Assembly: GCA_017620335.1 (NCBI GenBank) | Contig: JAFZQO010000039.1 | Span: 1-54,988, forward strand | Direction: 5' to 3' | Source: Bacteroidales bacterium | GTDB taxonomy: Bacteria; Bacteroidota; Bacteroidia; Bacteroidales; UBA932 | DNA length: 54,988 bases | Part shown: piece by piece, positions 1 through 54,988 of the stretch | Position numbering within the stretch: position 1 is the stretch's first letter | Layout: each line of letters begins with the position of its first letter | The notes under the pieces: model-generated | What the model saw: only the letters and a program-made list of their open reading frames with translations | What the model was told of the DNA's origin: nothing | Database searches by the model: none | Position numbers and translations under genes: made by a program

Positions 1-1
1 C

Positions 2-616
2 AGGACCCAGGCCATCCTCCCGCTGCGAGGCAAGATCCTCAACGTCGAGAAGGCCGCGGCCGACCGCGCTTTCGACAGCCAGGAGATCCAGAACATCTAC
101 ACCGCCCTCGGCGTCACCGTGGCGCTGGAGGACGAGACCGGCGAGAAGCACATGGACCTGAGCAGGCTGCGCTACCACAAGGTCGTCATCATGACCGATG
201 CCGACGTCGACGGCTCGCACATCGCCTGCCTCATCCTGACCTTCTTCTTCCGCTACATGTTCGACCTCATCAAGAACGGCTACGTATATCTCGCCACGCC
301 GCCCCTCTACCTTGTGAAGAAGGGCAAGGAGGAGATCTACTGCTGGACCGAGGAACAGCGCGAGGAGGCCGCCCAGCGCCTCGGCAAGGGCAGCGACAGG
401 GGTTACACCGTGCAGCGTTACAAAGGTCTCGGAGAGATGTCCGACGTCCAGCTGTGGGACACCACCATGAATCCCGCCCGCAGGCGTCTCCGCCAGATTA
501 CCATCGAGAACGCGGCCCAGGCCGAGCGCACCTTCTCGATGCTGATGGGCGACGACGTCCCGCCGCGCCGCCAGTTCATCGAGGAGAACGCCCATTACGC
601 AAACATTGATGCATAA
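2..616 (+). CDS. gyrB: DNA gyrase subunit B, C-terminal part (5' end outside window)
   Basis: This is the carboxyl end of the type II topoisomerase ATPase subunit, which with GyrA supercoils DNA in the cytoplasm. The frame is open from base 2 and begins RTQAILPLRGKILNVEKA, so the start lies upstream of the window. Visible signatures are the TOPRIM acidic motif MTDADVDGSHI and, near the end, QRYKGLGEMS with the closing block MGDDVPPRRQFIE. These read as GyrB rather than ParE. No long insert of the enterobacterial kind separates the TOPRIM part from the tail. The gene ends 23 bases before the sphingolipid gene. Identity is secure; only about 204 residues are visible. Confidence 0.96.
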   Translation, partial: RTQAILPLRGKILNVEKAAADRAFDSQEIQNIYTALGVTVALEDETGEKHMDLSRLRYHKVVIMTDADVDGSHIACLILTFFFRYMFDLIKNGYVYLATPPLYLVKKGKEEIYCWTEEQREEAAQRLGKGSDRGYTVQRYKGLGEMSDVQLWDTTMNPARRRLRQITIENAAQAERTFSMLMGDDVPPRRQFIEENAHYANIDA

Positions 617-639
617 ACTGAATAAAACCATAAACCGTT

Positions 640-1902
640 ATGTTAGATATATTTGACAGAATCGAAAGGGATTCGGGAGGTCCTATCGGACAATATTTCG
701 AGCAGGGATTCGGATATTACATGTATCCGCGCCTCGAGGGTGAGCTCGGCCCTCACATGACTTTCAACGGCATGCCGGTGCTCAACTGGAGCCTCAACAA
801 CTATCTCGGACTGGCCAACCACCCGGAGGTGCGCAAGGCCGACGCCGAGGCCGCTGCGCAGTGGGGTCTCGCATATCCCATGGGCGCCCGCATGATGACG
901 GGCCACACCCGTTACCACGAGGCTCTCGAGCGCAAGTTCGCGGAGTTCGAGAAGAAGGAGGACGCCTTCCTTTACAATTTCGGATACCAGGGCATCGTTT
1001 CCACCATCGACGCCCTCACCGCGCGCCACGACGTCATCGTCTATGACGCCGAGTGCCACGCCTGCCTGCTGGACGGCATCCGCCTCCACATAGGCAGCAA
1101 GTACAAGTACCGCCACAACAACATGGCCGACTGCGAGAAGGTCCTCGCCCGTGCCTGCAAGGAGGCTGACGAGGCCGGCGGCGGCGTGCTCCTCATCACC
1201 GAAGGCGTTTACGGCATGACCGGAGCCCTTGGAAAGCTCGATGAGATAGTCGCCCTCAAGAAGAAGTTCAACTTCCGCATCCTCATCGACGACGCGCATG
1301 GCTTCGGCCTGCTCGGCGAGCACGGACGCGGCACTTCCGAGCATTTCGGAGTGATGGACGGCATCGACCTCTACATCGGCGCCTTCGCCAAGTCCATGGC
1401 CTCCATCGGCGGCTTCGTGGCCGGTCCCCACAGCATCATCAACTACCTGCGCGCCAACATGCGCTCCCAGATGTACGCCAAGTCGCTTCCGATGCCCCTC
1501 GTAATAGGCAACATCAAGCGCATGGAGATCATCGACAGCCCCGAGGGAGACGAACTCCGCAAGAAGTGCTGGACCATCACCCACGCCATCCAGGAGGGTT
1601 TCAAGAGCCAGGGCTTCGACATCGGCGAGGCACAGGCCTGCGTCACCCCCGTCCACATCAAGGGAGGCCTCGCCCAGGCCACCAAGATGGCCAAGGACCT
1701 GCGCGAGAACTACCGCGTCTTCTGCTCCATGGTCATCTATCCCGTCATTCCCAAAGGAATGGTCATCTTCCGCATAGTTTCCACGGCCGCCCATACCATG
1801 GAGGATGTGGAATACACCCTCAACGCATTCAAGGAGATCAAGGCCAAGCTCGACGCCGGCGAGTACGACGGTGAAGACGTGGCCGCCATGACCGTCGAAT
1901 AG
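640..1902 (+). CDS. spt: Serine palmitoyltransferase-type PLP enzyme
   Basis: This is an alpha-oxoamine synthase that most likely condenses L-serine with a fatty acyl thioester to 3-ketosphinganine, the first step of sphingolipid synthesis in Bacteroidales. In the 420 residues I see the substrate-side motif GARMMTGHTRYHE (about 82-94), the cofactor-stacking histidine in AECHA (about 140), LIDDAHGFG (Asp217, His220) and the PLP lysine in AFAKSMASIGGF (Lys251). The family also includes 8-amino-7-oxononanoate synthase and 2-amino-3-ketobutyrate ligase. I favour serine palmitoyltransferase because of the long N-terminus with GYYMYPRLEG and the reductase gene that follows by two bases. Confidence 0.88.
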   Translation: MLDIFDRIERDSGGPIGQYFEQGFGYYMYPRLEGELGPHMTFNGMPVLNWSLNNYLGLANHPEVRKADAEAAAQWGLAYPMGARMMTGHTRYHEALERKFAEFEKKEDAFLYNFGYQGIVSTIDALTARHDVIVYDAECHACLLDGIRLHIGSKYKYRHNNMADCEKVLARACKEADEAGGGVLLITEGVYGMTGALGKLDEIVALKKKFNFRILIDDAHGFGLLGEHGRGTSEHFGVMDGIDLYIGAFAKSMASIGGFVAGPHSIINYLRANMRSQMYAKSLPMPLVIGNIKRMEIIDSPEGDELRKKCWTITHAIQEGFKSQGFDIGEAQACVTPVHIKGGLAQATKMAKDLRENYRVFCSMVIYPVIPKGMVIFRIVSTAAHTMEDVEYTLNAFKEIKAKLDAGEYDGEDVAAMTVE

Positions 1903-1904
1903 CC

Positions 1905-2726
1905 ATGAACCCCTCTTATTTCAGGGACAAGGTCGTCATCGTGACAGGAGCCAGCTCGGGTATCGGGTTGGCTTCTGCCAAATTGTTCGGCTCGTACGGA
2001 GCCAGGGTCGTGATGGCCGCCCGTTCCTTCGAAAAGATGCAGGCGCTTGCTCCGGAAGTGTCTTCCGACCCGGACAAGGTGCTTTGTGTCAGGACCGACG
2101 TTTCCGTCGAGGCCGACTGCAGGAACCTTGTTGAGAAGACCGTGGAGAAGTTCGGCGGCATCGACATCCTTGTCAACAACGCGGGCATTTCCATGCGCGC
2201 CATGTTCAAGGACTTGGACCTCAAGGTGATACGTACCCTGATGGAAGTCAATTTCTGGGGTACGGTGTATTGCACCAAATACGCCTTGCCGTGGTTGCTC
2301 AAGGCGAAGGGCTCCGTCGTCGGCATAGTGTCCATCGCCGGTTTCTCCGCGCTGCCCGCCCGTACCGGGTATTCCGCGTCGAAGTATGCGATTCGCGGTT
2401 TCCTTGACACACTGAGGATAGAGCATCTCAAGGACGGGCTCAACGTCCTTGTATATGCTCCCGGATATACCTCGTCCATGGTCCGCCGCAACGCCCTCAC
2501 GGCCGACGGATCCGCCCAGGGCGAGACCCCGCTCGACGAGAGCAGGCTGATGAGTGCGGAAAAGGTGGCTTACAAGTTGGCGAAGGCCCTGTACCGGCGC
2601 CGTTCGCAGGTCGCCCTCTCTTTCATCGGCAAGCTGACCATCTTCTCACACCGCCTCTTCCCGCGCTTCACGGACAGGATGACCTACCGTTACATAGCCC
2701 GGGAAGCCGACAGTCCTTTCAAGTAG
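1905..2726 (+). CDS. Short-chain dehydrogenase/reductase, candidate 3-ketosphinganine reductase
   Basis: This is a classical SDR of 273 residues with a Rossmann start TGASSGIG (14-21), NNAG (91-94), catalytic Ser143, and YSASK carrying Tyr156 and Lys160. The C-terminal 60 residues are basic and hydrophobic (FIGKLTIFSHRLFPRF), which suggests membrane association, as in eukaryotic 3-ketodihydrosphingosine reductases. It starts two bases after the serine palmitoyltransferase stop, so the two are very probably co-translated. From that context I infer NADPH reduction of 3-ketosphinganine to sphinganine. The fold is certain, but the substrate is inferred; another lipid-linked ketone is possible. 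Confidence 0.75.
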   Translation: MNPSYFRDKVVIVTGASSGIGLASAKLFGSYGARVVMAARSFEKMQALAPEVSSDPDKVLCVRTDVSVEADCRNLVEKTVEKFGGIDILVNNAGISMRAMFKDLDLKVIRTLMEVNFWGTVYCTKYALPWLLKAKGSVVGIVSIAGFSALPARTGYSASKYAIRGFLDTLRIEHLKDGLNVLVYAPGYTSSMVRRNALTADGSAQGETPLDESRLMSAEKVAYKLAKALYRRRSQVALSFIGKLTIFSHRLFPRFTDRMTYRYIAREADSPFK

Positions 2727-2732
2727 CATCCC

Positions 2733-4796
2733 ATGAAGAAAACCGGTATCCCGCCCGCCCTGAAGGTCTGGCTCCCGTTCATAGCCCTTTTCGTCATCCT
2801 CGTCCTTCTCCTTCCGACCAGTCCCAAGTTCGGATATGAGTACAGGAAGGGTTCGGAATGGGATTACGAGACGCTGTACGCCCAGTTCGACTTCCCGATC
2901 CTGAAGACCGAGGAGCAGATCCAGGAGGAGAGGTCCCGGTCGGCATCCAGCGTCATCCCTTACTACAAGTATTCCGAGGATGTCGTAAACAAGAACCTCC
3001 GTGCCGCCGAAGGCCTGTCGCTTGGCAGGGACGCTGCCCTGAAACCCGCGATAGTGTCGGCCATCCGGGACATCTACGCCCAGGGAGTAGTCCCCGACGA
3101 GGGCGTCAAGCTTGACAAGAACGCCACCGACGTCTCGGAGCAGGTCCTCTATGTGCAGAAGGACAAGAGGGCTACCAAGATGCCTGTCACCGAGGTTTAC
3201 AAGCAGACCGACGCCAAGTCCAAGCTCATCGCCGAGTTAGGCCGGACATACAAAAGCTACAACCTCGACTCCATCTTCAAGGCCAACTCCATCTACGACC
3301 TCATCGTCCCCAACCTGATCTATGACAGGCAGACCACGGAGGTCGTCCACGCCGAGTCCGGCACCTTCATCTCGCCTACGCAGGGCTTCGTGAACGCCGG
3401 CCAGTTGATAGTGTCCAACGGGGAGATAGTTACGGCAGAGGTTGCGCAAATGCTTGATTCCTATAAGGTTGAGTATGAGGCCAACATGGGTTACGGCACG
3501 TCCCGCGCCATGCAGTGGGCGGGCAATGTCCTGCTGTCCCTGGTGCTGGTCCTGCTGCTTTACCTGGTTATTTATTTCACCAACCGGAAGGTCCTGAACG
3601 AGCCCAACAAGGTCTGGTACATCCTGCTGGTGTTCCTGATCTTCACCGTCTGCGCCATCCTGGTGGGCAAGTCCCAGCCGCTTTACCTCTTCCTTGTCCC
3701 GTTCACCCTGCCCGCCCTCTGGCATCAGGCCTTCTTCCGCAACAAGGCCGTCATGGCCCTGTACGTCATCACCCTGCTGCCGCTCCTTATCTTCACCCAT
3801 TACGGGGTGGTGCTCTTCGTGATGTTCCTGTTCGCGGGCTTCGTAGCCATATTCGCCTTCAGGTACTTTTACAGGGGCTGGAAGCAGTTCATCACCGGGC
3901 TGATAATCTTCCTTGCGCTGGCCGTCGCTTACTTCGGCTTCCGTTTCATCGATTCGGTGAGCGGCAATGTCGCGCTGACCCTCACCTTCCTGTTCCTGGG
4001 CTCCTTCCTCACGGTGCTCGGCTACCAGTTGGTGTTCCTCTTCGAGAACATCTTCGACCTCATCTCCAACTCCAGGCTCGCGGAGCTCGGGGACACGAGC
4101 AACAAGCTCCTGCGCGAGCTCGAGGCCAAGGCTCCCGGCACCTTCCAGCACTCGCTGCAGGTCATGACCATGGCGGATGCGGCCGCGCGTTCCATCGGAG
4201 CGAATTCGCTCCTCGTGCGCGCCGGCGCCCTTTACCACGACATAGGCAAGATGAACAACCCCCAGTGCTTCATAGAGAACGAGACGCTGCTGCCTTCCGA
4301 GGGAAAGAACGGTTACCATACAGGCCTGGACCCCCGCCAGAGCGCAAGGGACATCATCGCCCACGTAAAGGACGGACTGGAGCTTGCGGACAAGTACAAG
4401 CTGCCCCAGGTCATCAAGGATTTCATCCAGACGCATCACGGCACTACGCATACCGGGTATTTCTACAACAAGTACATCAACGACGGGGGAGACCCCTCCG
4501 AAACGGCCGACTTCTATTATCCCGGCGTGAAGCCTTTCACTAAGGAGCAGGTCATCCTGATGCTGTGCGACTCCATCGAGGCTGCGTCCAGGACGCTCAA
4601 TGCCTCCACGCCCGAGGCCTATTCCGATTTCGTGGAGAAGATGGTGGCGTCCAAGATGAATGCCGGGCAGTTCGACGAGTCCTCCATCTCCATCCGTGAG
4701 ATCAATACCGTCAAGGAAAGCCTCAAGTCCTACCTCGCCCAGCTGTACCACGAGAGGGTGGTCTATCCCAAGATGAAAGGCCGTCCAGCGAATTGA
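2733..4796 (+). CDS. 7TM receptor with intracellular HD domain (PgpH/YqfF-like phosphodiesterase)
   Basis: This is a membrane phosphohydrolase of 687 residues. The order is one N-terminal membrane helix (about 11-29), a long extracytoplasmic 7TMR-HDED region (about 30-255), seven closely packed hydrophobic helices (about 260-450), and a cytoplasmic HD domain. The HD domain carries LYHDIGKMNNP near residue 502 and the downstream HHGTTH metal ligands. Relatives in Firmicutes (PgpH) degrade cyclic di-AMP; that activity here is inference from the family. It begins six bases after the SDR stop and is followed by a fresh promoter before the trigger factor, so it may close the gyrB-side transcription unit. 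Confidence 0.88.
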   Translation: MKKTGIPPALKVWLPFIALFVILVLLLPTSPKFGYEYRKGSEWDYETLYAQFDFPILKTEEQIQEERSRSASSVIPYYKYSEDVVNKNLRAAEGLSLGRDAALKPAIVSAIRDIYAQGVVPDEGVKLDKNATDVSEQVLYVQKDKRATKMPVTEVYKQTDAKSKLIAELGRTYKSYNLDSIFKANSIYDLIVPNLIYDRQTTEVVHAESGTFISPTQGFVNAGQLIVSNGEIVTAEVAQMLDSYKVEYEANMGYGTSRAMQWAGNVLLSLVLVLLLYLVIYFTNRKVLNEPNKVWYILLVFLIFTVCAILVGKSQPLYLFLVPFTLPALWHQAFFRNKAVMALYVITLLPLLIFTHYGVVLFVMFLFAGFVAIFAFRYFYRGWKQFITGLIIFLALAVAYFGFRFIDSVSGNVALTLTFLFLGSFLTVLGYQLVFLFENIFDLISNSRLAELGDTSNKLLRELEAKAPGTFQHSLQVMTMADAAARSIGANSLLVRAGALYHDIGKMNNPQCFIENETLLPSEGKNGYHTGLDPRQSARDIIAHVKDGLELADKYKLPQVIKDFIQTHHGTTHTGYFYNKYINDGGDPSETADFYYPGVKPFTKEQVILMLCDSIEAASRTLNASTPEAYSDFVEKMVASKMNAGQFDESSISIREINTVKESLKSYLAQLYHERVVYPKMKGRPAN

Positions 4797-4815
4797 TTAT
4801 TTGAGAATTAATGCC

Positions 4816-4823
4816 TATCTTTG
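4816..4823 (+). promoter_or_regulatory. Bacteroidota -7 element ahead of trigger factor
   Basis: TATCTTTG matches the Bacteroidota -7 consensus TAnnTTTG and lies in the 63-base gap between the HD-domain gene and the trigger factor. A TTTG at 4800-4803 sits only 12 bases upstream, closer than the usual 19, so the -33 element is uncertain. The site probably drives tig-clpP-clpX. Confidence 0.65.
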
Positions 4824-4859
4824 CGCCCCCGTTTTTGGAAACGATAAAAACACAATAGA

Positions 4860-6176
4860 ATGAACATCGAAAAGAACCAGATCGACGATCTGAACATCCA
4901 GCTTACGCTTGACATCGCAGCAGAGGATTATGCTCCGGTCAAGAAGAAAAAGTTGAACGAGCGCCGCCGCACCGCGGAGTTCAAGGGCTTCCGCAAGGGC
5001 ATGGTGCCCGCTTCCCTCATCGAGCGCGTCTATGGCGAGCAGTGCCTTGGCGACGCCGTCAACGACATCATCTCCGAGCAGCTCGGAAAGTACATGGAAG
5101 AGAGCGGCCTGAACTTCATCGGCGAGCCCATCGCCAGCGAGGACCAGCCTGATTTCGAGTGGAAGGACGGCAACGACTTCACCTTCAAGTTCGACCTCGG
5201 AGTGGCCCCGACCATCGACTTCGAGCTTTCCTCCGCCGACAAGGTCGTGAATTATACCATCAAGTCCACGGCCGTCGCCAAGGAGGAGATGAAGAAGAAC
5301 ATGCTCATGCAGTACGGCGAGCTCCAGGAGGTTGAAGCCCCCACCGCCGAGTCCTACCTCTACGTCGACCTCGAGAACGAGGAGAAGACCGTTGAGAACG
5401 GCTATATCTCCATGCGCGACGTCAGCGAGGCCATGAAGCCCGCCCTCATGGGCGTCAAGGCCGGTGACAAGCTTGAGTTGAACATCAACGAAGTGCTCGA
5501 GCGCGAGGGAGACCGCGCCACCCTGCTCAAGGTGAAGAAGGAGGATCTCGCATCCATCAACCCCGTCTTCAACGCCACCGTGGTGAACATCAAGAACTTC
5601 GAGGCCGCCCAGCCCACTCCCGAGACCTTCGACCGCATTTTCGGCGAGGGTAAGGTGAAGACCGAGGAAGAGTTCGAGAAGGCAGTCGCGGAGCGCCTGG
5701 CCGAGAACTACCGCCAGGAGTCCGACTACCGTCTCGGCAAGGATATCAAGGATTACCTTGTCAAGAAGGCGGACATCAAGCTTCCCGAGGGCTTCCTCAA
5801 GCGCTGGCTCTACAACATCAACAAGGAGAAGTACACCATGGAGGAGATCGATAAGGAGTTCCCCGCATTCCTGGCCGACTACAAGTGGCAGCTGGTCAGC
5901 GAGTACATGATGAAGAAGCTCGACCTCAAGATAGACCGCAACGACCTCAGCGAGGCCGCCCACGGATACGTCGCATACCAGTACGCCATGTACGGCATGG
6001 CCAACGTCCCCTCCAACTTCATCGACGAGGCCGCCCAGAAGATGCTCACCGACCGCCAGCAGGTCGAGCGCCTCTCCGAGCAGGTCGCCGAGCAGAAGAT
6101 CATCGCAGCCGTCAAGGATATCATCTCCTTCGACAAGAAATCCATCTCCGTAGAGAAGTTCCGCGAGTTGAAATAA
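4860..6176 (+). CDS. tig: Trigger factor, ribosome-associated chaperone
   Basis: This cytoplasmic chaperone binds nascent chains at the ribosomal exit tunnel. The 438-residue protein has the ribosome-docking signature FKGFRKGMVP at about 41-50. A weakly conserved peptidyl-prolyl isomerase-like middle and a long helical C-terminal chaperone part rich in Lys and Glu follow. The sequence is divergent, as is usual for Bacteroidota trigger factors. The stop codon overlaps the clpP start by one base, giving the classic tig-clpP-clpX order and linking nascent-chain folding with ATP-dependent proteolysis. It has its own -7 element at 4816. Confidence 0.93.
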   Translation: MNIEKNQIDDLNIQLTLDIAAEDYAPVKKKKLNERRRTAEFKGFRKGMVPASLIERVYGEQCLGDAVNDIISEQLGKYMEESGLNFIGEPIASEDQPDFEWKDGNDFTFKFDLGVAPTIDFELSSADKVVNYTIKSTAVAKEEMKKNMLMQYGELQEVEAPTAESYLYVDLENEEKTVENGYISMRDVSEAMKPALMGVKAGDKLELNINEVLEREGDRATLLKVKKEDLASINPVFNATVVNIKNFEAAQPTPETFDRIFGEGKVKTEEEFEKAVAERLAENYRQESDYRLGKDIKDYLVKKADIKLPEGFLKRWLYNINKEKYTMEEIDKEFPAFLADYKWQLVSEYMMKKLDLKIDRNDLSEAAHGYVAYQYAMYGMANVPSNFIDEAAQKMLTDRQQVERLSEQVAEQKIIAAVKDIISFDKKSISVEKFRELK

Positions 6177-6844
6177 TGAAAGAGTTCGACAAATACGCCA
6201 GGCTGGAGCGGGGTATCAGCTCCATGACACTGCACCGCTTCGAGTCGGCGTACGACTCGTACATCAACCCCACGATCATCGAGGAGCGTAAACTCAACGT
6301 CGCCTCGATGGACGTGTTCAGCCGCCTGATGATGGACCGCATCATCTTCCTGGGCGTTCCCATCGACGACGACGTGGCCAACATCATCCAGGCCCAGCTG
6401 CTGTTCCTGGCTTCGACCGATCCGTCGGCTGACATCTCCCTTTACCTGAATACTCCGGGAGGGCAGGTGAGCAGCGGTCTCGGCATCTACGACACCATGC
6501 AGCTGGTGGAGCCCGACGTGGCCACCATCTGCACTGGTCAGGCCGCTTCGATGGGCGCAGTGCTGCTCTGCGCCGGCGCAGCCGGCAAGCGCTCGGCACT
6601 GCCTCATTCCAAGGTGCTGATCCATCAGCCCCTGGGAGGTGCCAAGGGTCAGGCCAGCGACATCCTCATCGCCGCCAAGGAGATCGAGAAGTGCCGCACC
6701 GAGCTCGTGGGCATCATCGCCGAACATACGGGACAGCCTTATGAGAGGGTTTTCGCCGACGCCGACCGCGACTTCTGGATGAGCGCCCAGGAGGCGAAGG
6801 AGTACGGCATGGTCGACTCCATCCTCACCAGAAAGAAGAAATAG
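6176..6844 (+). CDS. clpP: ATP-dependent Clp protease proteolytic subunit
   Basis: This serine protease forms the barrel of the ClpXP machine. I start it at the ATG at 6176, which shares one base with the trigger factor TAA; the frame is open further upstream, but that part is an alternate-frame shadow of tig. The resulting 222 residues carry Ser125 in GQAASMGA, His150 in SKVLIHQP and Asp199 in DADRDFWMS, a complete catalytic triad at normal spacing. LNTPGG around 91-96 is the usual oxyanion and strand segment. ClpX follows after two bases. Confidence 0.97.
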
Positions 6845-6846
6845 CC

Positions 6847-8079
6847 ATGGCCGGGTCGAAGAAGGGTTCCCAGGGGCGTCACTGCTGCTTCTGCGGCCGC
6901 GGGGAGGACGAAGTCACCCTGCTGCTCAGCGGCATCGACGGCTATATCTGCAGCGACTGCGTAAAGATGGCTTCGGACTACCTGTCCGAGCTGGAGCATT
7001 CGCATGCCGGGGAGGCACCCGCGATCGAGGTGGGTGAACTCCAGAAGCCCAAGGCCATCAAGGAGTTCCTCGACCAGTACGTCATAGGCCAGGACCGCGC
7101 GAAGAAGCTTCTGGCCGTGGCGGTGTACAACCACTACAAGCGCATCAACCATAACCTCGTCGAGAAACCAGACGACGGGGTGGAGCTGGAGAAGTCCAAT
7201 ATCCTCATGGTGGGTCCCACCGGTACCGGCAAGACCCTGATGGCCAGGACCATAGCCAAGATGCTGGACGTCCCGTTCACCATCGTTGACGCCACTGTGC
7301 TCACCGAGGCGGGATACGTCGGAGAGGATGTCGAGAGCATCCTGACCAGGCTCCTCCAGGAGGCCGACTACGACGTGAAGAAGGCCGAGCGCGGCATCGT
7401 CTTCATCGACGAGATCGACAAGATCGCCCGAAAGAGTGACAATCCTTCGATCACCCGTGACGTCTCGGGCGAGGGCGTGCAGCAGGCCATGCTCAAGCTC
7501 TTGGAGGGCAATGTCGTCAACGTTCCGCCGAAGGGCGGACGCAAGCATCCCGAGCAGGACTTCGTCCATGTCAACACCGAGAACATACTCTTCATCTGCG
7601 GCGGAGCGTTCGAGGGCATCGAGCGCCGCATCGCCCAGCGCCTCAACACCCAGGTGATAGGCTTCGGCGCATCGGAGAAGCAGCGTATCGACAGGGACAA
7701 CCTCCTTCAGTACGTCTCCGCCATGGACCTGCGCGGCTACGGCCTCATCCCCGAGATCATAGGTCGCCTGCCGGTCATAACCTATCTCGACGCGCTGGAC
7801 CGTGACGCGCTGAAACGCATCCTTACCGAGCCGAAAAACGCCATCCTGAGGCAGTACAAGAAGATTTTCGAGCTGGACGGCATCAAACTTACGATCGATC
7901 CGGAAGTCCTGGACCTCATCGTAGATACCTCCATCAAGAACAAGCTCGGCGCCCGCGGCCTGCGCAGCATCTGCGAACAGATCATGAACGACGCCATGTA
8001 CGAGGCCCCGTCATCCGGACGCAAGACTTTCCGCCTGACCCTGGACTATGCCAAGTCGAAGCTTGAGAATCAGATATAG
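6847..8079 (+). CDS. clpX: Clp protease ATP-binding subunit ClpX
   Basis: This AAA+ unfoldase feeds substrates to ClpP. The 410-residue protein starts with a C4 zinc-binding domain (Cys13, Cys16, Cys35, Cys38). Walker A GPTGTGKT is at 123-130, followed by the GYVGEDVES segment, Walker [11 protein letters not shown], the sensor region and the C-terminal small domain. All features of a working enzyme are present. The TAG stop is overlapped by a dispersed repeat copy that begins at base 8078, and a strong hairpin terminator follows at 8109. The convergent neighbour is an M20 peptidase gene. Confidence 0.98.
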
Positions 8080-8105
8080 ATTCCTTCGCTTCGCTCGGAA
8101 TGACA
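8078..8105 (+). repeat. Dispersed 28-base repeat, copy 1 (overlaps clpX stop)
   Basis: The 28-base unit begins AGATTCCTTCGCTTCG and ends CGGAATGACA. It matches the copy at 30717-30744 with two differences and the reverse-complement copy at 25720-25747 with two differences. The unit starts on the second base of the clpX stop codon. It resembles one arm of a REP-like palindromic element. Confidence 0.8.
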
Positions 8106-8108
8106 AAT

Positions 8109-8138
8109 AAAAAGCTGCAGAGGAGTCTGCAGCTTTTT
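8109..8138. terminator. Bidirectional hairpin terminator between clpX and the M20 peptidase gene
   Basis: A stem AAAAAGCTGCAG (8109-8120) pairs with CTGCAGCTTTTT (8127-8138) across a six-base loop. It has a T-run on the plus strand and, because of the A-run, also on the minus strand. It sits between two convergent genes and can end both transcripts. Confidence 0.85.
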
Positions 8139-8140
8139 AT

Positions 8141-9487
8141 TTAGTAGTACTTGTAGAAGAGTGCGATGGATTCCATCCCGGCGAAGAACTGTTTCAGAAG
8201 GTAGCTCTCATTGGGGGAGTGGATGGTGTCGCGCTCGAGGCCGAAGCCCATGAGGAGCGGGTCTATGCCGAGGATCTTCTGGACCTCGGCGAGGACCGCG
8301 ATGCTGCCGCCGCCGCGCGAGGGCACCGGCTCGATGCCATACACCTCGCCCATGGCGCGCGCGGCGGCCTTGTAGGCCTCTGAACTGATGGGGATGAGGA
8401 AGCCGTCGCCGCCTTCGCATTCCTTGACCTCGACCTTCACGTACTTGGGCGCGATGGACTTGAAGTGCTTCGCGAAGAGTTTTGTGATCTCGCCGCTCTT
8501 CTGGTCGGGAACGAGGCGCATGGAGATCTTGGCATGGGCTTCGGACGGAAGGACCGTCTTGGCGCCCTCTCCGGTATATCCACCCCAGATGCCGCAGACG
8601 TCCAGGCACGGGCGTATACCAGTGCGCTCGAGCGTCGTGTAGCCTTTCTCTCCGCGTATGTCCTTGATATCCAGGAACTCCTTGTACTCCTTCAGGTCGA
8701 AGGGAGCGCGGGCGAGCATCTTGCGGTCCGCCCTGGAGAGCTCCACGACCTTGTCGTAGAAGCCCGGGACGTTCACGCGGCCGTCTTCGTCATGCAGCGT
8801 CGCTATCATCTCGCAGAGCACGGTGATGGGATTGGCCACGGCGCCGCCGTAATGGCCGGAATGCAGGTCCTTGTTGGGGCCGACCACCTTGACCTCGAGG
8901 TAGGAGAGGCCGCGCATGCCGCAGTTGATGGACGGGACCTTCTCGGAGATCATAGTGGTGTCGGAGACCAGGCAGACGTCCGCCGCGAGGCGTTTCTTGT
9001 TGGCCCTGATCCAGGCCGGGAGGTTGGGGCTGCCGATCTCCTCCTCGCCCTCGAACATGAACTTGACGTTGTGGCGGAGCTTGCCGGTGCGCACAAGGTA
9101 TTCGAAGGCCTTGATGTGCATGAAGAGCTGGCCCTTGTCGTCATTGGCGCCGCGGCCCCAGATGGCCCCGTCATGTATGACGGGCTCGAAGGGGTCGGTG
9201 TGCCATTTCTCCAGCGGCTCGGGCGGCTGTACGTCGTAGTGCCCGTAGACCAGGACGGTCTTGAGGGCCGGGTCCACGAACTTCTCGCCGTACACGACGG
9301 GGTTCCCGTCGGACGGAGAGACCTCCGCGAAGTCGGCCCCGGCCTCCATGAGGAGTACCGCCAGCCTCTCGGCGCAGCGTCTCATGTCTTCCTTGTGCTC
9401 AGCCTTGGCGCTGATGGAAGGGATGCGCAGGAGCGAAAAGAGTTCGTCATAGAAACGCTCCTTGTTTTGTTCGATGTATTCCTTCAT
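8141..9487 (-). CDS. M20-family metallo-dipeptidase
   Basis: This is a cytoplasmic zinc peptidase of 448 residues, with no signal peptide, that probably cleaves di- and oligopeptides brought in or made by the neighbouring S9 peptidases. Metal and catalytic motifs are GHYDVQP (about 82-88), GANDDKGQ (about 113-120) and EGEEEIGS (about 146-153). A later CLDVCGIWGGYTGEG and a closing LERDTIHSPNE carry further metal-side residues. It is closest in pattern to the CNDP/PepV-like dipeptidases. It is the last gene of the operon that begins at 15962 and lies six bases after the S9 gene. Confidence 0.88.
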   Translation of the reverse strand: MKEYIEQNKERFYDELFSLLRIPSISAKAEHKEDMRRCAERLAVLLMEAGADFAEVSPSDGNPVVYGEKFVDPALKTVLVYGHYDVQPPEPLEKWHTDPFEPVIHDGAIWGRGANDDKGQLFMHIKAFEYLVRTGKLRHNVKFMFEGEEEIGSPNLPAWIRANKKRLAADVCLVSDTTMISEKVPSINCGMRGLSYLEVKVVGPNKDLHSGHYGGAVANPITVLCEMIATLHDEDGRVNVPGFYDKVVELSRADRKMLARAPFDLKEYKEFLDIKDIRGEKGYTTLERTGIRPCLDVCGIWGGYTGEGAKTVLPSEAHAKISMRLVPDQKSGEITKLFAKHFKSIAPKYVKVEVKECEGGDGFLIPISSEAYKAAARAMGEVYGIEPVPSRGGGSIAVLAEVQKILGIDPLLMGFGLERDTIHSPNESYLLKQFFAGMESIALFYKYY

Positions 9488-9493
9488 AAATAT

Positions 9494-12334
9494 TTAATCT
9501 TCAGTAAGTTCGAATCCGAAATACTCTCCCTTGCGGGCGGTGGGCACACCGGTCTTCATCCATGCGGGCATGGGATCGCCCTTCAGGTAATGGTCGAAGA
9601 ACTGCTGCAGGCGCACGGAGAGGTCCTTGGAGTTGCGGCGCTCGCCGAGGTTGTGGGCTTCGTTGTTGTACTCCAGCAACCAGGCCGGGTGGCCGAAGCG
9701 GCGGAGTGCCATGAAGAACTCGATGCCCTGATACCACGGCACTGCTCCGTCGTTGTCGTTGTGCATGATCAGCACGGGCGTGGTGACGTTCTGGGTATGG
9801 AAGACGGGTGAGTTCTCGATGTAGAGGTCCAGGCCGCCTTCGTCCCACAGGGACTTGCCGATGCGGCTCTGGCCGTGCTCGTACTGCATGGCGCGAACCA
9901 TGCCGGACTCCCAGCGGATGCCGCCGTACGCGCTGGTCATGTTGCCGACGGGCGCTCCCGCACCCGCAGCGGCGAACATGTCGGTGCGCGTCACGAGATA
10001 TGCCGTCTGGTAGCCGCCCCAGCTCTGTCCCTGGATGGCCATCCTGTCCTTGTCGATGAAGGGGAACTGGGCGCACATCGCCTCTGCGCCTGAGCAGATG
10101 CAGTTGTAGGCGCTCTCGCCCGGATGCCCGTCCTTGTAGACGATGTCCGGGACGAAGACCACGTAGCCGCGGCTGGCGTAGAAGGTGAGGTTCACGGTCG
10201 AGCGGCTCGGGGCGGGGGCGACATAGTTGTACAGGGTCTCGGAATTCTTCTCATAGAAGTAGATCATCATGGGATACTTCTTGTTGGGATCGAGGTCTTC
10301 CGGAGTCAGGAGTATGCCGTCGAGAGGGGTGCCGTCATATGCGTTCCAGTGTACCAGCTGTTTGTCAGCCCAGTTGTACTCTGCCTGCTGGGGATTGATG
10401 GCGGACCATTTCTTCTCCGAGGCCCAGCGGCTTGTGGTGGTGTACACGTTCGGTGAATCCTTGTAGTCACCCTTGCGATAGGCGAATATGTCCGCGTCCT
10501 TGGCTTTCGTTATGTTGCTCAGGGCATACTTGCCTGCGAAACAGCTCTTCAGTCCGGGCTTTTCGGCGGATATCGTGGCGATACCGTTCTCCTTGGTCGT
10601 GCGGTCGAAGACGGTGAGGAAAACCTCGTCCTTCTTTCCTATGGTCTTTGTGACCCCAAGGCGCGACAGCGCCGCGGGGATGTCGCTGCGGACGTAATTG
10701 GCGTAGGATAGCTGCAAGTTGCCGCTGCGGCCCTTGCCTTCGGTGAGGCAGACAGCGTATTTCCCGTCGGGCTGGATCTTCCAGATGTCGTATTTATCGG
10801 AGAGGAGGAAAGCCTCGTCATCGTCGAGCCAGTGCGGCCTGTCGACGGTCGGGGGCGGAGCCGGATGGTCGTCCTCGTCGTCGTAGAAGGGTACTCCGGC
10901 CGCCGCGGTGACGTTCAGGCTTACGCCGTCAGCCATCCTGTAGGTGTGCCAGCCGAGGTCTTCGTCGCTGAACCAGGCGAGGTATTTGCCTCCTGGCGAA
11001 ATCTGGGGGCTGCCGCTGAGCTTCTGGAAGAGGCACTTGCTCTCTCCGGTGTTCATGTCAACGAGATAGACGTCCGTGAAGCTGTTGCTGTCCCAGGTGG
11101 AGCTGATCTGGTAGGGTTTGTTGTCGCGTACGAGCGCCCACCGGCCCTCGGCACCGTCGAAATAGCTGACGTTGGCAGTGAGCTCTTGGCTGAGGCGGAC
11201 GATGCCGTGCCTGTCAGCTCCAAGGTTTATGACGGACGGGTATGTCGCGGTTTTTAGCTGTGATGCGCGGGCCTTCTGGATGGGAGGTGTCATGTAGATG
11301 TCATAGGCCCAGATATCCAGTTGCGCGGTCTCGAAATCGACGATGGTGGTGTCCTTCGGGGGAAGGCACTCGGCCACTCCGAGGAGCACGCGCGTGGAGT
11401 TCTTGGAGAAGGAAGGGGAGGAATTCTCGGTCACGCAGAGGCCCTTGTCAAGGCTGTAGTCCTGAGGGATGAGCTCCTCGACATTCTCAATGAGCTGCGC
11501 CTTGCGGCCCTTGCCCTGGAGGAGCTCCTCGTAGAGGATTACGGAGCAATGCTTGTTGCCGGTCGAGTTGGAGTCGGCCGAGGCCAGGAACACGAGCTTG
11601 TCGCCGGAGGCGTTGAAGTTGGGCAGGGAATAGAACTTCTTGCCTTCCGACAGGGTCTTGCGGCCCATGTCGGGAAGCTTGAAGAGGACCACCTCGTCCT
11701 TGGACAGGGAGTCTTTCTTGTCCTTCTTGAATACGACTGCCAGCCTGTCTCCGAAGCGGTCGAAGCCGTACTTGTCGACATTGCGCAGGGTGTCGCTGCG
11801 TCCGGTGCCCAGGTCGAGCACGACGGTGACCTTCTCGGCCTTGGGGGCGGGCTTGACGGTGTCCGGCACTTCCTTCTTCCACTCAGTCTGGTAGGCGATG
11901 AGGTTGCGCCTCTCGAGAGAGGTCTTGAATGCGCTGACATTTGCTATCTTGCGCAGCTCGAAGGTGCTCAGGTCAACTATCCCGAGACTGTCCTTGGGCA
12001 TCTCGTCCGGCTTCTTCTTGTCTATCCTTGCCTGTCTGGTGGCGGCGTAAGGGGCCTTGATGCTGAATACCGCCCAGCGGCCGTCCTGCGAGAGGGAGGC
12101 GGCTGCGCCGCGCTCCACGCGCAGTTCCCGGCCGCCGGCCGTCTCGACTATCACCAGCTCGGCGTCGCCCTGCTGGGGAGTGATCTGGTAAGACATGATG
12201 CGGCCGTCGTCGGTAAGAGCCGGGGCCGTGGTGCTCTGCCAGCTGTCATACACGCTGTGGTCGAGCACTTTCTTCTGTGCGTTGGCGGCGATGCAGACCA
12301 GCACGCAGGCCGCCAGGGTCAAAGTCCGTTTCAT
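9494..12334 (-). CDS. Exported S9-family (prolyl oligopeptidase-like) peptidase
   Basis: This is a secreted serine peptidase of 946 residues with a signal peptide MKRTLTLAACVLVCIAANAQ. A long beta-propeller-like region with repeated WSF/YLA-type blades fills the first 650 residues, and the C-terminal alpha/beta-hydrolase domain follows. The nucleophile is Ser771 in GQSWGGYQ. The acid lies in MHNDNDGAVPW and the base in NNEAHNLGE. The start overlaps the stop of the DPP-IV gene by four bases (ATGA), so the two are translationally coupled. It probably releases short peptides in the periplasm. The exact specificity (prolyl or acylaminoacyl) is not readable from the sequence. Confidence 0.88.
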   Translation of the reverse strand: MKRTLTLAACVLVCIAANAQKKVLDHSVYDSWQSTTAPALTDDGRIMSYQITPQQGDAELVIVETAGGRELRVERGAAASLSQDGRWAVFSIKAPYAATRQARIDKKKPDEMPKDSLGIVDLSTFELRKIANVSAFKTSLERRNLIAYQTEWKKEVPDTVKPAPKAEKVTVVLDLGTGRSDTLRNVDKYGFDRFGDRLAVVFKKDKKDSLSKDEVVLFKLPDMGRKTLSEGKKFYSLPNFNASGDKLVFLASADSNSTGNKHCSVILYEELLQGKGRKAQLIENVEELIPQDYSLDKGLCVTENSSPSFSKNSTRVLLGVAECLPPKDTTIVDFETAQLDIWAYDIYMTPPIQKARASQLKTATYPSVINLGADRHGIVRLSQELTANVSYFDGAEGRWALVRDNKPYQISSTWDSNSFTDVYLVDMNTGESKCLFQKLSGSPQISPGGKYLAWFSDEDLGWHTYRMADGVSLNVTAAAGVPFYDDEDDHPAPPPTVDRPHWLDDDEAFLLSDKYDIWKIQPDGKYAVCLTEGKGRSGNLQLSYANYVRSDIPAALSRLGVTKTIGKKDEVFLTVFDRTTKENGIATISAEKPGLKSCFAGKYALSNITKAKDADIFAYRKGDYKDSPNVYTTTSRWASEKKWSAINPQQAEYNWADKQLVHWNAYDGTPLDGILLTPEDLDPNKKYPMMIYFYEKNSETLYNYVAPAPSRSTVNLTFYASRGYVVFVPDIVYKDGHPGESAYNCICSGAEAMCAQFPFIDKDRMAIQGQSWGGYQTAYLVTRTDMFAAAGAGAPVGNMTSAYGGIRWESGMVRAMQYEHGQSRIGKSLWDEGGLDLYIENSPVFHTQNVTTPVLIMHNDNDGAVPWYQGIEFFMALRRFGHPAWLLEYNNEAHNLGERRNSKDLSVRLQQFFDHYLKGDPMPAWMKTGVPTARKGEYFGFELTED

Positions 12335-14388
12335 AGGTAGTCGTCAAAATAGTTCGTTACTTTCTGCATGAGATGCTCCCGCCATGCGCCCGCGACGTTA
12401 TGCTCGGAGACGGGATAGGGGAAATAGTCCACCTGGACGTTGTTCTCGATGCACTCCTGGATGAAACTCAGGGAGTGCTCCCAGACGACGGTGTTGTCGA
12501 TGGCGCCCTGGCAGATCAGAAGCTTGCCCTTCAGGTCCTTGGCCTTGTTGATGAGGGAGGTCTTCTCGAAGCCTTCGGGGTTGGTGTCGGGATTGTCCAT
12601 GTAACGTTCGCCGTACATGACTTCATACCACTTCCAGTCTATGACCGGGCCTCCGGCCACCGCGACCTTGAACACGTCGGGATGGTTGGTGATAAGGGTG
12701 ATGGTCATGAAGCCGCCGTAGCTCCATCCGTGGACTCCGATGCGCTCAGCATCGACGTAGGGGAGTGAACGGAGCCAGTCGATGCCGACCATCTGGTCGG
12801 CCATCTCGGCCTGGCCGCACTGGCGGTTGATGGCCTTCTCGAAGGCCGCGCCGCGATGCTCGGTGCCGCGGTTGTCCTGAACGTAGACTATGTACCCGCG
12901 CTGTGCCATGAGCATCTCCCACATCCTGACGCTGCCCAGCCAGGTGTCGGTAACCATCTGGGAATGAGGACCTCCATATACATAGAGCACGACTGGATAC
13001 TTCTTGGAAGGGTCGAAACCGGCCGGGAGGAACATCCTGTAGTAGTTGTCGTACAGCCCGTCTGCACTCTTGACCGTGCCGAGCCTGACCTCGCCTGTGC
13101 GGAAACCCTCGAGGGGGTTACCGGCGGTGAAGAGATTGCGCACGAGCTTGCCGTCAGTCGTGCGGAGGTCTACGACGCGCGGGACGTTGAAGCTGCTGTA
13201 GCTGTCGATGAAATGCTTGCGGTCGGGCGACAGTGAGACGTTGTGCCACCCGCGCTCGAAGGTCAGGCGCTGCGGGGCGCCTATGCGGGCCTTGGCAAGC
13301 TCCTGGCGGCGGTTCTGCCTGACCTCCACCCTGAATAGGTGGCTTTCGACGGGTGATACCTCGGCGGAGTTGTAGTACACGTAGCGTCCGTCATTGGCCA
13401 CGTAAGTGACTTCCGCATCGGTGTTCACGAGCCTGCGGACCGTGCCGAGGGTGTCACATAGATAGAGGTTCTTGTATCCGTCGCGGTTGTCGGTGGAGTA
13501 CAGGAACTGGTACGTCCCCTCAAGGAACTGAAGATGTGCGTAGGGCTCCACCCACTGGTCGTTTTCCTCGTTCAGGAGGTTGCGGACGAACGCTCCCGTG
13601 GAGGCGTCGTACATGTTGAGGTGCATGTGGTGCTGCGGCCGGTCGAGAACCTGGATGAAGACGTACCTGTCGTCGGGGCTCCAGCTGATGTTGGTGAGAT
13701 ACCTCTCGTCGTCGAAGTCCGTTACCTTCATGTACACCGTCGTGCCTTTCTCGATGTCATAGACACCGAGGGTGACGTGCTCGGACGCCATCCCGTTCAT
13801 GGGGTACTTGAAGGTCACGAGCTCGCCGGTGCGGGTCTTGATGTTGAGGATGGGGAAGTCGGTGACGCGCGACTCGTCCTTGCGGTAGAAAGCGATCCTG
13901 CGCCCGGAGGGGGACCAGTAGATGCCCTCGCCGATGCCGAACTCATTTCGGCTGACGCTCTGGCCGAAGGTTATCTGGTCGCTGGGGCTCTCAGCGACGG
14001 TCAGCCTCACCCCCTGCGGGGTGATGCAGTACAGGCTGTGGCCTTCGGTAAAGGCGTAGGCGCCCTTGCCGCTGGGAGTGACGCTTCGGGCTGTGCGCGG
14101 AAGGGCCCTGCGGACCTCGTCCGGCGCGGCGGGTTCGTAGTCGCTGACCTCGCCGGCGATAGTGGAGACCTTCGCCCCGTCCGCATCGCGGAACATATAC
14201 CTGTCGGCGTCCTGCCACTGCGCGGAGAAGGAGGCGGGAGATCCCGTCCTCGAGACGGTGACGTCCTTCATCGTGAAATCCCTGCCCGTGGCCTGGGCCG
14301 GATGGGTGTCAAGAACGGTTTGCGCCCCGAGGCTTGTCGACAGGGCGCAAAAAACCGCAAAAACGGTCGTAAGATGCCTTATGCTCAT
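12331..14388 (-). CDS. Dipeptidyl peptidase IV-like S9 peptidase
   Basis: This exported serine exopeptidase of 685 residues has a signal peptide ending SLGAQ. The N-terminal DPP-IV beta propeller (about 60-440) contains WSPSGRRIAFYRKDES. The hydrolase domain has Ser556 in HGWSYGGFM, a later GAIDNTVVWEHS carrying the acid, and the base His in VSEHNVAG. The family removes Xaa-Pro dipeptides from peptide N-termini. Its start overlaps the preceding small membrane-protein gene by four bases and its stop overlaps the next S9 gene, which fits a peptide-use operon with a cytoplasmic M20 dipeptidase at the end. Confidence 0.9.
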   Translation of the reverse strand: MSIRHLTTVFAVFCALSTSLGAQTVLDTHPAQATGRDFTMKDVTVSRTGSPASFSAQWQDADRYMFRDADGAKVSTIAGEVSDYEPAAPDEVRRALPRTARSVTPSGKGAYAFTEGHSLYCITPQGVRLTVAESPSDQITFGQSVSRNEFGIGEGIYWSPSGRRIAFYRKDESRVTDFPILNIKTRTGELVTFKYPMNGMASEHVTLGVYDIEKGTTVYMKVTDFDDERYLTNISWSPDDRYVFIQVLDRPQHHMHLNMYDASTGAFVRNLLNEENDQWVEPYAHLQFLEGTYQFLYSTDNRDGYKNLYLCDTLGTVRRLVNTDAEVTYVANDGRYVYYNSAEVSPVESHLFRVEVRQNRRQELAKARIGAPQRLTFERGWHNVSLSPDRKHFIDSYSSFNVPRVVDLRTTDGKLVRNLFTAGNPLEGFRTGEVRLGTVKSADGLYDNYYRMFLPAGFDPSKKYPVVLYVYGGPHSQMVTDTWLGSVRMWEMLMAQRGYIVYVQDNRGTEHRGAAFEKAINRQCGQAEMADQMVGIDWLRSLPYVDAERIGVHGWSYGGFMTITLITNHPDVFKVAVAGGPVIDWKWYEVMYGERYMDNPDTNPEGFEKTSLINKAKDLKGKLLICQGAIDNTVVWEHSLSFIQECIENNVQVDYFPYPVSEHNVAGAWREHLMQKVTNYFDDYL

Positions 14389-14810
14389 ATTTGTTCCGTC
14401 GCTATGGGTATCACTGTAGTGCTGTTGTCGGTGTCACGTACGGAGAGGATGCCGTCGACTATATATTTCTCCATTCCCCTCCAGGGCAGGGCTCCGAGGT
14501 ATTCCTTGTAGTGGAGTTCGACGGTCTTGCCGCTGCAGCGCATCAGGGAGTCGGCCACGGCCTCGTCCACCACCGAGAAGTTGAACTCGTTGGACTGGAT
14601 GCTGTTGGTACCCTTCTGCCCCTTGAATCCCGACTGGATCAAACGGCCCTCGTAGGTCTTGAACACGTAACCCTTGTACATGACCTGGTTGAGCTGCCCG
14701 GCCTTCACACCCTCGCCGAATACGAAGTAGAAGCGGAAGAATACGAACGCAGCAAGTGCCAGGATGAGCACTATGCTGCTGATGGTGATGATCTTTGTCT
14801 TGGTTCTCAT
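14385..14810 (-). CDS. Small membrane-anchored protein of unknown function
   Basis: The 141-residue protein has one N-terminal membrane helix (about 8-28, ISSIVLILALAAFVFFRFYF) followed by a soluble, strand-rich domain with YKGYVFKTYEG and VELHYKEYLGALPWRG. I recall this family as widespread in Bacteroidota and often labelled 6-phosphogluconate dehydrogenase, which nothing in the sequence supports. There is no Rossmann motif and it is far too short. It sits inside the peptidase operon, 18 bases after the SGNH gene and overlapping the DPP-IV start. No function is assigned. Confidence 0.75.
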   Translation of the reverse strand: MRTKTKIITISSIVLILALAAFVFFRFYFVFGEGVKAGQLNQVMYKGYVFKTYEGRLIQSGFKGQKGTNSIQSNEFNFSVVDEAVADSLMRCSGKTVELHYKEYLGALPWRGMEKYIVDGILSVRDTDNSTTVIPIATEQI

Positions 14811-14828
14811 GCTTATGATGGCTATTGA

Positions 14829-15962
14829 TTATTCTACTGTGCGGTCCTCGAGGTCCCAGCCGGCGGCGGTGGCGATGTAGGGGATGATCGCGTAGGCGAG
14901 TTTCTTATGGGCCTTGTAGTTGGGATGCCAGTCGGCGCCGAGTTCCCTGTCGTCATCGTAATGCACCCCGTTGAAGAAACCGTAATACGTAACATTCTTC
15001 AACCCGCAGGAATTGACGATGTCGCGTACATAGTCGAAGAGTCCTTCGTCGGCCTTGGAAGCCACGCAGAGGATGGGATGGTCCTCGCCGTAGTTGGCCT
15101 TGATCTGGCCCAGCAGGTTCAGGTAATTGCGTTTGAAGGCGTTGTACATGGGTTGGAGATTCGTGGAGAAATCGTTGGTACCCAGGTAGATGACGGTAAT
15201 GTCTGGGTCGAATGCGCCCTTGGAGGCATCCCAGGCGGTATCCTTGTCGTTGTCGAACGTCCTTCCGTAGCGGTTGATCATGTTGATGTCACGGCCGGAG
15301 CCGCCATAGTTGCGTACGATGCCCTGGCCGGAGTGGGATACGGACACGTAGTCAGCCCCGAAATATCTCGCGACGATGGCGGCGTAACTCTTGGAGGAAC
15401 TCTCGGTTTCGGGGGTAAAGCGGTTGGAAGAAACGCTGTTCTCAGCCCCGTAGCCGCATGTATAGGAGTCTCCGACGAATTCTATCTGCCTGGCTTTCAG
15501 CCCTTCAGCCTGAAGCAGCTCCCCGTCGCATACTACCTCCTTGACGGTGGTTACGCCCTGGTCGCCTTCGGTGCGCTTCTGGATGATGACCGTATGCGAC
15601 TGCGGACGCTTGCGGCCGTATTTTGCCTTGAAGAAATCGGCGTCGGCCAGCACCACGGTGCCGTACTCGCCCTCCACTGCCACCACTTTGTCGGGCTCCG
15701 CAGACATGGGGCGGTCGATCCACACGTTGAAATAATTCTTGCGCGTATCGGAAGCCTTCAGGGCGAGGTAATCGCCGGAGAAACTGATGCGGGCGTAGGT
15801 GGCGCTCCAGTCGAAGGACACGGCGCCGTCGCGCACCAGGGTCCTTCCGACCCAGGTGACACGGCTGTCCGAGGCGGGATAGGAACGCTCCGCGGCCCCG
15901 GCCGAGAAAGTGGCGGAGGCGAGCAGCACAGCCGCCAGAAGTGCTTTGAGGAAGGTTTTCAT
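14829..15962 (-). CDS. Secreted SGNH-type carbohydrate esterase/lipase
   Basis: This two-domain hydrolase of 377 residues has a signal peptide MKTFLKALLAAVLLASATFSA. An N-terminal beta-sandwich (about 30-155) precedes the SGNH domain, which carries Ser166 in VGDSYTCGYG, the GTND block in YLGTNDFS, and the catalytic Asp/His in ADWHPNYKAHKK. The layout matches CE2-like acetylxylan esterases. I chose the ATG at 15962 because the frame upstream contains a -7 promoter element (15980-15987) and adds ten residues before the signal peptide. It is the first gene of the operon that runs to 8141. Confidence 0.85.
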   Translation of the reverse strand: MKTFLKALLAAVLLASATFSAGAAERSYPASDSRVTWVGRTLVRDGAVSFDWSATYARISFSGDYLALKASDTRKNYFNVWIDRPMSAEPDKVVAVEGEYGTVVLADADFFKAKYGRKRPQSHTVIIQKRTEGDQGVTTVKEVVCDGELLQAEGLKARQIEFVGDSYTCGYGAENSVSSNRFTPETESSSKSYAAIVARYFGADYVSVSHSGQGIVRNYGGSGRDINMINRYGRTFDNDKDTAWDASKGAFDPDITVIYLGTNDFSTNLQPMYNAFKRNYLNLLGQIKANYGEDHPILCVASKADEGLFDYVRDIVNSCGLKNVTYYGFFNGVHYDDDRELGADWHPNYKAHKKLAYAIIPYIATAAGWDLEDRTVE

Positions 15963-15979
15963 CGTTCTTGATATTTCTA

Positions 15980-15987
15980 CAAATATA
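15980..15987 (-). promoter_or_regulatory. -7 element ahead of the SGNH/peptidase operon
   Basis: On the minus strand TATATTTG fits the Bacteroidota -7 consensus, 17 bases upstream of the chosen ATG at 15962. No clear TTTG lies 19 bases further up. Its position inside the longer open frame is the main reason for preferring the downstream start. Confidence 0.5.
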
Positions 15988-15995
15988 CTCAATAA

Positions 15996-16032
15996 AAAAA
16001 TAAAGTCGCGGCCTTGCCGTGACTTTATTTTG
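15996..16032 (-). terminator. Terminator of rpmE2
   Basis: A 15-base-pair stem (AAATAAAGTCGCGGC, 15998-16012, with GCCGTGACTTTATTT, 16016-16030) with a three-base loop lies just downstream of the L31 stop. It is followed on the minus strand by a T-rich run. It separates the L31 gene from the SGNH operon. Confidence 0.8.
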
Positions 16033-16054
16033 CCTATCTTGAAGAAAGAAACGC

Positions 16055-16306
16055 TTATTTCTTTCTGCTCTTGTATCTCTGGTAGAACTGGTCAACGCGA
16101 CCGGCGGTGTCAACGATCTTGACCTTGCCGGTGTAGAACGGGTGAGAAGTGTTGGAAATCTCGACCTTCACAAGAGGATATTCAACACCCTCGATAACGA
16201 TGGTCTCCTTAGTGTTGACGCAGGAGCGGGTGATGAACACATCTTCGTTTGACATATCCTTGAAAGCTACAAGACGGTAGGTTTCGGGATGGATTCCTTT
16301 TTTCAT
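16055..16306 (-). CDS. rpmE2: Ribosomal protein L31, type B
   Basis: The 83-residue ribosomal protein begins MKKGIHPETYRLVAFKDMS and contains FITRSCVNT, ISNTSHPFYTG and a basic C-terminus RVDQFYQRYKSRKK. The zinc-binding CxxC pairs of type A L31 are absent, which makes this the zinc-independent type B form. It is monocistronic: its own promoter at 16344 and a long hairpin at 15996 enclose it. Confidence 0.97.
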   Translation of the reverse strand: MKKGIHPETYRLVAFKDMSNEDVFITRSCVNTKETIVIEGVEYPLVKVEISNTSHPFYTGKVKIVDTAGRVDQFYQRYKSRKK

Positions 16307-16343
16307 TTACGCGTAAAAATTAATAATTCTCTAAAAGGGACCG

Positions 16344-16374
16344 CAAAGGTAGGAATTAATTTCGCAATTTCCAA
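16344..16374 (-). promoter_or_regulatory. Promoter of rpmE2
   Basis: On the minus strand TTGG (16371-16374), 19 bases, then TACCTTTG (16344-16351) gives a near-consensus Bacteroidota promoter. The start codon lies about 38 bases downstream. Confidence 0.7.
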
Positions 16375-16385
16375 CTATTTCTCAA

Positions 16386-18167
16386 TTAGTTCACTTCCAG
16401 GACCTGGGTTATGGTTTCAGCCGTCCCGTCGGAGAAGGTCAGTTCCGCGGATACCGTATGCGTGCCGCTTGAAAGGGTGACGGAAGCGGCGCTCACCGGC
16501 GAGCCATCATAGGTCCATGCAATGCTGCTGATGCCCTTGTTGCCTGGGATTATGGCGAAGACAAACTTGTCACCTGTCCTGTATGACGTCCTGGTCTTTA
16601 TGAAGCATGCATCGACGTAGGCGAGCTGCCAGGGATAGCTGAAGTCATCAGAGTTTGTTTGTACGGTAGTCCAGGAATTGTCGTTGAGCCGGTATAGGAA
16701 TTTAATGCGGTCTCCGAACGAGACGTTGCCGACCGAGCATACGATGCCCTCCAGTGAACGCCTTTCCCTGGCTGCCAGCCCGGTCATGTCAACGGCTTCG
16801 CTGGCATCCTGCTTGATATTTCCATCCTTGTCCACGAGGACTGCCTTGACGGCCCCGTTGTACTCGATGCCGTAACTGTTGTTGAAGAAAGATCCGGCAT
16901 CCACGGTGAAAGTCTCTCCTGAAGCGAATCGTCCGCTGCTGACGGATACGCCGTTGACCTGGCCGCCATCCGGATCCGTTTCAATCGATAAAACCGGGTT
17001 AGGATATGTCGATGAATTATCCCTGTCAGGGGCAAGGCCGAAAATGGCTGCCTGACCTTTGCTGAAAACACCTGATTCAGTCGAGAGGGCAAGGGTGAAC
17101 CATGCGTTGTTATGCTCGCCGTTCCATCCCCAGTTGATATGCAGCCTCTGTTCGCTCAGGTCATATCCGTCGCAAATGAATTGATGGCCGTTCAGCTGGT
17201 AATTGTCAGTGTATCCGGAGTAAAGGACAGGCTGGTCCTTGTCAATATCCTCCTTGATCATCCTGAGCCATGCTTCATCGGTATAATTCCCGCGTTCCTC
17301 GATAACTGCGCTCCTGGAATAGCCGAAATGCTCTATCATGGCTGGGATGATGCTTTCCACGAAAGCACCTGAACCTCCGTCTGCATCAGTCCTGTAATCC
17401 ATCTGTACCATGACTCCGCAGTCGAGCATCAGTTGGGCTACCGCCGCTTTTTGGGTTTCGGTGGAGGAAGCGTCAAAAGACATGGGCATATTGTCCCAAT
17501 CGTATATATGGTCGTCAATGCTGAAACCCGAGACGGAGTATTTCTTCGAATCCGTGGTATATGAGGGAAGGGTTCCCAAGCCGTGCTCCGGCCAGCGGTA
17601 GAAACGGAGAAGTTCGGCCATTGCCGTGGCCACACATCCGGCGAGAAGGTTCTCCACGCCTACGCCGTTCATCGTAACATATTGGGAGAGAAGGCTGTTG
17701 TACGGATACTCCTGACCCCAGGCAGGAGTGTCGAGTTGCTTGCGAGTGCCTCCCGCCTTGGTGTCGATACGTTCGGGATGGTTCCATTTCTCCTGGATTT
17801 GGTCTCCCGCATCTTTCTGTTTACTGCGTGCTTCCAGGATGGAGTCACGCATCGATTCCAGCCACCAGCGCATGCTGGGAGGAATGCTTTCCTCTACGAA
17901 TGCCCCGGTATCGCTATAGGCCAGGATAGGGACGGTACAGTCGTCTCCGGAGACGATGACCCAGCCGCCGCCCTTGACGTTGAAGACACGGAAAGCAGGA
18001 TCCCGGGAGGCTTTGGCCCCCGTCTCGTGCCCGTCCCATACTTCAACAAGGTCTGTGGAGCCCATGAACCTTTGTGCGACATCGTATGCCTTGTCGGAAG
18101 GTACGACGCTTGCAAGTGCACCAAGGGTGACGCAGAGCAACGACAGTGATAACAATATCTTTTTCAT
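16386..18167 (-). CDS. Secreted C10-family cysteine protease (streptopain-like)
   Basis: This is a secreted papain-fold protease of 593 residues. It has a signal peptide (1-20) and a propeptide-like N-terminal domain (about 21-145) with VSGDDCTVPILAYS and an RWWLESMRDSI helix. The peptidase domain has the oxyanion Gln in AWGQEYPYN (about 152), Cys178 in LLAGCVATAMAE and His328 in LNGHQFICDGYD, followed by INWGWNG. Residues 400-593 form Ig-like or fibronectin-like modules that could hold the enzyme at the surface. It is the last gene of an operon with two fimbrillin-like lipoproteins, six bases after the second. Relatives include SpeB and the Bacteroides fragilis C10 proteases. Confidence 0.9.
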   Translation of the reverse strand: MKKILLSLSLLCVTLGALASVVPSDKAYDVAQRFMGSTDLVEVWDGHETGAKASRDPAFRVFNVKGGGWVIVSGDDCTVPILAYSDTGAFVEESIPPSMRWWLESMRDSILEARSKQKDAGDQIQEKWNHPERIDTKAGGTRKQLDTPAWGQEYPYNSLLSQYVTMNGVGVENLLAGCVATAMAELLRFYRWPEHGLGTLPSYTTDSKKYSVSGFSIDDHIYDWDNMPMSFDASSTETQKAAVAQLMLDCGVMVQMDYRTDADGGSGAFVESIIPAMIEHFGYSRSAVIEERGNYTDEAWLRMIKEDIDKDQPVLYSGYTDNYQLNGHQFICDGYDLSEQRLHINWGWNGEHNNAWFTLALSTESGVFSKGQAAIFGLAPDRDNSSTYPNPVLSIETDPDGGQVNGVSVSSGRFASGETFTVDAGSFFNNSYGIEYNGAVKAVLVDKDGNIKQDASEAVDMTGLAARERRSLEGIVCSVGNVSFGDRIKFLYRLNDNSWTTVQTNSDDFSYPWQLAYVDACFIKTRTSYRTGDKFVFAIIPGNKGISSIAWTYDGSPVSAASVTLSSGTHTVSAELTFSDGTAETITQVLEVN

Positions 18168-18173
18168 GCGCTT

Positions 18174-19784
18174 TTACTTGGTGTTGATGATGAAACCGAG
18201 GATGCCGTTCTCTTCAAGCAGCCAGACCTTGCCGTCCTCCGCTTTCCTGACGGTGAATGTCTTCCGGGTACTGCCTTCCTGATAGCCGGTTATGCCGTAA
18301 AATGCTACGGAAGCGTCACAATTGCTCCATAAGACGGTTCCGGACTGGTCGAGTGTAATCCCTGCAAGCTTGCCTTCGGACAGGTTCTGTAAACGGAAAG
18401 ACCTGTCTCCGACAGCAAACTGGTCGGTCCCCTCGCAATAAGTGTATATGCTTGATACAATGTCAGCAAGGGCATCATAAGTGTAAACTCCCGGGTCCGT
18501 CTGGTCCAGGAAAGCGTTCACTTCGCTCATCTGCGGCCCCTCCTGCGGGAAAATAACTTTCTTGTATATGGAGATACCCTTGATATAAGTCCCTTGCTGC
18601 GATGAAGGGAAGAGGCTGAAGCTCTTGGAATTTACATTAAACCTGAGGTTGTAGGAGCCTCCTTTTATGCTGGCGATACCGCCGCTGACCGAAATGGTCC
18701 AGTTATAGACCCCCCCTTGAACGCTCAGACTGGTATTTGAAACGCCGAGATAGTCCGTACCGGTGAACAGGCCGAAGCGACCGGAAGAGGAGCCTTCCGT
18801 AAGGGTGAACCGCTGGACCTTGCTGTCAGGTTCTTCCGTGAGGGTGCCTTTGTCCCCTGATTTGGAGATGGCGGTGGAAGTGTAGTAGTTGTTCTTCAAA
18901 CGTTCCATGGCCAGGTCATCTTCACTTGCCGTAATGATGATCTCGTCCCCTGCGTTCAGTTCATCGGTATTTGTGACCAACTGCCACACCGTCGATTCCG
19001 GAATATAAACGTCAAGGGTGCCGAAGTTCAGTATCTCGCCGACTGATGCGGTGAACCCCTTTTCCGATTCTGCCTTCATCAGGACGGGACCCTTTTTGAG
19101 CAGTATGGAGAATCCGCTGTAGGTTCCGGGATTGACGGCGAGGTAATAAGTACCTGAACCGGGGATGCTTTCGACGCCGGCTGAATCAGAACCGGTATCG
19201 TATTGTGCGACAATCGCTCCGTCCTCACCGAAACCTATGAGGGTGCTGCCGCCGGCGGAGATGCCTTCAGCGTTGTACAGAACGGAGGTGATGTCATCAG
19301 AAGCTATGCTGAACTTCAGGATGGCGAAGACGTGGTGGAAGGTGAAGGAAGTGCCTTCGGTCGTGGATGCTATAAGGTCGGCCCCTCCGAAACTGCCATC
19401 GGAAGAAACGGCCGGGCGGGCGATGGAAATCTGCCGGTTGACCTTGTCGAAAGCCGGAGTATCGGTCCCGTAACCTGCTACGGCATAATAAGGGCCGGAG
19501 CCGATGATGCCGGTGGACGTGAAGGAAAACTCGCTGCATCCTTCAGTGACGGTGAATACCTCCGACCTCCCATCGGAATCGAAGACCGTAATCCGGTCTC
19601 CTTCGTCCCAAGTGACCATCCGCTCGTCATCAATCGCCGTCCTGGTGGCTACACCGATGGAAGCGGAGAACGTGACGGGCGCATTGGGACCCGGCCCGGT
19701 ATCGGGGGGAAGCGCCTCCTCGACGGTGGCACAGGCCGTCAATGCCATCACGGCCGCAATGAGTAATCTGCGGAACGGTACCAT
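18174..19784 (-). CDS. Fimbrillin-like surface lipoprotein B
   Basis: This 536-residue lipoprotein has a lipobox LTAC at about 16-19. It is followed by a Pro- and Gly-rich spacer and a Mfa/FimA-like beta domain. The family marks seen are TRTAIDDERMVTWDEGDRITVF, a fimbrillin N-terminal pattern, and YYLAVNPGTYSGFSILL. The C-terminal part (about 300-536) contains a strand-rich segment and a unique tail from EVNAFLDQTDPGVY onward. It may form surface fibres or act as a surface adhesin. It lies eight bases after lipoprotein A and six before the C10 protease. A role as partner or inhibitor of the protease is possible but not shown. Confidence 0.7.
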   Translation of the reverse strand: MVPFRRLLIAAVMALTACATVEEALPPDTGPGPNAPVTFSASIGVATRTAIDDERMVTWDEGDRITVFDSDGRSEVFTVTEGCSEFSFTSTGIIGSGPYYAVAGYGTDTPAFDKVNRQISIARPAVSSDGSFGGADLIASTTEGTSFTFHHVFAILKFSIASDDITSVLYNAEGISAGGSTLIGFGEDGAIVAQYDTGSDSAGVESIPGSGTYYLAVNPGTYSGFSILLKKGPVLMKAESEKGFTASVGEILNFGTLDVYIPESTVWQLVTNTDELNAGDEIIITASEDDLAMERLKNNYYTSTAISKSGDKGTLTEEPDSKVQRFTLTEGSSSGRFGLFTGTDYLGVSNTSLSVQGGVYNWTISVSGGIASIKGGSYNLRFNVNSKSFSLFPSSQQGTYIKGISIYKKVIFPQEGPQMSEVNAFLDQTDPGVYTYDALADIVSSIYTYCEGTDQFAVGDRSFRLQNLSEGKLAGITLDQSGTVLWSNCDASVAFYGITGYQEGSTRKTFTVRKAEDGKVWLLEENGILGFIINTK

Positions 19785-19792
19785 GGGAATAA

Positions 19793-20710
19793 CTACCAGT
19801 TGAAGCCGGTCTCACCGAGTCCGTCTATCCCGTTACCGGAAAAAGACTTCTTGCAAGCCAGCCTATAGGTTGTACCCGCCACGTATGCCTTCGATGGAGA
19901 GTAATCATACGAGAACTCCGTACCGGACTCTTCCGTTATGGTAATCGTCAGGTTTTTCCCCCTCATATCCAGCGGAGCTGTAGCATAGTATGCTGTTAGA
20001 GTCGCCGAGTCCCCGAGGATTATGTCCAGGTTCATCGAGACTTCATCCGCAAACTCCGTCCCTACGATGGCAGGAGCTGTTGAGGTCAGGTCGAAATAGC
20101 CCTTAACGACAAAGAGGGGCTCATCAAGTGAGAACGTCAGTTTTGTGTAATGCCCGGCCGGAAGAGTAACTTCAGGTTTAAGGACTGTCCACAGGTGGTG
20201 GTAGGTGAAAGAAATACGGCCATTAACCACCTTCTGTGGATCGGTATACATATACAGATACTCACTCGTGTGGACAGAAGAGTCATTGCCCTTCTGGTCC
20301 TGCACCATAATCTCTCCATCCTTTACTTTATAGTACTGGACAGGTATCCTGGCCGGATCCAAGTAAAACTGTCCGACAAGTGGATAGTAGCTGCGATAGA
20401 CATAGTCTTCTCCCGTCTTGAACTCCCAATATCCACCGTCAAATGGGGCGGAGAGAGCTTCTCCCTCTGTATCGACTATGAAGTATACTTGACTGCCTTT
20501 GCCGGGGAACACGCCCAACGTGTCACCAGGAGTCCAGTACATCTTGGTCCCGTGTATAACGGCCTTTGTTTCAGGTGTCCCGTCGTCCTCATAGACTGAA
20601 TCAGCGGAAATACTGATGGTCAGCCCTGATTGAGGATCCGGGGCCTCAACAACCTGACATGCAGCGGCTCCGATCAACAGGGCCACTGAGGCATATAAAC
20701 CTTTATGCAT
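19793..20710 (-). CDS. Fimbrillin-like surface lipoprotein A
   Basis: This 305-residue lipoprotein has lipobox GAAAC near residue 18 and a Mfa/FimA-like fold signature. After the cysteine come ETKAVIHGTKMYWTPGDTLGVFPG, then FTYHHLWTVLKPEVTLPAG, the usual fimbrillin core, and a closing SPSKAYVAGTTYRLAC. It is the first long gene of the operon. Its translation starts about 31 bases after a 36-codon ORF and about 250 bases downstream of a clear -7 element. Such proteins are exported and anchored on the outer membrane. Whether it polymerises cannot be told from sequence. Confidence 0.72.
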   Translation of the reverse strand: MHKGLYASVALLIGAAACQVVEAPDPQSGLTISISADSVYEDDGTPETKAVIHGTKMYWTPGDTLGVFPGKGSQVYFIVDTEGEALSAPFDGGYWEFKTGEDYVYRSYYPLVGQFYLDPARIPVQYYKVKDGEIMVQDQKGNDSSVHTSEYLYMYTDPQKVVNGRISFTYHHLWTVLKPEVTLPAGHYTKLTFSLDEPLFVVKGYFDLTSTAPAIVGTEFADEVSMNLDIILGDSATLTAYYATAPLDMRGKNLTITITEESGTEFSYDYSPSKAYVAGTTYRLACKKSFSGNGIDGLGETGFNW

Positions 20711-20740
20711 ATGGTGGTTAGCTATTGTTTTTCCGGTTAG

Positions 20741-20851
20741 TTAACCATCTTCTTCCTCGGTATCATCCATACTGCCCGCTGCCAACGTCGGTTTGGTTGG
20801 TATAACCATGATCTCTTCTACTGCAGGTGAGCCATAAACCTCTTTCTCCAT
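20741..20851 (-). CDS. Small acidic ORF (36 residues) in the leader of the fimbrillin/C10 operon
   Basis: An ATG at 20851 opens a 36-residue frame that begins MEKEVYGSPAVEEI and ends LAAGSMDDTEEEDG before a TAA at 20741. It has no signal peptide or membrane helix. The basic and Pro-containing start, a small-residue AAGSM middle and an acidic tail resemble the short hypothetical proteins often found ahead of fimbrillin-type operons in Bacteroidota, from memory. It lies in the correct strand downstream of the promoter at 20968 and ends 30 bases before lipoprotein A. Translation is unproven. Confidence 0.55.
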   Translation of the reverse strand: MEKEVYGSPAVEEIMVIPTKPTLAAGSMDDTEEEDG

Positions 20852-20967
20852 AGTACAAAACGAATGGCCAGTAAGCTCCGGTTACTGGATATAATAACAG
20901 GAAGTGTGGAGCAATCCGCCATGGCGGAACACTTCATCAAATATGTCTGTCGGTTGCCTGACAGTTA

Positions 20968-20998
20968 CAAAGATACGAAAATACAACTAAATACCTAA
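20968..20998 (-). promoter_or_regulatory. Promoter of the small ORF/fimbrillin/C10 operon
   Basis: On the minus strand TATCTTTG (20968-20975) is a perfect -7 element. TTAG, one mismatch from TTTG, lies 19 bases upstream. About 110 bases of leader separate it from the small ORF. The rest of the 20852-21064 stretch shows nothing coding. Confidence 0.7.
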
Positions 20999-21064
20999 TT
21001 CTTACAAGCCCCTGATTCGTAACCACTGTAACTGCTGGGGTGATAAACCGTGGATAAAACCAAC

Positions 21065-22153
21065 TCATTTAATCCTATACGGCTGCTCTTCGTACAGGAT
21101 GTTGCGTTTGGCCTTGCGGATCCATTTCTGCTCTTCGAGTTTGACATGTTCCTGGACGATATCGAACGTTATGGTGCCTTTGAGGTACTCTTCGATGACG
21201 GGATCGCCGAGCCTGGTGAAGAAATCGTCCAGGAAAGCGAACTGTGAATACCGGTCCTTGAAATACCGGATCAACTGGACGGTGTGCAGCAGAGAGTGGT
21301 ATTCGGCACCGGGCTCGAGGATGATCTGGTATCCGCAGCACTTTTCGCCCCGGTACAGCCCGGCTGCGGGCTTGAATGTGCACGGGCGCAGCATCACGCC
21401 TTCCGGTGCCGGAAGGCTGTCCAGCGCCCCGTGCCGGATGTACGGCGCTCCCAAGTACTCGTACGGGCGCGCCGTTCCTATGCCCGGCGTGATGTTGGTG
21501 CCGTTCCAAAGGCCTCCGCCACTGTACATGAAGCAGGTGAACATCCCGGGGATGTCCGAGGCGGGGGCGATGGTCCACGGCATCAGCAGGCGGTTGATGT
21601 CGGTGGCCCGGGCGGAGATGATGTGCAGGGGGAAGCGTGCTCCGAGCTCGTTGTAATAGAGGTGGCAGAGTTCGCCCAGGGTCAGGCCGTGGCGGTGCGC
21701 CACCTTGGGCATCCAAGGCTCGTAATCCACAACCGGCATCGTGCCTTCCACGACCCTGCCGGCGGGATTGTCATGGTCCACGATGTAGAGAGAGGGCACG
21801 GCGGGGTAGTCCCCGTCGAAATCCTTCTCCATTTCGAGGAGTACCGACATGAGGCGGAATACGTCACGGGTGTAGTTGAAATAACGGGCTCCGACATCCT
21901 GAATCTCCACCACGACGGCGTTCAGCCCCTCGAGGTCCTCGCGCCTGAAGAGGATGTGCTCAGTGTCGGGACTGAGCTCGGCGTCCTGGGGCATGAAAAC
22001 CCTGGCGAGGTTTCCGCGCTGCCGGAAGATGTCGTACATGTACCGGCCGGTCGAGGTGTCCCAGCAGTTCTGGGTGCAGAAACAGGCGACCTTCCCGTCG
22101 AGGAGGGCCTTGTCGAGCTGGTCTTCCAGCCGGGTGGTCCTGAATGAGAACAT
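21065..22153 (-). CDS. DUF1343/NamZ-like protein lacking the usual N-terminal motif
   Basis: The 362-residue protein matches the DUF1343 family, whose characterised members (NamZ) are exo-N-acetylmuramidases. Recognisable blocks are VVVEIQDVGARYFNY (81-95), LYIVDHDNPAGRVVEG (122-137), LTLGELCHLYYNELG, and MPWTIAPASDIPG. Two things are odd. There is no signal peptide, so it should stay in the cytoplasm. The block I recall as PEHG, after the first strand, reads MPQDAELS (54-61), with a shortened stretch around it. It ends four bases before the next gene's frame and follows glmM by three bases, which suggests a role in amino-sugar or wall recycling. Activity is uncertain. Confidence 0.7.
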   Translation of the reverse strand: MFSFRTTRLEDQLDKALLDGKVACFCTQNCWDTSTGRYMYDIFRQRGNLARVFMPQDAELSPDTEHILFRREDLEGLNAVVVEIQDVGARYFNYTRDVFRLMSVLLEMEKDFDGDYPAVPSLYIVDHDNPAGRVVEGTMPVVDYEPWMPKVAHRHGLTLGELCHLYYNELGARFPLHIISARATDINRLLMPWTIAPASDIPGMFTCFMYSGGGLWNGTNITPGIGTARPYEYLGAPYIRHGALDSLPAPEGVMLRPCTFKPAAGLYRGEKCCGYQIILEPGAEYHSLLHTVQLIRYFKDRYSQFAFLDDFFTRLGDPVIEEYLKGTITFDIVQEHVKLEEQKWIRKAKRNILYEEQPYRIK

Positions 22154-22156
22154 GCT

Positions 22157-23611
22157 CTATCCCTTGATGATTCCTTCTGCTATGCCTATGACCCTCCGCG
22201 CCAGCTCCTCGGCCTCCTCCTGGGTAGGGGCCTCGGCGTAGATGCGGATAATGGGCTCTGTATTGGACCTGCGGAGATGCACCCAGCGGCGCTCGGCCTC
22301 AAAGTCGATCTTGACCCCGTCGATGTCGTTGATGCGCTCGTCTTTGAAAACCACCTTCATCTCGGAGAGGATGCGGTCTATGAGGGCATTGTCGGAGAGC
22401 TCTATCTTGTTCTTTGCGATGAAGTACTGCGGGTAGGTGGCTTTCAACTCGCTGACTTTCATTTGCTTGTAAGCAAGGTTGCTGAGGAAGAGGCCCACGC
22501 CTACCATGGCGTCGCGGCCGAAGTGGCTGGCAGGGTAGATAACTCCGCCGTTGCCTTCGCCGCCTATCAGGGCGCAGGTCTCATGCATCTTGGTGGTGAC
22601 GTTGACCTCGCCCACGGCAGCAGCCTCATAGCGGCCTCCGTGCAGTTCGGCGACATCGCGGAGGGCCCGGGAGGATGAGAGGTTGGAGACCGCGACCGGC
22701 TTGTACGGGGCCGTCGCCTCCTCAAGGGTAATACCCTGGACCTCGGCCAGTTTCGCGGCCTTGGCAAAGAGATATTCGGCAACGCTTACAAGCGTATATT
22801 CTTCCACGAAGGGCTCGCCGTTCTCGCAGATGAAGGCGAGGCGGTCTACGTCGGGATCGACCGATATTCCCAGGTCGGCATGTTCGCGGACGACGGTCTC
22901 GCTCAGTTCGCGCAGGTTGGCCGGGAGAGGCTCGGGGTTATGGGCGAAATTGCCGTCCGGCGTGCCGTTGACCATGATGCACTCGACTCCCAGGCGCTCG
23001 AGCAGGCGCGGCATGATGATGGCGCCTACGGAATTGACGGGGTCGAGCACAACCTTGAAATGGGCGTTCCTGACGGCCTCCTCGTCCACGGCCTTAAGGT
23101 CGATGACGGCCTGGATGTGCTCGTCGGTGAAATCATGCTCGGTGACATGCCCGAGTCCGTCGACGGACGCGAAGTCGAACTCCCCGCTTTCGGCGCAGTC
23201 GAGGATGGCCTGCCCTTCGGCCGCATTGAGGAACTCTCCCTTCTCGTTAAGGAGCTTGAGGGCATTCCACTGGCGGGGGTTGTGCGAGGCGGTGAGGATG
23301 ATGCCGCCGTCCGCCTTAGCGAGGACGACCGCCATCTCGGTGGTCGGGGTGGAGGCGAATCCGGCCTTGACGACGTCCACGCCGCATGCGACGAGGGTGC
23401 CGCAGACGAGCTGCTCCACCATTTCTCCGCTCAGGCGGGCGTCCTTGCCGACGACGACCCTGTAGGGGGCCCCGTCGGCATGGGGCCTGCGCTCGCGCAA
23501 CTTGGCGCAGTAGGCGTAGGTGAACTTGACGATGTCGATGGGGGTGAGGCCTTCACCCACGGGACCTCCGATGGTGCCCCGGATACCCGATATGGATTTG
23601 ATAAGTGACAT
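22157..23611 (-). CDS. glmM: Phosphoglucosamine mutase / phosphomannomutase family enzyme
   Basis: This alpha-D-phosphohexomutase of 484 residues carries the phosphoserine loop TASHNP, the metal loop DPDVDR and the sugar loop GEGNGGV. The phosphate-binding motif RRSNTEPIIRIY is near the end, so all four domains are present. I start it at ATG 23611 (MSLIKSISGIRGTIGG). Upstream in-frame codons overlap the promoter region. The likely reaction is glucosamine-6-P to glucosamine-1-P for wall synthesis, but phosphomannomutase activity cannot be excluded. The symbol is therefore tentative. The DUF1343 gene follows by three bases. Confidence 0.82.
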   Translation of the reverse strand: MSLIKSISGIRGTIGGPVGEGLTPIDIVKFTYAYCAKLRERRPHADGAPYRVVVGKDARLSGEMVEQLVCGTLVACGVDVVKAGFASTPTTEMAVVLAKADGGIILTASHNPRQWNALKLLNEKGEFLNAAEGQAILDCAESGEFDFASVDGLGHVTEHDFTDEHIQAVIDLKAVDEEAVRNAHFKVVLDPVNSVGAIIMPRLLERLGVECIMVNGTPDGNFAHNPEPLPANLRELSETVVREHADLGISVDPDVDRLAFICENGEPFVEEYTLVSVAEYLFAKAAKLAEVQGITLEEATAPYKPVAVSNLSSSRALRDVAELHGGRYEAAAVGEVNVTTKMHETCALIGGEGNGGVIYPASHFGRDAMVGVGLFLSNLAYKQMKVSELKATYPQYFIAKNKIELSDNALIDRILSEMKVVFKDERINDIDGVKIDFEAERRWVHLRRSNTEPIIRIYAEAPTQEEAEELARRVIGIAEGIIKG

Positions 23612-23631
23612 AATATCTTGTATATGGATTG

Positions 23632-23639
23632 CAAATATA
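23632..23639 (-). promoter_or_regulatory. -7 element ahead of the phosphohexomutase gene
   Basis: TATATTTG on the minus strand lies 20 bases upstream of the ATG at 23611. It is divergent from the tRNA-Glu promoter about 50 bases away. The -33 region is poor. Confidence 0.5.
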
Positions 23640-23689
23640 CTGATTTTCGGCCCCTGTCGGAAATTTTTCATGGGTGAATGCAGAAAAAA

Positions 23690-23720
23690 TTTGGAGGATA
23701 GTTTTTTTTACCTATCTTTG
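23690..23720 (+). promoter_or_regulatory. Promoter of tRNA-Glu
   Basis: TTTG (23690-23693), exactly 19 bases, then TATCTTTG (23713-23720) is a full-consensus Bacteroidota promoter 17 bases upstream of the tRNA. The spacer is T-rich. Its sequence is strikingly like the tRNA-Phe promoter at 27266. Confidence 0.88.
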
Positions 23721-23737
23721 CATTCCCAAACCGAAAC

Positions 23738-23809
23738 GCTGGGTTCGTATAACGGTTAGTACTCAAGATTCTCAATCTTGCAATAGGAGTTCGATTCTCC
23801 TACCCAGTA
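23738..23809 (+). tRNA. tRNA-Glu (anticodon CTC)
   Basis: The 72-base cloverleaf has acceptor GCTGGGT with ACCCAGT, D stem GTAT/GTAC, anticodon stem CAAGA/TCTTG with loop TTCTCAA (anticodon CTC, reading GAG), T stem AGGAG/CTCCT with loop TTCGATT, and discriminator A. CCA is not encoded. GAG is the common Glu codon in this GC-rich genome. Confidence 0.95.
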
Positions 23810-23817
23810 CACAGAGA

Positions 23818-23841
23818 CCTGCTGGAGACAGCAGGTTTTTT
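23818..23841 (+). terminator. Terminator of tRNA-Glu
   Basis: CCTGCTG (23818-23824) pairs with CAGCAGG (23829-23835) across GAGA and is followed by six T. It starts eight bases after the tRNA end. Confidence 0.85.
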
Positions 23842-23866
23842 GTTAATATCAGACTTTCAACTACTT

Positions 23867-24451
23867 ATGAAGAAGTTCGTCCTTTTCGCAGCCCTTTTGT
23901 CCCTATTCGCATCCTGCAGCTCCGGGGTCCCTGATCCCGTGCACGAGGCCATTAAGGGAGAGATCATGGGCAACATGTCACAGGAATTCTCCAGCGTTTC
24001 CATCAATTCCGTGGAGAAGATCGATTCCACCACGTTCAGGCAGGAGCTGGAACGCCGCAAGAATGTCTTCACCACGAAAAGGGACGCCGACAGCGACTTC
24101 CTTCTCAAGTACATGACCGAAGGGAAGAAGCGCAACGCCGCCCTCAAGTCCGAAAGTTACAAGAGGGACCTGGTCATCCTCCAGGGCCTTGACAGCCTGG
24201 AAGAGGTACATGCCGCCATCCTTGACGACATCGCCTATTACGACTACCGTTTCAGCGCCGAGGCGAAGGGAGAGGGACTGAAGATGCAGTTCCGCGACGC
24301 ATATATTTCCATCACCCCGGACGGAAGGGTGATCAGCATGACCGCCGAGAGGCGTGACCTGCACAAGAGCGCCGGCCGCGTCATTCCCGGCTATCTGGAA
24401 CTCGTCAAAGGTGCGGACGATGATGATGAGATGACGGACGTCATCCTCTAG
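23867..24451 (+). CDS. Small lipoprotein of unknown function
   Basis: The 194-residue protein begins MKKFVLFAALLSLFASCSSG, a clear lipoprotein signal with the lipid cysteine near residue 17. The remainder is charged and mostly helical, with no motif I recognise; blocks such as QGLDSLEEVHAAILDDIAYYDYRF and DAYISITPDGRVISM can be seen. The ATG at 23867 was chosen over an upstream one because only it gives the signal peptide at the N-terminus. The last four bases overlap the convergent PriA-like gene. It follows the tRNA-Glu terminator, and no strong promoter of its own is evident. Confidence 0.7.
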   Translation: MKKFVLFAALLSLFASCSSGVPDPVHEAIKGEIMGNMSQEFSSVSINSVEKIDSTTFRQELERRKNVFTTKRDADSDFLLKYMTEGKKRNAALKSESYKRDLVILQGLDSLEEVHAAILDDIAYYDYRFSAEAKGEGLKMQFRDAYISITPDGRVISMTAERRDLHKSAGRVIPGYLELVKGADDDDEMTDVIL

Positions 24452-26373
24452 AGCGGGTCCACGTCGAGCGTGACGTGCCCTGTGTACTTGCAGGACTTCT
24501 CGAAATCGCCGATGACCGCGGCGATTTTTCTTTTTGTTTCCGGTAAATGCCTGTTCCTGGGGAGCATGATGCGGATTATCCTGGCATCCTGCTCGGGCTC
24601 GCGTCCTCGGAACGGCGCGAACGGGCCTTCGGGATTGAATTCTCTCAAGGAATGGGCGAGCATAGCCGACAGTTTGGACAAACGTGCCGCGTTGCCGTCC
24701 CTCACGATTATGTCGATCATCCTGGAATATGGTGGAAAACGGAACGCCTTGCGCTCCTTCAGGAGCCTCAGCGCATAATCATCGCCCATCAGATATACGG
24801 GGTGTTCTCCCTGGCGGGTCTGGACGAGCATCTGCCCGGACAGTCTCCCGCGGAACTGCTCTAGGGTCTGGACAGCCTTCTCGTCGGCCCGGAAATCATG
24901 CTTGTCCATCAGCGTGTCGGCATTGAGCAGAGCCAGGAGGGAGATTCCTTCCAGGTCGGTCCTCCGGGCTTCGTGGACGGTGGAGAAACGGATGCCGCCG
25001 TCCCTGCCGGGGAACAGTTTTCCGACCTGTTCCTTCAGGTCGTCGAAAGGCCCCCAAGGCCTCAGGACCAGTACTTTCCCGTCATTGTCGAGCGTGTATC
25101 CGATACGGGCGATCAGGATGCGGGACAGGTCCCCGACCATGCCGTTCTTCCTTGCCTCGACGGAGGTGTCCACAATCTCCATCGCGCTCTCTTCCAGCGG
25201 TGTGCGGACGAGGGCGTAGCGTCCCGTGATGCAGTTGTACAGGGACTCCAGGGATGGGGTGGGGGAGGAAAGGAGCACGTGCGCCCCATGGATGTTTCCG
25301 AGCATGACGGCTGTGTCGCGGGCCCCGTAGCGCGGAGTCCCGTCCTGCTTGTAGGCGATGTCATGCTCTTCCTCGACTATGACAAGGCCAAGGTTCCGGA
25401 AAGGCAGGAAGAGGGCCGAGCGGGTCCCGAGGACCAGCCACGGCCTGTCGCCCCTCCTCAGGGCAGTGGCGACTTCCCGGCGGTTCCCGGCCGTCTCGGC
25501 GGAATGGAACACCGTCACGGCTTCGCCGAAAGCCTCCCTGAGGGTATGCTGCAGCTGTCTGCTCAACGTGATCTCAGGAACAAGCATCAGAACGTCTCGC
25601 CCTGACTCCAGAGTTCTCCGCGCTGTCTCCAGGATGACTTCCAGGCGCATCTTTCCACCTTGGAGCAGCACGGTCTTTCCTTCGGTAAACGCTTTCTTCA
25701 CCTGGCCGGCTGTTTCCCCTGTCATTCCGGGTGAAGCGAAGGAATCTGGATCCCTTCGTCGCCCTTCGGTCTCCTCGGGATGACAGGCGTTTGTCATTCC
25801 GGTTGGAGCGGAGGAATCCGCTTCCTTCCCCAGCGCTTCCAGCTTCCTCCCGGCTTCCTTCAGTTCGGCGAGGATCCTGTCCCTTCCCGCCTCGAGCTCC
25901 GCCGTAACCTTGGCGTTGTGCCTTCCCGCAAGGGCGGCTTCCTTCTTCACCAGCCTTTCCTCCAGGCTCCGGATGCGTTTACGGTAGAGCTCCTCCGTCC
26001 TGGCCTTCATGAGCTCCTGCCTCTCCTCGGCCCTTGCCCGGACCTCCTCGCCCGCGGTCTTGACCGCTGGATAGGCCTGCTTGTACACTTCGCCTATGGT
26101 GCAGAGATAGTAATCCGCCATGAAACGCCAAAGGGCCAGTTCCTTCTCTCCGATGGGTTCCATGTGCCTTTCCACAGCGTTGACGGGGAGGATGCGTCCC
26201 GGGTCCATGTCCGGGGTCACCCCGGTTGCGCTGACCACGCCGGTATACTTCCTGCCGGCAAATGTGACGCTGACGCGCGTACCTGTCCGGACCTCCTCCG
26301 AGACCCGGTAACAGGGCTCCCACGCCAGTTTCAGCGGGAGTATGACCTTTATGTAGCGATCCTCATCCATCAT
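24448..26373 (-). CDS. priA: PriA-like protein with degenerate helicase motifs and no zinc cluster
   Basis: The 641-residue protein aligns by eye to primosomal helicase PriA: N-terminal 3'-DNA-binding domain (about 1-105, WRFMADYYLCTIGEVYKQAYP), a helical linker, and a helicase core with LMLVPEITLSRQLQ and GTRSALFLPF. Key residues are lost. The Walker A GxTGSGKT is reduced to LLQGGKMRLEV (about 236-246), motif II DEEH is EEEH (334-337), motif III SATPS is SPTPS, and motif VI is GRLSGQ. No CxxC zinc pairs occur before the C-terminal domain, which explains the 150-200 residue deficit against usual PriA. Residues 187-218 are encoded by a dispersed repeat. The frame is intact. Confidence 0.75.
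   Translation of the reverse strand: MMDEDRYIKVILPLKLAWEPCYRVSEEVRTGTRVSVTFAGRKYTGVVSATGVTPDMDPGRILPVNAVERHMEPIGEKELALWRFMADYYLCTIGEVYKQAYPAVKTAGEEVRARAEERQELMKARTEELYRKRIRSLEERLVKKEAALAGRHNAKVTAELEAGRDRILAELKEAGRKLEALGKEADSSAPTGMTNACHPEETEGRRRDPDSFASPGMTGETAGQVKKAFTEGKTVLLQGGKMRLEVILETARRTLESGRDVLMLVPEITLSRQLQHTLREAFGEAVTVFHSAETAGNRREVATALRRGDRPWLVLGTRSALFLPFRNLGLVIVEEEHDIAYKQDGTPRYGARDTAVMLGNIHGAHVLLSSPTPSLESLYNCITGRYALVRTPLEESAMEIVDTSVEARKNGMVGDLSRILIARIGYTLDNDGKVLVLRPWGPFDDLKEQVGKLFPGRDGGIRFSTVHEARRTDLEGISLLALLNADTLMDKHDFRADEKAVQTLEQFRGRLSGQMLVQTRQGEHPVYLMGDDYALRLLKERKAFRFPPYSRMIDIIVRDGNAARLSKLSAMLAHSLREFNPEGPFAPFRGREPEQDARIIRIMLPRNRHLPETKRKIAAVIGDFEKSCKYTGHVTLDVDPL
25720..25747 (-). repeat. 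Dispersed 28-base repeat, copy 2 (translated within the PriA-like gene)
   Basis: On the minus strand the unit begins AGATTCCTTCGCTTCA and ends CGGAATGACA, differing from copy 1 at two bases. With flanking bases up to 25785 it makes a longer element whose ends are inverted (CTGTCATCCC against CGGAATGACAG). It is read in frame as part of DSFASPGMT. Confidence 0.8.
25721..25818 (-). repeat. Compound REP-like element inside the PriA-like coding sequence
   Basis: Three arms are visible: GTCATTCC at 25721, GGGATGAC ending at 25784 in inverted orientation, and a diverged GTCATTCC at 25793-25800. Together they encode residues about 186-218, including CHPEETEGRRRDP. This lies in the linker between the DNA-binding and helicase parts, where an insertion is tolerable. 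Confidence 0.7.
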
Positions 26374-26387
26374 ATGCGAAGATAACG

Positions 26388-26425
26388 AAAAAAGTGCATC
26401 CCCCGGCAGGGAGATGCACTTTTTT
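26388..26425 (-). terminator. Terminator of the OmpA-type lipoprotein gene
   Basis: AAAAAAGTGCATC (26388-26400) pairs with GATGCACTTTTTT (26413-26425) over a 12-base loop, giving T-runs in both directions. It lies 15 bases after the gene's stop on the minus strand. Confidence 0.85.
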
Positions 26426-26440
26426 GAGAGTGCAATGCGA

Positions 26441-27130
26441 TTACTGGGCCTTGGCTTCAGCCTCGGCCTGCTTGATCATGTTCTCGTTGGCGGAGATGTA
26501 CACCTCGACGCGGCGGTTCTGGGCGCGGCCCTCGGCGGTCTCGTTCGAAGCGACAGGCATGTGATAGGACATACCCTCGGAAGTCATTCTGTCGGCAGCG
26601 ATACCGCAGGACTTCAGGTAGTTGAGGACGGACTCGGCACGCTGCTTGGAGAGGCGCTCGTTGACAGCGTCGCTGCCGGTGTTGTCAGTGTGGCCGTAGA
26701 TGGTGATGTCGGTCTCGGGGAGGTCGGCCATCTGGGCGGCGAACCTCGAGAGGTTGGCCTTCGATTCAGCGTTCAGGTCTGCCTTGTTGAGTGCGAAGAG
26801 GATACCGCTGTCGAAGGTGACCTTGATGGCCTCAAGTCCGTTGGCATCCTCGACGGTCTCGACGGTCGCGGCCTCGAGGGCTGCGAGCTCGGCTGCCTTC
26901 TGGTCCATCTTCTTGCCGATGATGGCGCCGGCGGTGGCACCGACTGCAGAACCAATGGCTGCGCCGATGGCTGCGGCTTTACCGTCCTTGCCTATGAGTG
27001 CGCCCACGCCAGCACCGACGGCTGCGCCGGCACCGGTGCCAATCAGGGAATCCTGGGCCATCTTGGACATGGAGCCGCATCCGGAGAGGATCATGACTCC
27101 GCAAAGGAAGAGTGCAATGTACTTTTTCAT
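26441..27130 (-). CDS. OmpA-family peptidoglycan-binding lipoprotein with glycine zipper
   Basis: This 229-residue outer-membrane lipoprotein has a lipobox LSGC near residue 18. It is followed by a Gly/Ala-rich glycine-zipper stretch (about 30-72, GAGVGALIGK and IGSAVGATAGAIIG). The OmpA C-terminal domain contains VTFDSGILFALNKADL and HTDNTGSDAVNERLSKQRAESV, then EGRAQNRRVEVYI. This domain binds diaminopimelate in peptidoglycan and tethers the outer membrane. It is preceded by an AT-rich 170-base region without a consensus -7 element I can defend, and ends in a strong terminator, so it is probably monocistronic. Confidence 0.9.
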   Translation of the reverse strand: MKKYIALFLCGVMILSGCGSMSKMAQDSLIGTGAGAAVGAGVGALIGKDGKAAAIGAAIGSAVGATAGAIIGKKMDQKAAELAALEAATVETVEDANGLEAIKVTFDSGILFALNKADLNAESKANLSRFAAQMADLPETDITIYGHTDNTGSDAVNERLSKQRAESVLNYLKSCGIAADRMTSEGMSYHMPVASNETAEGRAQNRRVEVYISANENMIKQAEAEAKAQ

Positions 27131-27265
27131 TTCAGTGTATGTTTAGAAAGTTAATCTCTTATGTGATTATCAATTGCAATTTTAAGAAATAATGCGCAAA
27201 CATCCAATAAAAAAGAGCATTAATGCGAAAGGCTTTCGGGGCTTTCCAAGATTTTGAAAGAAAAA

Positions 27266-27296
27266 TTTGCAGGGTCGCTTTTTTTGCCTATCTTTG
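27266..27296 (+). promoter_or_regulatory. Promoter of tRNA-Phe
   Basis: TTTG (27266-27269), 19 bases, TATCTTTG (27289-27296). The spacer carries a T-run just like the tRNA-Glu promoter, and both continue CA-TCCCAAAC after the -7 element. The tRNA starts 14 bases downstream. Confidence 0.88.
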
Positions 27297-27310
27297 CAAT
27301 CCCAAACGAC

Positions 27311-27383
27311 GGTGCTGTAGCTCAGGTGGTAGAGCAATGGACTGAAAATCCATGTGTCGCCGGTTCAACTCCTGCCAGCACCA
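27311..27383 (+). tRNA. tRNA-Phe (anticodon GAA)
   Basis: The 73-base cloverleaf has acceptor GGTGCTG with CAGCACC, anticodon stem ATGGA/TCCAT with loop CTGAAAA (anticodon GAA), a T loop TTCAACT, and discriminator A. CCA is not encoded. Confidence 0.95.
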
Positions 27384-27386
27384 CGG

Positions 27387-27420
27387 ATCACCCTCTCACG
27401 GAAGTGAGGGGGTGATTTTC
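27387..27420 (+). terminator. Terminator of tRNA-Phe
   Basis: A 13-base stem ATCACCCTCTCAC (27387-27399) with GTGAGGGGGTGAT (27404-27416), loop GGAA, followed by TTTTC, starts four bases after the tRNA. Confidence 0.8.
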
Positions 27421-27448
27421 GTTTATCCGGTATTGGGGGATGACAGAT

Positions 27449-27781
27449 CTACTGAACAGGGACGACAGCGTCGAAGGTGAGGTCGTCGGAGGGGGAGTCG
27501 TTGACGAGGGTGTGGGAGTGGCCTTTGGGGCAGTAGTGGACGTCTCCGGTGCTGACAGGGAGGCGTTCACCGTCGCAGATGACATACCCGCTGCCGCCGG
27601 TGAAGAACATTATCTCGCTGCTGTCGGTATGTGTGTGAAGTCCTATGGAAGCGCCGGGGACAAGGCGGCCCTTGGTGATGCGGTTGAGCCCGTCCTCGTA
27701 CCTTCGGGCGGCGTAAAACTTTTCTCCACCCTTGAAATTGGGCGTGAAGGTTTCTTCTATCTTGCTGAAATCGATATTCAT
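27449..27781 (-). CDS. Single-domain cupin protein
   Basis: This 110-residue cytoplasmic beta-barrel protein of the cupin_2 type has both cupin motifs: GASIGLHTHTDSSEIMFFTGG (about 43-63), giving two His and a Glu as metal ligands, and GDVHYCPKGHSHTLVN (about 79-94), giving the third His. The substrate is not readable; such proteins bind sugars, act as epimerases or isomerases, or serve as sensors. It is the last gene after trpS and the half aldehyde dehydrogenase, with a 49-base gap, so co-transcription is likely but not certain. Confidence 0.85.
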   Translation of the reverse strand: MNIDFSKIEETFTPNFKGGEKFYAARRYEDGLNRITKGRLVPGASIGLHTHTDSSEIMFFTGGSGYVICDGERLPVSTGDVHYCPKGHSHTLVNDSPSDDLTFDAVVPVQ

Positions 27782-27830
27782 GGCTATTTGATAATCAAGT
27801 GGTTAATGGTTGGACTGGGAAAACTGTGGA

Positions 27831-28397
27831 TTATTCCGCCATCTGCTCCGAAAAGGTAAGGAAGCCTTCGTAGCCGGTGCAGGGAAGGCTGCCGGCGCAG
27901 TCGTAGACGAAGCTGAAGGCGGCGTCGCGCAGTGTCGGGGCGGCCTCGTCCGCCGCAGGCACGGTCGCGACGAAATCGTCCGTGAAGGTCTCGTCGACTA
28001 TCCTGCGGACAGTCTCTCCGGCGGGGGAGTCAGGCAGGAGGACGACGGCGGTGTTGCCGGCGGCCAGGGCGGAGACCAGCGGGGCCAGGACGGCCCCGGC
28101 GCTGTCTCCCGCCGCGCCGCCGTCGATCAGGACGACGCCGTGCGGTACCGGCCCGGCCTTGCCCGGGCGGGCGAACAGGGACATCAGCAGGCGCAGCCTG
28201 CCCGTACCCGTCCACTTGTAGAGTTTCTTCCGTACGTCCTTGACCTGGTCCATGACGGCGGTCGTTTCCGGGCAGTCGCCGCAGACCTCCCTGACCGTAT
28301 TGGCCAGGATCTGCAGCATCGCGCGCCTGCTGCGGGTGTCCATGGTGTTGCCTGATTCGTAGAAGGCGCGCTGCCTCTCGAAAAGATCCGTATCCAT
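27831..28397 (-). CDS. Half-length aldehyde dehydrogenase-like protein
   Basis: The 188 residues resemble only the N-terminal half of a class 3 aldehyde dehydrogenase. The helical start is FERQRAFYESGNTMDTRSRR, and the NAD-binding part is HGVVLIDGGAAGDSAGAVLA then APLVSALAAGNTAVVLLPDSP. The usual SPWNYP after GVVLI is replaced by DGGAAGD. The protein stops before the Gly-rich loop and the catalytic cysteine, at about 40 percent of normal length, and no remnant of the second half follows. The ATG shares one base with the trpS stop, so it is translationally coupled. It cannot be a working dehydrogenase by itself; function unknown. Confidence 0.7.
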   Translation of the reverse strand: MDTDLFERQRAFYESGNTMDTRSRRAMLQILANTVREVCGDCPETTAVMDQVKDVRKKLYKWTGTGRLRLLMSLFARPGKAGPVPHGVVLIDGGAAGDSAGAVLAPLVSALAAGNTAVVLLPDSPAGETVRRIVDETFTDDFVATVPAADEAAPTLRDAAFSFVYDCAGSLPCTGYEGFLTFSEQMAE

Positions 28398-29539
28398 CAG
28401 AGCTGGTATTTGGCTTTCTGCTCATTGATCAGGGCGTCGAGGACGCCGGAGTCGAAGTAGTTGATGCGCATGCTGCGCTTGACGTCGGCGAGGGTCTCGG
28501 CGGCTGCCGCTCGCGCGACCTCGCTGCCCTTGCGCAGGACCTCGTATACGTAAGGGATATCCTGCTCCAGGGCCTTCCTGCGCTGCCTGATGGGCTCCAG
28601 CGTATCGTTCAGGACCTCGTTCAGGAAGTTCTTGATCATCACGTCGCCGAGGCCGCCCCGCCTGTACTGGTCCTTGACCTCGTCCAGGCTGTGGAACTCG
28701 AAGCTGGCCTTCCTGCCAACGAAGCACGACGCGAACATGTCGAAATGCTCGGGCTTGCAGAAGGCGTCGAGATAAGTGAACACGGTGTTGCCCTCGACCT
28801 TGCCGGGGTCACTGACCTGCAGGTGCCCGGGATCCGTGTACATGCTGCGGACCTTGGCCTTGACCTCCTCCGCGCTGTCGGAAAGATAGATGCAGTTGCC
28901 CAGGGATTTGCTCATCTTGGCCTTGCCGTCGGTGCCGGGGAGCCTGAGGCAGGCGGCATTGTCCGGAAGGAGGATTTCCGGCATGACAAGAGTGGGGCCG
29001 TAAACGGTATTGAACTTGTGGACGATCTCCCTTGTCTGTTCGAGCATCGGCGCCTGGTCCTCGCCGACAGGCACGGTCGTGGCCTTGAAGGCGGTGATGT
29101 CGGCGGCCTGGCTGATGGGGTAACAGAAGAAGCCGACAGGCGTGCCGGCCTTGTTATCCTCTCCGCTGTCGGAAAAACCGCGCATGAGGATCTCCTGCTT
29201 GACAGTGGGATTGCGCTGGAGGCGCTGCACCGTTACGAGGTTCATGTAGAAGAAAGTCAGCTCGGTCAGTTCGCTGACCTGGGACTGGATGAAGAGGGTG
29301 GACTTCTCCGGGTCAAGGCCTGCGGAGAGATAGTCCAGGGCCACTTCGATGATGTTCTGCCTGACCTTCTCAGGGTTGTCTGCATTGTCCGTGAGCGCCT
29401 GTGCGTCGGCGATCATTATGAAAATCTTGTCATATTCGCCGCTGTTCTGCAGCTCCACCCTCCTGCGGAGGGATCCGACATAGTGTCCAATGTGGAGGCG
29501 TCCGGTCGGACGGTCTCCCGTCAATATGATCTTTCCCAT
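28397..29539 (-). CDS. trpS: Tryptophanyl-tRNA synthetase
   Basis: This class I synthetase charges tRNA-Trp. The 380-residue protein has the ATP-binding HIGH variant in [12 protein letters not shown] (about 13-24) and the KMSKS loop in [22 protein letters not shown], in the C-terminal helical part, is also typical. Length is slightly over the usual 330-350 residues, which fits the TrpRS-II group. It begins four bases after recA and its stop overlaps the start of the half aldehyde dehydrogenase gene, so all are likely on one transcript. Confidence 0.95.
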
Positions 29540-29542
29540 CTA

Positions 29543-30571
29543 TTAGTCGTTAATCTGTGCCATCTGCTCGCGGATCTTGGCTTCGATCTCGTCGCAGAGT
29601 TCCTTGTTGTCCCTGAGCAGCTGCTTTACTGCGTCGCGTCCCTGGGCGAGCTTCTCGCCGTTGTAGCTGAACCACGAGCCGCTCTTGTGGATGATGTCCA
29701 GCTCGACCGCGAGGTCGCAGACCTCGGCGGTGTGCGAGATGCCTTCTCCGAAGAGGATGTCGAATTCGGCCTTCTTGAACGGCGGGGCCATCTTGTTCTT
29801 GACGACCTTGACGCGCGTGCGGTTGCCGGTGGCTTCGTCTCCGTCCTTGAGCTGGGTGGTCCTGCGGACGTCCAGGCGCACGGAGGCGTAGAACTTCAGG
29901 GCGTTGCCGCCGGTGGTGGTCTCAGGGTTGCCGAACATGACGCCAATCTTCTCGCGGAGCTGATTGATGAAAATGCAGCATGTGTTTGTCTTGGAGATGT
30001 TGGCGGTGAGCTTGCGGAGGGCCTGGCTCATGAGGCGGGCCTGAAGGCCGACCTTATTGTCACCCATTTCGCCCTCGATCTCGGCCTTTGGGGTAAGCGC
30101 TGCCACCGAGTCGATGACGACGATGTCGATGGCACCTGAGCGGATGAGGTTGTCCGCGATCTCGAGGGCCTGCTCGCCGTTGTCCGGCTGGGAGATGAGG
30201 AGGGTTTCCAGATTGACTCCCAGGGCTTTGGCGTAAGTGCGGTCGAAGGCGTGCTCGGCGTCGATCATCGCGGCTATGCCGCCCTGCTTCTGCGCCTCGG
30301 CGATGGCGTGGATCGCCAGCGTGGTCTTTCCGCTGGACTCCGGTCCGTAGATCTCGATGATGCGGCCGCGCGGGTAACCGCCTATGCCGAGCGCGTGGTC
30401 GAGGGCCACCGAGCCGCTCGGGATGACCTGCACGTCGAACTGCGGCTGGTCGCCCAGCTTCATGATCGTGCCCTTGCCATAATCCTTCTCGATCTTGTCT
30501 ATAGTCGCCTGCAATGCCTTCATCCTGGCGGCGTTCACATCCGCGGCATTCATTTCAACATCCTTTGCCAT
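29543..30571 (-). CDS. recA: Recombinase RecA
   Basis: This cytoplasmic DNA-strand exchange ATPase of 342 residues has Walker [10 protein letters not shown] (about 78-86), the Walker B stretch [14 protein letters not shown], the DNA-binding loops with [22 protein letters not shown] and [22 protein letters not shown], and an acidic tail. Everything is standard. A consensus promoter at 30629-30659 lies upstream, separate from recX by a terminator. trpS follows by three bases. Confidence 0.98.
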
Positions 30572-30628
30572 AACTGTTTATCTAAATTGTTAATATCCTT
30601 GTGCTGGTCCGGAGCTCCGGCTTCATGA

Positions 30629-30659
30629 CAAAGGTATCAATTAGCGGGCTATCTCCAAA
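30629..30659 (-). promoter_or_regulatory. Promoter of recA
   Basis: On the minus strand TTTG (30656-30659), 19 bases, TACCTTTG (30629-30636). It leaves a leader of about 55 bases before the ATG. I see no LexA-like palindrome I could defend. Confidence 0.8.
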
Positions 30660-30673
30660 ACTTTTGCAAAGAT

Positions 30674-30713
30674 AAATCGTGCTTGGGCCAAAGTAAGGCA
30701 CAAGCACGATTTT
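30674..30713 (-). terminator. Terminator between recX and recA
   Basis: AAATCGTGCTTG (30674-30685) pairs with CAAGCACGATTT (30701-30712), 15-base loop, with T-rich flank on both strands. On the minus strand it ends the recX transcript just before the recA promoter. Confidence 0.8.
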
Positions 30714-30716
30714 GTT

Positions 30717-30744
30717 AGATTCTTTCGCTTCGCTCAGAATGACA
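30717..30744 (+). repeat. Dispersed 28-base repeat, copy 3 (overlaps recX stop)
   Basis: The unit begins AGATTCTTTCGCTTCG and ends CAGAATGACA, differing from copy 1 at two bases. The recX stop codon at 30734-30736 and its last two residues lie within it, so the repeat supplies the C-terminal end of RecX. Confidence 0.8.
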
Positions 30745-31198
30745 ATCCGGATAATATTTTCTCGACGACGGGGCCGACGTCGTCATAGCGGTAGCCCCTG
30801 GAAAGGGCGTACTTGATGAGCTTGAATTTGATGAAAGGGTCGCCCTGCAGGGTCTTGCATTTAGCCGCAACCAGCTTTTCCAGCCTTGCTCCGGCGGTCT
30901 CCGGGTCTATCTCCTCCAGCGCTGCCGCTATGTCCGGCTTGGATATCCCTTTCATAAGGAGTGCATAGCGTATCTTGTCCGGCCCCCAGCCGGTGAGCGA
31001 GGATTTTTCGCGGGCGAATGCGGCCGCATACCGCGCGTCGTCCACGAAACGGTCCGCGACCAGCGCCTCAAGCATACGCTGCGCTTCAGCGCGGTCGCCT
31101 TCGAGCGCCTTTTCCGCCTTCTTCAGGATATCGGAGCTGCAGCACTCGCGCTTCACGCAGAGGTTCTGCAGGTATGACAGCACTTTTTCCTTTTCCAT
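30734..31198 (-). CDS. recX: RecX-family regulatory protein
   Basis: The 154-residue helical protein of the RecX family binds RecA filaments and modulates recombination. The family block is DRFVDDARYAAAFAREKSSL followed by GWGPDKIRYALLMKGI (about 49-86). Three short helical repeats are expected and visible. It starts four bases downstream of the patatin gene stop and is the last gene of that operon. Its final codons and the stop fall inside a dispersed repeat. Confidence 0.88.
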   Translation of the reverse strand: MEKEKVLSYLQNLCVKRECCSSDILKKAEKALEGDRAEAQRMLEALVADRFVDDARYAAAFAREKSSLTGWGPDKIRYALLMKGISKPDIAAALEEIDPETAGARLEKLVAAKCKTLQGDPFIKFKLIKYALSRGYRYDDVGPVVEKILSGLSF

Positions 31199-31201
31199 GG
31201 C

Positions 31202-33622
31202 CTAGAAGTCGAATCCGAAACTCACGTACGCCCCGAAGGTCTTGGTGAGGTTGGAGTAATGGATATTGGCCTTGAGGGGCCCCATGATGGTATTGTACGC
31301 ATACTCGGCGCCGACGCCCAGGATGGTACCTCCGGTCCACAGCAGGTCGCTGTCGAAGGCGTCCGAATCCTTGATGGCCTCAGCCTTCAGGGAGACCCAG
31401 TTGTTGCTGGTCAGGTGCAGGCGGAAGTTGACCCCTGCCATCACCATCTTGTCACTGAGCGGGGTGGCGAAGTTGATGCCTATGAAAGGAACCTGCTGCT
31501 CCATGTACCTTCCGGCGAGCGAGCCGCCGGCCAGGTTCATGAAGGCCATGGGAAGCGATTCTCCGATGGCCAGGCGGGTGTAGACGGAAGGGATGAAGTC
31601 CAGCACCCTGCTGACGTGGAAGATCCTGGACGCGTCGAACTGGATGATGTGCACGGGGTCGATCTCGCTCATCAGGCCTCCGAGGACGTAGTTGTACGAG
31701 CCTCCCACAGTGTACCCCCGTGTCGGGAAATATCCGTTGTCGAAGGTGTCGGCCCGGCCTTCGGTGAAGAAGGTCACGAAATCGTTGCTGAGGGTCTTGC
31801 GGTCGTATTCTTCCGGGATGATGTTCGCCGCCAGCAGGGCCGTGACGTCGAAGAACTCGTTCTTGATGCCCAGCCGGACGTCGGCCTTTTTCCAGTTTAG
31901 GTCTGAAAAATAGAGTTTCTGGGAAAGCTTGCGGTACCTGAAGTTAATGCCGCCCGTTCCGGTCCCCCAGGATCCGGGGGGCATCATGGTGGCGTTGGAA
32001 AGACCCCCGTAGATGTCCGCGTTCATGGTAGGGAAGGAGGGGAAGCGCAGGGAATAGTGGGCGTCGAAGTAGGGGTTGGATGCCAGCTTGACGGTGAAAT
32101 CCCACGCCGAGCCCCTGATCCTATGGACGTTGAGTCCGAGGTTGAAGATGGCTCCCACGATAGTCTCGGTATCGAAGCGCATACCTATGCCCGCCTGGTG
32201 GACGGGGCCTTTCTGGCAGATTATGTTAAGGATGTAGTTCTCTCCGTCCTTGAGCAGTTCGTAGCGCACGAATTCGAACGATCCGGTGGCCAGGATCGTG
32301 GACACCGCCTCCTCCAGGTCTTTCTTATAAACCTTGTCCCATGCCTTCACGTTCAGCTTGTCCAGCAGGTATGCGGCCTCGTCGGCGGTGATGCCTTCAT
32401 AAGTCACGGCCGAAAGGACGATGGGGATCTCGCCGATGTCCACGGCGGGTGTGTTCTGGAACTCCGTCACGTCGGGTCCGAGCATCCGCTTGAGGGCCTT
32501 TATCTCCTCCTCCTTCTCCTTCGCGGCGGAATAGCCGCGGGAAATGATGGTTTTCACGCTCTCGTCGTCGAAGCTCATCAGGTTGAATTCGTGCAGGTCC
32601 GGCTTGACGGTGACGTCGGGGATGCCGACGTTCTTGTCAAAGGACTCCCTTCCGAGTATGTCGACGGTCTGCCAGATGAGGTCGGCCAGGTTGTTGATGT
32701 CCTCGTAAGTCATGTCCTTGTCGGAGAGCTCCACGCCTATCACTATGTCCGCTCCCATCTCCTTGGCGATGTCCGCGGGGAAGTTGTTGCGTATGCCTCC
32801 GTCGACCAGTATCATGCCGTCTGTGCGTATCGGGGCGAAGATGCCCGGGATGGACATGGTGGAACGCAGGGCGGTGTTGAGCTTGCCGTCGTGCCAGAGC
32901 AGCGCCTTGCCGGAGACCATCTCGGCGGCGATGCAGAAGAAGGGGATGGGCAGCGTGGTGAAATCGATGTCGTCCTGGTAGCCTACGGTGAGGCCGCTGA
33001 AGACATTGCTGACGTTATGCCCCTGGATGTAACCTGAGGGAAGGCTTCCGAAGAGATTGTCCCTCAGCGTCTTTTCGCCTGTTTCGTCGCCCGCTCCCAG
33101 GTGAAGGCCCTCGTTGCGCCGGCGCTCCCTCACCTCGGGAGAGCGGTTGAAGAGGTCGGTCATGGAATAGTAGAAGGGTACGGACGCGAAATATTTCTCC
33201 TTGTATTTCTTCTGCCTGTATGCGATGAGATCCTGGGGGACCTTGTCGCTGAGGATGAGGTTCCAGTCGACGGAGCGCAGCAGCGAGTCCAGGAAGTCCG
33301 GGCTGTATCCCACCGAGTACAGGCCGCCAATGAGGCCTCCCATGCTGGTGCCGAGGACCATGTCTACGGGGATGCCCTGCTCCTCGAGGTAGCGGAGGAC
33401 TCCGACGTGGGCCGCGCCCTTGGCGCCGCCGCCGCTGAGCACGACCGCCACGGTCGGGCGGCGGCGCCTGATGCGGTCCATCCTGGCCCGCATCCTCGCC
33501 ACCACCACCGAGTCCCCGGCGGGGTCGCAGCTCTGGAACCTGACCTGTGCATAGCCCGGCAGCGTGCAGGCAAGCCACAGGAAAAGGAACAATATTTTGG
33601 AAGGCAGTTTCATGTCGGTCAT
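31202..33622 (-). CDS. Patatin-like phospholipase with POTRA and outer-membrane barrel (PlpD-type)
   Basis: This exported 806-residue protein has a signal sequence (about 4-25), then a patatin lipase domain with the oxyanion GGGAKGAAHVG, Ser93 in GTSMGG and Asp274 in VDGGIRNNFP. A POTRA-like segment follows (about 400-480, IPIVLSAVTYEGITADEAAYLLDKLNVKAWDKVY). The C-terminal half is a BamA-like beta-barrel that ends in Phe. This matches type Vd self-secreting lipases. The start codon overlaps the rlmN stop (ATGA), which supports 33622; the ATG at 33613 is an alternative. Confidence 0.88.
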   Translation of the reverse strand: MTDMKLPSKILFLFLWLACTLPGYAQVRFQSCDPAGDSVVVARMRARMDRIRRRRPTVAVVLSGGGAKGAAHVGVLRYLEEQGIPVDMVLGTSMGGLIGGLYSVGYSPDFLDSLLRSVDWNLILSDKVPQDLIAYRQKKYKEKYFASVPFYYSMTDLFNRSPEVRERRRNEGLHLGAGDETGEKTLRDNLFGSLPSGYIQGHNVSNVFSGLTVGYQDDIDFTTLPIPFFCIAAEMVSGKALLWHDGKLNTALRSTMSIPGIFAPIRTDGMILVDGGIRNNFPADIAKEMGADIVIGVELSDKDMTYEDINNLADLIWQTVDILGRESFDKNVGIPDVTVKPDLHEFNLMSFDDESVKTIISRGYSAAKEKEEEIKALKRMLGPDVTEFQNTPAVDIGEIPIVLSAVTYEGITADEAAYLLDKLNVKAWDKVYKKDLEEAVSTILATGSFEFVRYELLKDGENYILNIICQKGPVHQAGIGMRFDTETIVGAIFNLGLNVHRIRGSAWDFTVKLASNPYFDAHYSLRFPSFPTMNADIYGGLSNATMMPPGSWGTGTGGINFRYRKLSQKLYFSDLNWKKADVRLGIKNEFFDVTALLAANIIPEEYDRKTLSNDFVTFFTEGRADTFDNGYFPTRGYTVGGSYNYVLGGLMSEIDPVHIIQFDASRIFHVSRVLDFIPSVYTRLAIGESLPMAFMNLAGGSLAGRYMEQQVPFIGINFATPLSDKMVMAGVNFRLHLTSNNWVSLKAEAIKDSDAFDSDLLWTGGTILGVGAEYAYNTIMGPLKANIHYSNLTKTFGAYVSFGFDF

Positions 33623-34692
33623 TTTTTAGCGTGTTGTCCCGCGAGCATGCCGCAAGCGGCGAGAATGTCCTCGCCACGGGAGGCGCGGATGGTACAGGTG
33701 ATGCCGTGGGCGTTCAGGCGGTCCCGGAATGCCTCCATGACGGGGGCCGCGCTGGACTCGTAGGGGAAGTCCGGTATCTTGTGGAAACGTATGAGGTTCA
33801 CGCGGCATTCCAGGCCGCGGAGCATCCTTATCAGGGCGTCCTCGTGGCGCTTGGAGTCGTTCAGCCCCGCGAACATGATGTATTCGAAGCTGACCCTCCT
33901 CTGCCCGGAGAAATCGTACTGCCTGATGAGGCGTACGACGTCCGCGACGGGCCAGGCCTTCTCCACGGGCATGAGGGAACCCCTCTCGTCCGCGAAGGGG
34001 TCGTGGAGGCTGATGGCGAGGTGGCAGCGGGATTCGTCGAGGTAGCGCCTGAGGTTGGGCATCACTCCCACCGACGAAAGGGTTATGCGCTTGGGACTCC
34101 AGCCGAAACCCCAGTCAGCCGTCAGCACCTCGATGGCGCGCATGACGCTGTCGTAGTTGTCCAGGGGTTCGCCCATGCCCATGAAGACGGCGTTGGTGAG
34201 TTCCGGGCCTTCGTCCACGGCGATGAATTGGGAGAGGATGTCGGCGGCGGAAAGGTGTCCGTGGAATCCCTGCCGGCCTGTCATGCAGAACCTGCAGCCC
34301 ATGCGGCAGCCGGACTGGGACGAAACGCATAGCGTGCGCCTGTCCTCGTCAGGGATCATCACGGCCTCCACGGCGGCAGTCTCAAGCTCTTCGGGCCTGG
34401 CCTCCTCGTAGGCGTCGAGGCCAGCGGCCCTGGGACAACTGACCGGGAAGAGGTACTTCTTGGTGCCGTCGGAGGAGATGGCCACGCCTGCGGGGGCGCT
34501 GACGCCGACCTCGTACAGGCCGGAGAGCGTCGCCCGCCCTGCCTTGGAGATGTCGGTCATTTCGTCGAAACTGCGTACCCTCTTGACGTACAGCCACTTG
34601 GCCAGCTGCTTGCCGGTATAGGGGGGAAGGCCCGCCGCCACGGCGAGGGCCTTCAGCTCATCCGGAGTCTTTCCAAGCAGCTTCTTCTTCAT
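33619..34692 (-). CDS. rlmN: 23S rRNA/tRNA adenine-C2 methyltransferase RlmN
   Basis: This radical SAM enzyme methylates A2503 of 23S rRNA and A37 of some tRNAs. The 357-residue protein starts at ATG 34692 (MKKKLLGKTPDELKALAV); the frame is open far upstream, but that part is a shadow of rfbD. The iron-sulfur motif is CRMGCRFCMTG. The second methyl-carrying cysteine is in LAACGMLAGQ near the C-terminus. Its start overlaps the rfbD stop and its stop overlaps the patatin gene start, so it is tightly packed in the operon. Confidence 0.95.
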   Translation of the reverse strand: MKKKLLGKTPDELKALAVAAGLPPYTGKQLAKWLYVKRVRSFDEMTDISKAGRATLSGLYEVGVSAPAGVAISSDGTKKYLFPVSCPRAAGLDAYEEARPEELETAAVEAVMIPDEDRRTLCVSSQSGCRMGCRFCMTGRQGFHGHLSAADILSQFIAVDEGPELTNAVFMGMGEPLDNYDSVMRAIEVLTADWGFGWSPKRITLSSVGVMPNLRRYLDESRCHLAISLHDPFADERGSLMPVEKAWPVADVVRLIRQYDFSGQRRVSFEYIMFAGLNDSKRHEDALIRMLRGLECRVNLIRFHKIPDFPYESSAAPVMEAFRDRLNAHGITCTIRASRGEDILAACGMLAGQHAKK

Positions 34693-35576
34693 CGCCCCTC
34701 CTTCTCCATGCGGCCGATGCATTCGGCCAGCGAGTCGAACCAGTATGGCACGGTGATGCCGAAGGTGTCCTTTACCAGCGTCTTGTCCAGTACGGAATAC
34801 TTGGGCCTGCGTGCCTTGGAGGGGTATTCCCCGGTGTGGCAGGGCAGGACGCGGCACGAGTGGCCGCAGAGCCTGTTCACGGCCACAGCGAGGTCGTACC
34901 ATGAGATCACGCCTTCGTCGGTATAGTGGTAAATGCCCGTGCGGTCCAGCATTCCGTCTGAGATGATCTTGACGATCAGGCGTGCGAGGCCGGCGGCATA
35001 GGTAGGGCTGCCGGCTTGGTCGAACACCACCCTGACGGTCTCGTTGGTGGCGGTAAGCCGCGCCATGGTCCTGACGAAATTCTTCCCGTAAGGGGAGTAG
35101 AGCCATGCGGTCCTGAAAATCAGGTACCTGCATCCGGAGTTCATGACGGAGCGCTCCCCGGCGAACTTGGTGATGCCGTAGGCGCCCAGAGGACTGGGGG
35201 AGTCGCTCTCCCGGTAGGGAGTGTTGCCCTCCCCGTCGAAGACGTAGTCCGTCGATACATGGATCAGCGTGGCGTCCCTTTCGCAGGCCACCGCTGCGAG
35301 GTTGGCCGCGGCCGTATGGTTGAGGAGGTCGGCGAAGGAGATGTCGCTCTCCGCCTTCTCAACGTCGGTGTAAGCGGCGCAGTTGACAATGACGTCAATG
35401 TCTTCCGAAGCGCAGATGATGCGGACGGCGTCTATGTTCGTAATGTCCAGGTAAACCGTCTCCAGCTCCGGCATCTGGGAGATGTCGGTGAAGATGAAAC
35501 GGTGCGCGCTTCCGGCGGAAGCGTTCCTGATCTCCCTGCCGAGCTGGCCGTTCGCCCCTGTGACTAAGATATTCAT
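34689..35576 (-). CDS. rfbD: dTDP-4-dehydrorhamnose reductase
   Basis: This is the last enzyme of dTDP-L-rhamnose synthesis, with NADPH bound by TGANGQLG (about 6-13). The 295-residue SDR has NCAAYTDVEKAE, the family signature, and the catalytic pair in YGITKFAGE. The start is ATG 35576 (MNILVTGANGQ); the frame upstream contains only a TTG and overlaps the phosphatase gene's stop. It lies on the minus strand, whereas rfbC at 37999 is on the plus strand; rfbA and rfbB are not in the window. Confidence 0.92.
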   Translation of the reverse strand: MNILVTGANGQLGREIRNASAGSAHRFIFTDISQMPELETVYLDITNIDAVRIICASEDIDVIVNCAAYTDVEKAESDISFADLLNHTAAANLAAVACERDATLIHVSTDYVFDGEGNTPYRESDSPSPLGAYGITKFAGERSVMNSGCRYLIFRTAWLYSPYGKNFVRTMARLTATNETVRVVFDQAGSPTYAAGLARLIVKIISDGMLDRTGIYHYTDEGVISWYDLAVAVNRLCGHSCRVLPCHTGEYPSKARRPKYSVLDKTLVKDTFGITVPYWFDSLAECIGRMEKEGR

Positions 35577-35578
35577 GT

Positions 35579-36289
35579 TCAAACGGTTAAAATATTCCTT
35601 AAAGATTCGATGCCATCCTTCTTGAGGGACTTGTCAGCCAGCAGTCGGATGACGGACCTGTGCTTGTGGAAGTCCGACCCGGCAAGGTCGTACCAGCCGT
35701 TCTTGAGCAGCTTTGCGGCCTTTTCCTTGACGTGGTCTCCATAATAGCCGAGCAGGGAGGGATAATTGAGCTGCAGGCGGACGCCCATGTTGTGGAGGCG
35801 GGCGTAATCCTTGTCGCCCATATACTCATAACGTTCGGGATGGGCCAGGACGGGCCTGTATCCGGAGCGCATGGTCCGGTCGATCATGTCCCAGAAGTTG
35901 TAGGGTCCCGACCATGTCGAAGTCTCCATCAGCACCGAGCCCTCCTCTCGGTGGAAGAGGAAATCGTTCTCCGACAGATGCTTTTCGAAAAGCTCGTCCA
36001 TCATGTATTCCGAGGCCAAGTGGAGATCGATGGGACCATTGTACAGGGCCTGGAGCTCCGCGAACCGCCGCTTAAGTCCCTCGGTGGTGTTCGGGACGTC
36101 CTCCATGGTGTGGGGCGTGAGCCACAGTGATTTCAGCCCCTCCTCCTCAAGGACGGAAAGGATGGCGAGCGACTCCTCCGGGGTCTTCACCCCGTCGTCC
36201 ACTCCGTAAAGTATATGCGAATGATGGTCCGTAGCCCCTTCCAGGAGGCGTTTTTCCGAGATTGAATATTTCTGGCCGAACAGTCCCAT
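35579..36289 (-). CDS. CpsB/CapC-type tyrosine-protein phosphatase (PHP domain)
   Basis: This 236-residue manganese-dependent phosphatase of the PHP fold has metal ligands in DHHSHILYGVDDGVK (about 21-35), LTPHTMEDVPN, AHPERYEYMG and GSDFHKHRSVI. Such enzymes dephosphorylate tyrosine kinases that control capsule or exopolysaccharide export. Its partner kinase is not in the window. rfbD follows after two bases, consistent with a surface-polysaccharide role. The gene is divergent from rnhA, with 85 bases between. Confidence 0.88.
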   Translation of the reverse strand: MGLFGQKYSISEKRLLEGATDHHSHILYGVDDGVKTPEESLAILSVLEEEGLKSLWLTPHTMEDVPNTTEGLKRRFAELQALYNGPIDLHLASEYMMDELFEKHLSENDFLFHREEGSVLMETSTWSGPYNFWDMIDRTMRSGYRPVLAHPERYEYMGDKDYARLHNMGVRLQLNYPSLLGYYGDHVKEKAAKLLKNGWYDLAGSDFHKHRSVIRLLADKSLKKDGIESLRNILTV

Positions 36290-36337
36290 GCCAATAAAGG
36301 ATAAAAAAGCTTATATCATGCAAATTTACGCAAAAGA

Positions 36338-36370
36338 TTTGAAGACTATGGGATAAAATGCCTATTTTTG
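36338..36370 (+). promoter_or_regulatory. Promoter of rnhA
   Basis: TTTG (36338-36341), 21 bases, TATTTTTG (36363-36370). Only four bases separate the -7 element from the ATG at 36375, so the transcript would be almost leaderless if this is the true promoter. Confidence 0.6.
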
Positions 36371-36374
36371 TGTA

Positions 36375-36887
36375 ATGAACCCGGATGCGCAGCATACTTC
36401 CCGTCCTCCCATCTATCTCTATACGGACGGCGCCTCGAGCGGCAATCCCGGACCCGGAGGGTACGGGGTCGTCCTCAAGTGCGGCGGCCTGAGGAAGGAG
36501 ATGTCCGGAGGCTTCGCCCGTACGACCAACAACCGCATGGAGCTCCTGGCGGTCATCACCGGCCTGGAGGCGATCAAGTGGGACGACGCCGTCGTGGAGG
36601 TTTACAGCGACTCCACCTACGTCGTCAAGGCAGTAACGGAGAACTGGCTGCAGAACTGGAAGCAGAGGGGCTGGAAGAAGGTCAGGAACGTGGACCTCTG
36701 GATGCGCTTCCTGGAGGTTTATGGCCGTCACAGGGTGACCTTCCATTGGCTGAAAGGCCATGCGGGGCATCCCGAGAACGAACGCTGCGACGCCCTGGCG
36801 GTCGCGGCCGGCGCCGGCGCCGCCGCACGCGGCGTGGTACTCCCGGAGGACACCGGCTTCATGGACGAGAATTTGTTGGATTTATAA
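36375..36887 (+). CDS. rnhA: Ribonuclease HI
   Basis: This metal-dependent nuclease cuts RNA in RNA-DNA hybrids. The 170-residue protein has the catalytic acids Asp18 (YTDGASSGNPGPGGYG), Glu56 (NNRMELL), Asp79 (VYSDSTYVV) and a late Asp in HPENERCDALA, with the WLKGHAGH handle. The C-terminal tail is 20-25 residues longer than Escherichia coli RNase HI, rich in Ala and Gly. pdxA follows after 14 bases. Confidence 0.95.
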   Translation: MNPDAQHTSRPPIYLYTDGASSGNPGPGGYGVVLKCGGLRKEMSGGFARTTNNRMELLAVITGLEAIKWDDAVVEVYSDSTYVVKAVTENWLQNWKQRGWKKVRNVDLWMRFLEVYGRHRVTFHWLKGHAGHPENERCDALAVAAGAGAAARGVVLPEDTGFMDENLLDL

Positions 36888-36901
36888 ATACCGGACACAA
36901 T

Positions 36902-37996
36902 ATGCAGAACAACAGGAAACTTGTAGTGGGCATCACCCAGGGCGACGGCAACGGCATCGGTTACGAGGTCATCATCAAGGCCCTCGCCGACTCCCGCATA
37001 CTCGAGTCCTTCACGCCCGTCATCTACGGGTCTTCAAAGGTCTTCGGTTTCTATCGCAAGACCATCCATAATCTCGAGCAGCAGATCGACACCAATGTCG
37101 TATCCTCCGCGGCGGACGCCCACCAGAAGCGCGTAAACATAGTCAATTGCCTTCCGGACAACGTGTTCGTCGAGCCGGGACAGCCCAATCCCGAGGCCGC
37201 AAAGGCGGCCATCACCTGTCTTGAGCGTGCGGTAGAGGACCTCAGGAAGGGCGATATCGACGTCCTCGTGACCGCCCCTTTCAACAAGAAGGTCATCTCC
37301 TCGCAGAACTTCGGATACACCGGCCACACCGAGTACCTCCAGAACGCCTTCGGCGTCAGCGACGTGACCATGTTCATGGTGAGCGAACGCCTCAAGATAG
37401 GCGTCGTCACCGGCCACATCCCCCTCAGGGAGGTCCCGGACAGCATCACCGAGGAGAAGATCCTCAGCAAGCTCCGCCTGATGAACGCCTCGCTGATGAG
37501 GGATTTCGGCGTGGATTCGCCCAAGATCGGCGTGCTCAGCCTCAACCCCCACAGCGGCGACGGCGGCCTTCTCGGCGACGAGGAGGAGCGCATCATCGCC
37601 CCTGCCGTGAGGAAGGCGGTGGAGGAGGGCATTGACGCTTTCGGCCCCTACTCGCCCGACGGATATTTCGGAGCGGGCCTTTACAACCGCTTCGACGCCA
37701 CCCTGGCCATGTATCACGACCAGGGCCTGGAACCTTTCAAGGCCCTTGCCTTCGAGGACGGTGTCAACTTCACCGCCGGCCTGCCCATCGTCCGCACCTC
37801 GCCCGACCACGGCACGGCCTACGAGATGGCCGGGCGTGACGATGCCGACCCGCGTTCGATGATGTCCGCCATCTTCGCCGCCATCGACATCTACCGCCAC
37901 CGGGAGGCCTACGACGCCCTCCAGGCCGGAAAGATGAAGGAACGCTCACTGGACGACTCCAGGGCTTCGCGCCCCGGCCGCCCGCAAATCGCATAG
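36902..37996 (+). CDS. pdxA: 4-hydroxythreonine-4-phosphate dehydrogenase
   Basis: This NAD-dependent metalloenzyme belongs to pyridoxal phosphate synthesis (DXP-dependent route). The 364-residue protein has VVGITQGDGNGIGYEV at the start, metal and substrate ligands in GHTEYLQ, the MYHDQGLEPFK block, and SPDHGTAYEMAG. The ATG at 36902 was selected because upstream codons in this frame belong to an alternate reading of rnhA. rfbC begins two bases after its stop, so co-transcription is expected even though the functions differ. Confidence 0.96.
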   Translation: MQNNRKLVVGITQGDGNGIGYEVIIKALADSRILESFTPVIYGSSKVFGFYRKTIHNLEQQIDTNVVSSAADAHQKRVNIVNCLPDNVFVEPGQPNPEAAKAAITCLERAVEDLRKGDIDVLVTAPFNKKVISSQNFGYTGHTEYLQNAFGVSDVTMFMVSERLKIGVVTGHIPLREVPDSITEEKILSKLRLMNASLMRDFGVDSPKIGVLSLNPHSGDGGLLGDEEERIIAPAVRKAVEEGIDAFGPYSPDGYFGAGLYNRFDATLAMYHDQGLEPFKALAFEDGVNFTAGLPIVRTSPDHGTAYEMAGRDDADPRSMMSAIFAAIDIYRHREAYDALQAGKMKERSLDDSRASRPGRPQIA

Positions 37997-37998
37997 GG

Positions 37999-38577
37999 AT
38001 GGAGGTCATAGGTACAGACATCCCCGGCGTGTTCATCATAGAGCCCCGTGTATTCAAGGATTCCCGGGGGTATTTCTTCGAGTCGTGGTCGCAGCGGGAA
38101 TTCGACGCCATGGTACGTCCCGTCCGCTTCGTGCAGGACAACGAAAGCTGCTCCTCTTACGGGGTGGTGCGCGGGCTGCATTTCCAGAAGGGGGCATTCA
38201 GCCAGAGCAAGCTCGTCCGCGTCGTAGAGGGTACCGTGCTGGACATAGCCGTCGATATCCGTCGGGGGAGCCCGACCTTCGGCCGCCATGTCGCCGTGGA
38301 ACTGACGGGGGAGGATCATCGCCAGCTCTTCATCCCCAGGGGATTCGCCCACGGTTTCAGCGTGCTCTCCGAAAGGGCTGTCTTCCAGTATAAATGTGAC
38401 AATTATTACGCTCCGCAGGCCGAGTCCGCCATAGCCTGGGACGACCCCGTCCTCGGCATAGACTGGAAGCTCGACCCCGGGGACATCATCCTTTCCGACA
38501 AGGACAGGAAACATCCTCCCCTGTCCGGATGTCCGGACCTCTTCGACTACCGGGACGACCTGTATACCGACGTCTGA
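37999..38577 (+). CDS. rfbC: dTDP-4-dehydrorhamnose 3,5-epimerase
   Basis: This cupin-fold epimerase precedes RfbD in dTDP-L-rhamnose synthesis. The 192-residue protein has the catalytic His61 in VVRGLHFQ, Tyr131 in VFQYKCDNYY, and the family blocks KLVRVVEGTVLDIAVDIRRG and FIPRGFAHGF. The length is normal. It follows pdxA by two bases. The partner rfbD lies 2.4 kb away on the opposite strand. Confidence 0.95.
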   Translation: MEVIGTDIPGVFIIEPRVFKDSRGYFFESWSQREFDAMVRPVRFVQDNESCSSYGVVRGLHFQKGAFSQSKLVRVVEGTVLDIAVDIRRGSPTFGRHVAVELTGEDHRQLFIPRGFAHGFSVLSERAVFQYKCDNYYAPQAESAIAWDDPVLGIDWKLDPGDIILSDKDRKHPPLSGCPDLFDYRDDLYTDV

Positions 38578-38681
38578 CAGGCATCCTGATGCGTCCTAAA
38601 TGGTTTTTTATGCGGAAAAACTTGTTTATAAATTTTTTTATTATTAAAATTGTAAAAGTAGTGTAAAGAACCGTTGTTGGT

Positions 38682-39437
38682 ATGAAGATAGCTCTCATTG
38701 GATATGGCCGCATGGGCCACATGATAGAGGAGATAGCCGTCTCCCGCGGGCACGAGATCGTGTGCACCGTGGACGTTGACAATCCCGAAGCATTTGATTC
38801 CGAGGCCTTCCGCAGTGCGGACGTGGCCATAGAGTTCTCCATGCCCTCCTCCGCTTACGCCAACGTCCTCAAGGCCTTCGGCGCCGGCCTCAAGGTAGTC
38901 AGCGGTACGACCGGCTGGTTCCAGGACCACAAGGCCGAGATGGAGGCCCTCTGCGCCGGCGGCAGGACCCTCTTCTGGAGCAGTAATTTCAGCATAGGTG
39001 TATATATATTCTCCGCGGTGAACCGTTACCTCGCCGGCATAATGGACAAGTTCGAGTCTTATGACGTGGCCATGGACGAGGTCCATCACTGCCACAAGCT
39101 CGATTCGCCCAGCGGTACGGCTGTCACCCTTGCCGAAGGCCTGCTCTCGAAACTCTCCAGGAAGGATTCCTGGACGAACGAGCTCGCTCCCCTCGGGGAG
39201 GTGGAGAGCCTCAAGGCCCCCGTCCCCGGAAGGGCCCTGCAGATCTTCAGCTACCGCCATGACGAGGTCCCGGGTATCCATACCGTCCGGTATGAAAGCG
39301 ACGCCGACCGCATCGTCATCACGCACGAGGCCAAGTCCAGGCGCGGCTTCGCCCTCGGCGCGGTGATTGCCGCGGAATACACCACAGCCCATGAAGGCCT
39401 GCTGGGCATGGACGACCTGTTCAAGGAAATGATTTAA
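38682..39437 (+). CDS. dapB: 4-hydroxy-tetrahydrodipicolinate reductase
   Basis: This NAD(P)H reductase belongs to lysine/diaminopimelate synthesis. The 251-residue protein has an N-terminal nucleotide-binding motif IALIGYGRMGHMI (3-15), the SGTTGW turn, and the substrate-binding DEVHHCHKLDSPSGTA. It opens an operon dapB-lysC-dapA-asd with gaps of 1-16 bases, which supplies the whole upper branch from aspartate. The 104-base upstream gap is AT-rich, but no -7 element in it fits the consensus well. Confidence 0.94.
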   Translation: MKIALIGYGRMGHMIEEIAVSRGHEIVCTVDVDNPEAFDSEAFRSADVAIEFSMPSSAYANVLKAFGAGLKVVSGTTGWFQDHKAEMEALCAGGRTLFWSSNFSIGVYIFSAVNRYLAGIMDKFESYDVAMDEVHHCHKLDSPSGTAVTLAEGLLSKLSRKDSWTNELAPLGEVESLKAPVPGRALQIFSYRHDEVPGIHTVRYESDADRIVITHEAKSRRGFALGAVIAAEYTTAHEGLLGMDDLFKEMI

Positions 39438-39453
39438 TATTCCCCAAGATAAG

Positions 39454-40773
39454 ATGAAGGTATTGAAATTCGGAGGCTCCTCGGTGGGCTCCGCACACAG
39501 GATGAAGAACGTCGCCGGCCTGGTCGACGACGGCGAGCAGAAGATAGTCGTTCTGTCGGCCATGTCCGGCACGACCAACTCGCTGGTGGATATCGCGAAC
39601 TATTATTCCAACTCGAACGCCGAAGGCGCCACCGACGTCATCGGCATGCTGGAGACCAAATACGCCAAGCACGTTTCCGAGCTGTACGGCACGGAGGAAT
39701 ATGCTGACAAGGCCCGGACGGTCCTTGACGGCATCTTCACCTTCCTGCGTTCCTTCGCCGGCAAGCATTTCGGCCCGGCCGAGGAGAAGGAAGTGCTGGC
39801 CCAGGGAGAGATCATGTCCACCAACATGTTCACCTTCTACTTGCAGGAGCAGGGCAGGGACGTCCTTCTGTTGCCGGCCCTGAACTTCATGAAGCTTGAC
39901 CCGTCCGGCGAGCCCGACCTGCCGTACATCGCCGAGCACATCGGCGACATGCTCGAGCAGAAGCAGGCATACCTCTACGTCACCCAGGGTTTCATCTGCC
40001 GCAATTCCGCGGGCGACATCGACAACCTCCAGCGCGGAGGTTCCGACTATACCGCGTCCCTCATCGGAGCCGCCATAGGCGCCGAGGAGATCCAGATCTG
40101 GACCGACATCGACGGCATGCACAACAACGACCCGCGCGTGGTGGACCACACCACCGCCGTTCACCACATCCATTTCGAGGAGGCCTCCGAGCTGGCATAC
40201 TTCGGCGCCAAGGTCCTCCATCCGACCTGCATCCAGCCGGCCAAGAACGCCAACATCCCCGTCCGCATCCTCAACACGATGCAGCCAGACGCCGAAGGCA
40301 CCCTGATCAACAACGTCCTGGAGGAGGGCCGCATCAAGGCTGTCGCCGCCAAGGATAACATCGCCGCCATCAGGATCAAGTCCTCTCGCATGCTCATGAC
40401 CTACGGCTTCCTGCGCCGCGTCTTCGAGATTTTCGAGAAGTACAAGACCTCCATCGACATGATCTGCACCTCGGAGGTCGGAGTCTCGCTTTCGGTCGAC
40501 AACACCTCGCACCTCAACGAGATCGTGCACGAGCTCAAGAAGTACGGCACCGTGTCCGTGGACCTCGACATGTGCATAATCTGCGTCGTGGGCGACATGA
40601 ACTGGGAGAACGTCGGCTTCGAGTCCCGCGCCATGGAGGCGATGAAGAGCGTCCCCGTCCGCATGGTCTCCTATGGCGGAAGCAACTACAACATCTCCTT
40701 CCTCGTCCGCGGGGAAGACAAGAACCGCGCCCTCAGGGCTTTGAGTGCCAGTCTGTTCAATACACAGGATTAA
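39454..40773 (+). CDS. lysC: Aspartate kinase, monofunctional
   Basis: This enzyme phosphorylates L-aspartate, the entry to lysine, methionine and threonine. The 439-residue protein begins MKVLKFGGSSVGSAHRM and has GGSDYTASLIGAAIGAEEIQ, WTDIDGMHNNDPRVV, and two C-terminal ACT domains (about 300-430), which normally give feedback inhibition by lysine or threonine. No homoserine dehydrogenase domain is fused. It lies 16 bases after dapB and one base before dapA. Confidence 0.95.
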   Translation: MKVLKFGGSSVGSAHRMKNVAGLVDDGEQKIVVLSAMSGTTNSLVDIANYYSNSNAEGATDVIGMLETKYAKHVSELYGTEEYADKARTVLDGIFTFLRSFAGKHFGPAEEKEVLAQGEIMSTNMFTFYLQEQGRDVLLLPALNFMKLDPSGEPDLPYIAEHIGDMLEQKQAYLYVTQGFICRNSAGDIDNLQRGGSDYTASLIGAAIGAEEIQIWTDIDGMHNNDPRVVDHTTAVHHIHFEEASELAYFGAKVLHPTCIQPAKNANIPVRILNTMQPDAEGTLINNVLEEGRIKAVAAKDNIAAIRIKSSRMLMTYGFLRRVFEIFEKYKTSIDMICTSEVGVSLSVDNTSHLNEIVHELKKYGTVSVDLDMCIICVVGDMNWENVGFESRAMEAMKSVPVRMVSYGGSNYNISFLVRGEDKNRALRALSASLFNTQD

Positions 40774-40774
40774 A

Positions 40775-41665
40775 ATGAAAACTCCCGTTTTTTGCGGCTC
40801 CTCCGTCGCGATCGTCACGCCTTTCACCCCCGACGGGAAGGTCAACTATGAAAAGTTCCACGAACTCGTGGACATGCAGATAGCCGGCGGTACGGCCGCA
40901 ATCGTCGTCTGCGGCACCACGGGCGAAAGCGCCACCCTCAACGACGAGGAGCACCTCGCGCTGGTCAAGGACTGCATCGATTACGTAAACGGCCGCGTCA
41001 AGGTGATAGCCGGGTCCGGCAGCAACGACACCATGCACGCCCTTTACCTGAGCCAGGCATGCGACGGTTTCGGTGCCGACGGCCTGCTGGTCGTGACTCC
41101 GTACTACAACAAGACGTCCCAGAGGGGCCTCGTGAAGCATTACGAGTACCTGGCGGACAGGGTTAACACCCCCATCATAGTCTACAGTGTGCCCAGCCGT
41201 ACCGGCATGAGCGCTTCCGTCGATACGCTTAAGGAGCTCTCCACGCATCCCATGATCAACGGCGTGAAGGATGCCAACTCCAACATCGGCGGAGTGGCCG
41301 CGACGCTTGCCGCCTGCGGAGACGAGCTCAACGTCTGGAGCGGAAACGACGACGAGACCGTGGCCATGATGGCCCTCGGCGCAAAGGGCGTCATCTCCGT
41401 CTGGGCCAACGTCGACCCGCGCGGCGTGGCCGACCTGACGGCCGCCTGCCTGCGCGGCGACTTCGCGGCCGCCGCAGCCATGCAGCTCAAGGCATACGCA
41501 CTCATCAAGAGCCTCTTCATCGAGACCAACCCCATGCCGGTCAAGGCCGCGATGAACATGATGGGCATCGAGGTGGGTCCCGTGCGCCCGCCGCTCTGCG
41601 AGCTGCTTCCCGAGAATGAAGACAAGCTCCGCGCAAGGTTGCTCGGATATGGATTGATAAAGTAA
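40775..41665 (+). CDS. dapA: 4-hydroxy-tetrahydrodipicolinate synthase
   Basis: This is a class I aldolase-type enzyme of 296 residues that condenses pyruvate with aspartate semialdehyde. The Schiff-base lysine is Lys165 in INGVKDANSN, the proton relay tyrosine is Tyr137 in IIVYSVPSRTG, and the phosphate-like loop is CGTTGESATL. I start at ATG 40775 (MKTPVFCGSSVAIVTPF), one base after lysC; an earlier in-frame ATG would lie within lysC. Confidence 0.96.
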   Translation: MKTPVFCGSSVAIVTPFTPDGKVNYEKFHELVDMQIAGGTAAIVVCGTTGESATLNDEEHLALVKDCIDYVNGRVKVIAGSGSNDTMHALYLSQACDGFGADGLLVVTPYYNKTSQRGLVKHYEYLADRVNTPIIVYSVPSRTGMSASVDTLKELSTHPMINGVKDANSNIGGVAATLAACGDELNVWSGNDDETVAMMALGAKGVISVWANVDPRGVADLTAACLRGDFAAAAAMQLKAYALIKSLFIETNPMPVKAAMNMMGIEVGPVRPPLCELLPENEDKLRARLLGYGLIK

Positions 41666-41671
41666 GTGGAA

Positions 41672-42688
41672 ATGAAGAAATTATACAATGTGGCCGTGGT
41701 CGGCGCCAGCGGCGCCGTCGGCCAGGAGTTCCTCAAGGTACTCGAAGAGCGCGATTTCCCTATCGCGGAACTTACCCTTTTCGGCTCTCCCCGCAGTGCG
41801 GGCAGCACCTATATGTTCAAGGGCAAGGAACTGACCGTCAAGCTTCTGCAGCACAACGACGACTTCAAGGACATCGACATAGCCTTCACCTCAGCCGGCG
41901 CAGGCACTTCCCGTGAGTTCGCGGAGACCATCACCAAGTACGGAGCCGTCATGATCGACAACTCCAGCGCCTTCCGCATGGATGAGGACGTGCCTCTCGT
42001 CGTGCCCGAGTGCAACGCCGATGACGCCCTTGTACGTCCGCGCGGCATCATCGCCAACCCCAACTGCACCACCATCATGATGGTCGTGGTCCTGAAGCCC
42101 ATCGAGGCCCTCTCGCACATCACCCGCATCCATGTGGCCAGCTACCAGTCCGCCTCCGGCGCCGGCGCGCAGGCCATGCTCGAGCTCGAGCAGCAGTACC
42201 GCGAGATCGTGGAGGACAAGCCCGTCACGGTCAAGAAGTTCGCCTACCAGCTCGCGTACAACGTCATACCCCAGATCGACGTCTTTACGGACAACGGCTA
42301 TACCAAGGAGGAGATGAAGATGTTCAATGAGACGCGCAAGATCCTGCATTCCGACGTGAAATGCTCCGCCATGTGCGTGCGCATCTCCGCGCTGCGCTCC
42401 CACTCCGAGGCCGTCTGGGTCGAGACCGAGAAGCCCCTTTCCGTGGAAGAGGTTCAGGCTGCAATCGCCGCCGCTCCAGGAGTCACGCTCCAGGACGACC
42501 CCGCCACCCAGACCTACCCCATGCCTCTCTTCACCGGAGGCAAGGACGACGTCTATGTCGGCCGCGTCCGCAAGGACCTCGCCAACGAGAACGGCATAAC
42601 TCTCTGGCTGTCTGGAGACCAGATCAAGAAGGGCGCCGCACTCAATGCCGTCCAGATCGGTGAATACCTTGTAAGCAAGGGACTTTAG
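41672..42688 (+). CDS. asd: Aspartate-semialdehyde dehydrogenase
   Basis: This enzyme reduces aspartyl phosphate to the semialdehyde, the branch point before DapA. The 338-residue protein has [13 protein letters not shown] (9-21), DNSSAFRMD, and the nucleophile Cys132 in [10 protein letters not shown]. The start could be GTG at 41666, but the ATG at 41672 gives the expected N-terminus [12 protein letters not shown]. The last gene of the aspartate operon, it converges on the cyuA-like gene with 15 bases between. Confidence 0.95.
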
Positions 42689-42703
42689 TCTTCCGGGTGT
42701 CTG

Positions 42704-43996
42704 CTACTTGCAGACCATTATATCGAGAATGACCTCGTCCGTCTGCTCCATGCCCACGGAGCCCACACGGCCGAGGTTTTGTATTGTCTGCTCTATGTCA
42801 CGGTCGATGATGCCGTCGTGCTCGCTGACGCACTGCCCGTCCAGTGACAGCATGGCGGACTGGATGGCGCTGGAGACGCCTGAGGCGACCTTCATCGCGC
42901 AGCCCACCTTGGCGCCGTCGCAGACCATGCCGGTGATGCTGCCGCTCATGTTCTTGATGGTGGCGCAGATCTGGGGATAGCCGCCGCCCATCAGCCAGGT
43001 GATGCCGCAGGCGGCTCCTGTAGAGGCCACCACACAGCCGCAGAGAGCGGAGAGGGGTCCGAGGTAGCTCTTGATGTGGATGGCCACCAGGTTGCTGATT
43101 ATCAGGGCTCTGGCGAGGCGCTCGTCATCGATGCCGTAGCGCTCTGCGTAGGCTATGACGGGCATGCTGACGGTGATGCCCTGGTTGCCGCTGCCGGAGT
43201 TGCTCATGGCAGGCAGGGTGCATCCGGCCATCCTGGCGTCGGAGGCGGCTGCGGTGAGGGCCATGGCGTAGGCCATGAAATGGTCTCCGAAGAGGCCGGA
43301 ACGGTCCTTCAGGATGGTGCGGCCGACGCACAGTCCGTATTGCCCTTCCATGCCTTCCTTCGCAAGCGGCATGTTCAGCCTGCGGTCGTCCAGGATGAAG
43401 GCTATGTTATCGTAGTCGGCTTCCGTGGCGTAATCGAGTATCTCCCTGACAGTCAGGCCGTAGTCTCCGGTCTCCTCCTCGGCTCCGGCCATGTCGTTCT
43501 CGCTCAGGACCTTGTTCCCGAGCATTGTCCTGACTATCTTGTCGTGGCTGTCCTCGATGACGGCCGAGGCGGAACGTTCCCCAATGGAGACCTCTGCGCT
43601 GACATAGAGCTTGTGCGGCGTGTCTGCAATGCTTATGCTTGTGGCCTTGGCTTCGACGAGGCGCTTGGCGCGCTCCACGGCCGACGCGTCCAGCCCGCCG
43701 AGGACTTCCAGTCCGAGGGCGGAGCGGCCGCAGACGGCGCCGAGCGCCGCCGCGATGTGCAGTCCTGTCATTCCCGTTCCTGGTATGCCCACGCCCATCC
43801 CGTTTTTGAGGATGTTGCCGCTTACGGCCACGCGGATGCGGAAATCCGCCTCCGTCCTGTCGTATTCCCTGTCGGCTTCGAGTATCTCCGCCGCCTTGGC
43901 GACGGCGAGGGCCACGGCAATGGGTTCGGTGCAGCCGAGGGCCGGCTTGACTTCGCGGTGGATCAGCGCGATGATCTGTTCTTCCCTTGCGTTCAT
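42704..43996 (-). CDS. UPF0597/CyuA-like L-cysteine desulfidase family protein
   Basis: The 430-residue protein is related to the iron-sulfur L-serine dehydratase alpha subunit; characterised members (CyuA/YhaM and archaeal cysteine desulfidase) split cysteine to pyruvate, ammonia and sulfide. Conserved Cys lie in KPALGCTEPIA, SALCGCVVASTGAACG and MVCDGAKVGCAMK, with a SNSGSGNQGI loop typical of the group. Fe-S binding is expected from these. It overlaps the stop of the amidase/golvesin gene by four bases (ATGA) and is the end of that operon. The sequence alone does not tell cysteine from serine use. Confidence 0.82.
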   Translation of the reverse strand: MNAREEQIIALIHREVKPALGCTEPIAVALAVAKAAEILEADREYDRTEADFRIRVAVSGNILKNGMGVGIPGTGMTGLHIAAALGAVCGRSALGLEVLGGLDASAVERAKRLVEAKATSISIADTPHKLYVSAEVSIGERSASAVIEDSHDKIVRTMLGNKVLSENDMAGAEEETGDYGLTVREILDYATEADYDNIAFILDDRRLNMPLAKEGMEGQYGLCVGRTILKDRSGLFGDHFMAYAMALTAAASDARMAGCTLPAMSNSGSGNQGITVSMPVIAYAERYGIDDERLARALIISNLVAIHIKSYLGPLSALCGCVVASTGAACGITWLMGGGYPQICATIKNMSGSITGMVCDGAKVGCAMKVASGVSSAIQSAMLSLDGQCVSEHDGIIDRDIEQTIQNLGRVGSVGMEQTDEVILDIMVCK

Positions 43997-46900
43997 TTCT
44001 TCTTGTCGCTAATGTATTCCAGAGTCTTGTTGACTATCGCCTCGAGTATGTTCCCGTCCTTGAGCACCTCCAGTGGGAAGCCGAAGCTGACGGCCCTGTA
44101 TCCCTTGGCGTCGTAGGCCACGGCGGCCGGCACCCCGTTGTCGAAATAGCGGAGGAAGACGGAGCCGTCCTTGTCTGCCGGCTGTATGCCGTCGGGGTTC
44201 TCCACGCAGTAGATGGCGTCGTTTAAGGTTTGGTGGAATTCGAACGGACGCTTCATGGACTTGAGGTTCAGTTCCTTGAACGAAACGGGCTCGATGCGGC
44301 CGTTGTAGCATCCATGGTCCGTCATCCACTTGTATCCGAGCACCTCCTGGACGAAGGCCTGGGATGTGGCGCGCCACGCGGGGTCCTTCCGGACCGGGTA
44401 GATGCCGTCGCCCCAGACATCGGTGCCGATGTATGCCCCGGAGAGCATGACCCCGCCGCCACGGGAAGTGTGCTCCCGCAATGCAGCCTGCAGGGCGGCG
44501 GGGAAGACCTCGTAACGGTCCGGCACCCTGCCGTTGCCGATGACCGTGGTAACCTGCTTGCCGCAGAGAAGGTCCACGGTGGAGTCGCCGGCCCCGCGTG
44601 CGATGAAGTCGTCCAGCGAGGCGGAGTCGAAGCTGTAGCCCGCGGAGAGCATGGCGCGGCCGTGTATGCGTATGAAGTCGAAGGTGTTGCCTGGAACGAC
44701 AGTGCCGGCCATGTCCGAGTAAGATCCTCCGAAACCGGGGCTGTTGTTGTCGACATACTCGGACTCGCGCCTGAAATCGTACATGTCCCCGATATAGTTG
44801 ATCTCCTGAATGTAGCCTACGCCGCTGTCGAGTTTGCGGTCGAAGCCGGCATACTGCGGGGTGTCGAACCACGCAGGCGGGGAGATCCTGTAGAAATTGT
44901 TGACTACCAGCACTTTCGCCTTGTCCCTGTGGCTGCGGCCGACGCTCATGGTCTCGGAAGGGAAGCTCTTCCCTCCGGCGTTTTCAGCCACGATCCTGTA
45001 ACTGTAGAGTATGTCCGGATCGATACCGAGCACCACCGAGTAAAGCCCGCCTTCGGACTTTACGTCCTGCAGGCGGACGCCCTCGTCGAAGGGACCGTCG
45101 TCCAGCCTCGTATAGAGTATGAAGTCCTCGGGGACGGCCGTGGGCTCAAGCGGGTCCTCGGTGGCCTTCCAACTGAGGGTGACCTCGCGCTCGCCGGTGA
45201 GCCGCGCCGACATCGAACCGACCGGAAGCGGCTGTACGGTGTACGGAATGCCATGCTCGTCGCTCAGGAACTTGAGCATGCCCTTGTACACCGCCCTCGA
45301 TACCTCGAAGCGGAAGGAGGGATCAAGTCCGTATTTCATGTCGGCGAAATTCTGATGGGAGAGCAGTTCCAGAAGCATTCCCGGGACTGAAGTGGTGCGG
45401 GACTCGCTGTAGCTGCGGTTCCAGAGCTCCCTGCGGCTCCATTCCGGCTCATAGTCGGCCCTGATGTCATGGACCACCTGGTCCTGCACTATGCCGGCCA
45501 GGTGACGTCCCAGCTGGCGGCTGCGTCCGTCGGGATACTTGTTTTTGCCGTCGGCAAGCAGGGTGTAGATGGAGAGCGTGCCTATGATGCTGTCGTTCTG
45601 CGTGACTCCGGCGTCGGAATGGAAGCCGAATGAGAGGTCGAAAGGTATGTGCTTGCCCTCGCCGATGTAGTCGGGATTGACGGCTGAGCCGCCGGCCATC
45701 ATGGTCACCCAGGCGCCCCTGCTGGCGAAATCCTGGGTATAATCACCCTCCCAGTTGCGTGTGACGGTAGTGTCGACACCAGCCCACTGCTCCCAGTACA
45801 GGGCTCCCTCGATATAGCTCGGCAGACCGGATGTGGTCCATTCGTCCCTGGGGACATCCTGCGGGCCCCTGGCCACCTTTCCCATGCCGCCGCCAACCTT
45901 GACGGCGTCGGCCGTGACCACCTTGCCGGAGGCCTTCCCCTGCGGGACTATGTTGTCCAGGATCACTGCACCCTCGCTGCCTTCGGTGAAGGGGAAGGTG
46001 CCGAGATAGATCCACGTGCCTCCGCCCATCTTCTGGTTGACTGAGAACTCCGTCTTCCCGGCGGCGTGCATGACGGAATAATGCGCCGCGTCCGTGCTGT
46101 TGGAAAGGGTCTTGTAGGAGACATAGACCGCGTAATCCCCGTCCTTCGGTACGTGGAAGGCCCAGGTGACCTCGGCCTTGCGGCCTTCTTCTTCAGTGGC
46201 GCAGGCCGCCTTGCGGGCCGAGCCGAGGGTGAAGGGATTGTCGTCGCCGTTGTATATCATGCGGACGTCGCCGAAGCCTTCTCCCGCTGAACTCCAGTCG
46301 CCCCTCTCATAGTATTCGCCCTTGCGGCGGAGGAGCCCTTCCCGTTCTCCCCTGAAAGTGGGGTCGTTGTCCGTTATGACTTCGTAAGGCTGGATGTCGC
46401 GCTCGCGAGGGGTCATGACGTACGCGCCGGCGTTCTCAAGCATGGGGATGAGGAAGGGGAGCACGTAACTCTGGGTGTACATGTCCTCGACCGTGGTGAA
46501 GAGCGGCGCCCTCTGCCAGGTCCAGCCGCCCCAGCCCTCGTCGTAATAGCGTCCGTGGCTCTGCCAGAGGGCTATGTGACGGCCGCTGAGGCCACGGGTG
46601 TACTCCCTGGCGTCGAGCCTGGTCACGAGCGGTGCGATCCTTTTCCTCCTGTCGTCATACCTGTATCTGTAGGTGGAGGTCCTGCCCTTGTTCCCCAGGG
46701 CGGGGGTAATGAGGTCTTCCGCGGGATCCCTGCGGCAGTAGATGCCGCTGACGGTGCAGTCCGAGTACTGCTCCGGCATCAGGTCGTAGATCTGGTCCTT
46801 GAGCCAGTCCAGGCCGGCCTGGGTCCACTGGTAGTCGCTCAGCTCCTGGCTCAAGGTGAATTCCAGGGACGCTCCGCGCTTGGTCACTCCCTCTATCCTG

Positions 46901-47043
46901 ACCCTGGTCTTTACCGTCGTGCGGCGCTGGAGCCTGGCCCTTAGCGAATCGCTTACGGATATGAAATCCCGTGTAGGGTTCTGCGCCGCCGCAGGAAACA
47001 GCGCCAGTGACAGGACGAGTGCGGAGAGAAGTCTTTTAAGCAT
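43993..47043 (-). CDS. Large secreted protein with amidase-like, golvesin-like and FnIII modules
   Basis: The 1016-residue exported protein has a signal peptide ending PAAAQ. An N-terminal region (about 20-245) leads to a golvesin/Xly carbohydrate-binding-like module (about 245-395, VTWAFHVPKDGDYAVYVSY). Next is an amidase_3-like zinc domain, with FHSDAGVTQ near 490 and MLLELLSHQNFAD near 575, then an FnIII-like domain (about 620-720). The C-terminal flavodoxin-like part contains VVNNFYRISPP and SGAYIGTDVWG. Similar proteins are often called xanthan lyase or N-acetylmuramoyl-L-alanine amidase. I favour peptidoglycan hydrolysis, with moderate confidence. Flanking genes overlap at both ends. 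Confidence 0.7.
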   Translation of the reverse strand: MLKRLLSALVLSLALFPAAAQNPTRDFISVSDSLRARLQRRTTVKTRVRIEGVTKRGASLEFTLSQELSDYQWTQAGLDWLKDQIYDLMPEQYSDCTVSGIYCRRDPAEDLITPALGNKGRTSTYRYRYDDRRKRIAPLVTRLDAREYTRGLSGRHIALWQSHGRYYDEGWGGWTWQRAPLFTTVEDMYTQSYVLPFLIPMLENAGAYVMTPRERDIQPYEVITDNDPTFRGEREGLLRRKGEYYERGDWSSAGEGFGDVRMIYNGDDNPFTLGSARKAACATEEEGRKAEVTWAFHVPKDGDYAVYVSYKTLSNSTDAAHYSVMHAAGKTEFSVNQKMGGGTWIYLGTFPFTEGSEGAVILDNIVPQGKASGKVVTADAVKVGGGMGKVARGPQDVPRDEWTTSGLPSYIEGALYWEQWAGVDTTVTRNWEGDYTQDFASRGAWVTMMAGGSAVNPDYIGEGKHIPFDLSFGFHSDAGVTQNDSIIGTLSIYTLLADGKNKYPDGRSRQLGRHLAGIVQDQVVHDIRADYEPEWSRRELWNRSYSESRTTSVPGMLLELLSHQNFADMKYGLDPSFRFEVSRAVYKGMLKFLSDEHGIPYTVQPLPVGSMSARLTGEREVTLSWKATEDPLEPTAVPEDFILYTRLDDGPFDEGVRLQDVKSEGGLYSVVLGIDPDILYSYRIVAENAGGKSFPSETMSVGRSHRDKAKVLVVNNFYRISPPAWFDTPQYAGFDRKLDSGVGYIQEINYIGDMYDFRRESEYVDNNSPGFGGSYSDMAGTVVPGNTFDFIRIHGRAMLSAGYSFDSASLDDFIARGAGDSTVDLLCGKQVTTVIGNGRVPDRYEVFPAALQAALREHTSRGGGVMLSGAYIGTDVWGDGIYPVRKDPAWRATSQAFVQEVLGYKWMTDHGCYNGRIEPVSFKELNLKSMKRPFEFHQTLNDAIYCVENPDGIQPADKDGSVFLRYFDNGVPAAVAYDAKGYRAVSFGFPLEVLKDGNILEAIVNKTLEYISDKKK

Positions 47044-47437
47044 GCCTGGAATGTTTTTTCAAGTCTATGGTCAGGACGGCCAGCGTCGAAAGGCAGAGGG
47101 CGATGAAATCTGCCGTGAAATCCGCGGTGTCGGCTTCGCGGTAGGGGAGGAAACCCTGGACGAACTCTGTTCCGACGGCGAGAAGTGCCCCGACTGCCAG
47201 GATGAAGGCTGCGTGGAACACGCTGCGCCAGGCATTCCCGGCCGGGTGCGGAAAGGCGAAGTACGTGAGGACGGGGAAGGGGAGGAACATCAGGAAATGC
47301 ACGGCCTTGTCGCCGGCGATTCCGAGGAACCGGGAAGGCGTATCCGGCATGTGGGAGAACTTGCCGAAACAGAGGAACAGCAGGACTGCCACGTAAAGCA
47401 GGAACAGTATCCTGGCGGTGGTTTTGCTCACTTTCAT
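47036..47437 (-). CDS. VanZ-family membrane protein
   Basis: This 133-residue integral membrane protein has four hydrophobic segments (about 8-24, 38-52, 62-80 and 105-120). The VanZ pattern is seen in GDKAVHFLMFLPFPVLTYFAFP and VGTEFVQGFLPYREADTADFTAD. I start at ATG 47437 (MKVSKTTARILF); the longer frame overlaps the ABC exporter stop. Its last eight bases overlap the amidase gene. VanZ-like proteins are linked to envelope stress, but no reaction is known. Confidence 0.85.
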   Translation of the reverse strand: MKVSKTTARILFLLYVAVLLFLCFGKFSHMPDTPSRFLGIAGDKAVHFLMFLPFPVLTYFAFPHPAGNAWRSVFHAAFILAVGALLAVGTEFVQGFLPYREADTADFTADFIALCLSTLAVLTIDLKKHSRHA

Positions 47438-47438
47438 C

Positions 47439-49271
47439 TTACAAGGCCTGCATGTCGTTGAGTTTCTTGTAGTAGCCTCCGCGGGCAAGGAGATCCTCGT
47501 GCCGGCCGCGTTCCGCTATCCTGCCCTCGTGCAGGACGATGATCTCGTCCGCGGCCTTGATGGTCGAGAGCCTGTGGGCGATCGCGATGGTCGTGCGGCT
47601 GGCCATGAGCCTGTCCAGGGCCTCCTGGACTATGCGTTCGGATTCGGTGTCCAGGGCGGCAGTGGCTTCGTCGAGGATGAGAATGGGAGGATTCTTGAGA
47701 ACGGCCCGTGCGATGCTGATGCGCTGGCGCTGGCCTCCGGAAAGCTTGCAGCCGCGGTCTCCGATGTTGGTGTCGTAGCCTTGCTCCTTCTCCATTATGA
47801 AGTCGTGGGCGTTGGCGATCTTCGCGGCCTCCACCACCTGTTCCATCGTGGCGCCTTCCACGCCGAAGGCTATGTTGTTGAAGATGGTGTCGTTGAAGAG
47901 GATGGGATCCTGATTGACATTGCCCATGAGGGCGCGCAGGTCCCTGATCCTCACGTCCCTGATATCCTTGCCGTCCACGGTGATGCGCCCCTCGTCGGTG
48001 TCATAGAAACGCGGGATGAGGTCCACGAGGGTGGTCTTTCCGGCTCCCGATGCGCCTACTATGGCTATGGTGCGTCCCTTAGGTATCTCCAGGTCTATGC
48101 CGTCAAGCACCTTCCGGCCGGAGCCTTCGTAGCTGAATCCGACGCCCTCGAAGCGAATGCTGTCATGGAATCCGTCGAGCGCGACGGGGTCCGCCGCCTC
48201 CTTGATGGGGTTGTCCGTGTCGAGGATACGGTTGATGCGCTCCATGGAAGCCATGCCCTTGGGTATGCCGTAGGCGGCTTTCGAGAGGTCTTTTATGGGC
48301 TGGATGACGCTGTAGAGTATGACGAGGAAGAAGATGAAGGTCGGGGCGTCAATGGGGGCGTTGTCCTTGAGTATGAGGGTGCCTCCGAACCACAGCACTA
48401 TGGCTATCATGATGGTGCCGAGGCACTCGCTCACCGGATGGGCGAGGGCCTGGCGCGTGGCCACGCGCGTGTTCTTGACCTTCATCGCCTCTGTGATGCG
48501 GTCGAAGCGGCCGCCCATCCTGCGCTCTGCCAGGAAGGCCTTGATGACGCGCAAGCCGCCGAGCGTTTCTTCGACCTGGCTCATGGTGTCGCTCCAGAGG
48601 GCCTGAGCCTCGAGCGACTGCTCCTTGAGCTTGCGCCCTATCTTGCCCATGATCCAGAGCATCACAGGGGCGAACAGCACGGTGAAGAGGGTCATCTGCC
48701 ATGAGATGAACAGCAGCACGGCGAAATATCCGATGATGAGTATGGGGTTCTTTATGAGCATGTCGAGCGTGCCGGTGATGGAATTCTCCACCTCCTGCAC
48801 GTCCCCGCTCATGCGTGCGATGATGTCGCCCTTCTTCTCCTGGGAGAAATAGCCGATGGGAAGGGAGAGTATCTTGTTGTATATATCCAGGCGCATGTCC
48901 TTGACCACGCCGGTGCGGATCGGGATCATGACGGCCGTGGAGCCGAAGTAGCATGCCGTCTTGAAGACGGTCATCACGCATAGGAAGAGGCAGAGCAGCA
49001 GCAGGGTGCGCGAGGCTCCGTAGGTTCCGGTGAACTGGGCGACGTAGTAGTAGAGGTTGTTGATCAGGTCCCTCGAGGAATGGACGGACTCCCATGGGAT
49101 TAGGGTGTAGACCTGGTCGTCAAGGCTGAAAAGCATGTTCAGTATCGGCATTATCATGCTGAAGGAGAACACGTTGAATATGACGGAGAAGAGGTTCAGC
49201 AGGACTGAGCCCCCGAGGTATTTCGTATAGGGTGCGACGTATTGCCGCAGCATTTTCCAGAAGGCTTTCAT
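47439..49271 (-). CDS. ABC exporter, MsbA-like
   Basis: This half-transporter of 610 residues has six membrane helices in the first 330 residues. The cytoplasmic ATPase follows with Walker A GASGAGKTT, signature LSGGQRQRISIA, Walker B ILILDEATAALD and the switch His in AIAHRLST. The layout is that of the MsbA/lipid flippase and multidrug families, so it may move lipid A or another lipid to the periplasmic leaflet. Substrate is not proven. It ends one base before VanZ and begins four bases after the metallo-beta-lactamase gene. Confidence 0.9.
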   Translation of the reverse strand: MKAFWKMLRQYVAPYTKYLGGSVLLNLFSVIFNVFSFSMIMPILNMLFSLDDQVYTLIPWESVHSSRDLINNLYYYVAQFTGTYGASRTLLLLCLFLCVMTVFKTACYFGSTAVMIPIRTGVVKDMRLDIYNKILSLPIGYFSQEKKGDIIARMSGDVQEVENSITGTLDMLIKNPILIIGYFAVLLFISWQMTLFTVLFAPVMLWIMGKIGRKLKEQSLEAQALWSDTMSQVEETLGGLRVIKAFLAERRMGGRFDRITEAMKVKNTRVATRQALAHPVSECLGTIMIAIVLWFGGTLILKDNAPIDAPTFIFFLVILYSVIQPIKDLSKAAYGIPKGMASMERINRILDTDNPIKEAADPVALDGFHDSIRFEGVGFSYEGSGRKVLDGIDLEIPKGRTIAIVGASGAGKTTLVDLIPRFYDTDEGRITVDGKDIRDVRIRDLRALMGNVNQDPILFNDTIFNNIAFGVEGATMEQVVEAAKIANAHDFIMEKEQGYDTNIGDRGCKLSGGQRQRISIARAVLKNPPILILDEATAALDTESERIVQEALDRLMASRTTIAIAHRLSTIKAADEIIVLHEGRIAERGRHEDLLARGGYYKKLNDMQAL

Positions 49272-49275
49272 AATC

Positions 49276-50142
49276 TCACAGTACGTAAAGGGGTGATGCG
49301 GTCCGGCGGGGCAGGGCGCGAAGGTTGAAACTGTGGTCCTCCCTGGTGAAGACCGCCGACTTTACGTAGGCCCGCCGGTATCCCATGTCCTCCAGGACGC
49401 CGGCGGTGGCGCCCAGCGCAAGGTCGGGGGTGTTGTTGTTCTCGCTGAGATGGCAGAGGAAGACGTTGCGAAGGCCGTCGTGCATGAAGGCCTTGACGGA
49501 CTCGGCGCACTGGTCGTTGCGCAGATGGCCGCTGCCTCCGAGTATCCTCATCTTGAGGTCGTAGGGGTAGGGGCCGTTGATGAGCATGTCGCGGTCGTAG
49601 TTGGACTCGATGACCACGGTGTCGGCGTTCCGGGCATATGCGAGAGCTTCGTCGGTCATTTCGCCTATGTCGGTCATTATCACGAACTTGTATCCTCCGA
49701 TCCACAGGGCGTAGCCCACGGTCTGGGTGGCGTCGTGCGGGACGACGAAGTACTTGGCGAATATCCTGTCTGGAACGATGACGTTCCAGTCCCCTTCATT
49801 CAGGAAACGACTGCATCCCCCTATCCACGCCGAGGTGAAGGTGTGGTGCGCGAGGGCGCCATGAAGGACCGGTGTGGCGAATACGGGCTTGCAGAGATGC
49901 TTGCAGTACGAGCCGAGATGGCGGATATGGTCCAGATGGTCGTGGGTGACGAGGATGGCCGAAAAGGAGTCGTACGAATAGCCCTTGGCGAGGAGTTCCT
50001 TCTTGAGGCGGCGCAGGCTCACCCCCGCGTCGATGACGACTCCGGCGGTGTGGGCGCCATCCTCTTCGAGGGAGAGGAAATAGCAGTTGCCGCAACTGCC
50101 GCTGGAAAGGCTGAAGAACTTGACCGTACTACTGCTGCTCAT
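49276..50142 (-). CDS. YycJ/WalJ-like metallo-beta-lactamase-fold hydrolase
   Basis: The 288-residue cytoplasmic metallohydrolase carries the two-metal motif THDHLDHIRHL (about 66-76), then VVPHDATQTVGY, an IMTDIGEMTDEA block, and LCHLSENNNTPD in place of the last His motif. The set resembles WalJ/YycJ, linked in other bacteria to cell-wall and DNA replication coordination, possibly as a 5'-exonuclease. Its start overlaps the TPR gene's stop by 14 bases, and the ABC exporter follows. Confidence 0.88.
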   Translation of the reverse strand: MSSSSTVKFFSLSSGSCGNCYFLSLEEDGAHTAGVVIDAGVSLRRLKKELLAKGYSYDSFSAILVTHDHLDHIRHLGSYCKHLCKPVFATPVLHGALAHHTFTSAWIGGCSRFLNEGDWNVIVPDRIFAKYFVVPHDATQTVGYALWIGGYKFVIMTDIGEMTDEALAYARNADTVVIESNYDRDMLINGPYPYDLKMRILGGSGHLRNDQCAESVKAFMHDGLRNVFLCHLSENNNTPDLALGATAGVLEDMGYRRAYVKSAVFTREDHSFNLRALPRRTASPLYVL

Positions 50143-52168
50143 CTTCGCAATACTTGGATATCACGCCGTATGAGTCGGCCACTCCTAGCTCTCCCGCGCG
50201 CGAGAGGTCGATGCATCCCTTCTCCTTATCCTTGAGGTAGATGAGTACCAGGCCCCTGTTGTAGTATGCGTCGCCCATGTAGGGGTGCAGGGAAATGGCC
50301 CTGTCGTAGCTCTCGATGGCCTCCACGAGCCTGGAGGACAGGCAGTAGAGGTTGCCGAGGTCGAAATGGAAGTAGGGGATCTCCGGTATGATGGCGGCGG
50401 CGGCTTCGAGGTCGGCTATCGCTTCGGAGTAGTCGTATGTGTGCGTGACCTGGTCGCTGACCCGGGCGCGCGTGGTGCCTTGGTCGTCCATCGTGAGCGT
50501 CTGGACGTTGCTCTGCATGGACGCTATGAACTCGATCATGTCTGCGCGGAGCACGCCCCGGTTCATGAGGTAGAAGGCGCTGTAAAGCTCCGAGTACCTG
50601 TCCTGCGCCGCATCGTCCTCCGACTCGTCAACGGCTTTGTCGAAACTGCTCAGGGCGGCGTTGTACTGCTTGTTCTGTAGGTCGTACAGGCCTCGTATGA
50701 AGTCTATCCTGGACTGCGTTATCCGTACGCTTCCGGCGCCGGAGCTGCTGTCGCCGTAGAGGGCGTTCTCAAGCCTGCCCCGGAACGGCGGGGCGCCGGC
50801 GCCGTCCTCGTTGGAGACCCGCATCGGCACGGGCGATTCATCGATGAACCTGTCCAGGAGGGCGTTCTCGAAACGGTTGCGCAGTGCATATGTGACATTG
50901 TCGCGCTCGGCCGTGAGGCTGAACTTGTAAAGGGGCTTGAGCCTTATGTCCACGTCGCGGTGCTGGAGGAGCTCGTTGTCGAAGTCTTTCTTGGCGAAAT
51001 CCGCGTCCAGGGCCAGCAGGGAGCTGTATTTCTTCGTGGTGTCAGCGAAGGAGCCGGCGTCCGTGGCGTTGGTCGCGCGGTACTCCCGGACCTTGCGCTG
51101 TGCCGTCTGGTAGTCCTCCCGGGACTTCTGCGCCATGCCCAGCATGTTCTCCACGTAGGAGCGGTTCATGTAGGCCTTGGCGAAGTCAGGATACAGTTCT
51201 ATGGCCTTGTCATAGTCCTCCAGGGCGTCCCTCCAGCGCTCCATCTCTATGAAGTACGAGGCTCGGTTGAAGTAGGCCAGGACGTTGTTGGGGTTGATGT
51301 TGATGACGTGGTCCATGTCCGCTAGCGCCTCCTCGAAATTGCCCACCTGGGCGTGGATGAGACTGCGGTTGTACAGCGTCAGGGCGTTGCCGGGTTCGTC
51401 CTTTAGCACGCGGTTGAGGTCGCGCATCGAGGCGTTGAAGTCCTTGCGCTCGTAGTGCATCAGGGCGCGGTTGAAGTACGCGAAGGTGTTGGTGGAGTCA
51501 AGTTCGATGGCGTGGTCCATGTCGGCGATGGCCTCCTCGAACTTCCCCTGCTCGGCGTAAAGCCTTCCTCGGCGGATGAAGCCTTCGGGCTCGAAGCGGT
51601 CGAGCTTGATGGCCTTGTTGTAGTCGTTGATGGCCTTGAGGGTGTCACCGAGGAAGAGGTAGGATGCACCGCGGTTGAGGTATGCGGCGGGGTCCTTCGG
51701 CTCCTTCTTGATGTAGCGGTCGAAGTCCTTGACGGCCGGTTCGAACTGTTGGGCGAGGAAGTAGGTCACTCCGCGGCTGAAGTAGATGCCGACGTTGCCG
51801 GGGCGGAGCCTGATCGCGGTGTCGAAGTCCTTGAAGGCCTCCTCGTAGCGGCCGGTGCGGCTGAGGGTGATGGCGCGGTAGTGGAAACCGTTGGTGAATA
51901 CGGGGTTGATGCGGACGGATGCGTCGAAGTCCTGCTGGGCCCCGCGTATGTCGCCGAGGTTGTATTTGGCTATTCCTCGGAAGAAGAATGTCCAGTAGTC
52001 GGTCGTGTCCAGGCGTGCGAGGATGTTGAAATTCTCGATGGCCTGGGCATACTTGCCGTCCGCCAGCGCGCTTCTGCCGCGGAAATAGAAGACGTCGCGG
52101 TCATACTGTGCGTCCGCTGCGTAAAGGCAGCAGAAAAGCAGGGACAATATGACGAGGAGACGCTTCAT
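50129..52168 (-). CDS. Exported TPR-repeat protein
   Basis: The 679-residue protein has a signal peptide (MKRLLVILSLLFCCLYAADA) and then at least ten tetratricopeptide repeats. These are recognisable from AYFNRALMHYERKDFNASM, AYLNRGASYLFLGDTLKAI and similar blocks spaced about 34 residues. A 200-residue low-repeat insert (about 395-530) precedes two final repeats. TPRs are scaffolds, so a role in envelope assembly is likely but the partner is unknown. I use the ATG at 52168, which puts the signal peptide at the N-terminus; the longer frame runs through the promoter at 52214. It opens the six-gene operon. Confidence 0.82.
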   Translation of the reverse strand: MKRLLVILSLLFCCLYAADAQYDRDVFYFRGRSALADGKYAQAIENFNILARLDTTDYWTFFFRGIAKYNLGDIRGAQQDFDASVRINPVFTNGFHYRAITLSRTGRYEEAFKDFDTAIRLRPGNVGIYFSRGVTYFLAQQFEPAVKDFDRYIKKEPKDPAAYLNRGASYLFLGDTLKAINDYNKAIKLDRFEPEGFIRRGRLYAEQGKFEEAIADMDHAIELDSTNTFAYFNRALMHYERKDFNASMRDLNRVLKDEPGNALTLYNRSLIHAQVGNFEEALADMDHVININPNNVLAYFNRASYFIEMERWRDALEDYDKAIELYPDFAKAYMNRSYVENMLGMAQKSREDYQTAQRKVREYRATNATDAGSFADTTKKYSSLLALDADFAKKDFDNELLQHRDVDIRLKPLYKFSLTAERDNVTYALRNRFENALLDRFIDESPVPMRVSNEDGAGAPPFRGRLENALYGDSSSGAGSVRITQSRIDFIRGLYDLQNKQYNAALSSFDKAVDESEDDAAQDRYSELYSAFYLMNRGVLRADMIEFIASMQSNVQTLTMDDQGTTRARVSDQVTHTYDYSEAIADLEAAAAIIPEIPYFHFDLGNLYCLSSRLVEAIESYDRAISLHPYMGDAYYNRGLVLIYLKDKEKGCIDLSRAGELGVADSYGVISKYCEDEQQ

Positions 52169-52213
52169 AAATTTTCGTATGTGGCCAAGATTTCGTAAAT
52201 TTGGCTGATTTTG

Positions 52214-52221
52214 CAAATATA
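52214..52221 (-). promoter_or_regulatory. -7 element of the TPR/envelope operon
   Basis: TATATTTG on the minus strand lies 45 bases upstream of the ATG at 52168. The expected -33 position is only T-rich. The region 52169-52248 also holds the start of the divergent M28-like gene. Confidence 0.55.
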
Positions 52222-52248
52222 ATCATTTATTGTGCCTAAAACTTGGAA

Positions 52249-53250
52249 TTGAAGCGTTTTTTCTCATATATTTTGGGGGTTTCGCTGCTTCTCCTGCCGT
52301 TCCCGAGCCTTGCGCAGAGCTCTGGCGGCAGCGGTGGCTTCGCCTCCCTTCTCCTTTCGGAGGAGTCCTTGGGAATGAGCGTCGAATTCCTTTCCGACAC
52401 CCTCTGCGCAGGCCGGGCTACTGAGACGCCCGGGGCCGTGGAGGCTTCATTCTGGCTGGCACGCAATTTCGAGCGCATGGGGCTGCAGGCACCCGGTTCC
52501 CGGAGGGGATCCCCGGGCTATGTCCGTTCCTTCATCGCTTCAGGCAAGGTCGGGCACAATGTCATCGGTTTCTGTCCCGCCCCTTCTTCCGACCGCTACG
52601 CGATAGTCGCGGCGCATTATGACAATCTGGGCATATTGTCCGAAAGGATGTATCCCGGGGCCGATTCCAACGCCTCCGGGGTCGCGGCCATGCTCGGCCT
52701 GGCGCGGATCTGCCGCAGCCTTTCCGTGCTCGGTCTCGGCATCAGGCAGAATGTCATTTTCGTGGCGCTGGACGCCAAGCAGCTTAGCATGGCCGGCTCA
52801 GCATCGCTTTACGGAATGCTTTCGGACGGGTCCCTGCTGGACCCCCGTACCGGCAGGCCGGTCCGTCTGGACCAGGTTTCGGTGATGGTCAACCTCGACA
52901 TCGTGGGCAGCACCCTGGAACCGGTCACCAAGGGCAGGGACGAGTACCTTATCATGCTCACGAATGACGATTCCCTGAAACGGGCGCTTTCCGAGGCCAA
53001 TTACAGCACCAGGCTCAATCTCGACCTCTCCTTCGACTATTACAGGAGCAAGGATTTCACGGACCTCTTCCTGAACCGCATCGGCGACCAGAAGGTCTTC
53101 GTTGACGGCGGGATACCGTCTGCCCTCTTCACATCAGGTATTACGATGAATACCAATAAAGTGGAGGACACTCCCGCGACCCTGGACCTGGCGGTCCTCC
53201 GCAAGCGTGTCCTCCTCGTTTTCGACTGGATGGAGAGGGTTTTGCGCTAG
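52249..53250 (+). CDS. M28-like exported protein with lost catalytic residues
   Basis: The 333-residue protein has a signal peptide (KRFFSYILGVSLLLLPFPSLAQ) and a M28 aminopeptidase fold. Zinc-side residues kept are His123 and Asp125 (AAHYDNLG), Asp139 (GADSNASG) and Asp217 (NLDIVG). The FDGEE block, holding the general base and a zinc ligand, reads LDAKQ (residues 174-178, Lys177-Gln178). The final His is Asn303. It is probably inactive as a peptidase and may bind peptides. No ATG precedes the signal peptide in this frame; TTG at 52249 (or 52243) must start it. It converges on pgi. Confidence 0.75.
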   Translation: MKRFFSYILGVSLLLLPFPSLAQSSGGSGGFASLLLSEESLGMSVEFLSDTLCAGRATETPGAVEASFWLARNFERMGLQAPGSRRGSPGYVRSFIASGKVGHNVIGFCPAPSSDRYAIVAAHYDNLGILSERMYPGADSNASGVAAMLGLARICRSLSVLGLGIRQNVIFVALDAKQLSMAGSASLYGMLSDGSLLDPRTGRPVRLDQVSVMVNLDIVGSTLEPVTKGRDEYLIMLTNDDSLKRALSEANYSTRLNLDLSFDYYRSKDFTDLFLNRIGDQKVFVDGGIPSALFTSGITMNTNKVEDTPATLDLAVLRKRVLLVFDWMERVLR

Positions 53251-53274
53251 GCTGTCTCGAATCTCCTTCTTCCT

Positions 53275-54621
53275 TTATTCTCCCAACCTCTTGAGGATGG
53301 CTTCGGTCTGCTCCTCGAATCCGGGTTTGCGGAGAAGCGCGAACATGTTCTTCTTGTAGGCCTCGACGCCGGGCTGGTTGAACGGGTTGATGCCGAGGGT
53401 GTAGGCGCTGACGCCGCAGGCGAACTCGAAGAAGTAGAAAATGCTTCCGAGGTTGAACTCGTCGATCTTCTCCACTGAAACCTCCATCTGGGGCACGCCG
53501 CCGTCGATATGGGCGAGCTTGGTACCGAGCTGGGCCATGGCGTTGCAGTGCTCGACATGCTGGCCGGCAAGGTAGTTGAGGCAGTCGAGGTTCTGCTCGT
53601 CGGGCTCGATGACGACGCTGCGGCTGCTGGTGCGGGCGGTGACAACGGTTTCGAACATCACGCGCGAACCCTCCTGGATGAACTGGCCCATGGAGTGGAG
53701 GTCGGCGGTGTTGGTGACCGAGGCGGGGAAGATGCCCTTGAGCTCCTTGCCCTCGGACTCGCCGTAAAGCTGCTTCCACCATTCTGCGAGATAGGTGAAC
53801 TTGGGATTGTAGGTGACGAGGATCTCTACGGACTTGCCGTAGCGGGAGTACAGGGCGTTGCGCATCGCGGCGTACTGCACGGCCTCGTTGGACTCGCTGC
53901 GGACCTTCAGGGCCTCGCGGGCCTCTGCGGCTCCGGCGAGCATCGAACGGACGTCGAATCCTGCGATTAGGATGGGAAGGAGACCCACGGGGGTGAGCAC
54001 GGAATAGCGGCCTCCGACGTTGTCGGGGACGACGTAGCTCTTGTATCCCTCCTGGGTGGCGAGGGTCTTGAGGGCGCCCCTCTTGGCGTCGGTGACGGCC
54101 ACGATGCGCTCGGCGGCTTCCTTGCGGCCGTAACGGTCCTCGATGAACTTCTTGACGATGCGGAAAGCTACGGCGGGCTCGGTGGTGGTACCGGACTTGG
54201 AGATGACGATGCAGGCGCAGTTGCGCTCGGCCATGAGGTCCATGAGCTCACCGAGATATTCTTCGGAAAGGTTGTTGCCGGCGAAGACGACCTCGGGGGC
54301 GTCGCCCTCCTTGCGGAGCTGCTTGGCGAAATTGTGCGAGAGGGCCTCGATGGCGCAGCGGGCTCCGAGGTAGGAGCCTCCGATGCCGATGACGACGGCC
54401 AGGTCCACGCCCAAGGCTTTCCAGTCGGCCTGGATGTCCTCGAACTCCCGGATCAGCGTCTCGGGAACGTCCACGGGAAGGGTCTTCCATCCGAGGAAGT
54501 CGTTGCCGGCTCCGCTGCCGCTCTCGAGCACGTCGAAAGCCTCCAGGGCCTTGTCTACAAATTCCTTGTAATCAGCTTCTTTTACAAAGGAGGCGCATCC
54601 TCCCAAATCGATCTTTACCAT
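53275..54621 (-). CDS. pgi: Glucose-6-phosphate isomerase
   Basis: This enzyme interconverts glucose-6-P and fructose-6-P. The 448-residue length is that of the short bacterial Pgi. Signatures are VVIGIGGSYLGARCAIEAL, VISKSGTTTEPAVAFR (phosphate loop), a conserved block GVSAYTLGINPFNQPGVEAYKK holding the catalytic Lys/His region, and FEFACGVSAY. The start lies 46 bases downstream of a -7 element TATCTTTG at 54667. It converges on the M28-like gene and is divergent from tRNA-Asp. Confidence 0.96.
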   Translation of the reverse strand: MVKIDLGGCASFVKEADYKEFVDKALEAFDVLESGSGAGNDFLGWKTLPVDVPETLIREFEDIQADWKALGVDLAVVIGIGGSYLGARCAIEALSHNFAKQLRKEGDAPEVVFAGNNLSEEYLGELMDLMAERNCACIVISKSGTTTEPAVAFRIVKKFIEDRYGRKEAAERIVAVTDAKRGALKTLATQEGYKSYVVPDNVGGRYSVLTPVGLLPILIAGFDVRSMLAGAAEAREALKVRSESNEAVQYAAMRNALYSRYGKSVEILVTYNPKFTYLAEWWKQLYGESEGKELKGIFPASVTNTADLHSMGQFIQEGSRVMFETVVTARTSSRSVVIEPDEQNLDCLNYLAGQHVEHCNAMAQLGTKLAHIDGGVPQMEVSVEKIDEFNLGSIFYFFEFACGVSAYTLGINPFNQPGVEAYKKNMFALLRKPGFEEQTEAILKRLGE

Positions 54622-54666
54622 AATGTTATAGAATAGTTAATTGTTGCCTTAATACCGTGCAGTCCA

Positions 54667-54674
54667 CAAAGATA
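54667..54674 (-). promoter_or_regulatory. -7 element of pgi
   Basis: TATCTTTG on the minus strand is a consensus -7 element. The -33 position is TTCA at 19 bases, a weak match. It is about 45 bases upstream of the pgi ATG. Confidence 0.6.
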
Positions 54675-54724
54675 TGCTTTTTCCAGCCGGAAATGAAGAA
54701 GAAAGGAAATAATTTAAATAAAAT

Positions 54725-54755
54725 TTGCAGGTTCCAAAAAACTCCGTATATTTGC
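54725..54755 (+). promoter_or_regulatory. Promoter of tRNA-Asp
   Basis: TTTG (54725-54728), 19 bases, TATATTTG (54748-54755) is a full-consensus promoter. AAATTTGCAGG around the -33 element is shared with the tRNA-Phe promoter. The tRNA starts 31 bases downstream. Confidence 0.88.
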
Positions 54756-54786
54756 ACTCGCTTCCTTCGGGAGCAGTTGAAATACT

Positions 54787-54860
54787 GGTGCGGTAGTTCA
54801 GCTGGTTAGAATGCCGGCCTGTCACGCCGGAGGTCGCGAGTTCGAGTCTCGTCCGCACCG
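54787..54860 (+). tRNA. tRNA-Asp (anticodon GTC)
   Basis: The 74-base cloverleaf has acceptor GGTGCGG with CCGCACC, D arm GTTC/GAAT, anticodon stem CCGGC/GCCGG with loop CTGTCAC (anticodon GTC), T stem GCGAG/CTCGT with loop TTCGAGT, and discriminator G. CCA is not encoded. It stands next to a possible integration junction. Confidence 0.95.
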
Positions 54861-54863
54861 CTT

Positions 54864-54899
54864 AAAACGCCTTTGCAGATTCCTGCGAGGCGTTTTTTG
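54864..54899 (+). terminator. Terminator of tRNA-Asp
   Basis: AAAACGCC (54864-54871) pairs with GGCGTTTT (54889-54896). An inner GCAG/CTGC pair surrounds ATTC, and T residues follow. It begins four bases after the tRNA. Confidence 0.8.
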
Positions 54900-54902
54900 T
54901 TT

Positions 54903-54988
54903 CTAGTGCCCCAAATAATGCCCCAGTTTTAAGCTATAATAAGAAATCTGCACGTGTCTAAATATGTGTGCAGACTGTCGACTCCAAC
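54903..54988 (-). CDS. C-terminal end of an ORF running out of the window, possible integrase tail
   Basis: On the minus strand a frame is open from the window edge to a TAG at 54903-54905 and ends SLKLGHYLGH. It is only 27 residues, so chance cannot be excluded. From memory, many Bacteroidota tyrosine recombinases that insert at tRNA genes end near the tRNA in this orientation. This one stops 43 bases from tRNA-Asp. No catalytic residues are within view. It should be treated as a hint of an integrated element beyond the edge. Confidence 0.35.
   Translation of the reverse strand, partial: WSRQSAHIFRHVQISYYSLKLGHYLGH
54947..54974. repeat. Perfect 7-base inverted repeat near tRNA-Asp
   Basis: TCTGCAC (54947-54953) and GTGCAGA (54968-54974) are inverted copies around a 14-base AT-rich spacer. 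There is no T-run, so it is not an obvious terminator. It could be a recombinase or regulator binding site, and it lies within the partial minus-strand frame. Confidence 0.5.

Follow-up and report, generated by a model that had tools for sequence, protein, structure and literature searches.

Whether replication restart requires the helicase and the zinc region of PriA is a question debated largely on the basis of E. coli mutants. The window, meaning the whole stretch of 54,988 nucleotides analyzed here, carries a priA gene with an intact frame from which both are missing, raising the question of whether its product is still the cell's working PriA, has been turned to another use or is a remnant on its way out.

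The priA gene of the window

The gene lies on the minus strand, running from 26373 down to 24448, and encodes a protein of 641 aa with an ATG start. The frame begins ATG ATG, directly after a terminator-like hairpin. By its sequence matches it is a PriA homologue, in keeping with the preliminary description, which had read it as an intact PriA-like frame: NCBIfam NF004067 matches with an E-value of 2.1e-75, under that model's own cut-off, and PriA chains among the PDB sequences match with a best E of 6.8e-38, with the alignment to one such chain, 4nl4, spanning both halves of the protein (residues 12-436 and 465-564). TIGR00595 scored 204.7 bits against a curated cut-off of 230.35, which is therefore not reached. 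In Pfam the N-terminal 3′-binding domain was found (PF17764, E 5.8e-17, 61.8 bits against a cut-off of 22.7) and DEAD was marginal (26.1 bits, cut-off 26), while neither the zinc region nor Helicase_C nor the C-terminal domain of PriA was detected in the window protein. The same scan showed all of these in the intact relatives L079, L014 and L040. The features of the gene are as follows.

24448..26373, minus strand: degenerate priA, complete frame including the stop, 641 aa (NCBIfam and PDB sequence matches)
26068..26349, minus strand: 3′-binding domain, residues 9-102, kept (PF17764, E 5.8e-17; single copy found in the genome; dN/dS 0.09 in three degenerate pairs)
25711..25818, minus strand: in-frame 108-bp linker stretch, residues 186-221, containing a piece of a dispersed repeat (34 further partial matches in its own genome, each about 27-45 bp long)
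25624..25674, minus strand: former motif I (Walker A), residues 234-250, P-loop lost (at the 90% level, 0/16 columns are conserved within the degenerate clade and 10/17 across intact proteins)
25300..25380, minus strand: what remains of motif II (EEEH) plus the YKQ...PRYGARD loop after it, both kept, residues 332-358 (alignment; dN/dS 0.06)
25243..25275, minus strand: motif III remnant LLSSPTPSLES, residues 367-377 (alignment; dN/dS 0.02 for residues 359-377)
25024..25068, minus strand: point at which the cysteine-rich region (CRR) and the greater part of the second helicase lobe are missing, residues about 436-450 (alignment)
24838..24933, minus strand: DFRADE(K/R) segment, a kept part of helicase lobe 2, residues 481-512, with motif VI truncated at the segment end (alignment, conservation, dN/dS)
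24451..24837, minus strand: QT..HPVY..ER..FPPYSR segment together with what is left of the C-terminal domain, whose last residues are DVDPL, residues 513-641 (alignment; PF18074 undetected)

Motifs and domains lost and kept

Motif I of the window protein reads VLLQG--GKMRLEVI where the intact L079 has VLLHGVTGSGKTEIY, such that the VTGSGKTEIY of relatives has become --GKMRLEVI and the Walker A pattern GxTGSGKTE is absent. Motif II is EEEH as against DEEH in relatives and motif III is SSPTPS as against GSATPS, while in the alignment with relatives motif V has no recognizable counterpart and motif VI is shortened to RGRL from RGRCGR, motifs V and VI with the arginine finger being absent as such. 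The CRR block is deleted, leaving no cysteine there, whereas each of the 28 intact rows of the same genus (g1) has 8 or 9, and most of the second helicase lobe is absent from the alignment along with it. Likewise PF18319, the eight-cysteine zinc region, was found in L079, L014 and L040 but not here. The loop after motif II is kept, and we take it to be the counterpart of the aromatic-rich loop of E. coli PriA.

The preliminary description had listed deviations in Walker A and in motifs II, III and VI, the lack of CxxC zinc pairs and a recognizable N-terminal DNA-binding domain, all of which were borne out by the alignment and the profile searches. As for its further claim of a recognizable C-terminal domain, by alignment the protein from about residue 454-472 onward shares 38-50% identity with intact relatives of the genus, but PF18074, the model of that domain, was undetected at E 0.01. 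The same model was undetected in five of the seven CRR-less proteins scanned, being found in L096 and falling under its cut-off in L106.

Spread of the degenerate form

Within the genus, 54 of 61 genomes match the window PriA, and 53 of these loci were classed, a contig-end fragment in G022 being left out. Of these 28 are intact, with 8 or 9 cysteines in the CRR block (two of the 28 being fragments), and 25 are degenerate, with none in 24 and one in the other. The degenerate frames are open in all 25, one being cut by a contig end. One locus classed as degenerate (L028, in G054) keeps GSGKTE, and in another (L036) the contig does not cover the P-loop region. A further 17 degenerate loci, also with open frames, were read from four other genera of the family (g12, 3; g13, 1; g18, 2; g22, 11), among them that of G072, which keeps GEPASGKS and GRAGR with the CRR lost. 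Outside these 17, G077 and G114 (g18) are CRR-less by match pattern. As such the degenerate form is not the decay of a single strain.

At the family level the PriA cut-off was passed by 123 of 149 genomes, the 26 below it comprising 15 read as degenerate, a contig-end piece in G179 and ten without a PriA match. Across the order 192 of 198 genomes passed, the other six being the window's own, G369 and four without a match. Passing TIGR00595 is not the same as having an intact motor, with G284 and L198 passing without Walker A and G072, G096 and G128 without the CRR, such that the family and order counts only bound the number of degenerate genes. In genus g103 of family f79, G284 (L269) passes and G369 (L270) fails, both having lost Walker A and kept the eight-cysteine region. 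Among 80 named loci from a profile of the degenerate protein, three from Bacteroidales (L170, L171, L186) and one from a MAG labelled Omnitrophica (L198, over the TIGR00595 cut-off at 308.9 bits) deviate, having no P-loop pattern, CxxC pairs or motif VI pattern. The reduced PriA seems to be concentrated in the window's family, the order-level genomes having been judged by score and not by motifs.

Copy number and partner genes

The genome that holds the window is a draft of 2.76 Mb in 54 contigs, 96.6% complete. The preliminary description had proposed looking there for a second, complete PriA or a DnaC/DnaI-like loader. No second PriA was found by TIGR00595 in this 96.6% complete genome, the other matches falling in RecG (C36), Mfd (C7) and UvrB (C45), and PF17764 gave one match, with no second 3′-binding-domain protein found. 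No DnaC/DnaI-like loader was found over the PF01695 cut-off, the sole match there being DnaA, with four weaker matches below it. In each of the 25 degenerate genomes of the genus the matches lie at one locus.

RecG is over its cut-off in the window's genome and in 65 of 75 genomes. The ten without full RecG include both kinds of PriA: only Mfd-type matches were found in G010, G014 and G024 (intact PriA) and G175 (degenerate), the search was empty in G049 (intact) and G051 (degenerate), and RecG is partial in G020 (intact) and in G001, G011 and G117 (degenerate). DciA is present in 52 of the 52 genomes given, in one of them below the Pfam cut-off. Neither covaries with the degenerate state, so neither gives a positive sign of compensation, and both were set aside as compensating partners. 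A search for PriB gave no match in 11 of 11 genomes, with the control search over its cut-off in 1 of 14 control genomes.

Segments under selection

The preliminary description had also suggested aligning homologues and testing dN/dS. Values were calculated pairwise (NG86) for pairs sharing the degenerate state, with regional values taken from 48-320 codons per region such that single values are rough. In three pairs from the window's clade (G011 being assigned to this clade by the PriA tree only) dN/dS was highest at motif I (0.36), followed by the junction (0.24), the C-terminal domain (0.19), the linker (0.18), the lobe-2 remnant and the QT-PP segment (both 0.16) and the rest of lobe 1 (0.13), and lowest at the 3′-binding domain and DFRADER (both 0.09), motif II plus loop (0.06) and motif III (0.02). 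In three g12 and g22 pairs the linker was highest (0.40) with motif I at 0.20, and motif II plus loop (0.07), DFRADER (0.09) and the 3′-binding domain (0.11) were again low.

Column conservation at 90%, taken over 17 degenerate and 26 intact rows, agrees in the main with these values. No column is conserved in motif I (0/16, intact 10/17) or in the lobe-2 remnant (0/38) of the degenerate rows, while the 3′-binding domain keeps 21/97 (intact 26/95) and the motif II-III stretch 7/22 (intact 8/22), with reduced conservation in DFRADER (7/31, intact 16/32) and motif II (3/13, intact 9/13). The 3′-binding domain, the surroundings of motifs II-III, DFRADER and the C-terminal parts are thus under purifying selection in related degenerate pairs.

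Proposed function

The reading preferred here, put at a probability of about 0.6 on sequence comparison, is that the window gene still supplies the PriA that the cell works with, in a reduced form that binds forks independently of ATP and serves as a platform from which DnaB is reloaded. Such a protein would recognize an abandoned fork via the 3′-binding domain and the first lobe, would not unwind the lagging strand and would present what is left of its lobe-2/C-terminal face to the machinery that loads DnaB, probably DnaB together with DciA. With the CRR gone, nothing would close off the partner site on lobe 2 and the C-terminal domain at any stage, and any unwinding needed could come from other helicases such as RecG, present in the same genome.

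An ungated, ATP-free platform is suggested by a precedent, by the role of the CRR in E. coli, by the lack of a PriB match and by DciA in 52/52 genomes. In Deinococcus radiodurans, PriA has no ATPase activity and no unwinding activity, still binds forks and shows evidence for DnaB contact (PMC4504706). In free E. coli PriA the DnaT site on lobe 2 and the C-terminal domain lies hidden beneath the CRR, which has to shift when a fork is bound (PMC13377028), and the partner face proposed here is modelled on that DnaT site by analogy. DciA may act with PriA, the hand-over being only suggested (PMC9825169). In the DnaB loading assay, K230A PriA served as the background (PMC10175261).

The E. coli CRR also carries the PriB site, and since a CRR triple variant loads no DnaB (PMC10175261), loss of the CRR could by analogy mean loss of restart, a concern that would be moot only if there is no PriB analogue here. 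The failure to detect PF18074 in five of seven CRR-less proteins and the reduced column conservation of DFRADER and motif II also tell against the platform. Loss of the CRR would suit a repurposed PriA, one that binds branched DNA without loading DnaB and that serves to protect forks, to regulate recombination or to compete with RecG, with restart proceeding via DnaA/DciA or another route. The E. coli need for the CRR in PriB-dependent DnaB loading (PMC10175261) and the undetected PF18074 domain speak for it; however, the DFRADER and QT-PP segments are under selection (dN/dS 0.09 and 0.16) and not obviously needed by a pure DNA binder, and no replacement PriA was found in the genome, making repurposing an unlikely reading, if one to be taken seriously. 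The ATP-independent platform remains the preferred function.

Number of losses

A RecG tree was built for 60 of the 75 genomes, the remainder having missing or partial RecG or not having been fetched. In it 17 degenerate species, that of the window included, group together as a clade (SH-aLRT 99), and G040, G019 with G028, G054 with G057, and G035 are placed elsewhere with intact species in between. Counting losses only, and taking G072 as degenerate, gives seven events on the tree as drawn and six leniently, with branches under 95 collapsed. For 20 chosen genomes (no Mfd match being listed for G040) a single clade of the ten degenerate g1 rows was rejected by Mfd (p-AU 4e-38) and by Mfd and RecG together (p-AU 2e-40); the window's group has support of 97/98 in the joint tree, but Mfd by itself does not recover it as a single group.

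The rival to repeated loss is that the degenerate gene arose once and then spread by horizontal transfer. A quick PriA tree of 70 rows places all 25 degenerate g1 rows together (SH-aLRT 90), but it carries a long-branch warning, with degenerate PriA on long branches; the fragments L085, L088 and L104 were excluded from it, as were 27 of the 30 intact loci from other genera. The 20-row PriA data also fail to reject one degenerate clade (p-AU 0.077), yet in the best tree from this more careful set G019, G028, G054 and G057 sit alongside the intact species related to them (100/98), as they do with RecG and Mfd, and the extent of the lobe-2 remnant varies by lineage, with G019, G128, G096 and G072 keeping stretches missing in the window's clade. 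On these grounds repeated loss is preferred, a single origin with transfer being improbable.

The genes flanking priA were also noted. An OmpA-like neighbor (by sequence reading, 26441-27130) adjoins degenerate priA in L010, L012, L013, L073 and L077, all members of the window's clade, and relatives of a phosphoglucomutase-like gene (by sequence reading, 22157-23671) lie near priA in L010, L038, L070 and L170. Neighbors of these two kinds were not found beside intact priA in the 73 loci compared, many of which have short flanks. The argument from descent rests on the RecG and Mfd trees and not on synteny.

Motor and CRR were thus probably lost several times over in the family. In G054 and G072 the gate (the CRR) appears to have gone first, since the CRR is missing and the P-loop still present, while in f79 the order is the reverse, with Walker A lost and the CRR kept. 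This recurrence within the family, with an order differing between lineages, is absent from the preliminary description. A wider reading, tentative and held somewhat below even odds, is that the family dropped both the PriA motor and the CRR gate again and again, on six to seven occasions by the RecG tree, to give a permanently open, ATP-free fork platform handing DnaB to DciA. If true, the family would serve as a natural deletion series from which the parts of PriA required for restart could be read off.

Persistence of the degenerate frame

Slow decay would mean that PriA is dispensable in these lineages and that the frames are remnants on their way out. Across degenerate pairs dN/dS was 0.076-0.31 at dS of 0.39-2.2: 0.076 for G023/G047, 0.144-0.163 for three g12 pairs, 0.17-0.19 for three g22 pairs, 0.24 for G008/G058 and 0.31 for both G019/G028 and G054/G057. 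Because the pair with the window gene itself (G000/G030) is saturated, selection on that gene is judged from its clade. Intact PriA pairs gave 0.09-0.15 in the four with finite dS, two more being saturated, and RecG 0.02-0.12 in pairs with both loci available. The ratio of PriA to RecG dN/dS, 2.0-5.1 in six degenerate pairs, lends decay some weight, though it is 1.8-3.9 in four intact pairs; the long branches of degenerate PriA point the same way, as do eight genomes of the genus with no usable PriA or a fragment only (for example G032, 91% complete). Yet dN/dS lies far below 1 in pairs already degenerate, no internal stop occurs among the degenerate matches listed, the degenerate clade on the RecG tree spans 17 species, and in a neutral simulation 13 of 1000 frames were stop-free at 0.1 changes per site and none of 1000 at 0.2. 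Slow decay, already disfavored, is less probable still than a single origin.

The long-term selection proposed in the preliminary description, as opposed to recent decay, therefore agrees with the 17-species clade and with dN/dS of 0.08-0.31 among degenerate pairs. It had also held that close relatives with intact motifs would point to recent pseudogene formation or assembly error. Such relatives exist (28 of 53 loci of the genus), but they lie outside the window's clade on the RecG tree, which argues for old, repeated loss and not for a recent pseudogene. That a complete PriA sits in an unassembled part of the genome or that the locus is an assembly artefact is barely credible, the assembly being a 54-contig draft at 96.6% completeness but the same form recurring in 25 genomes of the genus at a single locus each.

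Comparison with known systems

The PriA helicase and zinc region have both been removed by evolution, probably several times and with particular segments kept, in wild bacteria with a DciA-type loader, and the existence of intact and degenerate sister species makes the need for these parts directly testable. Among the literature matches listed, drawn from open-licence papers, D. radiodurans provides the only PriA pseudohelicase, and repeated loss of the PriA motor and CRR was not found among them. Within these matches, then, a pseudohelicase PriA is already known from Deinococcus, and the repeated loss of the CRR besides is the new element.

The window PriA is in a broad sense such a pseudohelicase, with Walker A and B disabled in an intact frame and selection seen in related degenerate pairs. 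It is closest to D. radiodurans PriA in that Walker A/B function is lost from an intact gene across a whole lineage, with DNA binding kept there (PMC4504706) and predicted here. The two differ in extent, the Walker A lysine being replaced by arginine in D. radiodurans (PMC4504706) whereas in the window protein the P-loop is gone, the CRR and motif V are deleted and motif VI is cut; unlike the Deinococcus case, the loss also recurs within one family. The f79/g103 proteins (G284 L269, G369 L270) resemble it in having lost Walker A from an intact frame and differ in keeping the eight-cysteine region.

Among PriA models the window protein scores at best 254.6 bits on the PRK05580 set and 81.4 bits on PRK14873, which we take to be the actinobacterial PriA set. 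The actinobacterial ortholog, described as "smaller and very divergent" (PMC1193525), is similar as a reduced, divergent PriA of one lineage. With the PriA of E. coli and Klebsiella the window protein shares the 3′-binding domain, the first-lobe core and conserved C-terminal pieces, and it differs from them in that theirs has an active ATPase, a winged helix, the CRR and a full second lobe (domain list in PMC10175261).

Sequence features in and upstream of priA

Two features were recorded at the degenerate priA gene of the window:

26377-26425, minus strand, terminator-like hairpin of 17 pairs upstream of priA
25711-25818, minus strand, partial dispersed repeat lying in frame in the priA linker, identified from sequence matches across its own genome

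The hairpin is followed by TATCTTCG, located 3 bases ahead of the priA ATG, a sequence close to the Bacteroidota -7 element. This arrangement of hairpin and TATCTTCG may have arisen by chance, since the number of hairpins found (five) was not clearly above the mean of shuffled sequences (3.7). The linker repeat has 34 further partial matches scattered through the same genome, each of about 27-45 bp.

Variation and possible loss of PriA among relatives

In most intact PriA proteins of the window's genus (g1) motif VI reads GRCGR or GRSGR, with alignment rows from other genera mostly carrying GRAGR. Even in intact g1 PriA the winged-helix stretch appears, from comparison by eye of loci L014, L016 and L079 with L040, to have been swapped for a charged, coiled-coil-like or shortened linker. 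A single in-frame TAG was present in the 5′ part of an otherwise intact-type priA (G049:C180:277-699). For the intact pair of genomes G029 and G053, dS was 1.09 for PriA versus 0.16 for RecG, a mismatch that hints at recombination or replacement of either priA or recG.

The search for PriA in seven Bacteroidales genomes that are 91-95% complete (G221, G236, G298, G371, G032, G069 and G135) returned only Mfd/RecG-like matches or nothing; PriA is either absent from these genomes or unassembled.

Two proteins lacking the cysteine-rich region have a P-loop, GSGKTE in L028 (genome G054, within g1) and GEPASGKS in L106 (G072, outside g1), and are possible intermediates in which the cysteine-rich region was lost first. 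In genus g103 of a second Bacteroidales family (f79), PriA from L269 (G284) and L270 (G369) has no Walker A motif and keeps an eight-cysteine region. Further afield, a metagenome-assembled genome labelled Candidatus Omnitrophica encodes a PriA (L198:2926-4542) missing the same parts as the window protein, namely the P-loop and cysteine-rich region, and retaining similar ones.
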